A stretch of 59,825 nt of DNA from Alistipes sp. (lineage in GTDB: Bacteria; Bacteroidota; Bacteroidia; Bacteroidales; Rikenellaceae), in assembly GCA_017629145.1 (NCBI GenBank), contig JAGBXR010000011.1:1-59825 (forward strand). Reading direction: 5' to 3'. A program made the translations under genes and the position numbers. A model generated the notes under the pieces. That model was not told the DNA's origin. It made no database searches and worked only from the letters and a program-made list of their open reading frames with translations. Shown here in pieces: positions 1 to 59,825 of the stretch (its first letter is position 1; each line of letters opens with the position of its first letter).

Positions 1-84
1 CTTCCCATTCCGAACAGAGAAGTTAAGCTCACTCACGCCGATGGTACTGCCTATTTAGGTGGGAGAGTAGGTAGCCGCCTCTTC
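1..84 (+). rRNA. rrf: 5S ribosomal RNA, 3' part (partial at window edge)
   Basis: The first 84 bases match the 3' two thirds of a bacterial 5S rRNA: the loop segment CCCATTCCGAACAGAGAAG, then GCCGATGGTACTGC and GGGAGAGTAGGTAGCCGCC. The 5' third lies left of the window. A strong intrinsic terminator follows at once, so this is the last gene of an rRNA operon. The 3' end is placed by eye and may be off by a few bases. Confidence 0.93.
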
Positions 85-85
85 A

Positions 86-117
86 AGCCGAATCCGATAA
101 GGGTTCGGCTTTTTTTT
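86..117 (+). terminator. rRNA operon terminator
   Basis: AGCCGAA (86-92) pairs with TTCGGCT (104-110) and is followed by a run of T to 117. It sits directly behind the 5S gene. Part of this segment, with the 5S end, recurs in inverted orientation in the array that follows. Confidence 0.88.
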
Positions 118-120
118 GTA

Positions 121-651
121 TATAAGCCAAGTCATAAGTTTGGCTTAAAGAGGCGGCTGTGCCGCTCATATTTACATTCCCTCCAAACCTCCCTTTGACA
201 AAGGGAGGCTTTTTGTCTTGCAATCGAGCCTTTGGTTAGAGATTACGGATCACCTGATTACTGTGTAGTTTTTTATTATAGCCGAACCCACGGATTTGTC
301 TTGAAGAGGCGGCTCTCAGCCGCCACATATATTTACATTCCCTCCAAACCTCCCTTTGACAAAGGGAGGCTTTTTGTTTAGCTATCGAGCCTTTGTGTAT
401 AGATTAAAGGGTTGTTTTTGTTATTATAGCCGAACCCACGGATTCGTCTTGAAGAGGCGGCTGTGCCGCTCATATATACAATCCACCCCAACCCCTCCTT
501 TGACAAAGGGAGGCTTTTTGTCTTGCAATCGAGCCTTTGTGTATAGATTAAAGTGTCGTTTTTGTTATTATCGCCTAACTCAGGATTCAGACTTGAAGAG
601 TCGGCTGTATATATACAATCCACCCCAACCCCTCCTTTGATAAGGAGGGGC
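121..651. repeat. Four-unit intergenic repeat array related to the 5S end
   Basis: Four degenerate units start near 148, 303, 451 and 595, a period of about 144-155 bp. Each has AAGAGGCGGCT (last copy AAGAGTCGGCT), then an AT-rich spacer, then a perfect or near-perfect hairpin of the form CCTCCCTTTG / CAAAGGGAGG followed by CTTTTT, which has terminator shape on the + strand. Before each unit lies a stretch (about 121-160, 277-318, 425-468, 566-608) whose reverse complement resembles 5S positions 73-117: AGCCGCCTCTTCAAG, then AATCCG, then GGGTTCGGCT. The hairpin arms change together: units 1-2 have the form above, unit 4 has CCCCTCCTT / AAGGAGGGG. No gene is supported in 118-705; the open frames here are translated repeats. 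Confidence 0.8.
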
Positions 652-705
652 TTTTTTGACTCCCCGCTGACTTTTGCAGGTGATCCGCTTTTTGTTTATG
701 TGTAT

Positions 706-1593
706 CTATTTCAATAAAGGATAGTATTCTATATGCCACTCACTCTTAAGTTCACGCATATCCGATGAGTTGTAAAAACGAACTTGGCCTCCCTTACTGA
801 ATTGCGAGTATGGGTTAAGGTGTGCATTTTTCTCAAACTTTAGCCACTGTTTTTTGGTTATCTGTTTAGTTATCCAATCATAGAGGCGTATCTCTTCATT
901 TTTTTGAGATATACCCTCCATCTCGAAGCGAAAATCACCATCGCTATCTTCTGCAGAGAGTATCATTCCTGGTAGACCACCGAGCAACCACGGTCCCGAA
1001 GATATTGGCACCTCAGGTGCAAACCATACGCGCCACACTCTACCACCAAATATTGCCTCGGCACTTGAGCAGTGGTAGCCATATATCTCTCGTGTTTGGT
1101 TGGTTAGTTGCCATTCGATGTGTGTAATAGGTTCGCGATACTCATACATTATATCATCGGCAAATGGGATATTATGGCGAGCACGAACCTCCTCCGCTGT
1201 TGAATATACCTCGGTGGGTATCACGATGGTTGGCACACCTGCAGCATAAAACTCATCTAACTCCTCATCGCTCCAATTGTTCTTATAGCGAGCCATATTT
1301 TCATTCTGCTGAGCCACACTATAAAATAGAGATGTTTGCTTCCCGCATAATAATCTATACCTCACATCGAGGTGTGAATCGTGGCTGTTGCGATACGAAA
1401 CTCTGTAATCTATAGCAACTAATGCTGTGTCTAACACATCGTAGTCGGCTTCTATATTGCATACACCAATCATAAGTCTGTCGGTATATCCCCAAGCAAT
1501 TATATCCTTTCCGATGATTGTTGGTGTGCTGCTCTGCGCTACAGCGGTAAATATTGCCAAAATGGCAATAATGCAGGAAATAACTCTTTTCAT
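706..1593 (-). CDS. GLPGLI family secreted protein
   Basis: A 295-residue protein with an N-terminal signal peptide (hydrophobic residues 5-19, cleavage near AVAQ). Residues 206-211 read GLPGMI, a conservative form of the motif that names the Bacteroidota GLPGLI family, inside the expected context WLLGGLPG. The biochemical role of this family is unknown; members are exported and often lie beside TonB-receptor-like barrels with an N-terminal carboxypeptidase-regulatory-like domain, as here. It is the last gene of a three-gene minus-strand cluster and starts 8 bp after the stop of the gene before it. The family call is strong because motif, length and neighbour agree; any function would be a guess. 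Confidence 0.85.
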   Translation of the reverse strand: MKRVISCIIAILAIFTAVAQSSTPTIIGKDIIAWGYTDRLMIGVCNIEADYDVLDTALVAIDYRVSYRNSHDSHLDVRYRLLCGKQTSLFYSVAQQNENMARYKNNWSDEELDEFYAAGVPTIVIPTEVYSTAEEVRARHNIPFADDIMYEYREPITHIEWQLTNQTREIYGYHCSSAEAIFGGRVWRVWFAPEVPISSGPWLLGGLPGMILSAEDSDGDFRFEMEGISQKNEEIRLYDWITKQITKKQWLKFEKNAHLNPYSQFSKGGQVRFYNSSDMRELKSEWHIEYYPLLK

Positions 1594-1601
1594 AGCTACT
1601 T

Positions 1602-2318
1602 TTAGTTTTGTTGTAATAATTGATTAAATCTATTCATATCGCGTTTGGAGCGCTCCGTGTGTTTATCGCCGCGGACAGTAAAGCTCTTGGCGTGCGGTAG
1701 TCGTTTAGCAAAGGTTGCACGTAGCGAGTCCAACTCTTTCAGCGTTGCTCCGGCTACCGACCTTATGGCTATTGCAGAGTGAACGAGGTAGACACTCTTC
1801 GACATTTCTGGATCGTTAAGGATATAGTATGGAAACTCGTTATAATAGTAAGTTTCTAATAGCTTTATACTATCTTCAATCTCTTTGTGTCTACGACTAC
1901 CACAGCGTTCGTTGTAGAGTCTTTTTCGCAAATCATTATATTTGTACCCTATATCTCGGAAGCGAGCATACTCCTCTATAAACTCTCTTTTATCTTCGAC
2001 AATAGTCATATCTCTATCAGTGTAGCTAAGCACAACGGAGTCGCCTGGACCAATAGTTAGTCTATGCATAGTCTTCTGATTATCTGTTACTAACAGTATA
2101 GTAACATCCGTATCATTATCCATAGTAAAGTTTAGCTCGCCACGACCACACTTCACGCGACAGCTATCCTTAAACACAAACTCGCAGCCGCCATCGTATT
2201 CATATCCTTGAACATAGGCCATACCATTGTCCTGCTCAGCAATGATTTCTACCGATGTACGCTGTGCACTCGCCGTGAGGGCAATGAGAATTGCAAAAAA
2301 TAGAGTAAGATACCTCAT
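1602..2318 (-). CDS. Small secreted protein, possible DUF4369-like
   Basis: About 238 residues beginning at ATG 2316-2318. A TTG two codons upstream abuts the previous stop codon and is a less likely start. Residues 1-19 form a signal peptide (MRYLTLFFAILIALTASAQ). The rest has a beta-rich first half containing LTIGPGDSVVLSY, then a charged helical half rich in R, K, E and Y. The first half resembles the N-terminal DUF4369-type module that precedes thioredoxin domains in Bacteroidota, but no thioredoxin fold or CxxC motif follows. It may be a free-standing version of that module. This assignment is an inference from pattern only. Gene order suggests co-expression with the barrel and the GLPGLI protein. 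Confidence 0.6.
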   Translation of the reverse strand: MRYLTLFFAILIALTASAQRTSVEIIAEQDNGMAYVQGYEYDGGCEFVFKDSCRVKCGRGELNFTMDNDTDVTILLVTDNQKTMHRLTIGPGDSVVLSYTDRDMTIVEDKREFIEEYARFRDIGYKYNDLRKRLYNERCGSRRHKEIEDSIKLLETYYYNEFPYYILNDPEMSKSVYLVHSAIAIRSVAGATLKELDSLRATFAKRLPHAKSFTVRGDKHTERSKRDMNRFNQLLQQN

Positions 2319-2324
2319 AATCAA

Positions 2325-4964
2325 CTATTTTAGACTGAATTTTATTTTGAATACTATAGATGCTGGACGGAGTTCGTAAGAATAGACATATCCAGTGATA
2401 TCGCTATTAGTGGTATTAACAAATACTCTGTTGTTTAGGATATTACGAGCCTCAATGGAGTACTCCACTCGCTTAGCTTTGAGCCTCACACTCGCATCAA
2501 CAAAGAGAGCATTCCGACTACGCCCCTCAATTGAGGTATTTAGATAGTGCTCTGCGCCGAGGCGACATATCACCTTCTCAGCGATGATAAAGTCAAGGTC
2601 GGCTCTCTGCTTAAAAATATCTATTGCAGATAGTTGCTCATCATCGATATATGAGATACCTCTATTATATGCCGCTACATAGTCGAGTCGCACAGCACGC
2701 GTAAAGCGCGTGTTGAGTTTTAGCTCGCCATTGAGCATACGATAATCCGACAATATCAACTCATTATCGCGTAGCAGTTGCGACCAGGTCTGCGTCCAGC
2801 CTCCCGACAGCGTTGCAGTTGTACCAATTACATCAAAACACTTGCTAATATTTCCACTCGCACTATATCCATTTGAGCGTGAGGGTATATCCACCGCCTC
2901 TATCTCGCTTAATGATCCTCGGTAGGAGGTGTTATACATCAAGTTTCGATGAGAAATAAAGTATCCAGCATCAAAATTCGCGAAGAGCATATCTATTGCA
3001 TTACCATAAGATAGCGACAGAGTGTAATTTTGGTACTGCGTTCTGCTGATATCTCCATCTTTACGCTGTATGACACGATAGTCGGTCATTATGTAGCCAG
3101 AGTATGAGTCGTAGAGTGTACCATAAAACTCGTTGTAGCCAGCTTGTGCTGATAACTTAAGGTCGTGCGTGATGTTGCTATTAAGCGAAACCGATGGCGA
3201 GCATATCAATTTTGTTTTGTTGGCAATCGTGGTTTGCTCTATTCTACTTGCAGAGCTCAGCCACATAAGGTCGAGTGGTACATCTGCCTGAATAACCAAC
3301 TTCTGACCAAGCGAGTACTGCACTGATGGTGTTACTGCGATGTCATACCTTGACCAAAATATATCGTTTCGAAGTGAGATAGGAGCAGGGAGTGTATGGC
3401 CACTATCTGACATTGCATTTAGCGACGACTTCATCCACTCAACATTAGCATTAAGCTGTGTGGTGAGCATAAAGCTCCAGCGACGCAATTTATAGGTTGT
3501 TTGCATATTGTTATTTGCCATTAACCTACGACCATATAGTGTCTGCACTGCATTCGGATGCTCATCATCATCCTCTATGACCTCTTCAAACATCATCGGG
3601 CGAACCTTGAGTACAGCGGGCTGCGTGTCGTAGTTGATGTCCGAGTAGAAGTTTATAATCCACTTATCCCAACGCCTTGCGATGTTTAAGTTGTTACCAA
3701 CAGATATCTTTGGCAGTTTGAAATACTGCGAGATAATCTGACCATCACTATCTACCACACCATTATCCCTATTCCACACTCCTGCAAATGATATACGCTC
3801 GTTTAGATAGTGTTGCTCGGTGTTTGACTCCAGATACGCAGTGAAGTCGCATATATCAATGAGATGGCTCGCCGTAGTAGCCTCACGAATAGTTATAGGA
3901 GTGCTATTGGGTAGATTATATGTGGTAACGGAGCTGCCTTTTGAGTGTTGCATATCGTGCAAATAGTTGGCATTCACCGAGAAAATAAGTTCTGAACCTA
4001 ACTTCGATATAGTATTTATGGAGGATGCAAAAACATTGTTGTTTAGGTATCTGCTTTGGCCAATGTTTGGTGCTGTTGGCTTATGTATGCCGAGCATTGA
4101 CTCCACACCACCAAAACCGCCGTAGTGCGAACGAAACTCACGCGATACATCTTCGCCCATATTGTTAGTTTTAATGATATTTAGGGTCTGGAACTTGCGA
4201 CTAAAGAACATAGCACTAGCCTCACCATTCCACATCCACGGCTGATATCCGCCTCCGAGTTGTAGTGTGCCATTCCACGTTCCCTTTACACCCTCTTTCA
4301 GACGTATGTTGAGTGCCGCTTGCGTTGGCATAGTGACACCTCGCAGTGACTTTATTGCCTCGTGATTCTCATAAACTTCCACGCGAGCAATATCCTCGGC
4401 ACGTATGTTGTTTGTGGCAATGCCATAACTACCGCGCAACATATCTAACCCCTCGATATAGAACTTACTGATGGGCTTGCCATTGTATCTTACCTCGCCC
4501 GATTCTGTGACTGAAAGTCCTGGCATCTTGCGTAGGACATCGCCAATTGAGCGGTCTGTAATATTTATAAAGCTCGATACATTGTACGTTAGCGTGTCGG
4601 CCTGTCTATGTACCGATTCTGCATTTACCACAATCTCTCTGATTTCCAATGCCGAGTACTCAACTTCGAAATCTACTTGTTGTGATTTTACTATAATGCT
4701 CTTGGATTCTCCTTTTATATTAAAGCCTGTAATAATAATTTTGATTGTCTGGTCATCGCCGCTATATGATACCGAGTAATTGCCATCAGCATCACTTATC
4801 GCATAGTCATATAACAACGTGCAATTGTCATTTTGTAACATTACATTAACATCTGCTACACCCTTGTCTGAGTCTTTCTCTCGTATTTGTCCAGATATGG
4901 TAACTTGCGCAGATAGACTAATCGCACAACTCATAAGCCATAATAAAGATAATAACCTTCTCAT
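2325..4964 (-). CDS. TonB-receptor-like outer-membrane barrel with carboxypeptidase-regulatory-like domain
   Basis: 879 residues. A signal peptide (1-20) is followed by a beta-sandwich domain (about 21-110, containing ISGQIREKDSDKGVADVNVML and later DADGNYSVSYSGDD) typical of the CarboxypepD_reg-like fold. Next comes a plug-like region (about 115-230, with DRSIGDVLRKMPGLSV and NGKPISKFYIEGLDM) and a long beta barrel ending in FKIKFSLK. The protein should sit in the outer membrane. The substrate is unknown. Barrels of this type commonly accompany GLPGLI proteins. It is the promoter-proximal gene; a Bacteroidota promoter lies 24-54 bp upstream of its ATG. Confidence 0.85.
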   Translation of the reverse strand: MRRLLSLLWLMSCAISLSAQVTISGQIREKDSDKGVADVNVMLQNDNCTLLYDYAISDADGNYSVSYSGDDQTIKIIITGFNIKGESKSIIVKSQQVDFEVEYSALEIREIVVNAESVHRQADTLTYNVSSFINITDRSIGDVLRKMPGLSVTESGEVRYNGKPISKFYIEGLDMLRGSYGIATNNIRAEDIARVEVYENHEAIKSLRGVTMPTQAALNIRLKEGVKGTWNGTLQLGGGYQPWMWNGEASAMFFSRKFQTLNIIKTNNMGEDVSREFRSHYGGFGGVESMLGIHKPTAPNIGQSRYLNNNVFASSINTISKLGSELIFSVNANYLHDMQHSKGSSVTTYNLPNSTPITIREATTASHLIDICDFTAYLESNTEQHYLNERISFAGVWNRDNGVVDSDGQIISQYFKLPKISVGNNLNIARRWDKWIINFYSDINYDTQPAVLKVRPMMFEEVIEDDDEHPNAVQTLYGRRLMANNNMQTTYKLRRWSFMLTTQLNANVEWMKSSLNAMSDSGHTLPAPISLRNDIFWSRYDIAVTPSVQYSLGQKLVIQADVPLDLMWLSSASRIEQTTIANKTKLICSPSVSLNSNITHDLKLSAQAGYNEFYGTLYDSYSGYIMTDYRVIQRKDGDISRTQYQNYTLSLSYGNAIDMLFANFDAGYFISHRNLMYNTSYRGSLSEIEAVDIPSRSNGYSASGNISKCFDVIGTTATLSGGWTQTWSQLLRDNELILSDYRMLNGELKLNTRFTRAVRLDYVAAYNRGISYIDDEQLSAIDIFKQRADLDFIIAEKVICRLGAEHYLNTSIEGRSRNALFVDASVRLKAKRVEYSIEARNILNNRVFVNTTNSDITGYVYSYELRPASIVFKIKFSLK

Positions 4965-4987
4965 ATCTTAATTGATTTAAGCTACTA

Positions 4988-5018
4988 CAAAGTTAGAGTA
5001 TGCTATTTCGGTAATCAA
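4988..5018 (-). promoter_or_regulatory. Promoter of the barrel-GLPGLI cluster
   Basis: On the minus strand TTG (5016-5018) is followed after 20 bp by TAACTTTG (4995-4988), a good match to the Bacteroidota housekeeping promoter. Transcription would start near 4981, about 17 bases before the ATG at 4964. Confidence 0.6.
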
Positions 5019-5086
5019 TAAATTTAGGTTAAAGAGTGTTAAGGCTTTTGTTAAAAATTGTTAAAGCATTTCTCAGTACCTGTATC

Positions 5087-5102
5087 ATTAATCTAGATTA
5101 AT
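5087..5102. promoter_or_regulatory. Perfect 16-bp palindrome
   Basis: ATTAATCTAGATTAAT reads identically on both strands. It lies in the 484-bp non-coding AT-rich region between the divergent barrel and lipoprotein genes. It could be a dimeric regulator site; no known regulator is recognised. Confidence 0.4.
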
Positions 5103-5199
5103 AAGGCTCTGTTCTAAAATAAGATTAAGTTTTGTGCTTAAACGCTTGATTGTCAATATATTATATCGTATAATTATAAACATATTGATATGTGCGTGT

Positions 5200-5271
5200 A
5201 ACTTATTGATAATCAATAAGTTGAAAAACTTTTAAAATTACCATATGTAACTACTTGATAATCAGTAGGGT
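5200..5271. promoter_or_regulatory. Two related palindromic sites, 49 bp apart
   Basis: Site 1 (5200-5222) has arms AACTTATTGAT and ATCAATAAGTT around a single central A and is a perfect inverted repeat. Site 2 (5249-5271) shares the core TTGATAATCA and 18 of 23 positions with site 1, but its own symmetry is imperfect. Two related dyads at 49-bp spacing upstream of a promoter look like operator sites for one dimeric protein. That role is inferred. Confidence 0.45.
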
Positions 5272-5282
5272 TTAGAGTGCTT

Positions 5283-5299
5283 TCTGGAAAAATTCCAGA
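5283..5299. promoter_or_regulatory. Inverted repeat just upstream of a promoter
   Basis: TCTGGAA (5283-5289) and TTCCAGA (5293-5299) flank AAA. The site ends 9 bp before the -33 element of the promoter at 5309-5339, a position suited to an activator or a repressor. Confidence 0.45.
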
Positions 5300-5308
5300 C
5301 CCAAAAAT

Positions 5309-5339
5309 TTTGTTGAGAGTATATTTTATTCTAACTTTG
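5309..5339 (+). promoter_or_regulatory. Promoter of the duplicated lipoprotein gene
   Basis: TTTG (5309-5312), 19 bp, then TAACTTTG (5332-5339): full agreement with the Bacteroidota consensus. Transcription would begin near 5346, leaving a leader of about 100 bases before ATG 5449. Confidence 0.7.
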
Positions 5340-5448
5340 CAATAGAACAAGGTGGAAGAAAATAGGATATTGAGGTAATTTGCTACAAATAGTGTTGATA
5401 CCTATATATTATATAGAGCGATGATTATTAACTAAAATACCTACGATT

Positions 5449-6831
5449 ATGAGAAAGCTATTTTTAATTTTAGTTGGGTTTGCACTTGTTGCGTGCAGTA
5501 CTCCGTTTGGTGAGTTGAGTGATATTGCAGATGTACCTGGTGTCGAGCCAGGCAAAGGCAAGAATAACTACAATGAGTATACTACCTACAAAGGTGCTGT
5601 TCTCCCCTATGAAGATTTTCAAGCAGATAGTCGTGCAAATATGATTGCTCTGCTTAAGTTAATCAATGAGCAGGAGGGAGAAATTGACGATGCAGGTTTT
5701 TTGCAGAAGCTCGACGAGTATATCTTCTCGTGTCAGCAGCGTTTTATGTACATTCACGATCCAGAGCCTTATGAGGATGAACCTACGGACTATTGGTCAG
5801 ATGCGCGAGATTGGGATGGTGGTACGATGTGCCATAGTTTGGCGATGTATGGCGACTATTCGTTTGTGTTACGCTATCATCCACCTTGTGCCTTTATCTC
5901 TGAGGAGGCATATATTCGTGAGTTAGGCTACGAGGGTTGGAGTGAGCGTGGCGTGTGGCACTACGATGCCGAGAATGATATGCTCTACACCAGCGAGGAT
6001 ATGAAGTATGCTGCTAAGGTGCTATACTTCGATGGTGAGTGTGCGATATTGGAGGGTTTTGTATATCCAATGTGGCTATACAATGGTTCCAACTATAGGC
6101 GTAGTACCCCTATGGAGTTGTACCGATTTGAGTTTGTCGAGGGTAAGGATGAGTACTTGAACGGCTACGAGATTTCGTATGAGGAGTATATGGCCTTAGT
6201 GGATGAATACCACGAGAAGTTTGAGATGTTCGAGGGTAAGGATATGCCTTACAATGGTGCTGCTGCGCAAGAGAAGATGCGTGAATGCATAGCATTGTTG
6301 GATAAGCAGCAGGCAGAGGATATTGACGACGAGGCCTTTGTCGAGATGCTAACAACTATGCGCCTCAATGTCGAGGATCGCTTTGGTACATCGAGTGATT
6401 TGGATTATTGGGGCTGGGGTATATATACCTTATACGAGAATTTTAAGGAGGTATCGTTCAACGGTGATATGTTTGCTTATGAGGATGGCTCGTATGTAAC
6501 GAAACGCTCTATATATAAGCGTAACGACTACTACGAGGCGGCTGTGGCAGCAAACTGCTTGGGTTGGCATTGTCGTGGTGCGTGGAGCTACGATGCTGAG
6601 AATAACAGACTAACTATGACTCGTGATGATGTGGTATATGATGTGGTAATTCTCTACTACGACATCGCAAGCCGAGAGTTAGTATTGCGCGGAAAGTCCG
6701 ATTTTGTTCTCGATGTGGGCTATGAGGATGAGATATATCGTTGTAAGTTCTACGATGATGTTTCGGCTAACTATCTCGATGGTTATGTAAGCTATGAGGA
6801 GTTTGTGGAGTTTTGGAATGGGCTGCAATAG
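5449..6831 (+). CDS. Uncharacterised lipoprotein with an internal duplication
   Basis: 460 residues. The start MRKLFLILVGFALVAC gives a lipobox with Cys16, so the protein is probably an outer-membrane-linked lipoprotein. It contains two copies of a ~195-residue unit, about 55-252 and 265-457. Matching blocks include GVWHYDAENDMLY (168-180) with GAWSYDAENNRLT (377-389), and YLNGYEISYEEYMAL (236-250) with YLDGYVSYEEFVEF (442-455). Each unit opens with a short acidic helical segment and closes with a beta-rich part rich in Tyr and Trp. Overall the protein is very acidic. No family is recognised. It is transcribed alone from its own promoter behind several palindromic sites, and a strong terminator follows. 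Confidence 0.8.
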   Translation: MRKLFLILVGFALVACSTPFGELSDIADVPGVEPGKGKNNYNEYTTYKGAVLPYEDFQADSRANMIALLKLINEQEGEIDDAGFLQKLDEYIFSCQQRFMYIHDPEPYEDEPTDYWSDARDWDGGTMCHSLAMYGDYSFVLRYHPPCAFISEEAYIRELGYEGWSERGVWHYDAENDMLYTSEDMKYAAKVLYFDGECAILEGFVYPMWLYNGSNYRRSTPMELYRFEFVEGKDEYLNGYEISYEEYMALVDEYHEKFEMFEGKDMPYNGAAAQEKMRECIALLDKQQAEDIDDEAFVEMLTTMRLNVEDRFGTSSDLDYWGWGIYTLYENFKEVSFNGDMFAYEDGSYVTKRSIYKRNDYYEAAVAANCLGWHCRGAWSYDAENNRLTMTRDDVVYDVVILYYDIASRELVLRGKSDFVLDVGYEDEIYRCKFYDDVSANYLDGYVSYEEFVEFWNGLQ

Positions 6832-6840
6832 CAATACATA

Positions 6841-6882
6841 AAAAATATGAGGTGTTCAACTATCTGAACACCTCATATTTTT
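6841..6882. terminator. Bidirectional terminator between convergent genes
   Basis: A perfect 18-bp stem (6841-6858 with 6865-6882, core ATGAGGTGTTCA) with a 6-base loop. Both ends carry A or T runs, so it can stop transcription from both the lipoprotein gene and the DUF5606 gene. Confidence 0.9.
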
Positions 6883-6895
6883 ATGTTGTAGATGG

Positions 6896-7306
6896 TTACT
6901 CCTCGCTCTCCATCTCAGGGAGCTTGAACTCTGTGAAGCCAGCCTTAACGAGGATGTTATACCAAGCGAAGCACTTCTTCATATCAGATACGTGTACACG
7001 CTCGCGGTCATACTCTGGGAGTACCTTTGCGAACTCAGCCTCGATCTTGTCGGCAGACTCCTTGTGAGAGATTGCCTCCTTACCCTCGGTGTAGTTCCAG
7101 ATGTTGGTGAATACGTCAGCCAAGGCGATATCCTCACCCTCGGTGAACATTGAGATCTCTGTGAGTGCGCTCACGCGAGATGTTACAGCTGCATTCATTC
7201 GCTTGCCGTCGATGAGTGACTCAACGATAACGCCACGCATTGACTGTGCTACATACTTATACAAACCGGGCTGTCCCGAGATTGCAAGAATATCCTTCAA
7301 TTCCAT
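6896..7306 (-). CDS. DUF5606 family protein
   Basis: 136 residues, cytosolic, no signal peptide. The N-terminus LKDILAISGQPGLYKYVAQ, followed by VIVESL and VSALTEISMFTE, is the typical start of the Bacteroidota DUF5606 family, which has no established function. The C-terminal half is helical and charged and ends in an acidic tail. It is a single-gene unit divergent from serB, with a -7 element TAACTTTG (7357-7350 on the minus strand) about 44 bases upstream. The family assignment is from memory of its conserved N-terminus. Confidence 0.85.
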   Translation of the reverse strand: MELKDILAISGQPGLYKYVAQSMRGVIVESLIDGKRMNAAVTSRVSALTEISMFTEGEDIALADVFTNIWNYTEGKEAISHKESADKIEAEFAKVLPEYDRERVHVSDMKKCFAWYNILVKAGFTEFKLPEMESEE

Positions 7307-7349
7307 ACTTTATAAATTGTATTAAATACTTAACAAAAATTTAACGCCA

Positions 7350-7386
7350 CAAAGTTAATTATTTTTTGTAAAATTTCGTATATTTG
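7350..7386. promoter_or_regulatory. Divergent -7 elements, DUF5606 gene and serB
   Basis: Minus-strand TAACTTTG (7357-7350) points to the DUF5606 gene; plus-strand TATATTTG (7379-7386) points to serB. Neither has a clear TTTG at 19-21 bp, so only the -7 elements are supported. Confidence 0.45.
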
Positions 7387-7418
7387 TAGGTGCGTTAAAA
7401 ATTTAATAGCTTAAAATA

Positions 7419-8651
7419 ATGAAACAGGATAACATAGAGATTATTCAAATTAATATTTCGGGTGAGGATAAGCCTGGTTTGACATCGATGCTTACCGAGA
7501 TTTTGGCGCGTCACGATGCCTTCATTCTCGATATCGGTCAGGCGAATATCCACCGTTCGCTGACCCTCGGCATCCTGTTTATGACCACGCCCGAGGCTTC
7601 GGGAACCATTATGAAGGAGCTGCTCTTCAAGGCCTCGGAGATGAATATAGCTATTCGCTTCACGCCAATTACTGCGGAGGAGTATAGTAACTGGGTTTCG
7701 GCACAGGGTAAGAACCGCTATATCATCACACTCGTAGGTCGTATGATCACGGCAGAGCATATCTCGAAGGCTACGAAGGCCATTTGCGACGAGGGTCTAA
7801 ATATCGATATGATCAAGCGTCTTACGGGTCGTGTGCCTCTGGATGAGAACGAGCGTGCACCAAAGATGAGTGTCGAGTTCTCGGTGCGTGGTACGTTGGA
7901 GGATAAGAGCCGCATTCAGAATGCCTTTTTGGAGCTTATCGACACTGGCGAGGTAGATATATCGTTCCAGGAGGATGGTATCTTCCGCCGTTCACGCCGT
8001 CTGATATGCTTCGATATGGACTCTACGCTGATTCGTACGGAGGTTATCGACGAGCTTGCTGATCGTGCAGGTGTTGGTGAGCAGGTGCGCGATATTACCG
8101 AGCGTGCTATGCGTGGCGAGATAGATTTCCGCGAGAGTTTCAAGGAGCGTGTTGCGCTCCTAAAGGGCTTGGATGAGAGTGTTATGGAGGAGATTGCCGT
8201 TAATTTGCCTATCACCGAGGGTCTCGATCGTATGATGACAATCCTCAAGCGTGTAGGTTACAAGACTGCTATCCTCTCGGGAGGTTTCACCTACTTTGGT
8301 AACTATCTGAAGCGTCGATATGGTTTCGACTATGTATATGCCAACGAGCTCGAGGTGGAGAATGGCAAACTTACGGGTCGCTATACTGGCGAGATTGTCG
8401 ATGGCAAGCGTAAGGCAGAGTTGCTTCGATTGCTGTGCCAGTTCGAGAATATCGATATTCAGCAGTCTGTAGCAGTGGGTGATGGTGCTAACGACCTTCA
8501 TATGCTCAACATCGCAGGTCTCGGTATTGCCTTCCACGCGAAGCCCAAGGTGCGTGCTACGGCGCGTCAGTCGCTCTCGACGGTAGGCCTCGACGGTATT
8601 CTCTACTTTCTCGGATTGAAGGATTCGTGGGTCGAGCAGCGAGATAAGTAG
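7419..8651 (+). CDS. serB: Phosphoserine phosphatase with N-terminal ACT region
   Basis: 410 residues. SerB dephosphorylates O-phosphoserine, the last step of serine synthesis, in the cytosol. The C-terminal HAD domain shows all motifs: DMDSTLI (199-205; nucleophile Asp199, acid/base Asp201), the Ser of motif II in ILSGGF (285-290), and GDGANDLHM (354-362). The N-terminal ~185 residues contain ACT-like regulatory segments (for example ISGEDKPGLTSMLTEIL), as in long SerB proteins of other bacteria, so serine feedback is likely but not shown. It is followed by a terminator hairpin and is probably monocistronic. Confidence 0.95.
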   Translation: MKQDNIEIIQINISGEDKPGLTSMLTEILARHDAFILDIGQANIHRSLTLGILFMTTPEASGTIMKELLFKASEMNIAIRFTPITAEEYSNWVSAQGKNRYIITLVGRMITAEHISKATKAICDEGLNIDMIKRLTGRVPLDENERAPKMSVEFSVRGTLEDKSRIQNAFLELIDTGEVDISFQEDGIFRRSRRLICFDMDSTLIRTEVIDELADRAGVGEQVRDITERAMRGEIDFRESFKERVALLKGLDESVMEEIAVNLPITEGLDRMMTILKRVGYKTAILSGGFTYFGNYLKRRYGFDYVYANELEVENGKLTGRYTGEIVDGKRKAELLRLLCQFENIDIQQSVAVGDGANDLHMLNIAGLGIAFHAKPKVRATARQSLSTVGLDGILYFLGLKDSWVEQRDK

Positions 8652-8679
8652 CCGAAAGGATAATACAATAAGATATTTT

Positions 8680-8733
8680 GAGCGCGAGATTCACAGATAC
8701 TACGGGTATGCTTGGGTCTTGCGCTCTTGTTAA
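8680..8733 (+). terminator. Hairpin terminator after serB
   Basis: GAGCGCGAGAT (8680-8690) pairs, with small irregularities, with GTCTTGCGCTC (8716-8726), followed by a weak T-rich stretch. An inner ATAC/GTAT pair lengthens the structure. Confidence 0.6.
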
Positions 8734-8762
8734 ATCGTAACACATCTGTTTGACGTTATACT

Positions 8763-9551
8763 ATGCATTGGTTTGTAGCCATACTCTGCCTGCTGCTCTT
8801 GGTTGATTGTCGTGCCGATGAACCGCATATTAGCAACTCGTTGCCTGTGGCTACGACCACTATGAAGCGTCTTCGTGAAGATATCGTAGGCAATCGTTCG
8901 GCACTCATACGCGAGGATGTCGTAGTCGAGGGGTATATAACAACCTCCGATGCCGAGGATAACTTCTTTCGTACTATGGTCGTGGAGGATGGCAGTTCGG
9001 CTGTCGAGGTTATGATGGGCATAAACCCTCTGTATCGCAACTATCCCGAGGGATTGCGAGTTGCGTTGTGTCTTAAGGATTGCTATGCGGCATACTCCTA
9101 CGGCGTGTTGCAGATTGGACGTAAGCCCGAGGCCTACGAGAGCTATTCGGTAGACTATCTCGGCTCACGCGAGGCTGCCGATAAGGTTGTTGTGCGCGGA
9201 ACGGAACTGCGTGACGTAGAGCCTATGTCACTGGCTATCGCGGAGTTGTCGAGCGACTATCTCGGTCGTCTTGTCTCTATCGATGGCGTGCACCTCGTTG
9301 CCTCGTCTACTGTGGATCTGGATGAGGGTGAACTTCTCGATGATGCGCTTTGGGAGGGGTATGCTATGTTCAAGGATGAATGTGGCGACTCTATTGCGGT
9401 ATATACGCGAAGTTATGCTCGTTATGCCGATGAGTATATACCTTCGGGCGAGCTTACCTTAAGCGGAATATTGCAGTGGGGTAGGTATAATGGCGGTAAG
9501 GAGTGTTATCAACTAAAGATGCGTTATGCTACGGATTGCACATCTCGCTAA
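8763..9551 (+). CDS. DUF5689 domain lipoprotein 1
   Basis: 262 residues. The N-terminus MHWFVAILCLLLLVDC has a lipobox-like end at Cys16, so a lipid-anchored cell-envelope protein is likely. The body fits DUF5689: an opening strand VVVEGYITTSDAEDNFFRTMVVED, then ALCLKDCYAAYSYGVLQIGRK. That family has an OB-fold-like core and is found in Bacteroidota envelope proteins, sometimes next to TonB receptors or nucleases; its ligand is unknown. The 3' end overlaps the next gene, also DUF5689, by 26 bp, so the two are probably translated together. Confidence 0.75.
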   Translation: MHWFVAILCLLLLVDCRADEPHISNSLPVATTTMKRLREDIVGNRSALIREDVVVEGYITTSDAEDNFFRTMVVEDGSSAVEVMMGINPLYRNYPEGLRVALCLKDCYAAYSYGVLQIGRKPEAYESYSVDYLGSREAADKVVVRGTELRDVEPMSLAIAELSSDYLGRLVSIDGVHLVASSTVDLDEGELLDDALWEGYAMFKDECGDSIAVYTRSYARYADEYIPSGELTLSGILQWGRYNGGKECYQLKMRYATDCTSR

Positions 9552-10299
9552 CTATGCCTTGCGACTGCTTGTCGTAATGCTCTTTGTCGCTTGTCGACCA
9601 ACGGCCGAGGATGAATATCGTTACGTTGGTCGCGAGGTGTCGATTGCCTATCTTAAGTCGTTGTGTATATCAATGGCAGAGCCCATAACCCTCGACTTGT
9701 CTATAGCGGGGCGTGTGGTGGCTAACGATAAGATGGGAGAACTGAATCGTGCTATCGTTATTATGGATGATACAGCTGGCATCGAGCTAAAGGTCGAATG
9801 CGACGATATCGACCCGATCATACCGCTCTATAGCGAGGTAGTGGTGCGCTGTTCGGGGCTATGGCTCGGACGTGAGGGCGAGAAGATTGTGCTTGGCGCG
9901 AAGCCATCGTCGCACTATGTAGTAGACAGGGTGGCGGAGAGTGAACTCGGTAATATCCTGCTTGAGGTAAGCCTTCCGAGTAGTACGCCACAATCGCGTA
10001 GACGTACGGTTGCCGAAATAGAGCCTGGCGATATGAGTTGTCTGGTGCGTGTAGAGAGGCTGCGTTTCGCAGATGCCCCCAGTGGCGCGCAGTGGTGCGA
10101 AAGGGATTCGCTGACGGGCCGGTATATAACCACGCTCCGCTATGCAGAGGATGCTACGGGTGTAATTGGCGTGGTTGTGGACAAAGAGTGCGACTACCGT
10201 ATGGAGACACTTCCCGAGGGCGAGGTGACACTCTTTGCAGTTGTCGACAGATGCACTTCGGAGCGTGTGTTGCGCATAACGAATCACTCGATTATATAA
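9526..10299 (+). CDS. DUF5689 domain lipoprotein 2
   Basis: 257 residues. The start at 9526 lies inside the preceding gene; the signal segment ALRLLVVMLFVAC has a clear lipobox (Cys about 23). The body follows the same plan as its neighbour: LSIAGRVVANDKMGELNRAIVIMDD, then YSEVVVRCSGLWLGREGEKIVLG. It is clearly a diverged paralogue made by an old tandem duplication. The overlapped start implies translational coupling. A bidirectional terminator follows. The function is unknown; the pair may form a heteromeric surface or periplasmic complex, which is speculation. Confidence 0.75.
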   Translation: MLRIAHLANYALRLLVVMLFVACRPTAEDEYRYVGREVSIAYLKSLCISMAEPITLDLSIAGRVVANDKMGELNRAIVIMDDTAGIELKVECDDIDPIIPLYSEVVVRCSGLWLGREGEKIVLGAKPSSHYVVDRVAESELGNILLEVSLPSSTPQSRRRTVAEIEPGDMSCLVRVERLRFADAPSGAQWCERDSLTGRYITTLRYAEDATGVIGVVVDKECDYRMETLPEGEVTLFAVVDRCTSERVLRITNHSII

Positions 10300-10324
10300 G
10301 CGCCTCTGTTTGCGCAGATAACTT

Positions 10325-10367
10325 AAAAGGGTGCCTGACTCGCTGTCGGGCACCCTTTTAATTATTT
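10325..10367. terminator. Bidirectional terminator
   Basis: AAAAGGGTGCCTGAC (10325-10339) pairs with GTCGGGCACCCTTTT (10345-10359) with one mismatch. It lies between the DUF5689 pair and the convergent small lipoprotein gene and can serve both. Confidence 0.88.
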
Positions 10368-10408
10368 TTGTGTCAAATACTGTAACACTTTTTTAGGACG
10401 ACACATTG

Positions 10409-10657
10409 TTATTTCTTCTCTATCGTCAGATAGTCCACAGTCCACTCCTTAACGGCCTTGGCTACCTTCGCTTTATCCTCTGGTGTGAGTGACTGTTCCC
10501 ACTCCTCGATCTCAACTGTGAGCTTGTTGGCAAGCTCCACATCGCCGGACTTCATAGCTGCATCAATATTCTCGAGGCGCTTGATAGCCTCCTTCTCTAC
10601 GCCTGAACACGCTGCAACGAGTGCGCAAGCTGCAATAAGTACCAATACTTTTTTCAT
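10409..10657 (-). CDS. Small lipoprotein, uncharacterised
   Basis: 82 residues. MKKVLVLIAACALVAACSG has a good lipobox with Cys17. The mature ~65 residues are charged and predicted helical (EKEAIKRLENIDAAMKSGD, then LTPEDKAKVAKAVKEWTVDYL). It starts 27 bp after rsmA stops and is probably the last gene of the recQ-rsmA unit. No function is known. Confidence 0.75.
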   Translation of the reverse strand: MKKVLVLIAACALVAACSGVEKEAIKRLENIDAAMKSGDVELANKLTVEIEEWEQSLTPEDKAKVAKAVKEWTVDYLTIEKK

Positions 10658-10684
10658 ATATTCTCTTTTTATATTTTCTATTTT

Positions 10685-11470
10685 CTATTTGTGTGCATCT
10701 ACCCACTGCGTGAGCTCTACGAAGTCGGCAACCGATAACTGCTCGGCACGCATACTGAAGAAGCGGTGCTCCTCGCCATTGAAGTTACCAAATACGGCCT
10801 TCAGCGAGTTGCGAATCATCTTGCGGCGCTGACCAAACGATGCCTTGACGACCTTTATGAATAGCTGCTCGTCGCAATCGAGACTCTGTGTATTGTTGCG
10901 CACCAGACGAATAACGGCACTCTTGACCTTTGGCGGTGGGTTGAACACCTTCTCGCCAACCGTAAAGAGATACTCGATGTCGTACCACGCCTGGAGCAAT
11001 ACACTCAATATGCCATACTCCTTTGAGCCTGGAGGCTCGGCAAGACGTACTGCCACCTCCTTCTGAATCATACCTACGCACTCGGGGACTATGTCTCGAT
11101 TCTCCAAGACCTTGAAGAATATCTGCGATGAGATATTGTAGGGGAAGTTGCCGATAATCTTTAGTCTGTCGCCATACTGGGCGCGCAAATCCATTTTGAG
11201 GAAGTCGCCCTCGGTGAGGCGTTCGCTGAACTCGGGGAAGTGGTTGTGGAGATACTCCACCGACTCGCTGTCGATCTCGGCACCGTAGGTTACAACATCC
11301 TTGCGCTCCAGCATAAACTGCGTGAGCACACCCATACCGCAACCAACCTCAAGCACCTTATCGGGATGCTCCTCGCTGCCGCCCGAGAGCGATGTGGCAA
11401 TCTTGCGGGCTATATTAAGGTCGGTCAGAAAGTGCTGACCGAGTGCCTTTTTTGCTCTTACTTCAGCCAT
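10685..11470 (-). CDS. rsmA: 16S rRNA (adenine1518-N6/adenine1519-N6)-dimethyltransferase
   Basis: 261 residues, usual KsgA/RsmA length. It dimethylates two adjacent adenines in helix 45 of 16S rRNA during late 30S assembly, using S-adenosylmethionine. The N-terminal KKALGQHFLTD, the AdoMet loop EVGCGMGVLT (41-50) and the catalytic NFPY motif (108-111) are all present. The ATG overlaps the TAA stop of recQ by one base (TAATG), which indicates coupled translation. Confidence 0.95.
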   Translation of the reverse strand: MAEVRAKKALGQHFLTDLNIARKIATSLSGGSEEHPDKVLEVGCGMGVLTQFMLERKDVVTYGAEIDSESVEYLHNHFPEFSERLTEGDFLKMDLRAQYGDRLKIIGNFPYNISSQIFFKVLENRDIVPECVGMIQKEVAVRLAEPPGSKEYGILSVLLQAWYDIEYLFTVGEKVFNPPPKVKSAVIRLVRNNTQSLDCDEQLFIKVVKASFGQRRKMIRNSLKAVFGNFNGEEHRFFSMRAEQLSVADFVELTQWVDAHK

Positions 11471-13659
11471 TAGTTCGCTACCTCTGATATAAACTTGATA
11501 CGTACCAAACGAATCTCCTCCTCGCTATACTCCGAGCCAAGCTCCTCGATAGCATCCTCCATAGAGTCGCTCTCGGCATCCTCCTTGAAGTAGAGGTAGA
11601 TGTCGTTGACCTTATCCTCGTCCATAATGGTGTTGAGGTAGTACTGTATGTCGAGACGTGTTCCCGAGTTTACAATAGCCTCAATCTCGCCGAGAAGCTC
11701 ATCCATATCTAAATTGCGTGCGCGCGCGATATCCTCGAAGTCCATCTTGCGGTCGATAGACTGGATGATGAATATCTTGTTGTTCGACTTGTTGGCTACC
11801 GAGCGAACTACGAGGTCCTGTGGACGGATAATCTCCTTCTCCTCGACATATGCTTTGATGAGCTTGATAAACTCCTCTCCGAATTTCTGTGCCTTACCTG
11901 CACCTACGCCCTGGATAGTCTGCATCTCCTCCATAGTGATAGGATACTGAATAGACATATCCTCAAGCGAAGGATCCTGGAATATGACATATGGCGGAAG
12001 GTCGTTCTGCTTGGCCACCTTGCGGCGCAAATCCTTGAGCATAGCAAAAAGCTCCTCGTCGGCAGCTCCGCCACCCTTCATTGCTGCTGCTGGAGTGTTC
12101 TCCTCCTCGGCATCGTAGTCGTGGTCGAGAGTGATAGTTACGCTTGAAGGCTTCTTGATGAACTCCTCGCCACGCTTGTTTATAGATATAAGTCCATAGT
12201 TCTCGATATTCTTATCCACCAAACCCATAATGAGCGACTGGCGAATTACGGCATTCCAGAAGCGCACATCCTTGTCTGCTCCCGAGCCGAAAATCTCGAG
12301 CTTGTTGTGGCCATAGCTCTTAATCATTGCCGTAACCTTACCCATAAGCACAGCTACGAGATGGTCGATCTTGAACTTATCGCCAATCTCCTTAAGTGTC
12401 TCAAGTGCAAGCTGCATCTCCTCGCGCGCCTCTACCTTTGGTTTAGGGTTGCAACAGTTATCGCAGCTGTTACAGTTGCTCTCGCCATACTCCTCGCCAA
12501 AATAGTGGAGGAGCGACTTGCGACGGCACATCGAACTCTCGGCATACGAAACGGTCTCGAGAAGCAGCAGCTTGCCAATCTCCTGCTCGGCAACAGGCTT
12601 ACCCTGCATAAACTTCTCGAGCTTCTGTATATCCTTATAGCTATAGAACGTCAGACAGTGTCCCTCGCCACCATCGCGGCCGGCACGACCTGTCTCCTGG
12701 TAATATCCCTCCAACGACTTTGGTATGTCGTAGTGAATAACATATCTTACATCTGGTTTGTCGATACCCATACCAAAGGCAATGGTAGCGACAATCACAT
12801 CTACACGTTCGTGAAGGAAGGCATCCTGATTATCGGCGCGTGTCTGTGCATCCATACCTGCGTGGTAAGCCAACGCTTTGATGCCGTTTGCCATAAGTAG
12901 CTCTGCAAGCTCCTCTACCTTTTTGCGGCTCAGACAGTAGATAATACCGCTCTTACCCTCGTTCTGCTTGATGAAGCGGATGATGTCGTGGTCGACATTG
13001 TGCTTTGGGCGTAGCTCGTAGTAGAGGTTAGGACGGTTGAACGATGAACGGAATACCGAGGCATCGGTCATTCCAAGGTTCTTCTGAATATCCATCTGCA
13101 CCTTTGGCGTAGCCGTAGCGGTGAGGGCGATCAATGGGGCATTACCAATATCGTTGATGATGGGGCGAATACGTCGATACTCTGGACGGAAGTCGTGACC
13201 CCACTCCGAGATACAGTGTGCCTCGTCGATGGCGTAGAACGAAATCTTTATCTTGCGCAAGAAGGCGATGTTGTCCTCCTTGGTTAGTGACTCGGGAGCA
13301 AAGTAGAGCAGCTTGGTGCGACCCTCAAGCACATCTTGGCGTACCTGAGCAATTGCCGACTTATTGAGCGATGAGTTGAGGAAGTGTGCGATACCCGACT
13401 CTGTTGAGAAGGTACGCATCGCGTCCACCTGATTCTTCATCAGTGCAATAAGTGGCGATATGACAATTGCAACGCCATCCATTATGAGTGCAGGTAGCTG
13501 ATAACATAGTGACTTACCGCCTCCTGTGGGCATCAGGACAAATGTATCCTTGCCCGAGAGGACGTTACGAATGACTGCCTCCTGGTTGCCTTTGAACGAT
13601 GTAAAGCCAAAATACTCGTGCAATTTCTCGTGCAACAAATCTCCTACTTCGGTGTTCAT
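11470..13659 (-). CDS. recQ: ATP-dependent DNA helicase RecQ
   Basis: 729 residues. A 3'-5' DNA helicase of recombination and replication-fork repair. Walker A is in TGGGKS (45-50), the DEAH box at 145-148 (AIDEAHCISEWGHDFRPEY), and motif VI near ETGRAGRDGG. A zinc-binding cluster (CRRKSLLHYFGEEYGESNC, then CDNCC) and a winged-helix region follow. An HRDC-like segment lies around 515-590, then a ~130-residue C-terminal helical extension as in the longer Bacteroidota RecQ proteins. It is divergent from lptB. Confidence 0.96.
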   Translation of the reverse strand: MNTEVGDLLHEKLHEYFGFTSFKGNQEAVIRNVLSGKDTFVLMPTGGGKSLCYQLPALIMDGVAIVISPLIALMKNQVDAMRTFSTESGIAHFLNSSLNKSAIAQVRQDVLEGRTKLLYFAPESLTKEDNIAFLRKIKISFYAIDEAHCISEWGHDFRPEYRRIRPIINDIGNAPLIALTATATPKVQMDIQKNLGMTDASVFRSSFNRPNLYYELRPKHNVDHDIIRFIKQNEGKSGIIYCLSRKKVEELAELLMANGIKALAYHAGMDAQTRADNQDAFLHERVDVIVATIAFGMGIDKPDVRYVIHYDIPKSLEGYYQETGRAGRDGGEGHCLTFYSYKDIQKLEKFMQGKPVAEQEIGKLLLLETVSYAESSMCRRKSLLHYFGEEYGESNCNSCDNCCNPKPKVEAREEMQLALETLKEIGDKFKIDHLVAVLMGKVTAMIKSYGHNKLEIFGSGADKDVRFWNAVIRQSLIMGLVDKNIENYGLISINKRGEEFIKKPSSVTITLDHDYDAEEENTPAAAMKGGGAADEELFAMLKDLRRKVAKQNDLPPYVIFQDPSLEDMSIQYPITMEEMQTIQGVGAGKAQKFGEEFIKLIKAYVEEKEIIRPQDLVVRSVANKSNNKIFIIQSIDRKMDFEDIARARNLDMDELLGEIEAIVNSGTRLDIQYYLNTIMDEDKVNDIYLYFKEDAESDSMEDAIEELGSEYSEEEIRLVRIKFISEVAN

Positions 13660-13684
13660 AATTTTTGCTCTGAAAAATTTTACT

Positions 13685-13724
13685 CAAATATAATATATTT
13701 TTTTGAAAAATAGTGATAACTTTG
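13685..13724. promoter_or_regulatory. Divergent -7 elements, recQ and lptB
   Basis: Minus-strand TATATTTG (13692-13685) for recQ and plus-strand TAACTTTG (13717-13724) for lptB lie 24 bp apart in an A/T-rich spacer. No clear -33 element is seen for either. Confidence 0.45.
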
Positions 13725-13756
13725 TGAAAAATTTGTAAAAAAAATTAAAATAAGAT

Positions 13757-14848
13757 ATGCGACTATTCACCAGCGAACTTATAAAATCCTATAAATCACG
13801 TACTGTCGTTAACCACGTCTCGATAGATGTGCGTCAGGGAGAGATCGTAGGATTGCTCGGCCCTAATGGTGCCGGTAAGACCACTACCTTCTATATGATC
13901 GTAGGACTTATCAAACCTAACGAGGGACGAATCTATCTCGAGGATGATAATGGTCGCGTTACGGACATAACGGGTGAGCCCGTATATCGTCGTGCACAGA
14001 TGGGTGTCGGATATCTTGCGCAGGAAGCTTCGGTATTCCGCCGCCTAACAGTCGAGGACAATATCCGCGCCGTTCTGGAGATGACAAAGTTCTCGAAGCA
14101 GTATCAGAAGCAGCGTTGTGAGGAGCTTATCGAAGAGTTCCGCTTGCAGAAGGTGCGCAAGAGCTATGGTAACCAGCTCTCGGGTGGTGAGCGTCGCCGT
14201 ACCGAGATTGCGCGTGCTGTGGCTATCAATCCATCGTTTATCCTTCTGGATGAGCCATTTGCGGGTGTTGACCCTATCGCCGTAGAGGATATTCAGAGCA
14301 TCGTAGGTACGCTCAAGGATAAGAACATCGGTGTGATTATCACCGACCATAATGTCGATGAGACTCTGGCTATTACCGACCGTACATATCTGCTCTACGA
14401 GGGTAAGATTCTTAAGACGGGTACGGCCGAGGATCTGGCTGCCGACGAGATGGTTCGTCGTGTATATCTTGGTAGTAACTTCGAATTGCGTACCTCACCA
14501 CAGATTGCTCGTCAGCGCAAGGAGCGCGAGGAGCGTGAGCGTCAAGAGGCTTTGCGTGCTTTGGGTCACTTCAGCCAGGATGAGGAGAGTGCCGAGGAGG
14601 AGTCAATGGATGCTTCTTTCGAGGAGAGTGTCGATAGTGCAGAGGATTTGGTAGAGGAGTTGCAGGATATCTTGCTTGAGGAGCAGTCTGTAGTAGATGT
14701 CGAGCCCGCGGTCGATATTGTGCCCGAGGTCGAGCCATCGCAGGATGTTGAGCCATTGGTAGTTGTCGAGGAGTGCGAGCATCTCGAGGAGGAGACTGTC
14801 GAGTCAGAGACCGAGACCGAGAATGAGGAGGATAGCCAGCTCGGGTAG
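13757..14848 (+). CDS. lptB: LPS export ABC transporter ATPase with long acidic tail
   Basis: 363 residues. LptB drives extraction of LPS from the inner membrane with LptFG. The ABC domain is complete: Walker A GPNGAGKT (35-42), the Q-loop near [17 protein letters not shown], signature [14 protein letters not shown] (141-154), Walker [14 protein letters not shown] (161-173) and the H-loop His198. The ABC core ends near 243, about the normal LptB length. Another ~120 residues follow: a basic-acidic helix (about 250-268), then a tail (274-363) dominated by Glu, Asp, Val and Ser. It heads a + strand run with aroA, aroC, prmC and recX. Confidence 0.92.
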
Positions 14849-14884
14849 CAGAGTCCGAAACGTAACAGATTCTAAATACAATAT

Positions 14885-16150
14885 ATGGATAGTTCAGTCC
14901 CTTTAGGGAAAAGGTTAAGGGGTAGCATAACACCCCCTTGTTCGAAGAGTTACGCACAACGTGCATTGGCCGCGGCACTTCTTGCCGAGGGCCGTTCTAC
15001 GCTTCGCGGCATAGAGCTATGTCGCGACACGCGCTCGGCAATCGAGGCAGTTCGAGCACTCGGTGCAAATGTCGAGATAGTCAACGACAATATACTCGTG
15101 GTCGAGGGAGGTCTCTCGCCACGTGTCGAGCGACTCAATGTCGGCGAGTCGGGCCTTGCAGCTCGTCTCTTCACTCCCATTTCCGCTCTGTTGTCGCGTC
15201 CTATGGTCATCGATGGCGAGGGTACGTTGTTGCATCGCCCAATGTCGATGATGGTCGAGCCGCTGAAAGAGCTCGGTGTCGAGGTGCGCGATGGCGGTGG
15301 CCGTCTGCCTATCGAGGTTTGTGGCCCTATGCGTGGCGGTCGTGTTACGGTTGATGGTCGTATGTCTTCGCAGTTCGTAACGGGTCTGCTCATTGCTCTG
15401 CCCTTGGCGCAGCGCGACACAACTATCGAGATCGAGGGAGCAGTCTCAACACCTTATATAGATATGACTCTTGACACGTTGAAGCGTTTCGGTGTCGAGG
15501 TACTATACCACGAGGGCGACTATACGCAGTTCTACATCGAGGGTGGTCAGAAGTATCAGCCTGTGGACTATACTATCGAGAGCGACTGGAGTGCGGCAGC
15601 TATGATTATGGTTGCTGCGGCTATTGCAGGCGAGGTTACATTGCGCAATTTGAGTATGCTCTCGCGTCAGGCCGATACGGCTATATGCCGAGCTTTGGAA
15701 CGCGTAGGTGCATCTATTGTTATCGAAGAGGATAGCATCACGGTGTCGCACCGCGAGCTCAATGCCTTCACGTTCGATGCTACGCAGTGCCCTGACCTCT
15801 TCCCGTCGCTCGTTGCGCTTGCAGCGTCTTGCGAGGGTGTGTCGACACTCTACGGCATCAAGCGACTCCGAGGCAAGGAGAGCGACCGCGGCGAGGTGCT
15901 TCGCGAGGAGTACGAGAAGCTTGGTATCGATATAGAGCTGGACTACGACGAGGATGTAATGCGTGTTGTAGGTGGCAAACCCCGCGCTGCAGAGGTCGAT
16001 AGCCACGATGATCATCGTATCGCTATGTCGTTGGCTGTTACGTCACTGCGTCTCGATAAAGAGCTCGATATAAAGAATAGAGAGTGCGTAGCAAAGAGCT
16101 ATCCCACGTTCTTCAAGGATATAAACACATTGCTTACCAGGGGTGAATAA
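14885..16150 (+). CDS. aroA: 3-phosphoshikimate 1-carboxyvinyltransferase (EPSP synthase)
   Basis: 421 residues. It joins phosphoenolpyruvate to shikimate 3-phosphate, the sixth shikimate-pathway step. Visible motifs are the N-terminal KSYAQRALAAALLAEG, NVGESGLAARLFTP, LRGKESDRGEVL and DSHDDHRIAMSLAV. It starts 36 bp after lptB and its stop lies 8 bp inside aroC, so the two pathway enzymes are translated together. Confidence 0.96.
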   Translation: MDSSVPLGKRLRGSITPPCSKSYAQRALAAALLAEGRSTLRGIELCRDTRSAIEAVRALGANVEIVNDNILVVEGGLSPRVERLNVGESGLAARLFTPISALLSRPMVIDGEGTLLHRPMSMMVEPLKELGVEVRDGGGRLPIEVCGPMRGGRVTVDGRMSSQFVTGLLIALPLAQRDTTIEIEGAVSTPYIDMTLDTLKRFGVEVLYHEGDYTQFYIEGGQKYQPVDYTIESDWSAAAMIMVAAAIAGEVTLRNLSMLSRQADTAICRALERVGASIVIEEDSITVSHRELNAFTFDATQCPDLFPSLVALAASCEGVSTLYGIKRLRGKESDRGEVLREEYEKLGIDIELDYDEDVMRVVGGKPRAAEVDSHDDHRIAMSLAVTSLRLDKELDIKNRECVAKSYPTFFKDINTLLTRGE

Positions 16151-17123
16151 TCGTTTTGGAAATATACTGCGTGTCGAGATTTTCGGCTCGTCACACGCTC
16201 CAGAGGTGGGTGTTACTATCGAGGGCGTTCCGCAGGGAGTGCTGATTGATGAGGCGCTGCTGGAGCGAGACTTATCGCGTCGTCGCGCTGCATTGCGTGG
16301 CGATACGCCGCGCCGCGAGAGTGATCAGCCCCTCATCGAGGGTATAGATGCTGCGATGCGCACCACGGGTGAGCCAATTACCATACGTTTCAGAAATAGC
16401 GATACACGTTCTACCGACTATTCGGCCTTTGAGCGTCAGCCACGACCTTCACACGCCGACCTTGTGCAGCGTCGCAAGTATGGCGCAGAGTATAGCATAG
16501 CAGGTGGTGGTATGGCATCGGGACGTATGACCGTAGCGCTGGTTGCCGCAGGTGCTGTGGCAAAGCAGCTACTTCCAGAGATAAGCTATGCGACACAGCT
16601 TGTGCAGGTAGGTGCGGAGCGCGATGCGGAGCGCTTCGACGAGATCATTGCTGATGCAGCTCGTCAGGGCGATTCGGTAGGAGGTGTCGTAGAGTGTCGC
16701 GCGATGGGGGTCCCTTGCTCGTTGGGTGAACCATTTTTCGACTCGGTGGAGAGTGTTATGTCGCATCTGCTGTTTTCTATACCTGGCGTTAAGGGCGTAG
16801 AGTTTGGCGATGGCTTTGATTCTGTAGCAAAGCGAGGCTCGGAGCGCAACGATGCTATTGTTGATGCCTCGGGGCGTACAGCCTCCAACAACGAGGGTGG
16901 CATCAATGGCGGCATCAGTAACGGCAACGATATAGTAGTTCGTGTAGCTATCAAGCCTACACCAAGCATCTCGCTCGAACAGCATACCTTTAACTTCGAT
17001 CTTGGTGAGATTGCACCACTCCGCGTTGGTGGCCGCCACGATAGCTGCATAGCACGTCGTGCGGCAGTTGTCGTTGAGGCGATGGTCGCCTTGGCTCTTG
17101 CCGATCTTAAACTACGAGCATAA
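16143..17123 (+). CDS. aroC: Chorismate synthase, divergent
   Basis: 326 residues from a GTG at 16143 that overlaps aroA by 8 bp. AroC makes chorismate from EPSP with reduced FMN. Most hallmarks are visible: the two catalytic histidines (His18, and His104 in RPSHAD), GDTPRRESDQ, GGISNGNDIVVRV, KPTPS and GRHDSCIARRAAVVVEAM. Two points are unusual. The first signature, normally GESHG, reads GSSHA (15-19), and the RGGGRSSARET segment reads AGGGMASGRMT. The protein is also some 25-35 residues shorter than common AroC. Its place behind aroA makes the function likely; altered FMN or substrate contacts are possible. Confidence 0.88.
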   Translation: MNNRFGNILRVEIFGSSHAPEVGVTIEGVPQGVLIDEALLERDLSRRRAALRGDTPRRESDQPLIEGIDAAMRTTGEPITIRFRNSDTRSTDYSAFERQPRPSHADLVQRRKYGAEYSIAGGGMASGRMTVALVAAGAVAKQLLPEISYATQLVQVGAERDAERFDEIIADAARQGDSVGGVVECRAMGVPCSLGEPFFDSVESVMSHLLFSIPGVKGVEFGDGFDSVAKRGSERNDAIVDASGRTASNNEGGINGGISNGNDIVVRVAIKPTPSISLEQHTFNFDLGEIAPLRVGGRHDSCIARRAAVVVEAMVALALADLKLRA

Positions 17124-17124
17124 T

Positions 17125-17967
17125 ATGTCTACACGTCGCGAAATATTCGGTGCGCTATGTCGTGCTGCGGAGCCTCTCTATGGCGAGGCCGAGGCGCGCA
17201 GCATCGCCGAGATGATACTTCTCTCGAAGTGCGGTATTTCGCGCAGTGCCTTTATCGTAGACCCTATGGCCGAGGCGTGTGTCGAGGGTCTGGATTCAAT
17301 TGTCGAACAGTTATCGCACTGGCGACCAGTACAATACATATTGGGCGAGGCTTCGTTTGATGATATGGAACTGGAGGTTAGTGAGGGTGTGCTTGTCCCA
17401 CGTCCCGAGACCGAAGAGCTTGTCGCGTGGATTGCGCAAGATAGCGCGATGGGCGCGCATATTGTAGATGTATGCACCGGTAGCGGTGCTATTGCTATAG
17501 CTTTGGCGCGTCGCGTAATGTGCTCGAAAGTTGTAGGTATAGATCTCTCGGCCGAAGCACTGGCTATTGCTCGACGCAATGCAGCACGTTATGCTCCAGA
17601 GGTTGAGATTGTCGAGGATGATGCTTTGGGTGAGTTCTCGGCTGGTAGTATTGTTCAGGCAGATGTCGTAGTCTCGAATCCGCCATATATCCCCGAGGCT
17701 GACAGAGCATTGATGCGTCGCAATGTCATCGATTATGAGCCTGCGATGGCTCTCTTTGTTCCGGATGATGATCCATTGTGCTTCTACCGCTCTATTGCAC
17801 GTCGTGCGCAGAGTCTGTTGCGTGTCGGAGGAGCACTATACTTCGAAATATACGAAACCCTTGCTACGGAGATGTGCGAACTTCTCGCGTCGGAGGGTTA
17901 TGCCGATATTACTTTGCGCGAAGATTTTCGCGGTAAACCACGTATGATATGTGCGCGAAAGAGGTAG
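17125..17967 (+). CDS. prmC: Peptide chain release factor glutamine methyltransferase
   Basis: 280 residues from ATG 17125, one base after the aroC stop. A longer upstream reading is only aroC in another frame. PrmC methylates the Gln of the GGQ motif in release factors. Key motifs: RPETEEL (93-99), the AdoMet loop DVCTGSGAI (115-123) and the catalytic NPPY (185-188). The N-terminal helical domain for factor binding is present. The 3' end overlaps recX by 19 bp. Confidence 0.94.
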   Translation: MSTRREIFGALCRAAEPLYGEAEARSIAEMILLSKCGISRSAFIVDPMAEACVEGLDSIVEQLSHWRPVQYILGEASFDDMELEVSEGVLVPRPETEELVAWIAQDSAMGAHIVDVCTGSGAIAIALARRVMCSKVVGIDLSAEALAIARRNAARYAPEVEIVEDDALGEFSAGSIVQADVVVSNPPYIPEADRALMRRNVIDYEPAMALFVPDDDPLCFYRSIARRAQSLLRVGGALYFEIYETLATEMCELLASEGYADITLREDFRGKPRMICARKR

Positions 17968-18467
17968 AGTCTTTCGAGGAGCGTAAGCCCCGCGAGCGTA
18001 AGCCGAAGAGTGCCGAGCAAGCTCTCGCAGCACTTATGCGCCTGTGTGCGCGCAGCGAGAAGTCGTCGGGCGATGCTCTGCGCCTTATGCGCACGTGGGA
18101 GGTGGCCGAGGGTGCGCGACAGAGTGTACTTCAAAAACTTATCGAACAGAGGTTTATCGACGACAGACGTTATGCCGAGGCATACACGCGTGAAAAGTCA
18201 TCGTTAGCAGGGTGGGGTAAGCGCAAAATAGCCCTTCAGCTCAGGCAGAAGGGCGTATCTCGCGATATTGTCGATGAGGTTCTTGCGTCGCTAAATACCG
18301 ATGAGCAGTCGGAGCGCCTTGCCGACAAGTTGCGCCGAAAGATGCGTAGCACCAAGGCAGCAAGCCAATACGAACTGCGTGGTAAGCTGTTGCGCTATGC
18401 CCTCTCGTTGGGCTACGACTACGATATGGCTACAAGTGCCATCGATGGAATTATCTCCGATGAGTAG
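17949..18467 (+). CDS. recX: Regulatory protein RecX
   Basis: 172 residues. RecX binds RecA filaments and limits recombination. Its three-helix repeats are visible in RFIDDRRYAEAYTREK, then GWGKRKIALQLRQKGVSRDIVDEVL, then LGYDYDMATSAIDGI. A Lys/Arg-rich N-terminal extension precedes them. It begins inside prmC, and its last 17 bp overlap the 3' end of the convergent aminopeptidase gene, leaving no room for a separate terminator. Confidence 0.9.
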   Translation: MCAKEVESFEERKPRERKPKSAEQALAALMRLCARSEKSSGDALRLMRTWEVAEGARQSVLQKLIEQRFIDDRRYAEAYTREKSSLAGWGKRKIALQLRQKGVSRDIVDEVLASLNTDEQSERLADKLRRKMRSTKAASQYELRGKLLRYALSLGYDYDMATSAIDGIISDE

Positions 18468-20994
18468 TAGTATAGCTCTCGGTCAGTTGTGTGCGGTATA
18501 GAGGATGTGCCGCTTGTAAAATCTTATTTTTCAGCATTACAGGATAGTCGGGGTGTTCAGCAAAGAATATCTCTACCTCGGCGTATGCCTCTGCAGAGCG
18601 GTGGTTGCCGAGTGTTGCTCCTACCCAGTTGCGTGGGAAGAAGATATCGCCCGTACGCTGCACCTCGCGAAGCTCTTCGAGTGCTGGACGGATATACTTT
18701 ATGGCCTCCTGCTCGCGCAACGGATGGTTGAGTAGCGAGAGCATTGTTGCTGCCCACGGCTCGGTGCGTCGATTTTCGGGTTCGAGAAGCTCAGCAAAGA
18801 GTGCATCGCGCGTTGCAGAATCAGGATGCGATGCGCGAATAATGTAGTCGAACTGTCGACGGCGCTCGCTGTCGCTTATGCGTGCGCGTTGCAACTCGAC
18901 GATAAGGTCGTAGCGCTCGGGATAACGTACCGCAAGTTCGTAGGCGAGGTTCATATACTCGGTAACGCCAAGTAGCGGATGATCAGCTGCAAACCATAGG
19001 TCGTAGAGCTTGTCGCATATATCCTTTGATGTGGCAGCTGAAGCGAGGGTACGCAACAATTGTCGCTGACACGATGGCAGTGGGTGGCTCGCTGCAATGT
19101 CGTAGGCTCGGGCCTCGGCTTCTGCATCTGGCGCAGTGCGCATAGGGTCGTAGAGATAAGAGCATAGCGATGAGCAAATCAGCGCATTACGCTCCTCGGC
19201 GATTGCGCGTATAAGCATCTGCAACCATTCTGCGTTTGTCAGAAGTCCAGCTTCGTAGTTCTCCTTGAGTATCATCAGCAGTGCCTGACGTGTGGTCTCG
19301 TCTTCGATCGTGGACCACTCCTTGAGCAACCACTCCTTGAGTTCATCATTCAGCAGGAAAAGACCATATCCGCGACCATCGATATTGGGAAGTATGCGCT
19401 TGGGTGTTGCGCCCAGCTCGATGTGCAACTCCTTGTCGTATAGGTCGACAGATATCTTTTCCATCGATCCATCTTCGGCTACGATGCCGTAGCTGAAGCT
19501 CTGTGGCCAGCACAAATTGCGACCGTAGATGTCGCTCTGTCGGATGACTAGCTCGTTGCCCTCGATTGTGGAGTAGATGTGTGGCAGACCCTTGCTGTTT
19601 ACCCAAACGTCGCTAAAGGCTGCGAGGTCAGCATCGGAGCGCTTGTCGAGGATTGCAATGAGGTCGTTCCACGTAGCATTGCCGTAGGCAAATGTGTGCA
19701 GATATTCGCGAATACCCTCGCGGAATGCCTCCTCGCCCATAATCTCAACGAGCTTCTCCATCATCACAGGGGCCTTGTTGTAGATGATATTTCCGTAGAC
19801 AAGACCTGCATTCTGGAGATTGTCGAGTGGCTGGCGTATCGATGTGGTGCCGAGCGTGTTATCTTCGGCAAGCGAACGACCAGCATAGTTCTTCATAAAG
19901 GTTAGGCGGTGGTTGATGTCGGGGAATAGAGGCTCGGTGATGCGCGCTGCAAAGTAGTTGGCAAAGACCTCTTTGGTCCACACATCGTCAAACCACGCCA
20001 TAGTAACATAGTCGCCAAACCACATATGCGCCGTCTCGTGGGCAATAAGCTCTATGCGTCGCAGCTCCTCGTCGGGCGTAGGATGCTCGCCGAGGAACAT
20101 CTGCGTGTCGTTGTATAGTGTGGCGCCTGTATGCTCCATACCGCCATACTGGAAGCCGGGGAGTATTATAAGGTCGTACTTGGCAAATGGATAGGCAATG
20201 GCGGTGTACTCCTCCAGCCACTCAAGTGATGCCGCCACCTGTGCAAATATGGTGTCGAGTTGTGCAAGACGCTTTGGGTCGCTCTCGCGGTAGTATGCCG
20301 TAAAGTGGTGCTTGCCATCGTCGTAGGTGCGACTGTTGAGCTCGCCAGCAACGAACGAGAAGAGATAGCTGCTTAATGGCTCGGTAGTGTTGAAGCGTAT
20401 CTGCTTGCGGCCATTTGTAACACTCTCCTCGCGTGGTGCGGTGTTGCTCACAGCTACCCATCTCTCGGGGATTGTGAGAGTTAGGGTGTAGTGTGCCTTG
20501 ATGTTGGGCTGATCGAAGCAGGGGAAGAGTGTGCGTGCACGATCGGGCACAAGGAGCGTATAGAGGAAACTATCGTTTCGGTTTATCGACTGATCGCCAG
20601 CGATGAACTCTATCTCGATGCTATTGCCTCCGATGCGCGTATCGTTGCTCGAGACGATGATATGTTCGTTCTGTAGTCTATACGATGTGTCGTTGTTGTT
20701 GGCCACAACGCTAATCACGTGGTCGGCATCCTGGCGGAAATCGATAACAACATCCTGACGCTTATCAAGTTCAAAGCCGATAACCACCTTACCGCTCACT
20801 GCCTCGCTGCGTGAGTCGGGAATCGAGAATTCGATATTGTATGCAACATTGCGAATGCTGCTCTTGCGCCACTCGGCAAGCACCTTGCTCACACCCTCGG
20901 CGTATATATCGTCACGATGCTCGGTCAGTGTTGACGAGCACGAAAGATGCAGTATGCCTAACGCAACTGCGGCCATATAGAATATAGGTTTCAT
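18451..20994 (-). CDS. M1 family zinc aminopeptidase, lipoprotein
   Basis: 847 residues. The zinc site HETAH (319-323) with the third ligand Glu342 and the exopeptidase motif GGMEHTG (284-290) define a gluzincin M1 peptidase, which removes N-terminal residues from peptides. The N-terminus MKPIFYMAAVALGILHLSC has a lipobox with Cys19, so it is probably membrane-anchored outside the cytosol, feeding peptide uptake. A helical ERAP1-like C-terminal half is present. A -7 element lies 26-33 bp before the ATG. Tail-to-tail overlap with recX is 17 bp. Confidence 0.92.
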   Translation of the reverse strand: MKPIFYMAAVALGILHLSCSSTLTEHRDDIYAEGVSKVLAEWRKSSIRNVAYNIEFSIPDSRSEAVSGKVVIGFELDKRQDVVIDFRQDADHVISVVANNNDTSYRLQNEHIIVSSNDTRIGGNSIEIEFIAGDQSINRNDSFLYTLLVPDRARTLFPCFDQPNIKAHYTLTLTIPERWVAVSNTAPREESVTNGRKQIRFNTTEPLSSYLFSFVAGELNSRTYDDGKHHFTAYYRESDPKRLAQLDTIFAQVAASLEWLEEYTAIAYPFAKYDLIILPGFQYGGMEHTGATLYNDTQMFLGEHPTPDEELRRIELIAHETAHMWFGDYVTMAWFDDVWTKEVFANYFAARITEPLFPDINHRLTFMKNYAGRSLAEDNTLGTTSIRQPLDNLQNAGLVYGNIIYNKAPVMMEKLVEIMGEEAFREGIREYLHTFAYGNATWNDLIAILDKRSDADLAAFSDVWVNSKGLPHIYSTIEGNELVIRQSDIYGRNLCWPQSFSYGIVAEDGSMEKISVDLYDKELHIELGATPKRILPNIDGRGYGLFLLNDELKEWLLKEWSTIEDETTRQALLMILKENYEAGLLTNAEWLQMLIRAIAEERNALICSSLCSYLYDPMRTAPDAEAEARAYDIAASHPLPSCQRQLLRTLASAATSKDICDKLYDLWFAADHPLLGVTEYMNLAYELAVRYPERYDLIVELQRARISDSERRRQFDYIIRASHPDSATRDALFAELLEPENRRTEPWAATMLSLLNHPLREQEAIKYIRPALEELREVQRTGDIFFPRNWVGATLGNHRSAEAYAEVEIFFAEHPDYPVMLKNKILQAAHPLYRTQLTESYTTTHRR

Positions 20995-21019
20995 AGTCGG
21001 TACACGTTATATTATAGTG

Positions 21020-21057
21020 CAAAGATAGAACTTTTTGCCGTTTTTATTGTATATTTG
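21020..21057. promoter_or_regulatory. Divergent -7 elements, aminopeptidase and glycerate kinase
   Basis: Minus-strand TATCTTTG (21027-21020) serves the M1 peptidase and plus-strand TATATTTG (21050-21057) the glycerate kinase. No convincing -33 motif is seen for either. Confidence 0.45.
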
Positions 21058-21099
21058 CCAATAGGATTGCAAATGTTTAACCCTTATATCTTTTGTTCT

Positions 21100-22224
21100 A
21101 TGCGTCTGCTTCTCGCTTTCGATTCGTTCAAAGGCTCGTTGTCTGCTGCAGATGTCAGCCAATCTTTTGCCGAAGGCTGGCGTGCGAGGCGTTCGGAAGA
21201 CCATATCGATATTTTGCCGATTGCCGATGGTGGCGAGGGTACGATGGCTGCTATGTCGGCAGCACTTGGCGGAAGTCTATGTCGTGTCGATGTGAGTGAT
21301 CCGCTGGGGCGAAGTGTTGAGGCCTCGTATGCATATGTCGAGAACGAAGGTGTTGCCATTGTCGATACAGCCTCGGCAAGCGGTCTTACGTTGCTCGATG
21401 ATGCCGAGCGCAATCCACTCATTACCACATCTTACGGAACAGGAGAACTCATCGCTGCGGCTATTCGTCGCGGTTGCCGACGTGTTTATATGGGTCTTGG
21501 AGGAAGTGCCACTAACGATGGAGGTATGGGTCTTCTGCGTGCCTTGGGCTATAGGTTCTACGATGCTGACGGTGCAGAACTTATGGGGCGAGGCGAGGAG
21601 CTTGTGCGCGTCAGTCGTGTAGATGCGTCACAGCGTGTAGCCGAGCTTGATGGAGTGGAGTTCGTGGTGGCCTCGGATGTCGATAATCCGCTATATGGTG
21701 AGCGCGGTGCTGCCTGTGTCTATGCTGGACAGAAGGGTGCAGATGATGCTGCGATTGCGCTGCTCGACCGAGGTCTTCGTCACTATGCCTCGGTTGTTGA
21801 AGCGTTTGTAGGTGCCGATTTCTCGCAGGTTGCCGGTGCAGGAGCAGCCGGAGGTTTGGGCTTTGCGTTTATAGCTCTGCTTGGTGCTTCGTTGCGTAGT
21901 GGTATCGATACACTGCTCGATATGCTCCACTTCGATGAACGTGTTAAGCATTGCGACATTGTGTTTACGGGCGAGGGTCGTATCGACCATCAAACGCTTA
22001 TGGGCAAGGCTCCCAGCGGTGTGTTGCGCCGCGCTGCGGCACACGCCGTTAGGTGTATTGCTGTGGGTGGTGGTGTGAAATGGTGCGATGAGTTGCGCGA
22101 GGGAGGTTTTGCTGCAATTTATGCCTCGACACCCGACAATCAACCTCTTGAGGAGGCTATGCTTGAGGAGGTGGCAAAAGAGAATGTGCGACGCATAGCA
22201 TCGCACATTGCCGAGTCGTTATAA
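21100..22224 (+). CDS. glxK: Glycerate kinase
   Basis: 374 residues from ATG 21100 (MRLLLAFDSFKGSLSA, the standard family start). Upstream in-frame TTG and ATG codons lie on or just behind the -7 element and are less likely. It phosphorylates glycerate to 2- or 3-phosphoglycerate. Conserved segments include PIADGGEGTM, GLGGSATNDGGMG, GAAGGLGFAF and FTGEGRIDHQTLMGKAP. It is transcribed alone and ends 13 bp from the convergent antiporter gene. The exact product isomer cannot be read from sequence. Confidence 0.93.
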   Translation: MRLLLAFDSFKGSLSAADVSQSFAEGWRARRSEDHIDILPIADGGEGTMAAMSAALGGSLCRVDVSDPLGRSVEASYAYVENEGVAIVDTASASGLTLLDDAERNPLITTSYGTGELIAAAIRRGCRRVYMGLGGSATNDGGMGLLRALGYRFYDADGAELMGRGEELVRVSRVDASQRVAELDGVEFVVASDVDNPLYGERGAACVYAGQKGADDAAIALLDRGLRHYASVVEAFVGADFSQVAGAGAAGGLGFAFIALLGASLRSGIDTLLDMLHFDERVKHCDIVFTGEGRIDHQTLMGKAPSGVLRRAAAHAVRCIAVGGGVKWCDELREGGFAAIYASTPDNQPLEEAMLEEVAKENVRRIASHIAESL

Positions 22225-22237
22225 CCGATTTCTGTTT

Positions 22238-23725
22238 CTATAACTTTACAACATTCTTGATGCCAAGCGCTTCTACCTGCTTGAGCATCTCCTCATTATT
22301 ATCCGATACAACTAAAAGCTTATCGCCAGGGCGGAGCTGCGTAAAGCCTCGCGGCACGAAGTAGTTGCCGTCGCGGTGTACCATAACTACAAGCGTGTGT
22401 CCCGAGAGCTTTATATCCTTAAGCGTGTCGCCATTTTTTAGCATCGAGGTGTTGACCTCGATCTCGGAGAACTCGCTACGTATATGGTCGGGCATAGTGA
22501 GCTTGAAGGTCCGTTGAGGCTCTTCGTACGATAGCTTCAGCCAATTTGCCATACCACTCACTGTCGTTCCCTGCACCACTAAAGAGATGATAGTCACGAG
22601 AAATACCACGTTAAAGATGTAGTCTGCACCCTCCACACCATTCGTTATGGGGTAGAGTGCAAATATGATGGGCACAGCACCGCGTAGACCTACCCACGAG
22701 ACATACAAGCGTCCTGTAGCCGAGAAGCTGCGGAAGGGAGCAAGAGAGATAAATGTAGCAAGCGGACGTGCTACAATAATCATAAAGGCTCCAATGCCAA
22801 TCGCCATCCAAAATACCTCGGGTTTGAGCAACTCGTGGACGTCGACCAAAAGGCCAAGTACAAGGAACATAACGATTTGAAGCAGAAGTGTGAAACTATC
22901 GAAAAATGTGGTGAGCATATTGCGATAGACGATGCGATTGTTTCCTACGACCAAACCAGCAATGTAGATAGCCAAGTATCCGTTACCATATACTCGCGTG
23001 GTAATGGCGTAGGTGAAAAATGCGCAGGCGAGGAGCAATACGGAGTATAGCGATTGGTTGCTACGTATGTTAATACGGTTGATGAGCCATACAGTAACAC
23101 GACCAAAGCCGTAGCCGAGCACACCACCCACAATCATCTGTATCACGAACGTAATCACAGCCTTCAGTAGATCGAGCTCCGTATCGTTGGTGAGTATTCC
23201 CACGAGCATCACCGTAAGGATATATGCCATAGGGTCGTTACTACCACTCTCTAACTCCAACAGTGGACGCAGATTCTGTCTCAAGCCCTGCTTCTTGGTA
23301 CGCAAAATCGAGAATACCGAAGCCGAGTCGGTCGATGACATCGTAGCTGCGAGAAGTAGCGCCATAGGAGCTGTAATCTCCACGCCAAGGAATGGAGCTA
23401 ACAATATGATAAATCCTCCCACAAAGAGCGCGGTGAGCACAACGCCTACAGTTGCCATAACAAGTCCAGCACCAAGCACAGGGCGTATCTCTGTAAATTT
23501 GGTATCCATACCACCAGAGAAGAGTATGATGCATAGGGCAATCATACCCACAAATTCCGCAAAGTCTGTTGAGTGAAATGCTATAAAGTCGTTGTAGCCA
23601 AAGACTATACCTACACCCAAGAAGAGCAGAAGGGCTGGGGCCCCGAGTCGATATGCTGCCTTGCTTGCGAGCACGGCAACGAAGAGAAGCAACGCTCCGA
23701 GTATCAGAAGATTTACATTTGCCAT
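22238..23725 (-). CDS. Potassium/proton antiporter, CPA1/NhaP2 type
   Basis: 495 residues. About a dozen hydrophobic segments fill residues 1-395, with the exchanger core containing SSTDSASVFSIL and the membrane-embedded acidic residues expected for Na+(K+)/H+ exchange. A C-terminal RCK_C (TrkA-C-like) ligand domain follows (about 405-495, ending in LRPGDKLLVVSDNNEEMLKQ). It probably exports K+ in exchange for protons for pH and volume control. It follows a small membrane-protein gene by 59 bp and could be co-transcribed with it. Confidence 0.9.
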   Translation of the reverse strand: MANVNLLILGALLLFVAVLASKAAYRLGAPALLLFLGVGIVFGYNDFIAFHSTDFAEFVGMIALCIILFSGGMDTKFTEIRPVLGAGLVMATVGVVLTALFVGGFIILLAPFLGVEITAPMALLLAATMSSTDSASVFSILRTKKQGLRQNLRPLLELESGSNDPMAYILTVMLVGILTNDTELDLLKAVITFVIQMIVGGVLGYGFGRVTVWLINRINIRSNQSLYSVLLLACAFFTYAITTRVYGNGYLAIYIAGLVVGNNRIVYRNMLTTFFDSFTLLLQIVMFLVLGLLVDVHELLKPEVFWMAIGIGAFMIIVARPLATFISLAPFRSFSATGRLYVSWVGLRGAVPIIFALYPITNGVEGADYIFNVVFLVTIISLVVQGTTVSGMANWLKLSYEEPQRTFKLTMPDHIRSEFSEIEVNTSMLKNGDTLKDIKLSGHTLVVMVHRDGNYFVPRGFTQLRPGDKLLVVSDNNEEMLKQVEALGIKNVVKL

Positions 23726-23784
23726 ATCGGTATGTTTTATTTATTATACACCATCTATTCGCCTATCGCAAGCTCTTAGTTGGG

Positions 23785-24285
23785 TTATTCCTCTATAATC
23801 TTTGGTTTGCCAACAGCTCTATAATCTTCCTCAACATATTCGTATATGCCATAGGCTATGAGTGAGCCATCGCGACTACGATATTCGGATAATACAACTG
23901 CCGATATATTCGTTGTGGGCATATCCTCCAAGGCTCTTATGTCGCCAATATCAACAGCGCGTTGTAGTGCCGGTAGTAGTGCGCGATCGTAGTAGCGTTC
24001 GCGATAGAGTAGATAGCAACCACGTTTGTTGTCATAAGGTACACACTCCTTGTTAAGAGGTATTGCTATGATACGCACAGCGCCATATATTAGAAGTGTT
24101 ATACCGACGAGTATGAGCGTCAAGCTTAACGCCTCACCGCGTTGCTCAATGGCAAACCAATCAATAAATAAAAGAACCAAACCCAACAATGAGATGATAA
24201 GGGGTTTAATAATTGTTTGTCGTCGTGCAACTACACGACCTGAGGGCAAGGCGTAAAGAGCCTTGCAAATATCTTGTTTGTTCAT
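23785..24285 (-). CDS. Uncharacterised two-span membrane protein
   Basis: 166 residues. Two hydrophobic helices (about 28-46 and 52-72) follow a basic N-terminus. The C-terminal ~90 residues are soluble, with many Tyr and Arg (CYLLYRERYYDRALLPALQ, then ALEDMPTTNISAVVLSEY). No family is recognised. It lies directly upstream of the K+/H+ antiporter gene in the same direction; a functional link is only suggested by position. Confidence 0.7.
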   Translation of the reverse strand: MNKQDICKALYALPSGRVVARRQTIIKPLIISLLGLVLLFIDWFAIEQRGEALSLTLILVGITLLIYGAVRIIAIPLNKECVPYDNKRGCYLLYRERYYDRALLPALQRAVDIGDIRALEDMPTTNISAVVLSEYRSRDGSLIAYGIYEYVEEDYRAVGKPKIIEE

Positions 24286-24366
24286 AAAATAATCTTGTGT
24301 TAATCAATTAGTAATTCGGTAAACTGTACTATTGTGCCACGTAAAGGGTGACCTTTGGCAGTACCG

Positions 24367-24786
24367 CTAAATGATTAACCTCATCAACCTGCACAGATAG
24401 TGTATGCGAGGAAGCGAGACAAAGAGTATTTTATGGTTATACAATCCGTAGCGTTGCGATACTGTAGTGCTATCTATAGCACTCACAGCGCGTGTATATG
24501 TCGACGTGCGAGCCGATGGACGCGATGCTCCATAAAGCGTACGCACCGCAGGCGCAACACTCGATGACGATGTCGACGAGCATAGTGCCACAAGTGGCTC
24601 GTAGCCCTGTTCGAACTCTGCATTGCGACTTGAGGTGCTGCTCTCGTCGCAACCTATTCTATACTCGGCAATGCACCTATCGTCGGTTGTGCCTCCACAA
24701 CTTTCGGCAGCCGCAACCGTTGTGACCATTGCGACAATCGTAGCTGCAAGAAGTGCTACGCGGCGATATGTGCTCTTTATGCTCAT
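24367..24786 (-). CDS. Small secreted Cys-containing protein coupled to the TonB-like gene
   Basis: 139 residues from ATG 24784-24786, which overlaps the TAA stop of the upstream TonB-like gene by one base (TAATG). The longer upstream frame is only that gene in another frame. Residues 1-27 form a signal peptide (YRRVALLAATIVAMVTTVAAA), followed by ESCGGTTDDRC and more Cys, Ser and Thr. No family is recognised. The tight coupling and clean signal peptide favour a real gene; low similarity to anything known and an unusual C-terminus leave doubt. Confidence 0.55.
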   Translation of the reverse strand: MSIKSTYRRVALLAATIVAMVTTVAAAESCGGTTDDRCIAEYRIGCDESSTSSRNAEFEQGYEPLVALCSSTSSSSVAPAVRTLYGASRPSARTSTYTRAVSAIDSTTVSQRYGLYNHKILFVSLPRIHYLCRLMRLII

Positions 24787-25628
24787 TACTGTGCTACGAA
24801 TGTATAGGTTATTGTTCCGCGGTGCGACTGCGGAGCCGAGGAGTCGATGCGGAATAGCGTACGGCGGTGATATGCCGCAGCTAATGCCTGCTCGTTGAGC
24901 TCCGAATTTGTAGACGATGCGATGCGTGCCGCAGTCACCGTGCCGTTGCGGTCGAGCCATACATCCACAACAACCACGCCTCCGCTTTTGGTCTTGTATG
25001 CCGGAACGTAGAGGTCGCGGTGGTGGCGTACGGGCTGTTCGAAGCTGTAGCTCACGGTCACGGCACCTTCGAACTTGCCGCGATCGCCGCTGCCATTCTT
25101 ACCTCCCGAGCCGCCTCCCGAGCCACCATCGCCCTTGCCCTTTGCTTCGCGTATTCCGCTGTTGTAGGCATCGCGGTTGGTTGCCATATCCGAAGCGATC
25201 TTGTCCATCATCTGTTTGGTCTCGCTGTCGTACTCCATCTGTTCGGTTACGCCACCTGCCGATTCGGCCATCTCGTTGGATTGTCTATTTTGCACCTTCT
25301 GCAATGCAGCCATACGTTGCTCGATGTCGGCCTGCAGCCTGTCGCGCTGACGCTTAAGTTTCTCCACCTCCTCGGCCGAGGGCATCTCCTCGACAAACTC
25401 GATGATATATTCGGTTGGACGAATTTCTACATTGTAACGTGCTGTGAGTAGGGCAGTAGCGCCAATGACGAATGCTATGAGTACGGCGATAAGTCCTCTG
25501 CGGTGGTTGTAGAGCCACTCGCCAACAGACTCTTTGCGAATATAGCTCAAGTCGATATGCGATCGGCGTGGCGCTCTATTGGCAATGATTGTTCTGTTTG
25601 GGATATGTCGTTGCTCGTTAACTCTCAT
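24786..25628 (-). CDS. TonB-like energy transducer
   Basis: 280 residues from ATG 25628. One transmembrane helix (46-63, GLIAVLIAFVIGATALL) follows a basic cytosolic N-terminus. A coiled coil (85-115), a Gly/Ser/Lys linker (163-184) and a C-terminal TonB domain (about 190-280: VVVVDVWLDRNGTVTAARI, then NEQALAAAYHRR and GTITYTFVAQ) come next. TonB passes inner-membrane energy to outer-membrane receptors. No ExbB/ExbD genes are nearby and the usual Pro-rich linker is missing. It is divergent from lpxC and coupled to the small secreted protein after it. Confidence 0.85.
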   Translation of the reverse strand: MRVNEQRHIPNRTIIANRAPRRSHIDLSYIRKESVGEWLYNHRRGLIAVLIAFVIGATALLTARYNVEIRPTEYIIEFVEEMPSAEEVEKLKRQRDRLQADIEQRMAALQKVQNRQSNEMAESAGGVTEQMEYDSETKQMMDKIASDMATNRDAYNSGIREAKGKGDGGSGGGSGGKNGSGDRGKFEGAVTVSYSFEQPVRHHRDLYVPAYKTKSGGVVVVDVWLDRNGTVTAARIASSTNSELNEQALAAAYHRRTLFRIDSSAPQSHRGTITYTFVAQ

Positions 25629-25648
25629 ACTAATGTGATAAATCGATA

Positions 25649-25687
25649 CAAAAATACAACTTTTTTTTAATATTTTTGCTATATTTG
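25649..25687. promoter_or_regulatory. Divergent -7 elements, TonB-like gene and lpxC
   Basis: Minus-strand TATTTTTG (25656-25649) lies 21 bp before the TonB-like ATG. Plus-strand TATATTTG (25680-25687) lies 53 bp before the lpxC ATG. No clear -33 motifs are seen. Confidence 0.4.
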
Positions 25688-25739
25688 CATTCGATATTGT
25701 AATTATCCTAATTCGGTAACCATAAAATTGAATATATAT

Positions 25740-27125
25740 ATGGCGACTAAACAAAGAACTCTTGCAGCTCAGCTCTCATTCGAGGGTAAGGGCTTACATA
25801 CAGGTTTGCAGGTTAAGATGAATGTTCTTCCAGCAGACGAAAACTACGGTATCGCTTTTCGTCGTGTCGACATCGAGGGCGCTCCCGAGGTTCCAGCATT
25901 GTGCGAGTATGTTACTGATACATCGCGTGGTACGACTATCGAGAGGGGTGAGGCCAAGGTCAGCACCATCGAGCATATTATGTCAGCGTTGTGGACACTC
26001 GGTGTCGACAATGCTATCATCGAGATCAACGCTCCCGAGACCCCAATTATGGATGGCTCGGCTTTGGAGTATGCCAAGGCTATCTCGGAGGTTGGCACTG
26101 TAGAGCAGAATGCCGAGCGTAAGTACTTCGAGGTACTCGAGAAGCAGGTGTACACACTCCCAGAGAAGGGTGTGGCTATCGTGCTCTATCCCGATGATGA
26201 GTTCTCGGTATCGGTACACGTAGACTACAACTCAAAGGTCGTCGGCAACCAGTATGCTGTCTATAACCCTTCGGATGACTATGCCGAGAAGATCGCGCCT
26301 TGCCGTACCTTCGTATTCCTTCACGAGCTCGAGCCATTGATGAAGATGAATCTTATCAAGGGTGGCGATTTGGATAACGCGATTGTTGTTGTCGAGAATC
26401 CAGTATCTGACGACCAACTCGAGCACCTCAAGAAGATCTTCGGCAAGGAGGATATCCGTATCACAGGCGGTTATCTTAATAACCAGCAGTTGCGCGCTAA
26501 TAACGAGTTGGCACGCCACAAGCTCCTCGACATCCTCGGTGACTTCGCACTCCTTGGTATGCGTATCAAGGGCCGTGTATGGGCAACACGTCCAGGCCAC
26601 TTCGCAAATACCGAGTTTATGAAGGATATCTCGCGTGTTATCCGTCGTAGTGGCGACCGCCCTGCATTCAAGTATAGCGCAAAGGATGAGCCTATTTTCG
26701 ATATCAATAAGATTAAGCAGCTCTTGCCACACCGTCCTCCATTCTTGCTTGTCGACAAGGTGTTCCACATCGAGGAGAACGCAATCGGCGGTATCAAGAA
26801 CGTGTCGATGAACGAGCCATTCTTCGTGGGTCACTTCCCCGAGGAGCCAGTAATGCCTGGTGTGCTTATCATTGAGGCTTTGGCACAGTGCTGTGGTATC
26901 CTTGTTTTGAGCAAGGTAGAGGATCCCGATAGCTACTCTACATATTTCCTCAAGGCCGATGGCGTAAAGTGGAAGCGTAAGGTAGTTCCTGGCGATACAC
27001 TCCAACTCGAGTGCCATATCGTGGATATGCGTCGCGGCATCTGCACCGCAGAGTGTAAGGCATTCGTTGCCGGTCAGCTTGTATGCGAGGCACAGCTCAC
27101 AGCACAAATTGCAAAGAATCGTTAA
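25740..27125 (+). CDS. lpxC/fabZ: Bifunctional LpxC deacetylase / FabZ dehydratase
   Basis: 461 residues from ATG 25740; a TTG four codons earlier is less likely. The N-terminal part (about 1-310) is LpxC, the zinc enzyme that commits UDP-acyl-GlcNAc to lipid A (zinc ligand His79 in STIEHIMSAL). The C-terminal part (about 320-461) is FabZ, the 3-hydroxyacyl-ACP dehydratase (LLPHRPPFLLVDKV, and the catalytic GHFPEEPVMPGVLIIEALAQ). This fusion is characteristic of Bacteroidota and puts lipid A commitment and fatty-acid elongation, which share the hydroxyacyl-ACP pool, on one chain. lpxA follows after a hairpin. Confidence 0.96.
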   Translation: MATKQRTLAAQLSFEGKGLHTGLQVKMNVLPADENYGIAFRRVDIEGAPEVPALCEYVTDTSRGTTIERGEAKVSTIEHIMSALWTLGVDNAIIEINAPETPIMDGSALEYAKAISEVGTVEQNAERKYFEVLEKQVYTLPEKGVAIVLYPDDEFSVSVHVDYNSKVVGNQYAVYNPSDDYAEKIAPCRTFVFLHELEPLMKMNLIKGGDLDNAIVVVENPVSDDQLEHLKKIFGKEDIRITGGYLNNQQLRANNELARHKLLDILGDFALLGMRIKGRVWATRPGHFANTEFMKDISRVIRRSGDRPAFKYSAKDEPIFDINKIKQLLPHRPPFLLVDKVFHIEENAIGGIKNVSMNEPFFVGHFPEEPVMPGVLIIEALAQCCGILVLSKVEDPDSYSTYFLKADGVKWKRKVVPGDTLQLECHIVDMRRGICTAECKAFVAGQLVCEAQLTAQIAKNR

Positions 27126-27130
27126 CAATA

Positions 27131-27178
27131 GAGTCTGCTCGACTACGGCTGTAGTGATACGACGTGTCGCGCAGACTC
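27131..27178. promoter_or_regulatory. Intercistronic hairpin between lpxC/fabZ and lpxA
   Basis: GAGTCTGC (27131-27138) pairs exactly with GCAGACTC (27171-27178). The stem continues past one mismatch with CGAC/GTCG and encloses an inner TAC-GGCT-GTA hairpin. No T run follows, so it is not a standard terminator. RNA processing, stabilisation or attenuation are possible roles. Confidence 0.55.
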
Positions 27179-27196
27179 ATAATACACTGACACACA

Positions 27197-27982
27197 ATGA
27201 TTAGTAATCTTGCTTATGTTCATCCCGATGCAAAGATCGGTAAGAACGTAACTATCGAGCCTTTCGCATATATCGAGGGCGATGTTGTTATTGGCGACGA
27301 CTGCTGGATCGGTCCTCACGCCATCATCTATAACGGAGCACGTCTCGGTAAGGGTAATAAGGTGCACCCAGGTGCTTGTATCGCTTGCTTGCCACAGGAT
27401 CTTAAGTTCGCTGGCGAGGTGACAACAGCTGTTGTCGGCGACTATAACGATATCCGCGAGTGTGTGACCATCGCACGTGGTACAGCTTCGCGCGGTACAA
27501 CGGTTGTCGGTGACCACAACTTGCTTATGGCCTATGTTCACGTTGCGCACGACGACGTTGTGGGTAGCCACTGCGTTATTGCCAATCGTGTATCGTTGGC
27601 TGGTGAGGTTGAGGTTGGTGACTGGGTTGTTATCGGCGGCCATACGGCTGTTCACCAGTGGATACATATCGGCGACCACGCTATGATTCAGGGCGGTGCG
27701 CTCCTTACGCAGGATGTGCCACCCTATATTATCGTAACTAATGGCGAGGCACACTATGCTGGTCTCAATAAGGTGGGCCTTTCGCGTCGTGGCTTCACTC
27801 CCGAGCAGATAGAGTCTATCCACAACACTTGCCGCATCCTCTTCCAGAGCGAGCTCAACTACCAGACTGGTTGCGATAAGGCCGAGGCAGAGCTTCCCGA
27901 GACTCCCGAGCGTAATAAGCTTATCGAGTTTATCCGCTCATCGAAGCGCGGTGTTATTAAGCAGTATGTTTCTAAGCGATAG
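27197..27982 (+). CDS. lpxA: Acyl-[ACP]--UDP-N-acetylglucosamine O-acyltransferase
   Basis: 261 residues, the normal LpxA length. It performs the first step of lipid A synthesis. The N-terminal left-handed beta helix is visible as hexapeptide repeats (IGKNVTIEPFAYIEGDVVIGDD, then IGPHAIIYNGARLG), followed by the family insert HDDVVGSHCVIAN and AGEVEVGDWVVIGG, and a C-terminal helical domain. It follows lpxC/fabZ in the same direction. Confidence 0.95.
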   Translation: MISNLAYVHPDAKIGKNVTIEPFAYIEGDVVIGDDCWIGPHAIIYNGARLGKGNKVHPGACIACLPQDLKFAGEVTTAVVGDYNDIRECVTIARGTASRGTTVVGDHNLLMAYVHVAHDDVVGSHCVIANRVSLAGEVEVGDWVVIGGHTAVHQWIHIGDHAMIQGGALLTQDVPPYIIVTNGEAHYAGLNKVGLSRRGFTPEQIESIHNTCRILFQSELNYQTGCDKAEAELPETPERNKLIEFIRSSKRGVIKQYVSKR

Positions 27983-28002
27983 GTTTTAGACTATATGATT
28001 TT

Positions 28003-28122
28003 GAGAGTGAATAAAAAGTGTATTTTGTCGTTACGCTTGCCCTCAAAATGCTCATTTACGCTCAGTAAACTCCGCTTTTTCGGGCTTCGCAGGCCTAAAA
28101 CTACATCTTTTTATTCACTCTC
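28003..28122 (+). repeat. Structured hairpin element, copy A
   Basis: Outer arms 28003-28022 and 28102-28122 (GAGAGTGAATAAAAAG and its complement) form ~20 bp with one bulge. Further in, GCTTGC pairs with GCAGGC (one T-G wobble on the + strand), AAAATGC with GCTTTTT, and TTTAC with GTAAA at the tip. Blocks ATGCTC, TACG, CTTTTT and GCCTAAAA are shared with copy B at 50300-50414, while most stem sequences differ. It lies between lpxA and its terminator. Confidence 0.7.
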
Positions 28123-28130
28123 TTAGGTTA

Positions 28131-28173
28131 TGGGGACTGGCTAAGTTACTTTTTAGTCAGCCCCATTTTTTTA
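28131..28173 (+). terminator. Terminator of the lpxC-lpxA unit
   Basis: TGGGGACTGGCTAA (28131-28144) pairs with TTAGTCAGCCCCA (28153-28165) with one bulge, followed by a run of seven T. The rest of 27983-28284 holds the structured element before it and the adhesin terminator after it; no gene is seen. Confidence 0.85.
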
Positions 28174-28225
28174 TTACATAGTCATTACCCCTTTTTTTTA
28201 TTCTCACAGTCATCCCTACACATAT

Positions 28226-28256
28226 AAAAAGCGCCCGACCCCTAAAGGTCGAGCGC
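28226..28256 (-). terminator. Terminator of the beta-helix lipoprotein gene
   Basis: On the minus strand GCGCTCGACC pairs with GGTCGGGCGC (28231-28256, one mismatch), followed by TTTTT (28230-28226). It lies 29 bp past the stop codon. Confidence 0.88.
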
Positions 28257-28284
28257 AAGAGAGTTGATTAAGTATTATTAAAGG

Positions 28285-31200
28285 TTACTTTAGAACTACC
28301 TCACCGTTTGCATTCATCTCGTAGCCATCAGCAATGTACTTATTAGCAAATCTTTTAGCAGTTTCATCAGTGTAAGTACCGCCCTTAACTGCCACAGTTC
28401 CATTGATATTGTAATTGCTACCATAGCAATCGTTGAATGAACCACCGTTAATTGTCATTGATGTACCAGACTGAACACGGAAACCACCATTGTATATGCC
28501 ATTGTTGATAACAACAGTAGCAGAATTAGCAGAATCCAACAAGCAAGAGGTCCAAGTATTGCCATTTCCGGGAACGCGGCCATCTTTAATGCCAAAAGTA
28601 CCATCATTGTATGTTATTACTGTTGTACCGGCAGCCATAACGGTTGAGTTTCCAGAGTTGTTATTGTAGAATGTGCCATCGTTAATTGTAATATTTGCAT
28701 TCCAACCATAGATAACATGGTAACCGCTTCTGTTACCTGAAATCTCACCACCATTGATAACAACGGTAGCATTAGTCGCATATACACCATTATTTGCTAC
28801 GACGCCATCAGCTATAGTCATAGAGGCGTTATTCTGATTATTGAGCGAATAGCCTCCGATAGATGTAAATGAACCACCCTTGATATCTGCGATACCATAG
28901 TTGAATACAGCAGCACCGCCATTCGTGCCCTTTGCATTTATCACGCCGCTCTCAACGATAAGCTTAGCAGTTGCAACATTCTCTGCACCTTCACCTCCAC
29001 CATAACCGTTATAGATACCGCGAGCGTTGATAGAGCCACCATCCTTGCTATCCTTGATGATAAGTGTACCGTGGTTGTTGAACGCGTACTTGTTCTCTAC
29101 ATCGCTATGTGAAATAGTCTTGCCATTAAGGTCAAGAGTCACAGATTTGCCCTCGGCAAGAGTTACGGTCTCAGCAACTGTTACATTGCGAAGAAGAGTG
29201 ATGTTGCCACCAACGTTAAATGCTTCCTGCAATGTAGCATACTCAGTCTCGCCAATCTTTGCAGCAGGGTCAACAACAACAGCCCAACGGCTATTATCCT
29301 CAACAACCTTATAACCCTCAGCTACAAATGCTGCGTTTGGCTTGAACTTGTATGAACCACCCTTAATGCTGATTGCTACTGCACGGCCATTAGCATTTGT
29401 TCCACTCCAGTTGTATACATCTGCGTAGTCACCTGCGAAATCGCCACCATTAATTGTTAGGTTAGCACCATAAATTGCGCAGATACCACCGCCACCAGCA
29501 GCGCTCATATTTATATCGCTAATCTTCTGGAATGTACCACCATTGATAGTAGCATCTACATTAGAGAAATATGCAATATGTGATGTCTTACCCTGTACAC
29601 CAGTCATCTTATATGTACCGCCATTAATCACAACAGAACCGTTTGTGCCGTATGCGTTAACACAGCCAAATGTGGCATTAACAGTTACATTGTTAATAAC
29701 AAGACTGCTGTTTTTATCATAGCTATAAATAGGGTAGCTTGAACCACCGTTGATAGTACCACCGTTGATAGTTAGAGTACCGCCCTGACTGTTGAGGAAT
29801 ACATATGTACCACTCTCTGTCGCGTTAAATGTGCCATTTTCAACTGTTGTATTACCTGTTTCACAGTAAACAATACCGTTAATAGTACCATTGCCATCAA
29901 TCTTAAGTGTGCCATAGTTCTCGATAGCATACTCAGTAGCAGTAATAGTCTTGCCATTGAGGTCGAGAGTTGCAACCTTACCCTCATTGAGAACTACACA
30001 CGACTTCAATGTGACGTCACCAATAAGCTGGATAGTGCCATTGTCCACAGCATCAAAAGCCTTCTGCAATGATCTATACTCTACCTCACCAATCTTTGCA
30101 ATAACATCCTTTAGTTCAAGAGAGTAAACACCGTTATTCTCAACTACATTGTAGTCATCATCAACAAACTCAGAAGGATCAACAGTAAATGTACCGCTAG
30201 TGATATTGAATACCTTAGAGTTAAGTTCGCTACCACTCCAGTTTTTCAATGCGATAGCACCATTGAAGTGACCGCCCTTGATGTAACCATTCATCTCGTC
30301 TACATCAGCACCGAAACCGAGAAGACGAACTGAGCAATTAGTGTATGTGTCTGCGTTGAATGTACCGCCATTGATAGTCAAAGTACCCTTGTTTGCTGCA
30401 GCATTTGGAGTCTGGAAGTCGATAGAGCCGTTGAATGTACCGCCGTTGATTGTTATGATTGTGTCGTCGTCAGTTGTACACCAGATACGCATTGAGCTGT
30501 AGTTAGCATTGTTTGTGAATGTACCACCGTTGATTGTCAATACACCATAGTTATCAATAGGATGTGGGAAGCCATTAGATGCAACTGTCGCGGAGCTATT
30601 GTTCTCGATAGTACCGCCATTGATAGTCAACACACCTGTGTTCCAGATAGTGTTAGAAGCATAGTTACCACCGTTACCATTGTCACCATATACAATCTTA
30701 CCGCTCTTGTTTGCAGAGCTATCCTCGATAGTAAGAGTGCCCTTATTGTCAATCATAGAGTAAGCACCTGTCTGCTCCTTAGACTGGCTGATTGTGTAGC
30801 CCTTAAGATCAAGAACTACCTCCTTGCCAGCAGGGATAAGCAAGCCGTAAGTGGACTCACCTGCGCGTGTTGACAATGTGCTTGCACCAAAAAGGTCACT
30901 GAGGTCGATATTGCCACCAAGAACGATGTGAGTCTCATCGCCATTTGGCGCTGGATTGTTAATAACCTCCTGAAGGTCTGCCGCAGTGCTAACCTCTACA
31001 TACTCTATATCTTCTCCTGGCTGAACGAAGCCATCCTCAACATCAACCTTTATGTTGCTACCATCAGTAAGGATGTTACCCTTGATAGTAGTCACCTTGT
31101 TGCGATACAATGGAATATCAGTGTTGAAGTTAGTAGATGTCTCCTTACCATTGCTGAATGTTGCTGTCAAGTCGAACTGAATAGTTCCGTTCACTGTACC

Positions 31201-31968
31201 AAAGAGGTAGTCTGCAAGAAGAGTTAAATCAGTCTGATTAGTTTCAGTATACACATTTGGAACATACTCGAATGCACCGAGATCCTCAGCTGTATTTGCT
31301 TCCGCTGTAAGAGCATTGAAACCAGTATAAACCTTTGTGCGATAATCAACAGAAACATTTGTAGTTGTCACATCGCCAAGATTCTTGAGAACCTCAACAT
31401 CGGTTGTTACTACGCGAAGCTTTGCGAATGGGCGCACAAGAGGAATTGTAATGTTAGATGCGCTGCTATATGAATCCTCAAGATACTTACCTGTGTATGC
31501 ATCACGAGCCTCATTCATAGCTACCCACTCACCTTTAACTGAAACAGCCTTCAAACCGTTCGCAGTCTTTGTGTTGTAGTAGAGGTCAATTTCCTGCTCT
31601 ACACCATCTACATATGCAACTGAGCCCTGATCTACGAAGTCGGCCCAAGCAACGAATGTGTAAGGGTAACCAGGGATAAGGCGTACATCAAATGCAGTAG
31701 ATTTAGAGTTATCCTCCACATTTACCATACGCTTAATACGATTCTCGCCGTCGTAAATCTCAAGGATGTAACGAATGTCATACTCATTAACGAGATTTAC
31801 ATTCTTAAAGCCGCTGTCAGCGCTGTTTGCACGGGTTGTCTCGGGAAGCGATACGCTAATGGTGGTTTCCTGCTCACCATCAACTATTACGTCCAAGCCC
31901 GCTTGGTCTTTCTGACACGATACCATACCGAGTATCAGTGCCGTAATTGCTAAAAATCTTGCTTTCAT
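28285..31968 (-). CDS. Large surface lipoprotein with beta-helix TINGGT repeats
   Basis: 1227 residues. MKARFLAITALILGMVSC gives a lipobox with Cys18. The N-terminal ~320 residues resemble fimbrillin-like/DUF6562 modules of Bacteroidota (TTRANSADSGF, IPLVRPFAKLRVVTTD, a span ending in PLYRNKVTTIKGNILT). The remainder is made of parallel-beta-helix turns with many copies of TINGGTF or close variants. These fall into at least three cassettes, each opening with a line like KIGEVEYRSLQKAFDAV and VTLDLNGKTI. Most likely a cell-surface adhesin or glycan-binding protein; no catalytic residues are evident. Its base composition is more A/T-rich than its neighbours. It has its own promoter and terminator and a ~237-base leader. 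Confidence 0.82.
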   Translation of the reverse strand: MKARFLAITALILGMVSCQKDQAGLDVIVDGEQETTISVSLPETTRANSADSGFKNVNLVNEYDIRYILEIYDGENRIKRMVNVEDNSKSTAFDVRLIPGYPYTFVAWADFVDQGSVAYVDGVEQEIDLYYNTKTANGLKAVSVKGEWVAMNEARDAYTGKYLEDSYSSASNITIPLVRPFAKLRVVTTDVEVLKNLGDVTTTNVSVDYRTKVYTGFNALTAEANTAEDLGAFEYVPNVYTETNQTDLTLLADYLFGTVNGTIQFDLTATFSNGKETSTNFNTDIPLYRNKVTTIKGNILTDGSNIKVDVEDGFVQPGEDIEYVEVSTAADLQEVINNPAPNGDETHIVLGGNIDLSDLFGASTLSTRAGESTYGLLIPAGKEVVLDLKGYTISQSKEQTGAYSMIDNKGTLTIEDSSANKSGKIVYGDNGNGGNYASNTIWNTGVLTINGGTIENNSSATVASNGFPHPIDNYGVLTINGGTFTNNANYSSMRIWCTTDDDTIITINGGTFNGSIDFQTPNAAANKGTLTINGGTFNADTYTNCSVRLLGFGADVDEMNGYIKGGHFNGAIALKNWSGSELNSKVFNITSGTFTVDPSEFVDDDYNVVENNGVYSLELKDVIAKIGEVEYRSLQKAFDAVDNGTIQLIGDVTLKSCVVLNEGKVATLDLNGKTITATEYAIENYGTLKIDGNGTINGIVYCETGNTTVENGTFNATESGTYVFLNSQGGTLTINGGTINGGSSYPIYSYDKNSSLVINNVTVNATFGCVNAYGTNGSVVINGGTYKMTGVQGKTSHIAYFSNVDATINGGTFQKISDINMSAAGGGGICAIYGANLTINGGDFAGDYADVYNWSGTNANGRAVAISIKGGSYKFKPNAAFVAEGYKVVEDNSRWAVVVDPAAKIGETEYATLQEAFNVGGNITLLRNVTVAETVTLAEGKSVTLDLNGKTISHSDVENKYAFNNHGTLIIKDSKDGGSINARGIYNGYGGGEGAENVATAKLIVESGVINAKGTNGGAAVFNYGIADIKGGSFTSIGGYSLNNQNNASMTIADGVVANNGVYATNATVVINGGEISGNRSGYHVIYGWNANITINDGTFYNNNSGNSTVMAAGTTVITYNDGTFGIKDGRVPGNGNTWTSCLLDSANSATVVINNGIYNGGFRVQSGTSMTINGGSFNDCYGSNYNINGTVAVKGGTYTDETAKRFANKYIADGYEMNANGEVVLK

Positions 31969-32211
31969 TTTTTATAAATTTAGTTGAAAAAAAAGTATGT
32001 TTCCTCTATTTTTTCAATGTGTCGCTTGGCATATTGTAGAGTGTCGATTCTTGAGGCATCGTGCCGCAAATGCAAATTTTATTCCATTATGCCAAATGAG
32101 TGATATGTGGGCGATAAATATCTGCACACCAACAAGTTGCAATGCGCAGAGGGTGTATTAAAGCCTATAACATTGGTTAATCTGCTCTATGCTAAACCCA
32201 ATATATCAATA
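31969..32211 (-). other. Long untranslated leader of the beta-helix lipoprotein gene
   Basis: Between the predicted start near 32205 and the ATG at 31968 lie about 237 bases without a convincing open frame. No known riboswitch is recognised. With the promoter and the rpsU terminator to its right, this accounts for the 31969-32378 gap. Confidence 0.45.
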
Positions 32212-32243
32212 CAAAAGTACAAAACATTGCGCCAATATCCAAA
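32212..32243 (-). promoter_or_regulatory. Promoter of the beta-helix lipoprotein gene
   Basis: Minus-strand TTTG (32243-32240), 20 bp, TACTTTTG (32219-32212): a good match to the Bacteroidota consensus. Confidence 0.6.
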
Positions 32244-32322
32244 TTTTACTAATTAAAATTTACCCCATAGGGTGCAAAAACAATGAATTGTCTATTTGGT
32301 GTTGTGATAATGTATTATATTC

Positions 32323-32356
32323 AAAAAAAATGAGGTTGCCCCAATAGGACAACCTC
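32323..32356 (-). terminator. Terminator of rpsU
   Basis: GAGGTTG pairs with CAACCTC (32332-32338 and 32350-32356); on the minus strand a run of eight T follows. It closes the long lon-to-rpsU minus-strand gene series. Confidence 0.88.
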
Positions 32357-32378
32357 GAACACTTTAAGAGAAAATCTC

Positions 32379-32570
32379 TTACTCCTCCTGGCGGTAAGTG
32401 TGCTCAACGTAGATAGCACGCTGCATAGCCTCACGCTTTGCGATTGAAGGCTTTGTGAAGTACTGACGGCGACGAAGCTCCTTCAATACACCAGTACGCT
32501 CATACTTTCTCTTAAACTTCTTGAGGGCACGCTCGATGTTCTCACCCTCCTTAACAGGCATAATAATCAT
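32379..32570 (-). CDS. rpsU: 30S ribosomal protein S21
   Basis: 63 residues, basic and helical, the usual S21 size. Conserved segments are MPVKEGENIERALKKFKRK and ELRRRQYFTKPSIAKREAM. S21 joins the 30S subunit near the anti-Shine-Dalgarno end of 16S rRNA. Translation may start at the first ATG (MIIMPVKEG) or three codons later. It lies 136 bp downstream of the HhH protein gene and has its own terminator. Confidence 0.95.
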   Translation of the reverse strand: MIIMPVKEGENIERALKKFKRKYERTGVLKELRRRQYFTKPSIAKREAMQRAIYVEHTYRQEE

Positions 32571-32706
32571 TGCTCTATACTTTTTTTAATTTCAAATAGT
32601 CTTTTTCTTTTAATTGTTGCCCAGCCTTCGGCTTGGGACTTTTGCACCTTCGTGCGCCTTATTTCTCTTTGACCACCTTGTGGCTGCCGAGAGAGAACCG
32701 CTAAAT

Positions 32707-33813
32707 CTACTCGGGGTTTGTACCAAAATCGAGATAGGGAGCAATACGCTGTGCCTCCTCCTTGGTGAATATGTTAGATTCAATCATCTCTTCTATGGTA
32801 CTCCAACCTCCTTTCAATTCTCTGTGGTTAATAATTCGCCGAAGCATTCGGTTCGTGATATACGGATGAACCTCCAACGCTTTTAGGCCCGCAAAGTTAA
32901 TACATATTTTTTTAATTCGTGCACTATCACACCAAATTTGTTGCGAAATTATGCGAAAATTCTCGGGCGTAACCACTTTAAGCTCCGAAATCTGCTCTAC
33001 GGAGTAGTAGCCACCAAGCAATTCGCGGTAACGCAAGATGTGCATAACGCTCTTCTCACCAATGCCACGCACTCGTCGAAGCATCGCCGAGTCGGCACTA
33101 TTCACATCTATAGGGAAGGTTACGCGCTCACTCTGGTAACTCATCACGGTGTCGCGTTCGGGGAAGATGAGGTATGGCTCGAGCCATTCGGCGCGCTCTG
33201 CACCTACAGCATAACACTCTGCGAACTCCTCCAGTGAGCGGTAGCCGCCAATCATATCGCGATAGCGGATTATGAGCTCTGCCTCGCGCAGCGAGAAGCC
33301 TATGGCGTGGAGGTAGTGAGTAGTGACAGTGTCAAGACTGAAGGTCGAAGGATTGATAGTAGCACGTTCTGTACTTCGCGACTCTCGTGGTTTAGAGCTT
33401 GTAGTGTCGCGCACGATGCGGTAGGCCGTACCTATATTAATATATGGCTCGAGGAGGAAATACAACGAGTCGGTCATACCGTAGCACAGCGCTACATCCT
33501 CTCTTATGCGGAACACCTTGCCCGACTCGCGCCACCTGATAAGGCTCACGGCAATATTACGCGGAACGCCAGCCTCGAGCATAGTGCGGTAGTCGGCCTC
33601 GTTGGGGTCGAAACTTTTGAATTGTGGGGTGGGTGGTGTTGGCTCTGTGGCAGGGACTATGGTGTCGCACTCGGCAATCGGCTCTGTGGCCTCTTGCACG
33701 ACACTCTCATAGCGGTGTGCTGGTTTGAGTATCAGCACCAGCGTCACAGCGATGATAATGAGCGGTATGAGTAGCACCACACCGCGGATATTCTCCTCTG
33801 TGCTTCCTCTCAT
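32707..33813 (-). CDS. Helix-hairpin-helix repeat protein, membrane anchored
   Basis: 368 residues from ATG 33813, one base after the ubiD stop; the longer frame upstream is ubiD in another frame. One N-terminal transmembrane helix (RGVVLLIPLIIIAVTLVLIL) is followed by a Pro/Thr linker and about four HhH units of ComEA type. Examples are PNEADYRTMLEAGVPRNIAVSL, VNSADSAMLRRVRGIGEKSV and LEVHPYITNRMLRRIINHRE. HhH units bind DNA backbone non-specifically, so a role in DNA uptake or envelope-nucleoid contact is possible, but it is not shown. Similar HhH proteins are common in Bacteroidota. Confidence 0.8.
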   Translation of the reverse strand: MRGSTEENIRGVVLLIPLIIIAVTLVLILKPAHRYESVVQEATEPIAECDTIVPATEPTPPTPQFKSFDPNEADYRTMLEAGVPRNIAVSLIRWRESGKVFRIREDVALCYGMTDSLYFLLEPYINIGTAYRIVRDTTSSKPRESRSTERATINPSTFSLDTVTTHYLHAIGFSLREAELIIRYRDMIGGYRSLEEFAECYAVGAERAEWLEPYLIFPERDTVMSYQSERVTFPIDVNSADSAMLRRVRGIGEKSVMHILRYRELLGGYYSVEQISELKVVTPENFRIISQQIWCDSARIKKICINFAGLKALEVHPYITNRMLRRIINHRELKGGWSTIEEMIESNIFTKEEAQRIAPYLDFGTNPE

Positions 33814-33814
33814 A

Positions 33815-35659
33815 CTACCACTCGGCGCCATCCGAGAGCCACAACTTACGATAGCGGCGCGATGGCGACTCGACCATCTCACCGAGGTTATACTCCGCCC
33901 ATCTGTCGTTCACAAGGTGGATAGTCTCGGGGTGCGATGTCACCACATTTGGGAAGCGTCGAGGGTTATCTCCATAGCCTGGACGCTTCGAGCGTGCATC
34001 GATGATGACTACGCCTTTGCTAATGCGTATGTCGCGCTTGGGGTCGACATTTGCCGCTGCAAGCCACAGCAGATCACCGCCGCGCATATTTCCAGCAGCA
34101 CCGTGGTCGAAGAGTGCCACATACTTTATATCTCGGATATTGTTCTTCTCGAGGTATGCTTCGACATCGATCTTCTCGCGCCACTCCCTCTCTGCATAGA
34201 GCACCAGAAGGCCGAGTTCGCGACAATATTCGGTGTTGAATAGCAATACGCCACCCTCGGGTTGTGCTGTGCGCGGAGGGTCGAACACTCTCTTTGTTGC
34301 CTCGGTCGATATATCCGTAAGGTCGATAGCGAGTTTCGAGCCGTAGCCCGTAGTTGGAGTTGTGTGGTCGAGTACGTCGAGCACGCCCTCCGACCAGATG
34401 AGATTTCGCTCGGGGTCGAGGCCACGCAGCAGTGCGAATACCTCCTCGCGCGAACGAATGTTGCACTCCGAAGGAGCGATGACCATATATTTATTGAACA
34501 TCATCTGTCCTGCGCCCCACAAGCCTTGTGCAACCTTGTTGGCTTGGCCCAGATATCGTTTCTCGATAGAGACGAGTGCGAGGTTGTGAGCTGTACCCTC
34601 CATAGGCATATAGAGGTCGCGCACCTCGGGCTGTATCGCAAGACGTATAGGTGCGAGGAATATGGTCTCGGTGGCCTTCGCAATGTAGGCATCCTCCATA
34701 GGCGGCACGCCTACGATTGTAGCAGGGTACACCGCATCGCGGCGCATAGTTATTGCCTCGACGTGGAATCGTGGGTAGAGGTCTGTGAGTGAGTAGAAAC
34801 CTGTGTGGTCGCCAAAAGCTCCCTCTACAGCGAGCTCCTCGGCAGGGTCGACATAGCCCTCGAGGATGATATCGCAGTCGGCAGGCACCCAAATGTCGTT
34901 GGTCAGACACTTTACCATCTTCACAGGTTGGCGACGGAGCATACCTGCCAGGAGCATCTCGTCCATATTGTCGGGCATAGGAGCTGTTGCCGAGTAGGTG
35001 TACACTGGGTCTCCGCCCAGGGCAACACTCACCGGCATACGCTCACCACGCTGCTTGTAGCCCAGGTAGTGGCGCGCACCCGTCTTATGACGATGCCAGT
35101 GCATACCCGTAGTGCGCTTGTCGAAGATCTGCATTCGATACATTCCCATATTAGGGATACCCGTCTCGGGATCTTTTGTGCAGACCATAGGCAGGGTGAT
35201 AAACGGACCGCCGTCGGCTGGCCACGATGTGAGTATCGGGAGTTTGCCGAGGTCGACATCCTCGCCTTGCCATACCACCTCCTGACACTCGCCTCGGCCA
35301 GATATCTTGCGCGGAAACCACTTCGCCACATCCTGCAGCAGAGGTAGCATTCGCAGCTTGTCCATAAGGCTATTCTTCGGACTCATCGCGCTCTTGAGCA
35401 TCGTGTCGATGCGCTTGGCGATATCCTCCATGCTATCTACGCCGAGGGCCATAGCCATACGCTTGTCCGAGCCCATCATATTCATCAGCACCGGAAACTC
35501 CGTGCCACTATTCTCAAACAAGAGTGCCTTGCCGCCACCCTCCATCTTGGATACTCGGTCGGCAATCTCGGCCATCTCGAAGCGGCAGTCTACGCGCGCC
35601 GTAATGCGCTGTAGCTCGCCTGCGGCCTCCAACTTCGATATATATTCGCGTAGCCTCAT
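33815..35659 (-). CDS. UbiD family decarboxylase (menaquinone-type)
   Basis: 614 residues from ATG 35659 (MRLREYISKLEAAGELQRI). UbiD enzymes use prenylated FMN to remove aromatic or unsaturated carboxyl groups; longer forms like this are usually annotated for menaquinone synthesis in Bacteroidota. The conserved core is visible in DVDLGKLPILTSWPADGGPF, TGMHWHRHKTGARHYLGYK and VEGAFGDHTGFYS. The UbiX-type prenyltransferase partner is not in the window. It lies between kdsD and the HhH gene with gaps of 23 and 1 bp. Confidence 0.88.
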   Translation of the reverse strand: MRLREYISKLEAAGELQRITARVDCRFEMAEIADRVSKMEGGGKALLFENSGTEFPVLMNMMGSDKRMAMALGVDSMEDIAKRIDTMLKSAMSPKNSLMDKLRMLPLLQDVAKWFPRKISGRGECQEVVWQGEDVDLGKLPILTSWPADGGPFITLPMVCTKDPETGIPNMGMYRMQIFDKRTTGMHWHRHKTGARHYLGYKQRGERMPVSVALGGDPVYTYSATAPMPDNMDEMLLAGMLRRQPVKMVKCLTNDIWVPADCDIILEGYVDPAEELAVEGAFGDHTGFYSLTDLYPRFHVEAITMRRDAVYPATIVGVPPMEDAYIAKATETIFLAPIRLAIQPEVRDLYMPMEGTAHNLALVSIEKRYLGQANKVAQGLWGAGQMMFNKYMVIAPSECNIRSREEVFALLRGLDPERNLIWSEGVLDVLDHTTPTTGYGSKLAIDLTDISTEATKRVFDPPRTAQPEGGVLLFNTEYCRELGLLVLYAEREWREKIDVEAYLEKNNIRDIKYVALFDHGAAGNMRGGDLLWLAAANVDPKRDIRISKGVVIIDARSKRPGYGDNPRRFPNVVTSHPETIHLVNDRWAEYNLGEMVESPSRRYRKLWLSDGAEW

Positions 35660-35682
35660 AGATAAACGTAATTCCTTGTTGT

Positions 35683-36645
35683 CTATAACTTGATGTCGTA
35701 GAGCTGGATAACGCCCTCCAATCTGCCTTGGGCAGTGGTCACAAGCAACGAGTTGATCTTCTTCTCGGTCATCAGTTTCTCGGCCTCGATAAGTTTCTGC
35801 GATGCAGCGATACACTTTGGACTGCGTGTTGCGATGTCCATAGCCTTAATGTTGAAGAACTCGGCACGATAGCGCTCCATAGCTCGGCGCACATCGCCAT
35901 CTGTCACGATACCCAATATCTCCTCGCCATCGCAGATGACAATAAGTCCGAGACCGCCCTTGCTGATGCGGTGAATCATCTCGGTAGCTGTGCAGTCGGG
36001 TGCCACAACTGGCAAATCCTCCTTGCGCATAACGTGGCCTACGGTCATAAGCAGACGACGGCCGAGGCTGCCACCCGGGTGAAGACGTGCAAAGTCCATA
36101 GCCGTAAACTCGCGTGCGCGCATTAGAGCCGTAGCGAGTGCATCACCCATAGCGAGCTGTGCTGTGGTCGACGATGTGGGGGCAAGACGCAGTATACAAG
36201 CCTCCTCGCGCACCATAATGTCGAGGTGGACATCGGCGTTGCGCGCAAGAGACGACTGTGGCTTACCGGTCATTGCGATAAGTCGGTTGCCATTCTCGTG
36301 AACGAATGGTATAATCTTGAGAATTTCATCCGTTTCACCCGAGTACGATAGTGCGAGCACGACATCCTCTTTGGATATCATACCCAGATCGCCGTGAAAT
36401 GCCTCGGCAGGGTGGAGGAAGAAGCTCGGTGTACCAGTACTTGCTAACGTAGCAGCAATCTTGCAGGCGATATGTCCCGACTTGCCCATACCAGTTACGA
36501 TGAGCTTACCGCGACAGTTGAGGATGATATCTACGGCGCGGAGAAACTCCTCGCCCAGCGAATTCTCCAATGCTGCGAGGGCTTGAGCCTCGGCGTGTAC
36601 GGTGTTGCGTGCTGTGATGAGCAACTCGTCTGTTGTAGCTTTCAT
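35683..36645 (-). CDS. kdsD: Arabinose 5-phosphate isomerase
   Basis: 320 residues. It converts ribulose 5-phosphate to arabinose 5-phosphate, the first Kdo precursor. A SIS domain (about 40-180: VTGMGKSGHIACKIAATLAS, then LSYSGETDEIL) precedes two CBS domains (GHVMRKEDLPVV and AMDIATRSPKCI). It is one of three adjacent Kdo genes, 11 bp after kdsA. Confidence 0.94.
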   Translation of the reverse strand: MKATTDELLITARNTVHAEAQALAALENSLGEEFLRAVDIILNCRGKLIVTGMGKSGHIACKIAATLASTGTPSFFLHPAEAFHGDLGMISKEDVVLALSYSGETDEILKIIPFVHENGNRLIAMTGKPQSSLARNADVHLDIMVREEACILRLAPTSSTTAQLAMGDALATALMRAREFTAMDFARLHPGGSLGRRLLMTVGHVMRKEDLPVVAPDCTATEMIHRISKGGLGLIVICDGEEILGIVTDGDVRRAMERYRAEFFNIKAMDIATRSPKCIAASQKLIEAEKLMTEKKINSLLVTTAQGRLEGVIQLYDIKL

Positions 36646-36656
36646 AATCGCGGTGG

Positions 36657-37412
36657 TTATATGAGTGAGGCAACAACCTTCTCCAAGTCGTTAAGATATA
36701 GCATATTCGGGCCGTCGCTGAGGGCCTTGTCTGGATCGGGGTGTACCTCGAAGAAGTAGCCGTTGGCGCCAAATGCCTTTGCGGCGAGAGCCATAGCAGG
36801 TACAAACTCGCGGTTACCGCCAGTCTTGCCTCCAGCAGCACCAGGACGCTGTACAGAGTGTGTGCAGTCCATAACCACGGTTGAGGCTATATGTCGCATA
36901 TCGTCGATATTGCGGAAGTCGACAACGAGGTTGTTGTAGCCATACATATTGCCTCGCTCGGTGAGCCATACCTCCTTTGCGCCCGACTCCATAGCCTTTT
37001 CGTAGGGGTAGCGCATATCTACGCCCGAGAGGAATTGGGCCTTTTTGATGTTAACCGTTTTGCCAGTGCGTGCCGCAGCTACGAGTAGGTCGGTCTGGCG
37101 GCAGAGGAAAGCTGGAATCTGCACCACGTCGACAACCTGACCAACAGGCTCTGCCTGCCAGGCCTCGTGGATATCGGTGATGAGCTTGAGTCCATATTTC
37201 GAACCTATGTCCGAGAGCATCTGCAAACCGCGCTCCATACCCAAACCGCGGTATGAGCAGAGCGATGTGCGATTGGCCTTGTCGAATGAGGCCTTAAAAA
37301 TGATGTCTGTGCCGAGCTTCGCGTTTATCGCCACAAGTGTTTCGGCAACACTCTCGAGAAGCTCCTGCGACTCGATGACACAAGGTCCGGCAATAATCTT
37401 TGGAAGGTTCAT
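36657..37412 (-). CDS. kdsA: 3-deoxy-8-phosphooctulonate synthase
   Basis: 251 residues. It condenses arabinose 5-phosphate with phosphoenolpyruvate to Kdo 8-phosphate. Conserved segments: IIAGPCVIES, KASFDKANRTS, LITDIHE, VQIPAFLCRQTDLL, KKAQFLS and DCTHSVQRPGA near the metal/substrate site. The protein is somewhat shorter than many KdsA enzymes (~270-280) but complete in its motifs. It lies between kdsB and kdsD. Confidence 0.95.
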   Translation of the reverse strand: MNLPKIIAGPCVIESQELLESVAETLVAINAKLGTDIIFKASFDKANRTSLCSYRGLGMERGLQMLSDIGSKYGLKLITDIHEAWQAEPVGQVVDVVQIPAFLCRQTDLLVAAARTGKTVNIKKAQFLSGVDMRYPYEKAMESGAKEVWLTERGNMYGYNNLVVDFRNIDDMRHIASTVVMDCTHSVQRPGAAGGKTGGNREFVPAMALAAKAFGANGYFFEVHPDPDKALSDGPNMLYLNDLEKVVASLI

Positions 37413-37454
37413 AGCTTTAAGTATTAGGTTTTGTTAGGTCATTACTATTTTGCG

Positions 37455-38204
37455 TTATAACGATGCCAGGTAGGCCTCGGCACGCTCCAGATCTTCGGGT
37501 GTGTCGATGCCTATGGTCTCGATGTTGGTTATACCCACGCCTATGCGGTAGCCATTCTCCAGCCAGCGCAACTGCTCGAGCTTCTCGCTAATCTCCAGTG
37601 ATGACTGCTCGAGGGAGGTTACCTCGCCGAGTGTCTTGGAACGGAAGGCATACATACCGATATGCTTGTAGTAGGTGTGGTTCTTGAGCCACTCCGAGCT
37701 ATCTACGCCACGCTGGTAGGGAATCACCGAGCGCGAGAAGTAGATGGCACGCATATCCTTGCTAATCACAACCTTCGGAGTGTTGGGGTTTTGCAGCGCC
37801 TCGATGCTGTCTGTAGGTTGGAAGGGTTTTACAAGAGTGGCAATGTCGACACTCTCGTCCTCGAAGCAGGCTACAAGCGAGTCAATCTGCTCGCGCTGAA
37901 TAAATGGCTCGTCGCCCTGTACGTTGATGACGATATCGTACTCGCCACCCACCTTCTGCAACGCCTCATAGCAGCGATCTGTACCGCTGTTGTGCTCCGT
38001 TGAGGTGAGTACTACGCGACCGCCAAAGGCCTCGACAACCGAGGCTATGCGCTCGTCATCCGTAGCTACAACCACATCTTCTACTGCCTCTGCAACACGG
38101 CGATATACTCGCTCGATGATGGTTTTGCCCCCAAGCATAGCCAGAGGCTTTGCTGGAAAGCGCGTTGAGGCGTAGCGCGCTGGAATAATTGCCAAACACT
38201 TCAT
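37455..38204 (-). CDS. kdsB: 3-deoxy-manno-octulosonate cytidylyltransferase
   Basis: 249 residues. It activates Kdo as CMP-Kdo for transfer to lipid A. The nucleotidyltransferase start IIPARYASTRFPAKPLA is diagnostic, with VVATDDERI, NVQGDEPFI and HIGMYAFR following. It starts 15 bp after lon and precedes kdsA. KdsC phosphatase is not encoded in the window and must lie elsewhere. Confidence 0.96.
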   Translation of the reverse strand: MKCLAIIPARYASTRFPAKPLAMLGGKTIIERVYRRVAEAVEDVVVATDDERIASVVEAFGGRVVLTSTEHNSGTDRCYEALQKVGGEYDIVINVQGDEPFIQREQIDSLVACFEDESVDIATLVKPFQPTDSIEALQNPNTPKVVISKDMRAIYFSRSVIPYQRGVDSSEWLKNHTYYKHIGMYAFRSKTLGEVTSLEQSSLEISEKLEQLRWLENGYRIGVGITNIETIGIDTPEDLERAEAYLASL

Positions 38205-38219
38205 AACGCAGTTTATATT

Positions 38220-40640
38220 TTATTTGAGTGCCAAACGAAGCACCTCGTCGTTAGTATTTACGTAGTGGAATACCAGACCCTCGCGATACTCCTCCTTGAT
38301 CTCCTCGATATCCTTGCGGTTCTCCTCCGAGAGGATGAGTTCGGTGATGCCTGCGCGCTTGGCTGCGAGAATCTTCTCGCGGATGCCGCCAACGGCTGTA
38401 ACACGACCGCGGAGCGTAGTCTCGCCTGTCATAGCTATGCGCTCCTTAACCTCACGCTTGGTATATGTCGATGCGATAGATGTCACCATAGTGATACCTG
38501 CAGAAGGGCCATCCTTTGGGATAGCACCATCGGGTACGTGGATGTTGAGATCCCACTCCTCGAACATCTTGCGGTCGATGCCCAGCTCCTCGTGGTGAGC
38601 CATAACCCACTCGTAGGCGATGGTTGCCGACTCCTTCATAACGTCGCCAAGGCTACCCGTAAGCGAGAGCTTGCCCTTACCTGGTGTGAGCAACGACTCG
38701 ATATAGAGAATGTCGCCACCCACCTCGGTCCACGCCAGGCCTGTAACAACACCACGCATACCTGCGATGTCATAGCGGTCGTTCTTGAACTTTGGCTTAC
38801 CCAAAATTGGCTCCAGAGCCTCGGGTGTTACACACTTGTCGTAACTCTCCTCAAGAGCAATAGTCTTGGCGCGGTTGCGCGCAATCTTTGCGATATGCTT
38901 ATCCAGACCGCGCACACCCGACTCGCGAGTGTAGTCCTCGATGATGCGCACTACGGCCTCGTTGTTGAGCTCGAGCTCGCCCTCGGGAATGCCGTGAGCC
39001 TCACTCTGCTTCTTGATGAGGTGGTTTTGTGCAATATGCACCTTATCCTCGAGGATGTAGCCAGGGATGTTGATCATCTCCATACGGTCACGCAACGCAG
39101 CCGAAATGTTGCCCACGTTGTTTGCCGTAGCGATGAACAGTACCTTCGAGAGGTCGTACTCCGTATCGAGGTAGTTGTCGTGGAATGTGGTGTTCTGCTC
39201 TGGGTCGAGCACTTCGAGCAGTGCGCTCGATGGGTCGCCGTGGTTCGAGCGTGACACCTTGTCTATCTCGTCGAGGATGATTACGGGGTTAGAGGCTCCG
39301 CAACGCTTGATAGTCTCGATGATACGGCCAGGCATAGCTCCGATATATGTGCGGCGGTGACCACGAATCTCCGACTCGTCGTGCAGACCACCGAGCGAGA
39401 TGCGGCCAAACTTGCGGCCCATAGCCTCGGCAACTGATCGGCCCAAAGATGTCTTACCAACGCCTGGAGGGCCATAGAGGCAGAGGATAGGAGACTTCAA
39501 ATCGCCCTTGAGCTTGATGACGGCAAGGTGCTCGATCAATCGCTCCTTAACCTCGTCCAGACCGAAGTGATCCTTGTCGAGTTGCTCGCGTACGGCCTTT
39601 AGGTCGAGCTTATCCTCAGTCATCTCCTCCCAGGGGAGGTCGAGCATAAGCTGCAGATAGTTGATCTGCACCGAGTACTCGGCGATAGCAGGGTTAAGTC
39701 TCTCGAGCTTTGTGACCTCCTTCTCGAAGAGCTCTGCTGTGCTCTTCGACCACTTCTTGCTCTTGGCAGCCTCGCGCAAACGATCTACGTCGGCATCTAC
39801 GCCATCGCCCAGCTCATCCTGGATGACGCGCATCTGCTGCTGGAGATAGTAGTCGCGCTGCTGCTTGTCAATATCCTGCTTAACCTTGTTCTGTATGTCG
39901 TTCTTGAGCTCGGCGAGTTGCTGCTCACGCACCAAAATCTCGAGCAGACAGCGTGCGCGTGCCAAAAGACCTGGCGCCTCGAGCAGACGCTGGCGGTCAT
40001 CGTCGCTTAACTCCATATTCGAGCTGATGAAGTTGATAGTCGCGCGATTAGAGTCGAGATTCTTGATGGCGAATACCGCCTCCTTGGGCATTGCTGCCGA
40101 GATGTTGATGAGGTTGAGTGTGACCTCGCGGATAGAGTCTACCAGTGCCTTGAACTCGACGTTCTTTGGGTCGGGTGTAGTCTCCTTCACTGTAGTTACC
40201 GTAGCCTTGAAGTAGGGCTGTGTGGTGATATACTCGCCAACCTCGATCTTCTCCAAACCCGAGAGGATCACTGTGAGGTTGCCGTTGGGCATCTCCAGAA
40301 TCTTGAGGATGCGTGCTGCCGTACCAACCTTGTGCATATCGTCTGGCTGGGGGTCTTCAACCTCGCTGTCTACCTGTAACACTGCGCCGAGCAAACCGTC
40401 AGCAGCCTCTACTGCGCGTACCAATGCGATAGACTTGGCACGACCCACCGTGATAGGTGTTACAGAACCAGGGAAAATCACAGAACTGCGCAATGTGAGT
40501 ATGGGCAACACCTCGGGGAGCTTGACATCCTCGACAACGTCGTCGCTGCCCGAGATGATGGGAATAACCTGGTGTTTGCCATCAAAAAGCTCGGGGACGA
40601 GTCCCATCTCATCGAAATCCTTATCTTTTTTCTTACTCAT
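38220..40640 (-). CDS. lon: ATP-dependent protease Lon
   Basis: 806 residues. Lon degrades misfolded and regulatory proteins. The N-terminal substrate domain ([16 protein letters not shown]), Walker A in [14 protein letters not shown], Walker B around [11 protein letters not shown] and the C-terminal serine protease domain with [10 protein letters not shown] (catalytic Ser) and a downstream Lys are present. It is the first gene of the kds series, with a -7 element ~40 bp upstream. No CIRCE-type heat-shock site is seen. Confidence 0.97.
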
Positions 40641-40679
40641 ATCTTGGTTTTACTTAATTTCGTTTTCCTAAATAACGCG

Positions 40680-40687
40680 CAAATATA
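40680..40687 (-). promoter_or_regulatory. -7 element upstream of lon
   Basis: TATATTTG on the minus strand, giving a start near 40673 and a ~33-base leader. The -33 region shows no TTTG. Confidence 0.4.
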
Positions 40688-40776
40688 GTATTTATTTCGT
40701 AGAAATAATAGTAATTGCTGCTTTATTTAATAACATCTTATGCACAGATGTTCCAAATGCGATATTATAAAGATGC

Positions 40777-40822
40777 CAAAACGGGTATGACCGAGCATCG
40801 CAAATGCCCTTGTCATACCCGT
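40777..40822 (-). terminator. Hairpin after the GDP-mannose synthesis gene
   Basis: ACGGGTATGAC (40781-40791) and GTCATACCCGT (40812-40822) are exact complements. On the minus strand a short TTTT follows the stem. Confidence 0.7.
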
Positions 40823-40842
40823 GTGCAGTTCGTTGGTTTGTG

Positions 40843-41916
40843 CTAAATATGCTCCTCGCCGATGGAGTATTTCACATCTTCGATAAAGCTCTTGATGCTC
40901 TGCTCCTCGCTGCGTGGACAGATCATCAGAACATCGGCCGTATCGACGACTATATAGTCCTTTAATCCGCTGATTATCGCAACCTTATCATTTGGCATAG
41001 AGATGAGCGAATTGCGTGTGTCGTAGAGCTTTATCTTCTCGCCGTTGGTGGCATTAGCATACTTGTCTTTGCGCGATTGCTGATATACTGAGCCCCACGT
41101 GCCGACGTCGCTCCAGCCAAAATCGCCACTGTGAACATATACATTTTCGGCCTTCTCCATTACACCGTAGTCTATCGATATAGGCTTGCACTCCGCGAAT
41201 ACGCGCTCGATGGCCTGCTCCTCCTGCTCGCTGCCGAGAAGTGATTCGATGTTGCTGAACATAGCATAGTGCTCGGGGAGGTGCTCCTTGAAGGCGTCGA
41301 TAATGGAGTTGACTCTCCAGATGAATATTCCGGAGTTCCACAAAAATTCGCCACACTCCAAAAATGCCTGTGCCATCTCGATGTTGGGTTTCTCAGTAAA
41401 GCACTTCACTTTGCTTATGGTGTCGTTGCTCATTTTCTGGATATAACCATACCCTGTTTCGGGGCGCGATGGCTCGATACCGATGGTCATCAGTGCATCC
41501 TCCTTGTCGATAAAATTGCAGCAGTTATTGATGATCTTCAGGAACTCATCCTCGTTGAGTATTAGGTGGTCAGCTGGAGATACGATCATCATTGCCTCTG
41601 GGTCGATGCGGTGAAGCGTATGTGCTGCATAGGCGATGCAGGGTGCCGTATTTCGGCCGATTGGCTCGCACAATATCTGGCTTGCCTTGAGTTCGGGGAT
41701 ATGCTCTAAAACGAGCGATTTATAGCGTCTGTTCGTAACTACTATAAAGTTCTCATTTGGAATAATTTTAGAAAATCTTTCGTATGTATGTCGGATGAAC
41801 GACTTGCCCGTTCCAAGTATGTCTAAAAACTGTTTGGGGCACGACTGTCGACTCTTGGGCCAGAAACGTGTGCCGATGCCACCTGCCATTATGACACAAT
41901 ATTTGCTACTTGCCAT
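40843..41916 (-). CDS. manC: Mannose-1-phosphate guanylyltransferase
   Basis: 357 residues. It makes GDP-mannose from mannose 1-phosphate and GTP for glycan and LPS synthesis. The signature GGIGTRFWPKSRQSCPKQFL is followed by FIVVTNRRYKSLV, LCEPIGRNTAPCIAYAA and TEKPN. The isomerase domain of bifunctional ManC proteins is absent, so this is the short form. It is transcribed from a promoter that overlaps the pssA promoter. Confidence 0.93.
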   Translation of the reverse strand: MASSKYCVIMAGGIGTRFWPKSRQSCPKQFLDILGTGKSFIRHTYERFSKIIPNENFIVVTNRRYKSLVLEHIPELKASQILCEPIGRNTAPCIAYAAHTLHRIDPEAMMIVSPADHLILNEDEFLKIINNCCNFIDKEDALMTIGIEPSRPETGYGYIQKMSNDTISKVKCFTEKPNIEMAQAFLECGEFLWNSGIFIWRVNSIIDAFKEHLPEHYAMFSNIESLLGSEQEEQAIERVFAECKPISIDYGVMEKAENVYVHSGDFGWSDVGTWGSVYQQSRKDKYANATNGEKIKLYDTRNSLISMPNDKVAIISGLKDYIVVDTADVLMICPRSEEQSIKSFIEDVKYSIGEEHI

Positions 41917-41944
41917 ATGTTTTTAACGCTTTAAATTTAATAAA

Positions 41945-41981
41945 TTTACACAAAGATAAAATTTTTTTGTATCTTTGCAAA
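41945..41981. promoter_or_regulatory. Interlocked divergent promoters, manC and pssA
   Basis: The minus-strand promoter is TTTG (41981-41978), 19 bp, TATCTTTG (41958-41951) for manC. The plus-strand promoter is TTTA (41945-41948), 21 bp, TATCTTTG (41970-41977) for pssA. The two -7 boxes form an inverted repeat, and each lies between the other promoter's elements, so the polymerases should exclude each other. Confidence 0.65.
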
Positions 41982-42045
41982 ATGTTTTGAGGTCTTTTAT
42001 TTGAATAATTACCTCGAAATACAATGCAAGGAAACGAGTAATAGT

Positions 42046-42774
42046 ATGAATATCAGATTGTTTACACTGCCCAATCTCCTCACGCTGGCAAACCTTTTGT
42101 CGGGAGCTGCTGCTGTGATTGCCGTACTTGTACACCACTCCTACGAGACAGCTTTGTGGCTCATTGTGGCTGCTGCGGTCTTCGATTTCTTCGATGGCTT
42201 CGCTGCACGTCTTCTCAAACAGACATCACCTCTTGGTGTGGAACTCGATTCGTTGGCTGACGATATCTCGTTTGGCTTGGTACCTGCTGTGATGATGTTC
42301 GACATATTCTACCATTCGCAGTCGCTTTATGGCCTCTGCCCAGAGTTTATGTCCTATGCCGGCTATGCCACACTTCTTATCGCTGCATTCTCGGCATTGC
42401 GTCTGGCACGTTTCAATATCGATACTACGCAGAGCCTCGAGTTTCGAGGTCTGCCTACGCCAGCCAATGCGCTGATGATAGCCTCACTCGCACTGCTTGT
42501 CGAGCAGGGCAGGGTGGTTCTCACACAGGAGCACGTGCTTGTAATAAGTATCGCTGCTTCGCTCCTGCTTGTAAGTCCAATCCGTATGTTCGCCCTCAAG
42601 TTTAAGGGCTTTGGCATTCGTGGTAATGAGCTTCGCTATGGCTTTATGCTTATTGCGTTGTTGCTCGTTATCCTAATTCCGACATACTCAATCCTTGCAA
42701 TAATCGTTCTATACATTGTGCTCTCGACTGTGCGCTGGATATTTGTTAAGAAGAGTGCCGAGGGTAAGGAGTAA
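42046..42774 (+). CDS. pssA: CDP-diacylglycerol--serine O-phosphatidyltransferase
   Basis: 242 residues from ATG 42046 (MNIRLFTLPN); an upstream in-frame TTG is less likely. An integral membrane enzyme that makes phosphatidylserine, the precursor of phosphatidylethanolamine. The CDP-alcohol phosphotransferase motif is exact: DFFDGFAAR, eight residues, then GVELDSLAD. Several transmembrane helices follow. It leads a + unit with a porin and a lytic transglycosylase. Confidence 0.94.
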   Translation: MNIRLFTLPNLLTLANLLSGAAAVIAVLVHHSYETALWLIVAAAVFDFFDGFAARLLKQTSPLGVELDSLADDISFGLVPAVMMFDIFYHSQSLYGLCPEFMSYAGYATLLIAAFSALRLARFNIDTTQSLEFRGLPTPANALMIASLALLVEQGRVVLTQEHVLVISIAASLLLVSPIRMFALKFKGFGIRGNELRYGFMLIALLLVILIPTYSILAIIVLYIVLSTVRWIFVKKSAEGKE

Positions 42775-42793
42775 TCGAAGAGATTTTTAAGAA

Positions 42794-44962
42794 ATGAGAG
42801 TGATGCGTATGATACGATGGATTGCGATTGTGGTTGTGGCAATGCTGCTTCCGCAATTGTCGTATGCCCAGATCGACGCTGCTGCTTTGGCGCGCTCTCA
42901 ACGAAATAATGGCGGTACCGACATCTATGGAAACCCAACAGGGCAGAACGGTTTTGGTGCCGATGGTATGCCTCTTGCCGATGGCGAGATGGGTGCTGAA
43001 GGCGAGACTGCCGATTCGACCGAAACAAAGAAGAAGAGAGAGCGCAAGCCTCTTGAGTCATACTATTTCAGCGATACGGTGCGAGCACTGTCCAACTGGA
43101 AGTGGAGTGTCGATCCCGACTACAACCGCGTAAACATCAAGCCTCTCGATACCACACTCTCGGACTGGCGTATCGACTATGTCTTCTATCGCGAAGGTGT
43201 CGGTGATATGGCGTTGGGTGGCCTCGGTCAGTCGTCGCAGCCAGTCAACTGGTTTGATCGCCGCCAAGACCCCGACTTCACGTTCGCACGCAGCTACGAT
43301 GCCTACACAGCACGTCTTGATAATGTTCCGTTCTACAATAGCAAGAAGCCTCTGACTAACCTTACCTATTTGGAGTCGGGTCAGAAACGCTATCGCGAGG
43401 AGCACCTCGAGATTACGCACTCGCAGAACATCACACCTTCGATGTCGGCAAATGTGCAGTACAAGGCGCGTAGTACGATGGGTCTCTACGATTGGCAGCG
43501 CACGAAGAATCACGCCCTCTCGGTGGGTTATGCTTATACGGGAAAGCGCTACTCGATTCACGCGGCCTATATGAACAATACGGTGCAGACTCGCGAGAAC
43601 GGTGGTGTCGTAGGTAAGTGGGCTATTGCCGATACGGTCTTCGAGATGCCTTCGGGTGTGCCTATGCGTCTGGCATCGGCAGAGGCTGAAAACCACTACC
43701 GTAACAACGCCTTCTTCGTAAAGCAGGCGTATGCGATACCGCTCGAGCGCGTTACGGAGTATGACTTCTCGCTGGCTGACCTATCGGCAGTATTCATCGG
43801 TCATCAGTTCGAGTTTAATACCTGGTCGAAGGTATATACCGACAAGCGTGCAACGTATACAAACGAGCGAGGTCAGTATGACGATAAGGGTAATTATACG
43901 CCTACGACCCACGAATACTACGAGAACTGGTATATCGACCCCAAGACCACGCGAGATTCAATCAGCGAGAGGTTGATATCCAATAAGCTCTATGTGCAGA
44001 TTCAGCCGTGGGATCGCAATGGTGCAGTAAGTACGATTGATGCGGGTGTAGGTCTCGACCTGCATACCTACTCATATCTCAATTTAGAGAACTACATAGC
44101 TGGTAAAATGACACGCGACCATCGCACATCGTGGTATGCCTACGGTGCGACAGGAGGACACATCAAGCGCTATGCCGACTGGGGAGTCGATGTTAAGTAC
44201 TACCCGTCGGGCTATCGAGGCGGAGATCTCTCTGTGGGTGCTGATATCACCCTGAGGGCATATATCCGCGAACATCCCCTGATTCTCAGCGGTAAGTTCC
44301 GTCAGGAGCTCCGCTCTCCAGGCTACTGGGAGGAGAATCTATTCTCAAACCACTATGCGTGGTTTAACTCTTTTGGTAAAGAGTCTGAGACTCGTTTCGA
44401 GGTGAACTTCTCAGTTCCGGGTATAGCCTTGGAGGTGGGAGCTTGGCAAGGTGTTATGAGTAATATGATATACTACGACGCCAACAGCCGCGTATCTCAA
44501 CATTCGGATGCTGTGAGCCTCACGAGTCTGTATGCACGCAAGGATTTCCGCATTGCGGGATTCCATTTGGATCACAGGGCATTGGTACAATTCACGTCCA
44601 ATGAGAGCGTTCTTCCCGTACCACTGTTGAGTGCCTACCTCTCGTACTACTACGAGTTCTGGGTGGTGCGCGACGTGTTGCGTGTGCAGGTTGGCTTCGA
44701 CGGCCGTTTCAATACGGCGTACTATGCGCCGAGCTACAATCCTGCACTCTCGGTCTTCTTCAATCAGCGCGATGTTAAGGTGGGCAACTACCCATACCTC
44801 GATGCGTTTGTGTCGGCCAAGTGGAAGCGAATGCGCATTCTGCTGAAGCTCCAGCACTTGAACCAGAACCTATTTGGTAATGGTGAGTACTTCCAGGTGG
44901 CTCATTATCCGCTTAATCCGCGAATGTTCAAGTTTGGTATCTCGTGGTCGTTCTACGACTAA
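42794..44962 (+). CDS. Putative porin (Porin_10-like)
   Basis: 722 residues with a signal peptide (about 1-26, ending LSYAQ) and a low-complexity acidic N-terminal segment. A long region of alternating aromatic beta strands ends in FGISWSFYD, as expected for an outer-membrane barrel. The overall plan (FSDTVRALSNWKWSVDPDYN, then the Leu-Asp-Asn and Tyr-rich strands) fits the Bacteroidota putative-porin family. ATG 42794, 42803 and 42809 are all possible starts. It begins 19 bp after pssA. Confidence 0.85.
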   Translation: MRVMRMIRWIAIVVVAMLLPQLSYAQIDAAALARSQRNNGGTDIYGNPTGQNGFGADGMPLADGEMGAEGETADSTETKKKRERKPLESYYFSDTVRALSNWKWSVDPDYNRVNIKPLDTTLSDWRIDYVFYREGVGDMALGGLGQSSQPVNWFDRRQDPDFTFARSYDAYTARLDNVPFYNSKKPLTNLTYLESGQKRYREEHLEITHSQNITPSMSANVQYKARSTMGLYDWQRTKNHALSVGYAYTGKRYSIHAAYMNNTVQTRENGGVVGKWAIADTVFEMPSGVPMRLASAEAENHYRNNAFFVKQAYAIPLERVTEYDFSLADLSAVFIGHQFEFNTWSKVYTDKRATYTNERGQYDDKGNYTPTTHEYYENWYIDPKTTRDSISERLISNKLYVQIQPWDRNGAVSTIDAGVGLDLHTYSYLNLENYIAGKMTRDHRTSWYAYGATGGHIKRYADWGVDVKYYPSGYRGGDLSVGADITLRAYIREHPLILSGKFRQELRSPGYWEENLFSNHYAWFNSFGKESETRFEVNFSVPGIALEVGAWQGVMSNMIYYDANSRVSQHSDAVSLTSLYARKDFRIAGFHLDHRALVQFTSNESVLPVPLLSAYLSYYYEFWVVRDVLRVQVGFDGRFNTAYYAPSYNPALSVFFNQRDVKVGNYPYLDAFVSAKWKRMRILLKLQHLNQNLFGNGEYFQVAHYPLNPRMFKFGISWSFYD

Positions 44963-45006
44963 AGATGAGTATTGTACTGTGATAGCAGCCCACAAACTGC
45001 TAAACA

Positions 45007-45711
45007 ATGTTAAAAAAAGTATCGTTTGTGATTCTTGGCCTGACGACAGTTGCGGCCATTGAGTCAATTAGTGGCACACCTTATGCCTCTGCGGCGCCTG
45101 TCTATAAGGCAGGATTGGTGGATGCCCAACTTCAGGTTGATGAGCAGATGGCTGTGACTGTCGAGCTGCCATACATTATCTCTCGCTTCGACAACGTTAT
45201 GAAGCGTGTCGGTGCAGAACAAGGACAAGATTGGCGACTGATGAGTGCTATAGCATATAGCGAGTCGCGATTTATCGAAAACCTCGTGTCGAGTCAGGGT
45301 GCGGCTGGCATTATGCAGATTCGCCCAATTGTCGCTCGTCACTTTAATGTTCCGGTCGATAAGCTAAATGATACAGAGACCAACATACGTCTTGCAAGTA
45401 TGTTGCTCGGTGAGCTAGGCAAGATGCTTCGCATCCCTGCTGAGGTATCGAATGACGACCGAATGAAGATTATCCTCGCGAGTTACAACGCTGGTGTAGG
45501 CCACGTTCAGGATGCACGACGCCTTGCGCGTGCCGAGGGTGCTAATCCCAACTCGTGGGCTGATGTCAGTCGCTACCTGCGTCTCAAGGCCGATCCTACC
45601 TATTATAATAAGGAGGAGGTGCGCTATGGTCGTTTTACAGGCAGCGGACAGACACTTTCGTATGTGGAAGAGGTGATGGGAAAGTATCGTCACTATTGCT
45701 CCCTAACATAG
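45007..45711 (+). CDS. Lytic transglycosylase, SLT domain
   Basis: 234 residues with an N-terminal signal or anchor (MLKKVSFVILGLTTVAA). The SLT fold is clear: AIAYSESRFIENLVSSQGAA (catalytic Glu in YSESRF), GIMQIRPIVARHFNV, then NDTETNIRLASMLLGEL and LASYNAGVGHV. It cleaves peptidoglycan glycan strands in the periplasm. It is the third gene of the pssA unit and is followed by a strong terminator. Confidence 0.93.
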   Translation: MLKKVSFVILGLTTVAAIESISGTPYASAAPVYKAGLVDAQLQVDEQMAVTVELPYIISRFDNVMKRVGAEQGQDWRLMSAIAYSESRFIENLVSSQGAAGIMQIRPIVARHFNVPVDKLNDTETNIRLASMLLGELGKMLRIPAEVSNDDRMKIILASYNAGVGHVQDARRLARAEGANPNSWADVSRYLRLKADPTYYNKEEVRYGRFTGSGQTLSYVEEVMGKYRHYCSLT

Positions 45712-45753
45712 ATTTCTAACGATAACGGGTCGATTGCGACCACGATATAGAGT

Positions 45754-45805
45754 AGCAACAATGGGTTGTATGCAGAGTACCACCCGTTGTTGCTGTTTTT
45801 GTTTT
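45754..45805 (+). terminator. Terminator after the lytic transglycosylase gene
   Basis: AGCAACAATGGGT (45754-45766) pairs with ACCCGTTGTTGCT (45782-45794), with one mismatch, then a T-rich tail. Confidence 0.88.
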
Positions 45806-45849
45806 GCGAATAGGCCTCTGCCAGGTACCATTCATTACAACATCGCTAC

Positions 45850-45880
45850 AAAAATGGCTGCTCACCGCAGCGAACAGCCC
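45850..45880 (-). terminator. Terminator of the valS unit
   Basis: On the minus strand GGCTG and CAGCC (45879-45875 and 45860-45856) enclose a GC-rich loop and are followed by ATTTTTG. It lies 24 bp past the last gene of the unit. Confidence 0.6.
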
Positions 45881-45903
45881 TATCTATAAATATGTTACTC
45901 GTG

Positions 45904-46479
45904 TTAGCTTACCACATTGGCATTTACCTTAACGTAGTTGTAGCCCATCTTGCGGAGCTGTACGGAAACGCCAATCTCGAACATAACCTTTGTGGTGCGT
46001 GCAAAGATGTGGAATGCCATAACGCTCTGCGCCTCGATACCCTCCTTACGGATTAGTGACTGTGCCCACTCAGCTGTTGTGCGCACCATATCCTCGAGTT
46101 TCTCTGCCTCGGGGGTGTTGAGAGGTGTGGTGAGCAATATCTCGGTGATATACTCATCCATACAGTCGAAGCCACGTGGCTCGGTGAGCATCTTGTGGAT
46201 ATCCTCTACGCCCTCGTAGCGCTTCCACTCCTTGTCCCATAGCACCGCGGCTGCCATACCCTCGTACATAGCCCAGGCAATAGCTACGAGCGGATACTTG
46301 GCAATCTCTGGCACAGCATCGGCCATATATGATGGAGCGGCAGCACGCCACTTCTCGTTAAGCTCCTCTACCTCGAGGAGGCGACCTTCAAGAAGTTTAC
46401 GCTCTGTTAGACGCTCAACGATGGTCTTGCGCAGCTGCTCCTCGTAGCGGTTCAATACTTCGTGTTGTTGTTCTGTCAT
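45904..46479 (-). CDS. Uncharacterised helical cytosolic protein
   Basis: 191 residues without signal peptide. The sequence is almost entirely helical and charged, with a central hydrophobic segment VAIAWAMYEGMAAAVLW and a C-terminal ARTTKVMFEIGVSVQL. No family is recognised. It starts 6 bp after the flavin reductase gene and ends the valS-rnhA unit. Its place suggests steady expression with housekeeping genes. Confidence 0.75.
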   Translation of the reverse strand: MTEQQHEVLNRYEEQLRKTIVERLTERKLLEGRLLEVEELNEKWRAAAPSYMADAVPEIAKYPLVAIAWAMYEGMAAAVLWDKEWKRYEGVEDIHKMLTEPRGFDCMDEYITEILLTTPLNTPEAEKLEDMVRTTAEWAQSLIRKEGIEAQSVMAFHIFARTTKVMFEIGVSVQLRKMGYNYVKVNANVVS

Positions 46480-46485
46480 CGTATC

Positions 46486-47079
46486 TTATCTCTTTGTTTT
46501 CTTTTTACGTACCGACCATCCGAAATGTCCAATCATCTCGCCCAGACGGAAATACTCGCCGTGCGAATAGACTATAGGACGAGCCTTGTCGAGAGAGAAT
46601 TTGCCACTCTCGGGGTCGATAAATCGCTCGTCAGCCTCAATGCCTACCACGTCGGCGATAAACATATCGTGCGAGCCGAGCTCCACGACCTGTCTCACTT
46701 TGCAGCAAATCGACAGAGGTGATTCGCCTACGAGTGGCGCTGCAACGTGGTCGTTGGTCATAGGTGTGAGACCCATCGCCTCCCACTTGTTAACCTCGCG
46801 TCCCGATTTCACGCCGCACCAATCTGTGGCGCGTGCTATCTGCTCGGTTGTGAGGTTGATGACAAACTCGCCAGTACGGCGGATTATGTCGTAGGAGTGG
46901 CGCTCCTTGCGTACCGATATGTAGCACATCGGAGGGTTGGTGCACACTGTGCCAGTCCAGGCTATGGTGAGGAGGTTGTACTCCTCGGGTGTCGAGCCAC
47001 AGCTCACCAGTACCGCTGGAAGCGGATAGATAAGCGTGCCGGGCTTCCACGACTGTTTCTTAAACTCCTTATCCGTCAT
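46486..47079 (-). CDS. Flavin reductase family protein
   Basis: 197 residues. The FMN-binding split-barrel fold of flavin-reductase-like enzymes is indicated by YNLLTIAWTGTVCTNPPMCY, ISVRKERHSYDIIRRTGEF and VINLTTEQIARATDWCGVKS. The likely activity is reduction of flavin with NAD(P)H, but the partner is unknown. The gene overlaps the end of rnhA by 11 bp. Confidence 0.88.
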   Translation of the reverse strand: MTDKEFKKQSWKPGTLIYPLPAVLVSCGSTPEEYNLLTIAWTGTVCTNPPMCYISVRKERHSYDIIRRTGEFVINLTTEQIARATDWCGVKSGREVNKWEAMGLTPMTNDHVAAPLVGESPLSICCKVRQVVELGSHDMFIADVVGIEADERFIDPESGKFSLDKARPIVYSHGEYFRLGEMIGHFGWSVRKKKTKR

Positions 47080-47521
47080 ATCCTGTATCCTCCAAAAGAT
47101 TAGGCTGTAGTGCTGCGGCTACGGCAAGCTCGTCGCAGCGGTTATTCTCTACTGTCGAGGCGTGGCCCTTGACCCAAACGAAGCGCACGTTGTGGCGGCG
47201 ATAGACTCTCAAGAAACGCATCCACAAATCGGGGTTCTTCTTGCCAGCAAAGCCCTTGCGCTCCCAGCCAAATACCCAGCGCTGGTTAACGGCCTCGACA
47301 ACATACTTCGAATCGGAGTATAGCGTAACATTCGAGCCGTCGTACTTAAGGGCCTCCAGCGCTACGCATACGCCCAACAGCTCCATACGGTTGTTGGTCG
47401 TGAGACGATAGCCTGCCGAAAGCTCCTTACGGTATGGTCCCGAGAGCATTACGACACCATAGCCGCCCGGACCAGGGTTACCCCTGGCCGAGCCGTCGGT
47501 GTATATCGTAATATCTGCCAT
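47069..47521 (-). CDS. rnhA: Ribonuclease HI
   Basis: 150 residues. It cuts the RNA strand of RNA-DNA hybrids. Catalytic carboxylates are visible: Asp9 in YTDGSARGNPGPGGYG, Glu in TNNRMELLG, Asp in YSDSKYVVEAVNQ and Asp in NNRCDELA. The basic protrusion region (RKGFAGKKNPDLWMRF) is present. It follows valS by 20 bp and overlaps the flavin reductase gene. Confidence 0.95.
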   Translation of the reverse strand: MADITIYTDGSARGNPGPGGYGVVMLSGPYRKELSAGYRLTTNNRMELLGVCVALEALKYDGSNVTLYSDSKYVVEAVNQRWVFGWERKGFAGKKNPDLWMRFLRVYRRHNVRFVWVKGHASTVENNRCDELAVAAALQPNLLEDTGYDG

Positions 47522-47541
47522 CGCTGTATCCTCGCTCTTTA

Positions 47542-50166
47542 CTACTGCAATGCAGCCATCTGCTCCTTGATAGCGGCAATTTTTGCCTCGGCATCAGCCT
47601 GCTTTGCGCGCTCGTTGGCAACAACCTTCTCGGGCGCAGAGCTTACGAAGCGCTCGTTCGAGAGCTTTTTCATAACGCTTGCAAGGAAGCCCTCGTAGTA
47701 GGTCAAATCCTCGCCGAGCTTCTTGAGCTCTGCCTCGCGGTCGATCTTGCCCTCCATAGGGATGAAATACTGCGTAGTCTTGATAATGAAGGCAGCAGCT
47801 GTGCTGTCCTTTTCTGTTACAGCCTCAATCTGTTTGAGGTTGCCCATCTTCTCGATAACGGCAGCATACTCTGCTGGGTAGTTCTCGTCAGCGATATAGT
47901 TCAATGCCAATGGCTCCTTCTGTGCAATGTTCTTCTGCTTGCGGACGTTGCGAATAGCCGAAATCACCTCCTGTGCGAGTGTGAAACGTGCCAAAATCGA
48001 CTCGTTAGCCTCGCGCTCTGCAACAGGCTGGCGTGCAATAACGATAGACTTCACCTCTGCCTCTGGCTTCAAGTCCTGCCAGATCTCCTCGGTGATGAAT
48101 GGCATAAATGGATGCAACATACGCAACAACATATCGAAGTAGTGCTTTGTGCGTGCGATAGTCTGCGCGTCTGCTGGCTGCTGGTATGCTGGCTTAACCA
48201 TCTCAAGGTACCAACCGCTGAAGTCATCCCAGAACAGGCGGTAAAGCTCGGTGAATGCCTCCGAGATGCGGTACTGCTCCATATCGCGGTCGATGCGTGC
48301 TACGCGCTCTGTCATAACCTCGTCAAACCACTCGATAGCCTGGCGACAAGCCTCGCTCTGCTCCAACTTCTCGTCAACCTCCCACATATTGATAAGGCGG
48401 TATGCGTTCCAGATCTTGTTGCCAAAGTTACGGCCCTGCTCGCAGAGTGCCTCGTCGAACATAACGTCGTTACCTGCCGATGTCGACATAAGCATAGCTA
48501 CACGCATACCATCGGCACCATACTTCGCAATGAGGTCGAGTGGATCGGGCGAGTTACCGAGCTGCTTTGACATCTTGCGGCCGAGCTTATCGCGAACGAT
48601 ACCTGTGAAGTATACATTGCCGAATGGCTTCTCGTTACGCCACTCATAGCCTGCCATAATCATACGTGCTACCCAGAAGAAGATGATATCTGGACCAGTC
48701 ACCAGGTCGTTGGTAGGGTAGTAGTACTCGATCTCAGGGTTGTTAGGATAGCGCAAACCGTCAAATACCGAGATAGGCCACAACCAAGATGAGAACCAAG
48801 TGTCGAGAACATCCTCGTCCTGGCGCAAGTCGGCCATCGTAAGCGATGCGTCCTTCTCCTGTGCGAGTGCCAAAGCCTCCTCTGCACTCTCTGCTACCAC
48901 GTAGCCACCCTTTGGCAAGTAGTATGCAGGGATACGCTGACCCCACCACAACTGACGTGAGATACACCAGTCCTTGATGTTCTCCATCCAGTGGCGGTAT
49001 GTATTCTTATACTTCGCAGGAACAAACTTGATGATATCCTCCAATACGGCAGTCGTAGCAGGCTTTGCAAGCTCCTCCATCGACAAGAACCACTGCATCG
49101 AGAGTTTTGGCTCGATAGCAACACCCGTACGCTCCGAGAAACCAACGTTGTTGGTGTATGGCTCAACCTTCTCCAAGAGGTTGGCTGCTGCGAGGTCGCC
49201 CTCGATAACACGGCGGCACTCGAAGCGCTCCATACCAACGTACATACCAACCTTGTCGTTGATAGTGCCATTGTCGTTGAAGATGTCGATAGTCTCAAGG
49301 CCAAACTTCTCGCCGAGCATATAGTCGTTAACATCGTGTGCAGGGGTTACCTTCAATGCGCCGGTACCAAACTCGAGGTCTACATACTCATCGCGAATAA
49401 CAGGAATCGAACGACCTACGAGAGGTACGATAACGCGTGCATCCTCTGCGAGCCACTTGTAGCGCTCGTCGTTAGGGTTAACACACAATGCTGTATCGCC
49501 GAGGATAGTCTCTGGACGTGTTGTAGCTACAACGATATACTTGTCCGAGCCCTCGACCTGATAGCGCAAGTAGTAGAGCTTACCCTGTGACTCCTTGTAT
49601 ACAACCTCCTCATCCGAGAGAGCTGTCTGTGCCGATGGATCCCAGTTCACCATACGTACGCCACGATAGATGCGGCCCTTGCGGAAGAGGTCTACGAAGA
49701 CCTTGATAACGCCTGCCGAGCGAGCCTCATCCATTGTGAAGCAGGTGCGCTCCCAATCGCAAGATGCACCGAGCTTACGGAGCTGCTGGAGGATGATACC
49801 TCCGTGCTTCTCCTTCCACTCCCACGCGTGCTTGAGGAACTCCTCGCGAGTGAGCGATGCCTTGTCGATACCCTCGGCCTTGAGCTTTGCTACGACCTTG
49901 GCCTCGGTAGCAATTGATGCGTGGTCGGTACCTGGTACCCAGCAAGCATTCTTGCCCTGCATACGTGCACGACGCACCAATACATCCTGCAATGTATTGT
50001 TGAGCATATGACCCATATGCAACATACCTGTTACGTTTGGTGGTGGAATCACGATAGTGTAGGGCTCACGCTCGTCTGGCTCTGAATGGAAAAGATTGTT
50101 CTCGATCCAGAAGTCATACCACTTCTGCTCGATTGTTTCGGGTAAATACTTGTCTGCTAACTGCAT
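47542..50166 (-). CDS. valS: Valyl-tRNA synthetase
   Basis: 874 residues. A class I synthetase that charges tRNA-Val. The HIGH-type motif appears in [17 protein letters not shown], the editing domain in the [15 protein letters not shown] region, and the KMSKS motif as [14 protein letters not shown]. The C-terminal coiled-coil arm (about 800-874) is present. It is the first gene of a four-gene unit, with a clear promoter ~96-126 bp upstream; the leader shows no T-box or attenuator. Confidence 0.97.
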
Positions 50167-50261
50167 AATCTTATATTTTTGTTATTGTTATCGTCAATCT
50201 TAACTATTGAAATTCTTCGCATTATGCACGCGCGTACGTCTCGCATATGCGCAACATTCGA

Positions 50262-50292
50262 CAAAGATATAAATATTTTGCGAAAAAACAAA
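50262..50292 (-). promoter_or_regulatory. Promoter of the valS unit
   Basis: Minus-strand TTTG (50292-50289), 19 bp, TATCTTTG (50269-50262). It abuts the structured element at 50300. Confidence 0.7.
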
Positions 50293-50299
50293 AATAAGA

Positions 50300-50414
50300 A
50301 GCTGTATAAAAGGCTGCTTTTTCTTCTGCTTGTGCTTAAGATGCTCGCATACGTTTTAGTATGCTACACTTTTTTTGAATTTCACAAGCCTAAAATCAGC
50401 TCTTTTATACAGCT
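50300..50414 (+). repeat. Structured hairpin element, copy B
   Basis: Outer arms AGCTGTATAAAAG...CTG and CAG...CTTTTATACAGCT (50300-50316 and 50397-50414) form ~17 bp. Inner pairs are GCTTGTG with CACAAGC and GCATAC with GTATGC around GTTTTA. Blocks GCTTG, ATGCTC, TACG, CTTTTT and GCCTAAAA match copy A at 28003-28122, but the stems differ and still pair. It lies between the valS promoter and the end of the TonB receptor gene. Confidence 0.7.
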
Positions 50415-50447
50415 CTGTGATTAGCTGAATTAGCGTCGGTTGCTTAT

Positions 50448-52787
50448 TTAGATATGGAACTTCACGCCGAAGAAATATGTGCGTGGAAGTGCTGGACCAT
50501 AGATGTATGCCGAGTCGCGACCAGCACCAACATCTATATCGTTCTGGTATGAGTCGAGGATATTCTTTACACCCACGTTGACCTCCAATTTGATGATATC
50601 GGTGAGCTTGAAGGTGTAGCCAACCTTTAGACCGAGATCCCAGAAGGCTGGGGTTTCGACCTCCGAGTCGGGCATCTCGACACCATTGGGAAGGGTATAT
50701 GCGCTATGCTGCACAAGCATTCGGCCCGTATATGTTCCGAATAACGATGCGGTGAGCTGACGTGTGATATAGTAGTTGGCATTGAGATATCCGTAGTGGT
50801 CGGGTGAGCGGAACATACGGCGCTGTGCCTCGACATCCTCGGACCACTGCTCGGGCTCGACATACTTGCTCTTCTGGAAGGTGTAGCCAAGCTGTACGTC
50901 GAAGACATTGGTGATGCCCATCTTAAGCTCTGCTGTGATGCCTCCAACGCGAGCACCAGCCGCATTGCGGCGAGTCTTATAGATAAAGTTGTTGCCCTCA
51001 TCATCGGTGCTCTCGCCGGTCTTCTCGAGTGTGAAAACATCGTTGAGCATAGTGTAGAATCCCTCGACAAGAAGGTTGGCCTGCAAGCGTCCGAAAGCCT
51101 TGTAATAGTCGGCCGAAGCACTGAACGAATGTGAGAACTCGGGACGGAGATTTGGATCTATCTCAATAATTGATACAGAGTGGTTTAGTGCATCGATATG
51201 CAGGTCTTCGTTATAGGCCTGTGGCGCGCGATAACCGCTCGAATACGACAGGCGCAAACCGAGGTTCTCGATGGGGCTGTAACGCACATTTGCGCGAGGT
51301 GCAAAGATTGGGCGGTCGATCATATTATGCTTGTCGAGACGGAAGCCGATAAGCACATTTATCACATCGCTCTTCCACTCGTTCTGTGCAAAAAGTCCAA
51401 TGGTCGAAGTCTGCTGATCGAGGATGCGGTCGGTTGCGATATAGTGGTCGTTGAGCGAGTTGTAGTTGTACTCGACACCGGCCGTTAGTTCGGCTGGCAG
51501 ACCTGCCTTATAGTTGAACGTATACTGACCACCAGCCACGAACATAAAGTCCTTGGTTGTACCGTAGGCATTAGGGTTCATATCTGCTCCGAAATAGCTT
51601 GAGCGGCTGATGCCCTGTGCCGAAGTATAGATGCTTGCGCGGTGACGCATATTGGGGAAGTAGTCGAACTTGAGACCACCACCATCGATATTGTGGTCTA
51701 CCTGCTCACAGATGTAGGACATATGTGGCGCTCCGTCGAGGTTGTCACCACCACGGCGGAAGTCGTGAATATGGTGATACTCGGCCGATAGGCGCGAATG
51801 TGTCGAGGTCTTGTAGTATGCGCGGAAACCAGCGGTCTCGGAGCGCAGACGTGTGATATCGGAGAAGCCATCGTCGTTGCGGTCGTAGCCATCGCGATAC
51901 TTCACCTGACCAAAGATATATGTTCCCATTTTGTAGTCATCCGATACGAATGCACCGCCAATAGAGGTGTTGATATCGGGTGTGCCATCCTTCATAAAGT
52001 TTGAAGTGTTGGATATCGAGAGGGTGTTGCGTACGGGATCTTTGGTGATGATATTTACCACGCCACCGATAGCATTCGAACCGAAGAGTGCCGAGCCGCC
52101 ACCGCGAATTACCTCGACGCGCTCAACCATTGCTACGGGCATAAGGTCAAGGCCGTAAACGCCTGCAAGCGAGGAGAATATGGCACGGCTATCGAGCAGA
52201 ATTTGAGAGTATTGTCCCTCCAGACCGTTGATGCGTAGCTGTGGTGCTCCGCAGTTTCCGCAGGTGTTCTCGACGCGTAGTCCCGACTGGAAGTTCATAG
52301 CCTCGGAGAGGTTGGCCGAAGCCGTGCCCTCGAAGAGTTTTGTTGAGGCTACATTTACGACCGTTGAGGTCTTGCGTCTGTCGGTCTCGTTGCGTGTTGC
52401 CGATACGACAACCTCGTCGACCAGCAGAGCTGTGCTCTCTAACGAGAAGTTGAGCTCTACGGTAGTGTTGCGGTCGGCGGTGTAGAGATACTCAATAGTG
52501 TTGTAGCCGATTGCCGAAATTACAAGCATCACGTCGCCCTCGGGGAGATTGTTGATGCGGTAGTGGCCTGTGCCGTCGGCAGCGCAGCCTATGGTTGTAT
52601 CTTTGACAGCAATTGTTGCGTAGGGTATATGCTCGTCGTTTTCGGCGGCGATGATATGTCCGTAGATGTTGGCATCCGTATTTTTGCCACGTGGCTTTTC
52701 CTGTATGAATGTTGTGGTCGGGATGCTGTTCTGTGCCCAGGCGTTGCAGCAGATAAGAAGTGCGAGGGCTAATAGTGTATGTTTCAT
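50448..52787 (-). CDS. TonB-dependent receptor with CxxC plug motif
   Basis: 779 residues from ATG 52787 (signal peptide 1-19, ending CNAWAQ). A carboxypeptidase-regulatory-like domain (about 41-120) precedes a TonB-box-like DEVVVSATR (124-132), the plug (to about 260, with VERVEVIRGGGSALFGSNA) and a barrel ending in PRTYFFGVKFHI. The plug carries CGNC (Cys176, Cys179) just before RINGLEGQYSQILLDSR. The substrate is unknown; the CxxC pair and a His-rich neighbour hint at metal or metal-complex uptake, which is inference. Its promoter is 29-59 bp upstream. Confidence 0.9.
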   Translation of the reverse strand: MKHTLLALALLICCNAWAQNSIPTTTFIQEKPRGKNTDANIYGHIIAAENDEHIPYATIAVKDTTIGCAADGTGHYRINNLPEGDVMLVISAIGYNTIEYLYTADRNTTVELNFSLESTALLVDEVVVSATRNETDRRKTSTVVNVASTKLFEGTASANLSEAMNFQSGLRVENTCGNCGAPQLRINGLEGQYSQILLDSRAIFSSLAGVYGLDLMPVAMVERVEVIRGGGSALFGSNAIGGVVNIITKDPVRNTLSISNTSNFMKDGTPDINTSIGGAFVSDDYKMGTYIFGQVKYRDGYDRNDDGFSDITRLRSETAGFRAYYKTSTHSRLSAEYHHIHDFRRGGDNLDGAPHMSYICEQVDHNIDGGGLKFDYFPNMRHRASIYTSAQGISRSSYFGADMNPNAYGTTKDFMFVAGGQYTFNYKAGLPAELTAGVEYNYNSLNDHYIATDRILDQQTSTIGLFAQNEWKSDVINVLIGFRLDKHNMIDRPIFAPRANVRYSPIENLGLRLSYSSGYRAPQAYNEDLHIDALNHSVSIIEIDPNLRPEFSHSFSASADYYKAFGRLQANLLVEGFYTMLNDVFTLEKTGESTDDEGNNFIYKTRRNAAGARVGGITAELKMGITNVFDVQLGYTFQKSKYVEPEQWSEDVEAQRRMFRSPDHYGYLNANYYITRQLTASLFGTYTGRMLVQHSAYTLPNGVEMPDSEVETPAFWDLGLKVGYTFKLTDIIKLEVNVGVKNILDSYQNDIDVGAGRDSAYIYGPALPRTYFFGVKFHI

Positions 52788-52815
52788 TGTCCGAAGAGTG
52801 TTTGTTTTACTTGTG

Positions 52816-52846
52816 CAAAGGTAGCTACAATGCACAATGCGAGCAA
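52816..52846 (-). promoter_or_regulatory. Promoter of the CxxC TonB receptor
   Basis: Minus-strand TTG (52846-52844), 20 bp, TACCTTTG (52823-52816). It lies between the His-rich gene and the receptor, so the receptor can be expressed separately. Confidence 0.55.
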
Positions 52847-52924
52847 TCGCTAAAAGTAGTGATTTCGCAGAGGGTTAATGCCCTAAAATGGTTAAAATCA
52901 ATGTCGTGTTAGTGTGAAGATGGA

Positions 52925-53278
52925 CTATGCCATAGCTACAGGAGGGGCACGTAGCTGCTGTTGTGCCGCGCTCCAAACATTGCTGAAGTGAATCTCAGCA
53001 CAGCGACTATCTCTCTGCAGCTCAAAGCAGCTTGCCGACATAGTTAGTGGCTCGGCAAGGAGTATATCCATAGCTGCAAGACGTGCTATGAGACTGGCGT
53101 GTGATGAGGTATGGGAGTGCGATGTGGGAATGCCGGTGTAGGGGTGTGAGTGTACAATGCTCACACCATCGATATTGTGGCTATGTACGAAGAGTGTCGT
53201 GCCGGCGATGTTGAACGTCATCACCAGCATCAGTATCAGCGATAAAACACAGCGTCTATGTTGCTTCGTACTTGCCAT
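52925..53278 (-). CDS. His-rich membrane-anchored or secreted protein
   Basis: 117 residues from ATG 53278. A hydrophobic N-terminal segment (11-30) leads to a histidine cluster: VHSHNIDGVSIVHSHPYTG then SHSHTSSH (His 32, 34, 43, 45, 54, 56, 60). Two Cys (84, 93) lie in the C-terminal half. Such HxH clusters bind Zn, Cu or Ni ions. Bacteroidota often place small His-rich exported proteins beside TonB receptors, but the metal is not known. A -7 element lies about 19 bp upstream of the chosen ATG, supporting it over the in-frame ATG 21 bp earlier. Confidence 0.75.
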   Translation of the reverse strand: MASTKQHRRCVLSLILMLVMTFNIAGTTLFVHSHNIDGVSIVHSHPYTGIPTSHSHTSSHASLIARLAAMDILLAEPLTMSASCFELQRDSRCAEIHFSNVWSAAQQQLRAPPVAMA

Positions 53279-53296
53279 TTCTCTGTTATGCGGCTG

Positions 53297-53304
53297 CAAA
53301 GATA
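53297..53304 (-). promoter_or_regulatory. -7 element of the His-rich gene
   Basis: TATCTTTG on the minus strand with a predicted start near 53290. No clear -33 element. Confidence 0.45.
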
Positions 53305-53430
53305 AGAATAAATTGTGAAACTTGGGTAGCTCATTTGAATAAAAAGTAGTCGATATAGAGTCTCGAATTCAAAATTGGTCTAAAACTCCACTATGCGATG
53401 GTGAGAAATGTGGCTATTGTGGGGCAGCGA

Positions 53431-53461
53431 TTTGTTTTTTAATAAAATATATGTATCTTTG
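53431..53461 (+). promoter_or_regulatory. Promoter of the OPT-pepT unit
   Basis: TTTG (53431-53434), 19 bp, TATCTTTG (53454-53461): a textbook Bacteroidota promoter, 40 bp before ATG 53502. Confidence 0.75.
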
Positions 53462-53501
53462 TATGTTTTATAGAATATAACACAAATTAAACTATAACAC
53501 T

Positions 53502-55487
53502 ATGCAAGAACAACAACTTAAAACATCGCTCCCAGAGAACGCCTATCGTGAGCTTCGCAATGGTGAGCAGTATGAGCCTGTGATGGGTCCGAATCAGAAC
53601 CCAGTCGAGGTAACTCCCTACTCGGTAACTGTGGGTATCCTTATGGCGATACTCTTCTCGGCTGCCGCTGCATACCTTGGTCTCAAGGTGGGTCAGGTAT
53701 TCGAGGCTGCAATTCCTATCGCCATCATCGCCGTAGGTCTCGGTCAGATGCGTGGCAAGAAGAATATGCTTGGCCAGAACGTAATCATTCAGTCTATCGG
53801 TGCGTCGTCGGGTGTTATCGTGGCGGGAGCAATCTTCACACTCCCAGCACTCTACATCCTTGGTCTCGATGCCAAGTTTTATCAGGTATTCCTCTCATCA
53901 CTCCTCGGTGGTGTGCTCGGTATCGTATTGTTGGTGCCTTTCCGCAAATATTTCGTTAAGGAGATGCACGGCAAGTATCCTTTCCCAGAGGCTACGGCAA
54001 CCACAGAGGTGCTCGTATCGGGTGAGAAGGGTGGCTCGCAGGCAAAGATTCTGGTTGCAGCAGGTCTTATCGGTGGTCTCTACGACTTTATCGTTTCGAC
54101 ATTCGGCGCCTGGACTTCGTCGCTCTCTACTCAGATGATGGGTTGGGGTAAGTGGCTTGCAGCTAACGCAAAGCTTACGTTCGGTCTCAATACGTCGGCT
54201 GCCGTTCTCGGTCTTGGTTATATCATCGGTCTTAAGTATGCACTCATCATCGCTGGTGGTTCGGCATTGGTGTGGTTTGTTATCATCCCACTTGTAACGC
54301 CTCTGCTCTCGTTGTTCGATGCATCGACAATAGGTGATGTGCTCCTCGGTATGGGTATCAACCCAGAGGGTCTTGCAACTCCAGAGGGTATCTTCAAGGA
54401 GATTGGTCGTCCTATCGGTATCGGTGGTATCGCTATGGCAGGTCTTATTGGTATTATCCGTCAGGCTGGTATCATCAAGTCGGCATTGTCGCTGGCGAAG
54501 AACGAGCTTGGTGGTAAGAAGAGTGCGGCGGATGAGCCACGTACACAGAAGGATATCTCGATGAAGGTTATTATGACCATCATCGTGGCTGCACTTGTTG
54601 CAACGCTCTTCTTCTTCCAGTTTGGCGTACTGAACAATTGGTTCCAGACAATCGTTGCTCTGCTCATCGTATTCGTCATCGCATTCCTCTTTACGACCGT
54701 TGCAGCAAATGCTATCGCTATCGTTGGCTCGAACCCAGTATCGGGTATGACTCTTATGACCCTTATCCTCTCATCTTTGGTTTTGGTGAGCGTAGGTCTC
54801 GAGGGTAAGTCGGGTATGATTGCAGCATTGGTTATCGGAGGCGTTGTGTGTACAGCTCTCTCTATGGCTGGCGGTTTCATTACTGACCTTAAGATCGGCT
54901 ACTGGCTCGGTACAACACCAAAGAAGCAGCAGACCTGGAAGTTTGTCGGCACATTCGTGTCGGCTGCTACCGTTGCAGGTGTGATGATCATTATGAACGA
55001 CACATACGGCTTTGTTGGTGAGAATGCTCTTGTAGCGCCACAGGCTAACGCTATGGCTGCCGTAATCCAGCCTTTGATGACAGGTGGTGCAACACCTTGG
55101 TTGCTTTATGGCCTCGGTGCATTGCTTGCACTTGTACTCACATTCGTGAAGGTTCCTGCACTCCCATTCTCACTCGGTATGTTCATCCCTATGGAGCTCA
55201 ATGCACCACTCGTTGTTGGTGGTCTTGTAGCGTGGGCAGTAAACCGTCACAAGAATGCAGAGCAGGCCAAGGCAAACAACAATCGTGGTACGCTCATCGC
55301 ATCGGGTTTCATCGCTGGTGGTGCATTGATGGGTGTGGTAAGTGCTATCCTTGCATTTGCAGGTCTTAACCTCACACTGACAGGCTGGGCTGGCTCGGCA
55401 TACGCAGAGATTCTCGGTCTTGTAATGTACGCAGCGCTTATTGCCTACTTCATCTGGCACTCACGCAAGGCAAAGATTGGCGAGTAA
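53502..55487 (+). CDS. OPT family oligopeptide transporter
   Basis: 661 residues with about 14-16 hydrophobic helices. OPT proteins import small peptides (or metal chelates) with protons. Characteristic segments: EVTPYSVTVGILMAILFSAA, YLGLKVGQVFEAAIPIAII, GQNVIIQSIGASSG, KYPFPEATATTEVL and NPVSGMTLMTLI. pepT follows after 42 bp, which points to peptide import as the role. Confidence 0.93.
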   Translation: MQEQQLKTSLPENAYRELRNGEQYEPVMGPNQNPVEVTPYSVTVGILMAILFSAAAAYLGLKVGQVFEAAIPIAIIAVGLGQMRGKKNMLGQNVIIQSIGASSGVIVAGAIFTLPALYILGLDAKFYQVFLSSLLGGVLGIVLLVPFRKYFVKEMHGKYPFPEATATTEVLVSGEKGGSQAKILVAAGLIGGLYDFIVSTFGAWTSSLSTQMMGWGKWLAANAKLTFGLNTSAAVLGLGYIIGLKYALIIAGGSALVWFVIIPLVTPLLSLFDASTIGDVLLGMGINPEGLATPEGIFKEIGRPIGIGGIAMAGLIGIIRQAGIIKSALSLAKNELGGKKSAADEPRTQKDISMKVIMTIIVAALVATLFFFQFGVLNNWFQTIVALLIVFVIAFLFTTVAANAIAIVGSNPVSGMTLMTLILSSLVLVSVGLEGKSGMIAALVIGGVVCTALSMAGGFITDLKIGYWLGTTPKKQQTWKFVGTFVSAATVAGVMIIMNDTYGFVGENALVAPQANAMAAVIQPLMTGGATPWLLYGLGALLALVLTFVKVPALPFSLGMFIPMELNAPLVVGGLVAWAVNRHKNAEQAKANNNRGTLIASGFIAGGALMGVVSAILAFAGLNLTLTGWAGSAYAEILGLVMYAALIAYFIWHSRKAKIGE

Positions 55488-55529
55488 CATTTAAGTTTCT
55501 AACATCGAAATAAATCAAAACAGAAAAAT

Positions 55530-56747
55530 ATGGACTTGAAAGAGAGATTTTTGAAATACGTATCGTTTGATACTCGTTCGGATGAGACAAGCGAGACATT
55601 CCCTTCTACGGAAAAGCAGCTTGTATTGTTGCGCTACCTCAAGGAGGAGCTCGAGACAATTGGCCTCAAGGAGGTGACAATGGACGAGTACGGCTACGTT
55701 ATGGCTACACTCCCAGCTACGCCAGGCTATGAGAAGACTCCGGTTATCGGTTTCATTTCGCACGTCGATACAGCTCCTGATATGAGCGGTGAGAACGTAA
55801 AGCCTCACGTCGTAGAGAAGTACGATGGCCGCGATATTCGTCTCGGTGGCGATGTATGGTTGCGCGTTGAGGAGTTCCCCGAGCTGTCATTCTTCAAGGG
55901 TCACACCCTCATCCACACCGATGGTACAACACTCCTCGGTGCTGATGACAAGGCAGGTGTTGCCGAGATCGTAACAGCTATGGAGTGGCTCGTAGCGCAC
56001 CCAGAGGTGCCACACGGCAAGATTCGCGTGGGCTTCACTCCCGATGAGGAGATTGGTCGCGGTGTAGACTACTTCAACGTGGAGAAGTTCGCAGCAGACT
56101 TCGCATACACAATGGATGGCGGTATGGAGGGCGAGTTGGAGTACGAGAACTTCAACGCAGCTGGTGCCAAGATTCTTATCTCGGGCCGTAACGTACACCC
56201 AGGTATGGCAAAGAACAAGATGATCAACGCTATCGATGTAGCTACCGAGCTTAACGGTATGCTTCCAGCATCGGAGCGTCCACAGTTTACCGAGGGTTAC
56301 GAGGGCTTCTTCCACTGCGTAGGTATCCGCGGTGCTGTTGAGGAGGCGGAGATCAACCATATCATCCGTGACCACGACTCGGAGAAGTTTGAGCAGAAGA
56401 AGCAGCTTATGTGGGATGTTGTAAACTTCCTGCAGCGTAAGTATGGCGAGAAGGTGCTCACACTCACTATGCGCGACCAGTACTACAATATGCGCAAGAT
56501 GGTTGAACCACATCCACAGGTTATCGAGAAGGCTCGCCGTGCGATGATCGAGGCTGGAGTTAAGCCTTTGGTTAAGCCTATCCGTGGCGGTACAGATGGC
56601 TCACGTCTCTCGTTTATGGGTCTTCCTTGCCCCAATATCTTCACCGGTGGTATGAACTTCCACGGCCGTTATGAGTATGCATCGCTCACAACAATGAACC
56701 GTGCGATGAACACCATCATCAACCTTGCACGTATCTGGGCAGAGTAA
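55530..56747 (+). CDS. pepT: Peptidase T (tripeptide aminopeptidase)
   Basis: 405 residues, M20 zinc peptidase. It removes the N-terminal residue from tripeptides in the cytosol. Metal and catalytic motifs: ISHVDTAPDMSG, DGTTLLGADDKAGVAEI and TPDEEIGRGVDYF. The dimerisation domain (ISGRNVHPGMAKNKMINAI) and IRGGTDGSRLSFMGLP complete the fold. Together with the OPT transporter it forms an uptake-and-cleavage pair. Confidence 0.95.
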   Translation: MDLKERFLKYVSFDTRSDETSETFPSTEKQLVLLRYLKEELETIGLKEVTMDEYGYVMATLPATPGYEKTPVIGFISHVDTAPDMSGENVKPHVVEKYDGRDIRLGGDVWLRVEEFPELSFFKGHTLIHTDGTTLLGADDKAGVAEIVTAMEWLVAHPEVPHGKIRVGFTPDEEIGRGVDYFNVEKFAADFAYTMDGGMEGELEYENFNAAGAKILISGRNVHPGMAKNKMINAIDVATELNGMLPASERPQFTEGYEGFFHCVGIRGAVEEAEINHIIRDHDSEKFEQKKQLMWDVVNFLQRKYGEKVLTLTMRDQYYNMRKMVEPHPQVIEKARRAMIEAGVKPLVKPIRGGTDGSRLSFMGLPCPNIFTGGMNFHGRYEYASLTTMNRAMNTIINLARIWAE

Positions 56748-56783
56748 GTTTTTAGTCAGACTGTTCGTAAATTTAGAGAGACT

Positions 56784-58730
56784 ATGAACAACCAGTATGG
56801 TTATATGAGAGTTGCGGCGGCTGTGCCTCGCGTACATATCGCCGATGCCTATCGCAATGCTGAGGGCGCTCTCAAGATTATAGAGGAGGCCTTTAGCGAA
56901 GGCGTCGAGATTGTAGTTATGCCAGAGCTCTCGCTCGTAGGTTATACCTGTGGCGATATGGTGCTCCAGAAGAAGCTTCTCAGCGACTCGGAGCGTGCTC
57001 TTGCGTGGCTTATGGAGCAGACAGCCGATATCCCTACAATCGGTATCGTGGGTCTTCCAGTAGTGTATGCCGACCGTCTGTACAACTGTGCTGCAGTCTT
57101 TGGTCAGGGTCAGCTTTGGGGTATCGTGCCCAAGTGCTACATCCCTAACTATGGCGAGTTCTCGGAGCTTCGCTGGTGGGTGTCGGGTTACGGTATCAAG
57201 GATCGCACAATCCGCTTTGCTGGTCAGGAGTGCCCATTCGGTGCCGACCTTATGTTCGACAAGAATGGCGTAGAGTTCGGTGTCGAGATCTGCGAGGATA
57301 TGTGGGTGCCTGTGCCACCATCATCAATGCAGGCGGTGCAGGGTGCAAAGCTTTTGTTCAACCTCTCGGCATCTCCCGAGTCGGTATGCAAGCACGACTA
57401 CCTCATCTCGCTTATCGCCGAGCAGTCGTCGCGTACTATGGCAGCTTACGTATATGCTTCGTCGGGTCACGGTGAGTCGTCTAGCGACCTCGTATTTGCT
57501 GGTAATGCAGTTATCGCAGAGCTTGGCCGTGTGTTGGGCGTGAGTGAGCGCTTTGTGCGTAACGACCGTATGGTCATCTCGGATATCGATGTTGAGTACA
57601 TCTCGACACGCCGTACAGCACGAAACACATTCTACTATCCCGATGCTCCTGCAATGCGTGTTGTGGAGATAGATGTCGATGATATCGTCTATCAGGGTGA
57701 TGTGCGTCGTCATATCGAGCCTCTCTACTTCGTTCCAGAGAAGGAGGCAGACCGCGATGTACACTGCCGCGAGGTATTCGCAATCCAGAGCGCAGGTCTT
57801 GCACAGCGTTTGGAGCATACTAACTGCAAGACTGCCGTAATCGGTATTTCGGGTGGCCTCGATTCTACGTTGGCTCTCTTGGCCGTATGCGACACCTTCG
57901 ATTTGTTGGGTCTCGACCGTAAGGGCATCATCGGTGTGACTATGCCTGGCTTCGGCACTACAGGTCGTACATATCAGAACGCCTTGACTATGGTTAAGGA
58001 GCTCGGATGTACACTCCGCGAGATTCCTATCCGCGAGGCGTGCGAGCAGCACTTCAAGGATATCGGTCTGAGTGTCGAGGAGATGTCTGTAGCGTACGAG
58101 AACTCGCAGGCTCGTGAGCGTACACAGATTCTTATGGACGTAGCGAATATGTGTGGCGGTATGGTTATTGGTACTGGCGATATGAGTGAGCTGGCTCTCG
58201 GCTGGGCAACATACAACGGCGACCAGATGTCGATGTATGGTATCAACTCATCGGTGCCAAAGACATTGGTTCGCTCAATGGTAGAGTGGTATGCACAAAA
58301 GCGTGCAGATGGCGTATTGCGCGAGGCACTTTTGGATGTTGTTGCAACACCAGTTAGCCCCGAGCTATTGCCAGCATCAGATAACGGTGATATAGCACAG
58401 CGTACCGAGGATGTTGTTGGCCCATACGAGCTTCACGACTTTTTCCTCTACTGCACATTGCGTCGTCGCTACTCGCCTACGAAGATTGCTATGTTGGCAA
58501 CCATCGCCTTCGAGGGTACCTACGACAAGGCTACCGTCATCAAGTGGCTCAAGGTCTTCTTCCACCGCTTCTTCAGCCAGCAGTTCAAGCGTTCGGCTAT
58601 GCCTGACGGTCCAAAGGTTGGTGGCGTAGGACTCTCGCCACGTGGCGATCTGCATATGCCATCGGACGCACAGGAGCGAGCGTGGTTGATGGAGGTTGAG
58701 GAGGTTGAGGCCGAGCTCAACAAGTTGTAA
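56784..58730 (+). CDS. nadE: Glutamine-dependent NAD+ synthetase
   Basis: 648 residues. The N-terminal nitrilase-like domain releases ammonia from Gln (Glu in MPELSLVGYTCGD, Cys in VEICEDMW). The C-terminal domain (from about 345) amidates deamido-NAD+ with ATP (P-loop VIGISGGLDSTLALL, then TGDMSELALGW). It begins 36 bp after pepT and may share its transcript. A hairpin terminator follows. Confidence 0.95.
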   Translation: MNNQYGYMRVAAAVPRVHIADAYRNAEGALKIIEEAFSEGVEIVVMPELSLVGYTCGDMVLQKKLLSDSERALAWLMEQTADIPTIGIVGLPVVYADRLYNCAAVFGQGQLWGIVPKCYIPNYGEFSELRWWVSGYGIKDRTIRFAGQECPFGADLMFDKNGVEFGVEICEDMWVPVPPSSMQAVQGAKLLFNLSASPESVCKHDYLISLIAEQSSRTMAAYVYASSGHGESSSDLVFAGNAVIAELGRVLGVSERFVRNDRMVISDIDVEYISTRRTARNTFYYPDAPAMRVVEIDVDDIVYQGDVRRHIEPLYFVPEKEADRDVHCREVFAIQSAGLAQRLEHTNCKTAVIGISGGLDSTLALLAVCDTFDLLGLDRKGIIGVTMPGFGTTGRTYQNALTMVKELGCTLREIPIREACEQHFKDIGLSVEEMSVAYENSQARERTQILMDVANMCGGMVIGTGDMSELALGWATYNGDQMSMYGINSSVPKTLVRSMVEWYAQKRADGVLREALLDVVATPVSPELLPASDNGDIAQRTEDVVGPYELHDFFLYCTLRRRYSPTKIAMLATIAFEGTYDKATVIKWLKVFFHRFFSQQFKRSAMPDGPKVGGVGLSPRGDLHMPSDAQERAWLMEVEEVEAELNKL

Positions 58731-58736
58731 TATGAG

Positions 58737-58787
58737 CCGAGGTAGTCAGTGCGTATATCAGTTGCGTGTTGCTACCTCGGTGCATTT
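58737..58787 (+). terminator. Hairpin terminator after nadE
   Basis: CCGAGGTAG (58737-58745) is the exact complement of CTACCTCGG (58772-58780); a short TTTT tract follows. Confidence 0.65.
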
Positions 58788-58807
58788 TAATATATCTACA
58801 ATCAGTT

Positions 58808-59437
58808 ATGAAGCGTTTAGTATTGCTGCTCTCATTGTCGTTTGCCTTTGTGCTGCTTCCGTTCTCTGCTTCTGCGCAGTTCGACCTTTCGAAGGCATTC
58901 GGAGCACTGCTCGGCAGCGCAGATAACACCGCGCAGCAGGATCCGTTGAAGGCTATCGCCGAGGCGGCACCCTCATCGCGCGATGTGGCGCGTACGTGGG
59001 CATACGAAAGACTCTACTTCGAGTTCCTCGGTAACAATCCTCTTGCAGAGGTTGCGTTGCAGCAGCTCGACAGCACCGTGCAGGCGGCACTCAAGCGCGA
59101 GGGTATAGTGTCGGGTGCATTTACGCTCACATTGCGTCGCAATGGTACGGGCTTTATTATGCGCGACGGCAATGCTCTCGATGGCGAATATAAGTACAAC
59201 GAGGAGAAGGGACGTGTAGAGTTCTCGGTATTGGTCAACGGCACAAAGTATCCTTGCGGTGGCTTCTTCAAGCTTAAGGACGAGAATCTTGTGGTTATGG
59301 TTGACGCTGGTGACATCTTCGATATCTATCTTAATGAGTCTCCCCAGTACAGCAACGACCCTACGGCATTAAGCATCAAGGGTGTGTTGGATAGTTTTCC
59401 GGGGGTATTTATATCGTTGGACTTCTCCAAAAACTAA
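58808..59437 (+). CDS. DUF4923 family secreted protein
   Basis: 209 residues from ATG 58808. The signal peptide (1-22, LLLSLSFAFVLLPFSASAQ) is followed by FDLSKAFGALLGS, a helical segment (RDVARTWAYERLYFEFLGN) and a C-terminal lipocalin-like beta region (FTLTLRRNGTGFIMRDGN, then VNGTKYPCGGFFKLKDENL). This matches the plan of the Bacteroidota DUF4923 family of unknown function. It lies downstream of the nadE terminator, so its promoter is not clear. Confidence 0.8.
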   Translation: MKRLVLLLSLSFAFVLLPFSASAQFDLSKAFGALLGSADNTAQQDPLKAIAEAAPSSRDVARTWAYERLYFEFLGNNPLAEVALQQLDSTVQAALKREGIVSGAFTLTLRRNGTGFIMRDGNALDGEYKYNEEKGRVEFSVLVNGTKYPCGGFFKLKDENLVVMVDAGDIFDIYLNESPQYSNDPTALSIKGVLDSFPGVFISLDFSKN

Positions 59438-59463
59438 AATTTCTTGTGATAGTGGCGCTACTT

Positions 59464-59820
59464 CGCCACCTCAATCCAAAGAGCGAATGGGAAATACCTC
59501 AAGTATGTCCCATCCGCTCTTTCTCTTTATCGGTGGCAAATTAGCGTCACTCTGACAAGAAATTAGGGTGTGCAGGCAAGAAGGTGTTGTCTGCGCCACC
59601 TCAATCCAAAGAGCAAACGGGAAAAATACGTTAAGTATGTCCCATCTGCTCTTTCTCTTTATCGGCGGCAAATTAGCGCCACTCTGACAAGAAATTAGGA
59701 ATTTTTCGAGATAAGCAGTCATCTGCGACCTCTCAATCATTGGCTCGAATGGAATGTACGTCAAGTACTATCCATCCGAGCCAATCTCTTTATCGAGGCC
59801 ACAGCTAACTACTTCTATCG
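59464..59820 (-). repeat. Tandem array of three structured ~130-bp repeats
   Basis: Units start at 59464, 59594 and 59726 (periods 130 and 132 bp). Each is a nested hairpin: an outer 6-bp pair (GCCACC/GGTGGC in unit 1), an inner long stem (AAAGAGCG/CGCTCTTT in unit 1, AAAGAGCA/TGCTCTTT in unit 2, ATTGGCTCG/CGAGCCAAT in unit 3), then ATAC/GTAT or GTAC/GTAC at the tip. Units 1 and 2 share the tail GACAAGAAATTAGG. The three pairing defects seen on the + strand are A-C pairs that become G-U on the minus strand, hence the strand call. No gene is supported in 59438-59825; the array may continue past the window edge. Confidence 0.8.
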
Positions 59821-59825
59821 AAAAA

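Follow-up and report, generated by a model that had tools for sequence, protein, structure and literature searches.

A dispersed family of palindromic elements on gene ends of Alistipes, with pairing kept for the antisense strand

In integrons, the attC site adjoins the stop codon of a gene that is read from the top strand. PMC2727003 describes attC as a long imperfect hairpin of 57–142 nt with poor sequence conservation and a structure specific to the bottom strand, which is the only strand used. In REP sequences with GTAG ends, the TAG frequently serves as the stop codon of the neighbouring gene (PMC3733652). Among candidate structured RNAs of human microbiomes, HMP2_4205 and HMP2_1032 appear in PMC8040213 as palindromes of about 100–130 bp from Bacteroidetes, on both strands, and the main text on these candidates does not mention the stop codon.

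The elements described here are, like attC, long imperfect hairpins next to a stop codon with a fold selected on the bottom strand; unlike attC, they are dispersed behind many genes rather than set in cassette arrays, and their apical core is conserved. Many extragenic palindromes occur per genome, as with REP and BIME sequences, but the elements measure about 127 bp, whereas REPs are 20–40 bp long, carry a GTAG or CGTC tag and often lie near RAYT genes; in 137 element flanks read by eye, GTAG is present in some and no tag is constant. With intrinsic terminators they have in common a stable inner hairpin, a U-rich side and the position at gene ends, yet the U-rich tract is usually interrupted and the hairpin is nested in a longer palindrome that keeps its pairing on the other strand. 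They resemble the published descriptions of HMP2_4205 and HMP2_1032 in size, palindromy and host group.

The window, meaning the whole stretch of 59,825 nt that was analysed, spans the whole of contig C4 in a draft Alistipes genome (G000) of 1.62 Mb in 49 contigs. An array of three units occupies 59438–59825 and runs off the contig end at 59825; TRF reports a 132-bp tandem array at 59464–59738, which corresponds to units 1 and 2 and a small part of unit 3. Each element, of about 127 nt, is built from helices P1 (10 bp), P2 (8), P3 (6) and P4 (8) and an apical core. In the following list the minus sign marks the strand of the selected fold; the covariance model, by which unit 1 was scored as well, was itself built in plus orientation.

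58808–59437, plus strand: DUF4923-type gene, whose TAA stop at 59435–59437 abuts unit 1 (start picked by eye; the list of open reading frames gives 58766)
59438–59564, minus strand: unit 1, a complete element, 139.7 bits with the covariance model
59478–59531, plus strand: inner hairpin of unit 1 (P4 and core), then the U-rich tract CTCTTTATC; in the sense direction the two resemble a terminator
59578–59696, minus strand: matched part of unit 2, 68.2 bits, inner part intact
59700–59825, minus strand: unit 3, cut by the contig end, 114.1 bits
45711–45833, plus strand: weak, diverged possible copy directly 3′ of a TAG stop, 28.4 bits, E 0.0013

An earlier note on this DNA had described three tandem units with the same nested hairpin. 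The nested pairing and the paired stem changes between units that it reported are visible in the sequence, and so is the inner stem of unit 3, which differs from the others yet still pairs; this unit has both another P1 type (TTTTTCGA) and another P4 type (ATTGGCTC). One correction concerns unit 2, where the outer 5′ arm is lost, replaced by AGGGTGTGCAGGCAAGAAGG.., so that the full rod does not form on either strand. The minimum free energy of the RNA is lower on the minus strand for unit 1 (−67.2 versus −61.8 on plus) and unit 3 (−66.5 versus −44.0); at the possible copy at 45711–45833 the minus fold is not favoured (plus −39.6, minus −35.4). Elsewhere in the window, positions 1–83 hold a 5S rRNA truncated by the left contig end, and 269–656 a separate tandem repeat of period 144 with 2.7 copies. 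The family seems to fragment this assembly, several contigs of G000 breaking in or beside elements, for example at C4 end, C1 end, C18 end and C39 start.

The earlier note was right to propose a repeat family: the window units are members of a dispersed family, far larger than the local array. A single unit used as query gave 59 matches in G000, the window's own genome, a number that includes short matches and the same palindrome on the opposite strand. The search of relatives with a covariance model, which the note had proposed, was run with a model from 30 units and found the family in 108 of 180 genus members and, at the level of the order, in 5 of 344 genomes, G000 among them; at most 19 candidates were scored per genome, so that copy numbers are floors. 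Among five distant matches the minus strand is far more stable in four and slightly so in the fifth, and three lie at a stop codon. The exact core is present in at least 116 stretches, the 80 matches listed being all from Alistipes/Rikenellaceae, and has 0 exact matches in viral contigs. A P1/P2 junction pattern matched 19 of 334 genomes: 13 times in G000, 11 times in G387, 3, 3 and 1 times in three members of genus g30, and once in each of the remaining 14, which by eye looks like chance; the reversed pattern, as control, gave a single match in each of 4 genomes. No Rfam family reached its gathering score for the elements of the window and of 10 element loci, and no description of the family was found among the papers listed in searches of mainly open-access literature. 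Searches for Rfam families, viral contigs, Y1/RAYT, RT, integron integrase and TnpB gave no explanation of the elements. Related hairpins with another apical core, CTCA-CATACGT..GTATG-CTC (L281, L282, L284, L285; G000:C32:27691-27802; G321, G493), are carried by other Alistipes and also by members of other families within the order. At L011–L049, purine-rich tracts (TTAGGGAGATTAAGGA..) often lie 3′ of the elements, followed by pyrimidine-rich tracts around GGCGCGCAAGC, together a second long inverted repeat.

Pairing is conserved across the family while the stem bases change. Across 30 aligned units, 90.7% of cells are paired and both sides change in 31 of 41 pairs; none of 500 shuffles attains either figure, and slid versions of the structure pair at 38–46%, over which the test structure is favoured because it was drawn from a window unit. 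What looks like an internal loop separating P2 from P3 reads on the minus strand as A-U, G.A, A.G, U-A, G-C, U.G, and the plus strand of this segment, in the 205 of 218 units with sides of equal length, shows C-T 317 times against G-A 13 times and A-C 147 times against G-T 5 times. The loop between P1 and P2 is biased in the same direction (C-T 178, G-A 40; 213 units), and that between P3 and P4 in the opposite one (G-A 21, C-T 1; only 12 of 218 units have equal sides). By these asymmetries, the antisense strand folds for the most part into a near-continuous rod that includes a tandem G-A step.

Defects in the helices point to the same strand. The observation of the earlier note that the leftover mismatches are A-C on the plus strand, and hence G-U on the minus strand, holds family-wide: once 20 shorter units are set aside, the remaining 221 of the 241 unique units show 514 A-C against 150 G-T on the plus strand. 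Neither random, unpaired stem changes nor a lack of A-C/G-U strand bias, which the note had named as evidence to the contrary, was seen across the family. The bias is strong in P2 (212 versus 34) and P3 (208 versus 38), weaker in P1 (49 versus 28) and absent from P4 (33 versus 34) and the core (12 versus 16); reduced to 132 distinct P2–P3 haplotypes among 194 units, it is 246 versus 41. The loci were picked by strong match and the copies are related by descent and conversion, so these counts are not independent events, and many of the sampled genomes are drafts. A symmetric finder that treats A-C and G-T defects alike gave 144 versus 24 in 142 type A elements, 38 versus 7 in 24 of type B and 48 versus 27 in 30 others. 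In 106 ordinary terminators behind element-free genes of the same loci, which served as control, the sense strand carries G-T 57 times and A-C 12 times. Mean RNA folding energy over 218 units is −68.0 on the minus and −53.4 on the plus strand, and the antisense RNA is the more stable in 210 of them.

The minus-strand structural signal is thus strongly supported: covariation is combined with wobble tolerance on one strand, as expected of structured RNA, and the antisense-strand fold is under selection. G-T and G-A pairs form in DNA too, so RNA is not proved by these patterns. Strand-biased mutation acting with gene conversion, and no antisense function, is a very unlikely source of them; module exchange between copies does occur, but the ordinary terminators of the same loci are biased in the opposite direction, P4 and the core are unbiased, and the P2–P3 segment has its strong excess of C-T over G-A.

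The base of the hairpin sits on the stop codon of the upstream gene. Of 241 unique units, 56 lie inside arrays and 13 are too close to an edge; among the other 172, the stop of the upstream frame falls at −5 to 0 in 125 cases, 84 of them at exactly −1, while 18 lack any frame of 100 codons in the adjacent 150 nt. The symmetric finder, which searched only −2 to +12 around the stop, placed 150 of 196 hairpin bases at −2 to 0. Among the 131 units that have a gene end at most 20 nt away, 128 share the orientation of that gene. Element-bearing gene ends use TAA in 46 of 51 cases, against 390 of 651 ends without an element (p 7e-6); where the stop is TAG, at L088 and L093, the matching C is present in the 3′ arm, so the stop codon seems to be part of P1. 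The upstream genes are varied and, judged by eye from their C-termini, housekeeping-like. The link to a DUF4923 gene, a name that we take over from the earlier note, is incidental: an element stands at 6 of 29 distinct DUF4923-like loci with the 3′ end read, a count that includes the window's own locus and one case judged by eye.

Comparison of one such position among relatives suggests what is stable and what moves. The gene gapA is present in 87 of 91 genomes, and its best 30 loci were read by eye. Among the 20 closest (92–100% identity), 14 carry elements of at least two core families at the stop, one has a core hairpin only and five have no element, three of these five with a clear canonical terminator by eye; the other ten (87–88%) have no type A or B element, and four of them have a hairpin of another core. 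The gapA elements of G110 and G149 have unusual outer arms in common and different cores, and at group 13 the elements of G112 and G092 likewise combine common outer arms with different cores. At gapA itself, the elements of these last two genomes are 98% identical and look vertically kept. Of 324 reciprocal-best pairs around gapA in ten genomes, 34 carry an element in both members (3.7 expected) and 35 in one member only; since gapA itself accounts for 28 of these 34, and since at least two elements escaped the finder (G143 gapA, G092 group 13), the evidence for persistence of the slot is weak beyond gapA. What endures at gapA is thus the slot, with changing types and inner modules, and copies disperse. 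The first reading of this DNA had not included the anchoring to stop codons, the likeness of the inner hairpin to a terminator, the spread through the genus or the swapping of modules.

On the sense strand, the 9 nt after the inner hairpin contain 4.8 T on average, against 2.7 on the other side; the sense side is the richer in T in 189 of 218 units and the poorer in 19. The inner hairpin has a mean minimum free energy of −24.3 and passes a strict terminator test in 35 of the 218 units on the sense strand and 23 on the antisense strand, and a looser test in 123 and 89. A further canonical sense terminator lies outside the element at 1 of 35 element-bearing ends, compared with 86 of 249 others (Fisher p 2.4e-5), and in the wider set from the symmetric finder at 11 of 86 compared with 114 of 291. 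A terminator role of the element on the sense strand is therefore plausible, not established. Use of the element by a convergent neighbour as its own terminator is unsupported: canonical terminators on the neighbour's strand, outside the element, are present in 23 of 55 gaps with an element and 37 of 131 without.

It is unlikely that element-bearing gene ends rely on another mode of termination, such as Rho, with no terminator role for the element. The strict test is failed by the inner hairpin in 183 of 218 units, as such a mode would allow, but the U-rich bias of the sense side and the canonical terminators at three of the five element-free close gapA relatives argue the other way. It is very improbable that the whole element is no more than an oversized intrinsic terminator that works as sense RNA; the U-rich tract and the scarcity of other terminators would fit, but the outer stems break sense pairing in a way that true terminators avoid.

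The possibility has real weight, though it is probably not the answer, that the element is mobile, its bottom strand moving or recombining in folded, single-stranded form in the manner of attC, and that it lands behind stop codons, where it would do little harm. The strand-specific fold, gene-proximal placement, arrays and module exchange would suit this explanation, as would copies with 95–98% identity behind different genes of one genome, and attC, of which only the bottom strand is used, offers a precedent (PMC2727003). Against it, attC-type GTT/AAC boxes are not conserved, P1 reading TTTGTTGT, TTTCTTGT, TTTTTCGA or TTTTATCGT with paired replacements. The integron integrase (TIGR02249) is over the cut-off in 0 of 91 genomes, but 0 of 14 control genomes pass either, and all 91 have weaker tyrosine-recombinase matches. 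The RAYT (Y1) transposase PF01797 occurs in 2 of 180 genomes, G000 not among them; RT and TnpB were not found in G000 (76% complete), a result that lends no support to a TnpB guide RNA or a retroelement RNA; among 91 relatives RT is found in 30 and a TnpB-type protein over the cut-off in 6. The apparent vertical inheritance of the element at gapA in G092 and G112 also speaks against mobility, and no clean empty site was found in relatives, because the species are too far apart.

The part of the earlier note that called for a minus-strand RNA fares differently in its two aspects. Structure on that strand is borne out by the base asymmetries, the energies and the opposite bias of the terminator control; nearby promoters give no such support. 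A Bacteroides-type promoter motif lies within 200 nt on the minus strand in 1 of 229 flanks, on the plus strand in 10 and in shuffles in 0. An independently transcribed family of antisense small RNAs, with one gene per copy, is accordingly improbable, despite the greater stability of the minus RNA and a similar minus-strand leader that can be seen by eye in many flanks.

We tentatively favour, at somewhat less than an even chance, a reading in which the elements are gene-end modules, each with a terminator-like hairpin nested within a rod of the antisense strand. In the sense direction, P4 and the apical core, as the inner hairpin, would together with the U-rich tract end, or help to end, the upstream transcript. 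The 3′ arms of the outer stems P1–P3 lie beyond the U-rich tract and would be absent from a transcript ended there; if they never enter the mRNA, this would explain why their pairing shows only on the antisense strand. P1–P3 would then be kept by the need of that strand for a near-continuous rod, with its G-U pairs and tandem G-A, ending on the stop codon. Copies would disperse and nested modules would be exchanged within genomes while gene-end slots persist. In our view the folded molecule is most likely an antisense RNA crossing the gene end, the main alternative being single-stranded DNA.

We know of no gene-end system of antisense-strand rods on stop codons like that described here. A hairpin anchored on the stop codon and paired for the opposite strand hints at an unrecognised function of antisense RNA or single-stranded DNA at gene ends. 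It is conceivable, if somewhat unlikely, that such rods form a genome-wide class on core-gene stops in several lineages of Bacteroidales, bound as RNA or single-stranded DNA by a putative protein and insulating or exchanging gene ends. The bias between sense and antisense wobble pairs, calibrated on ordinary terminators, offers a simple test for the functional strand of a palindromic repeat. If the favoured reading is true, many gene ends of a common gut genus would be an exchangeable module with a hidden constraint on the opposite strand.
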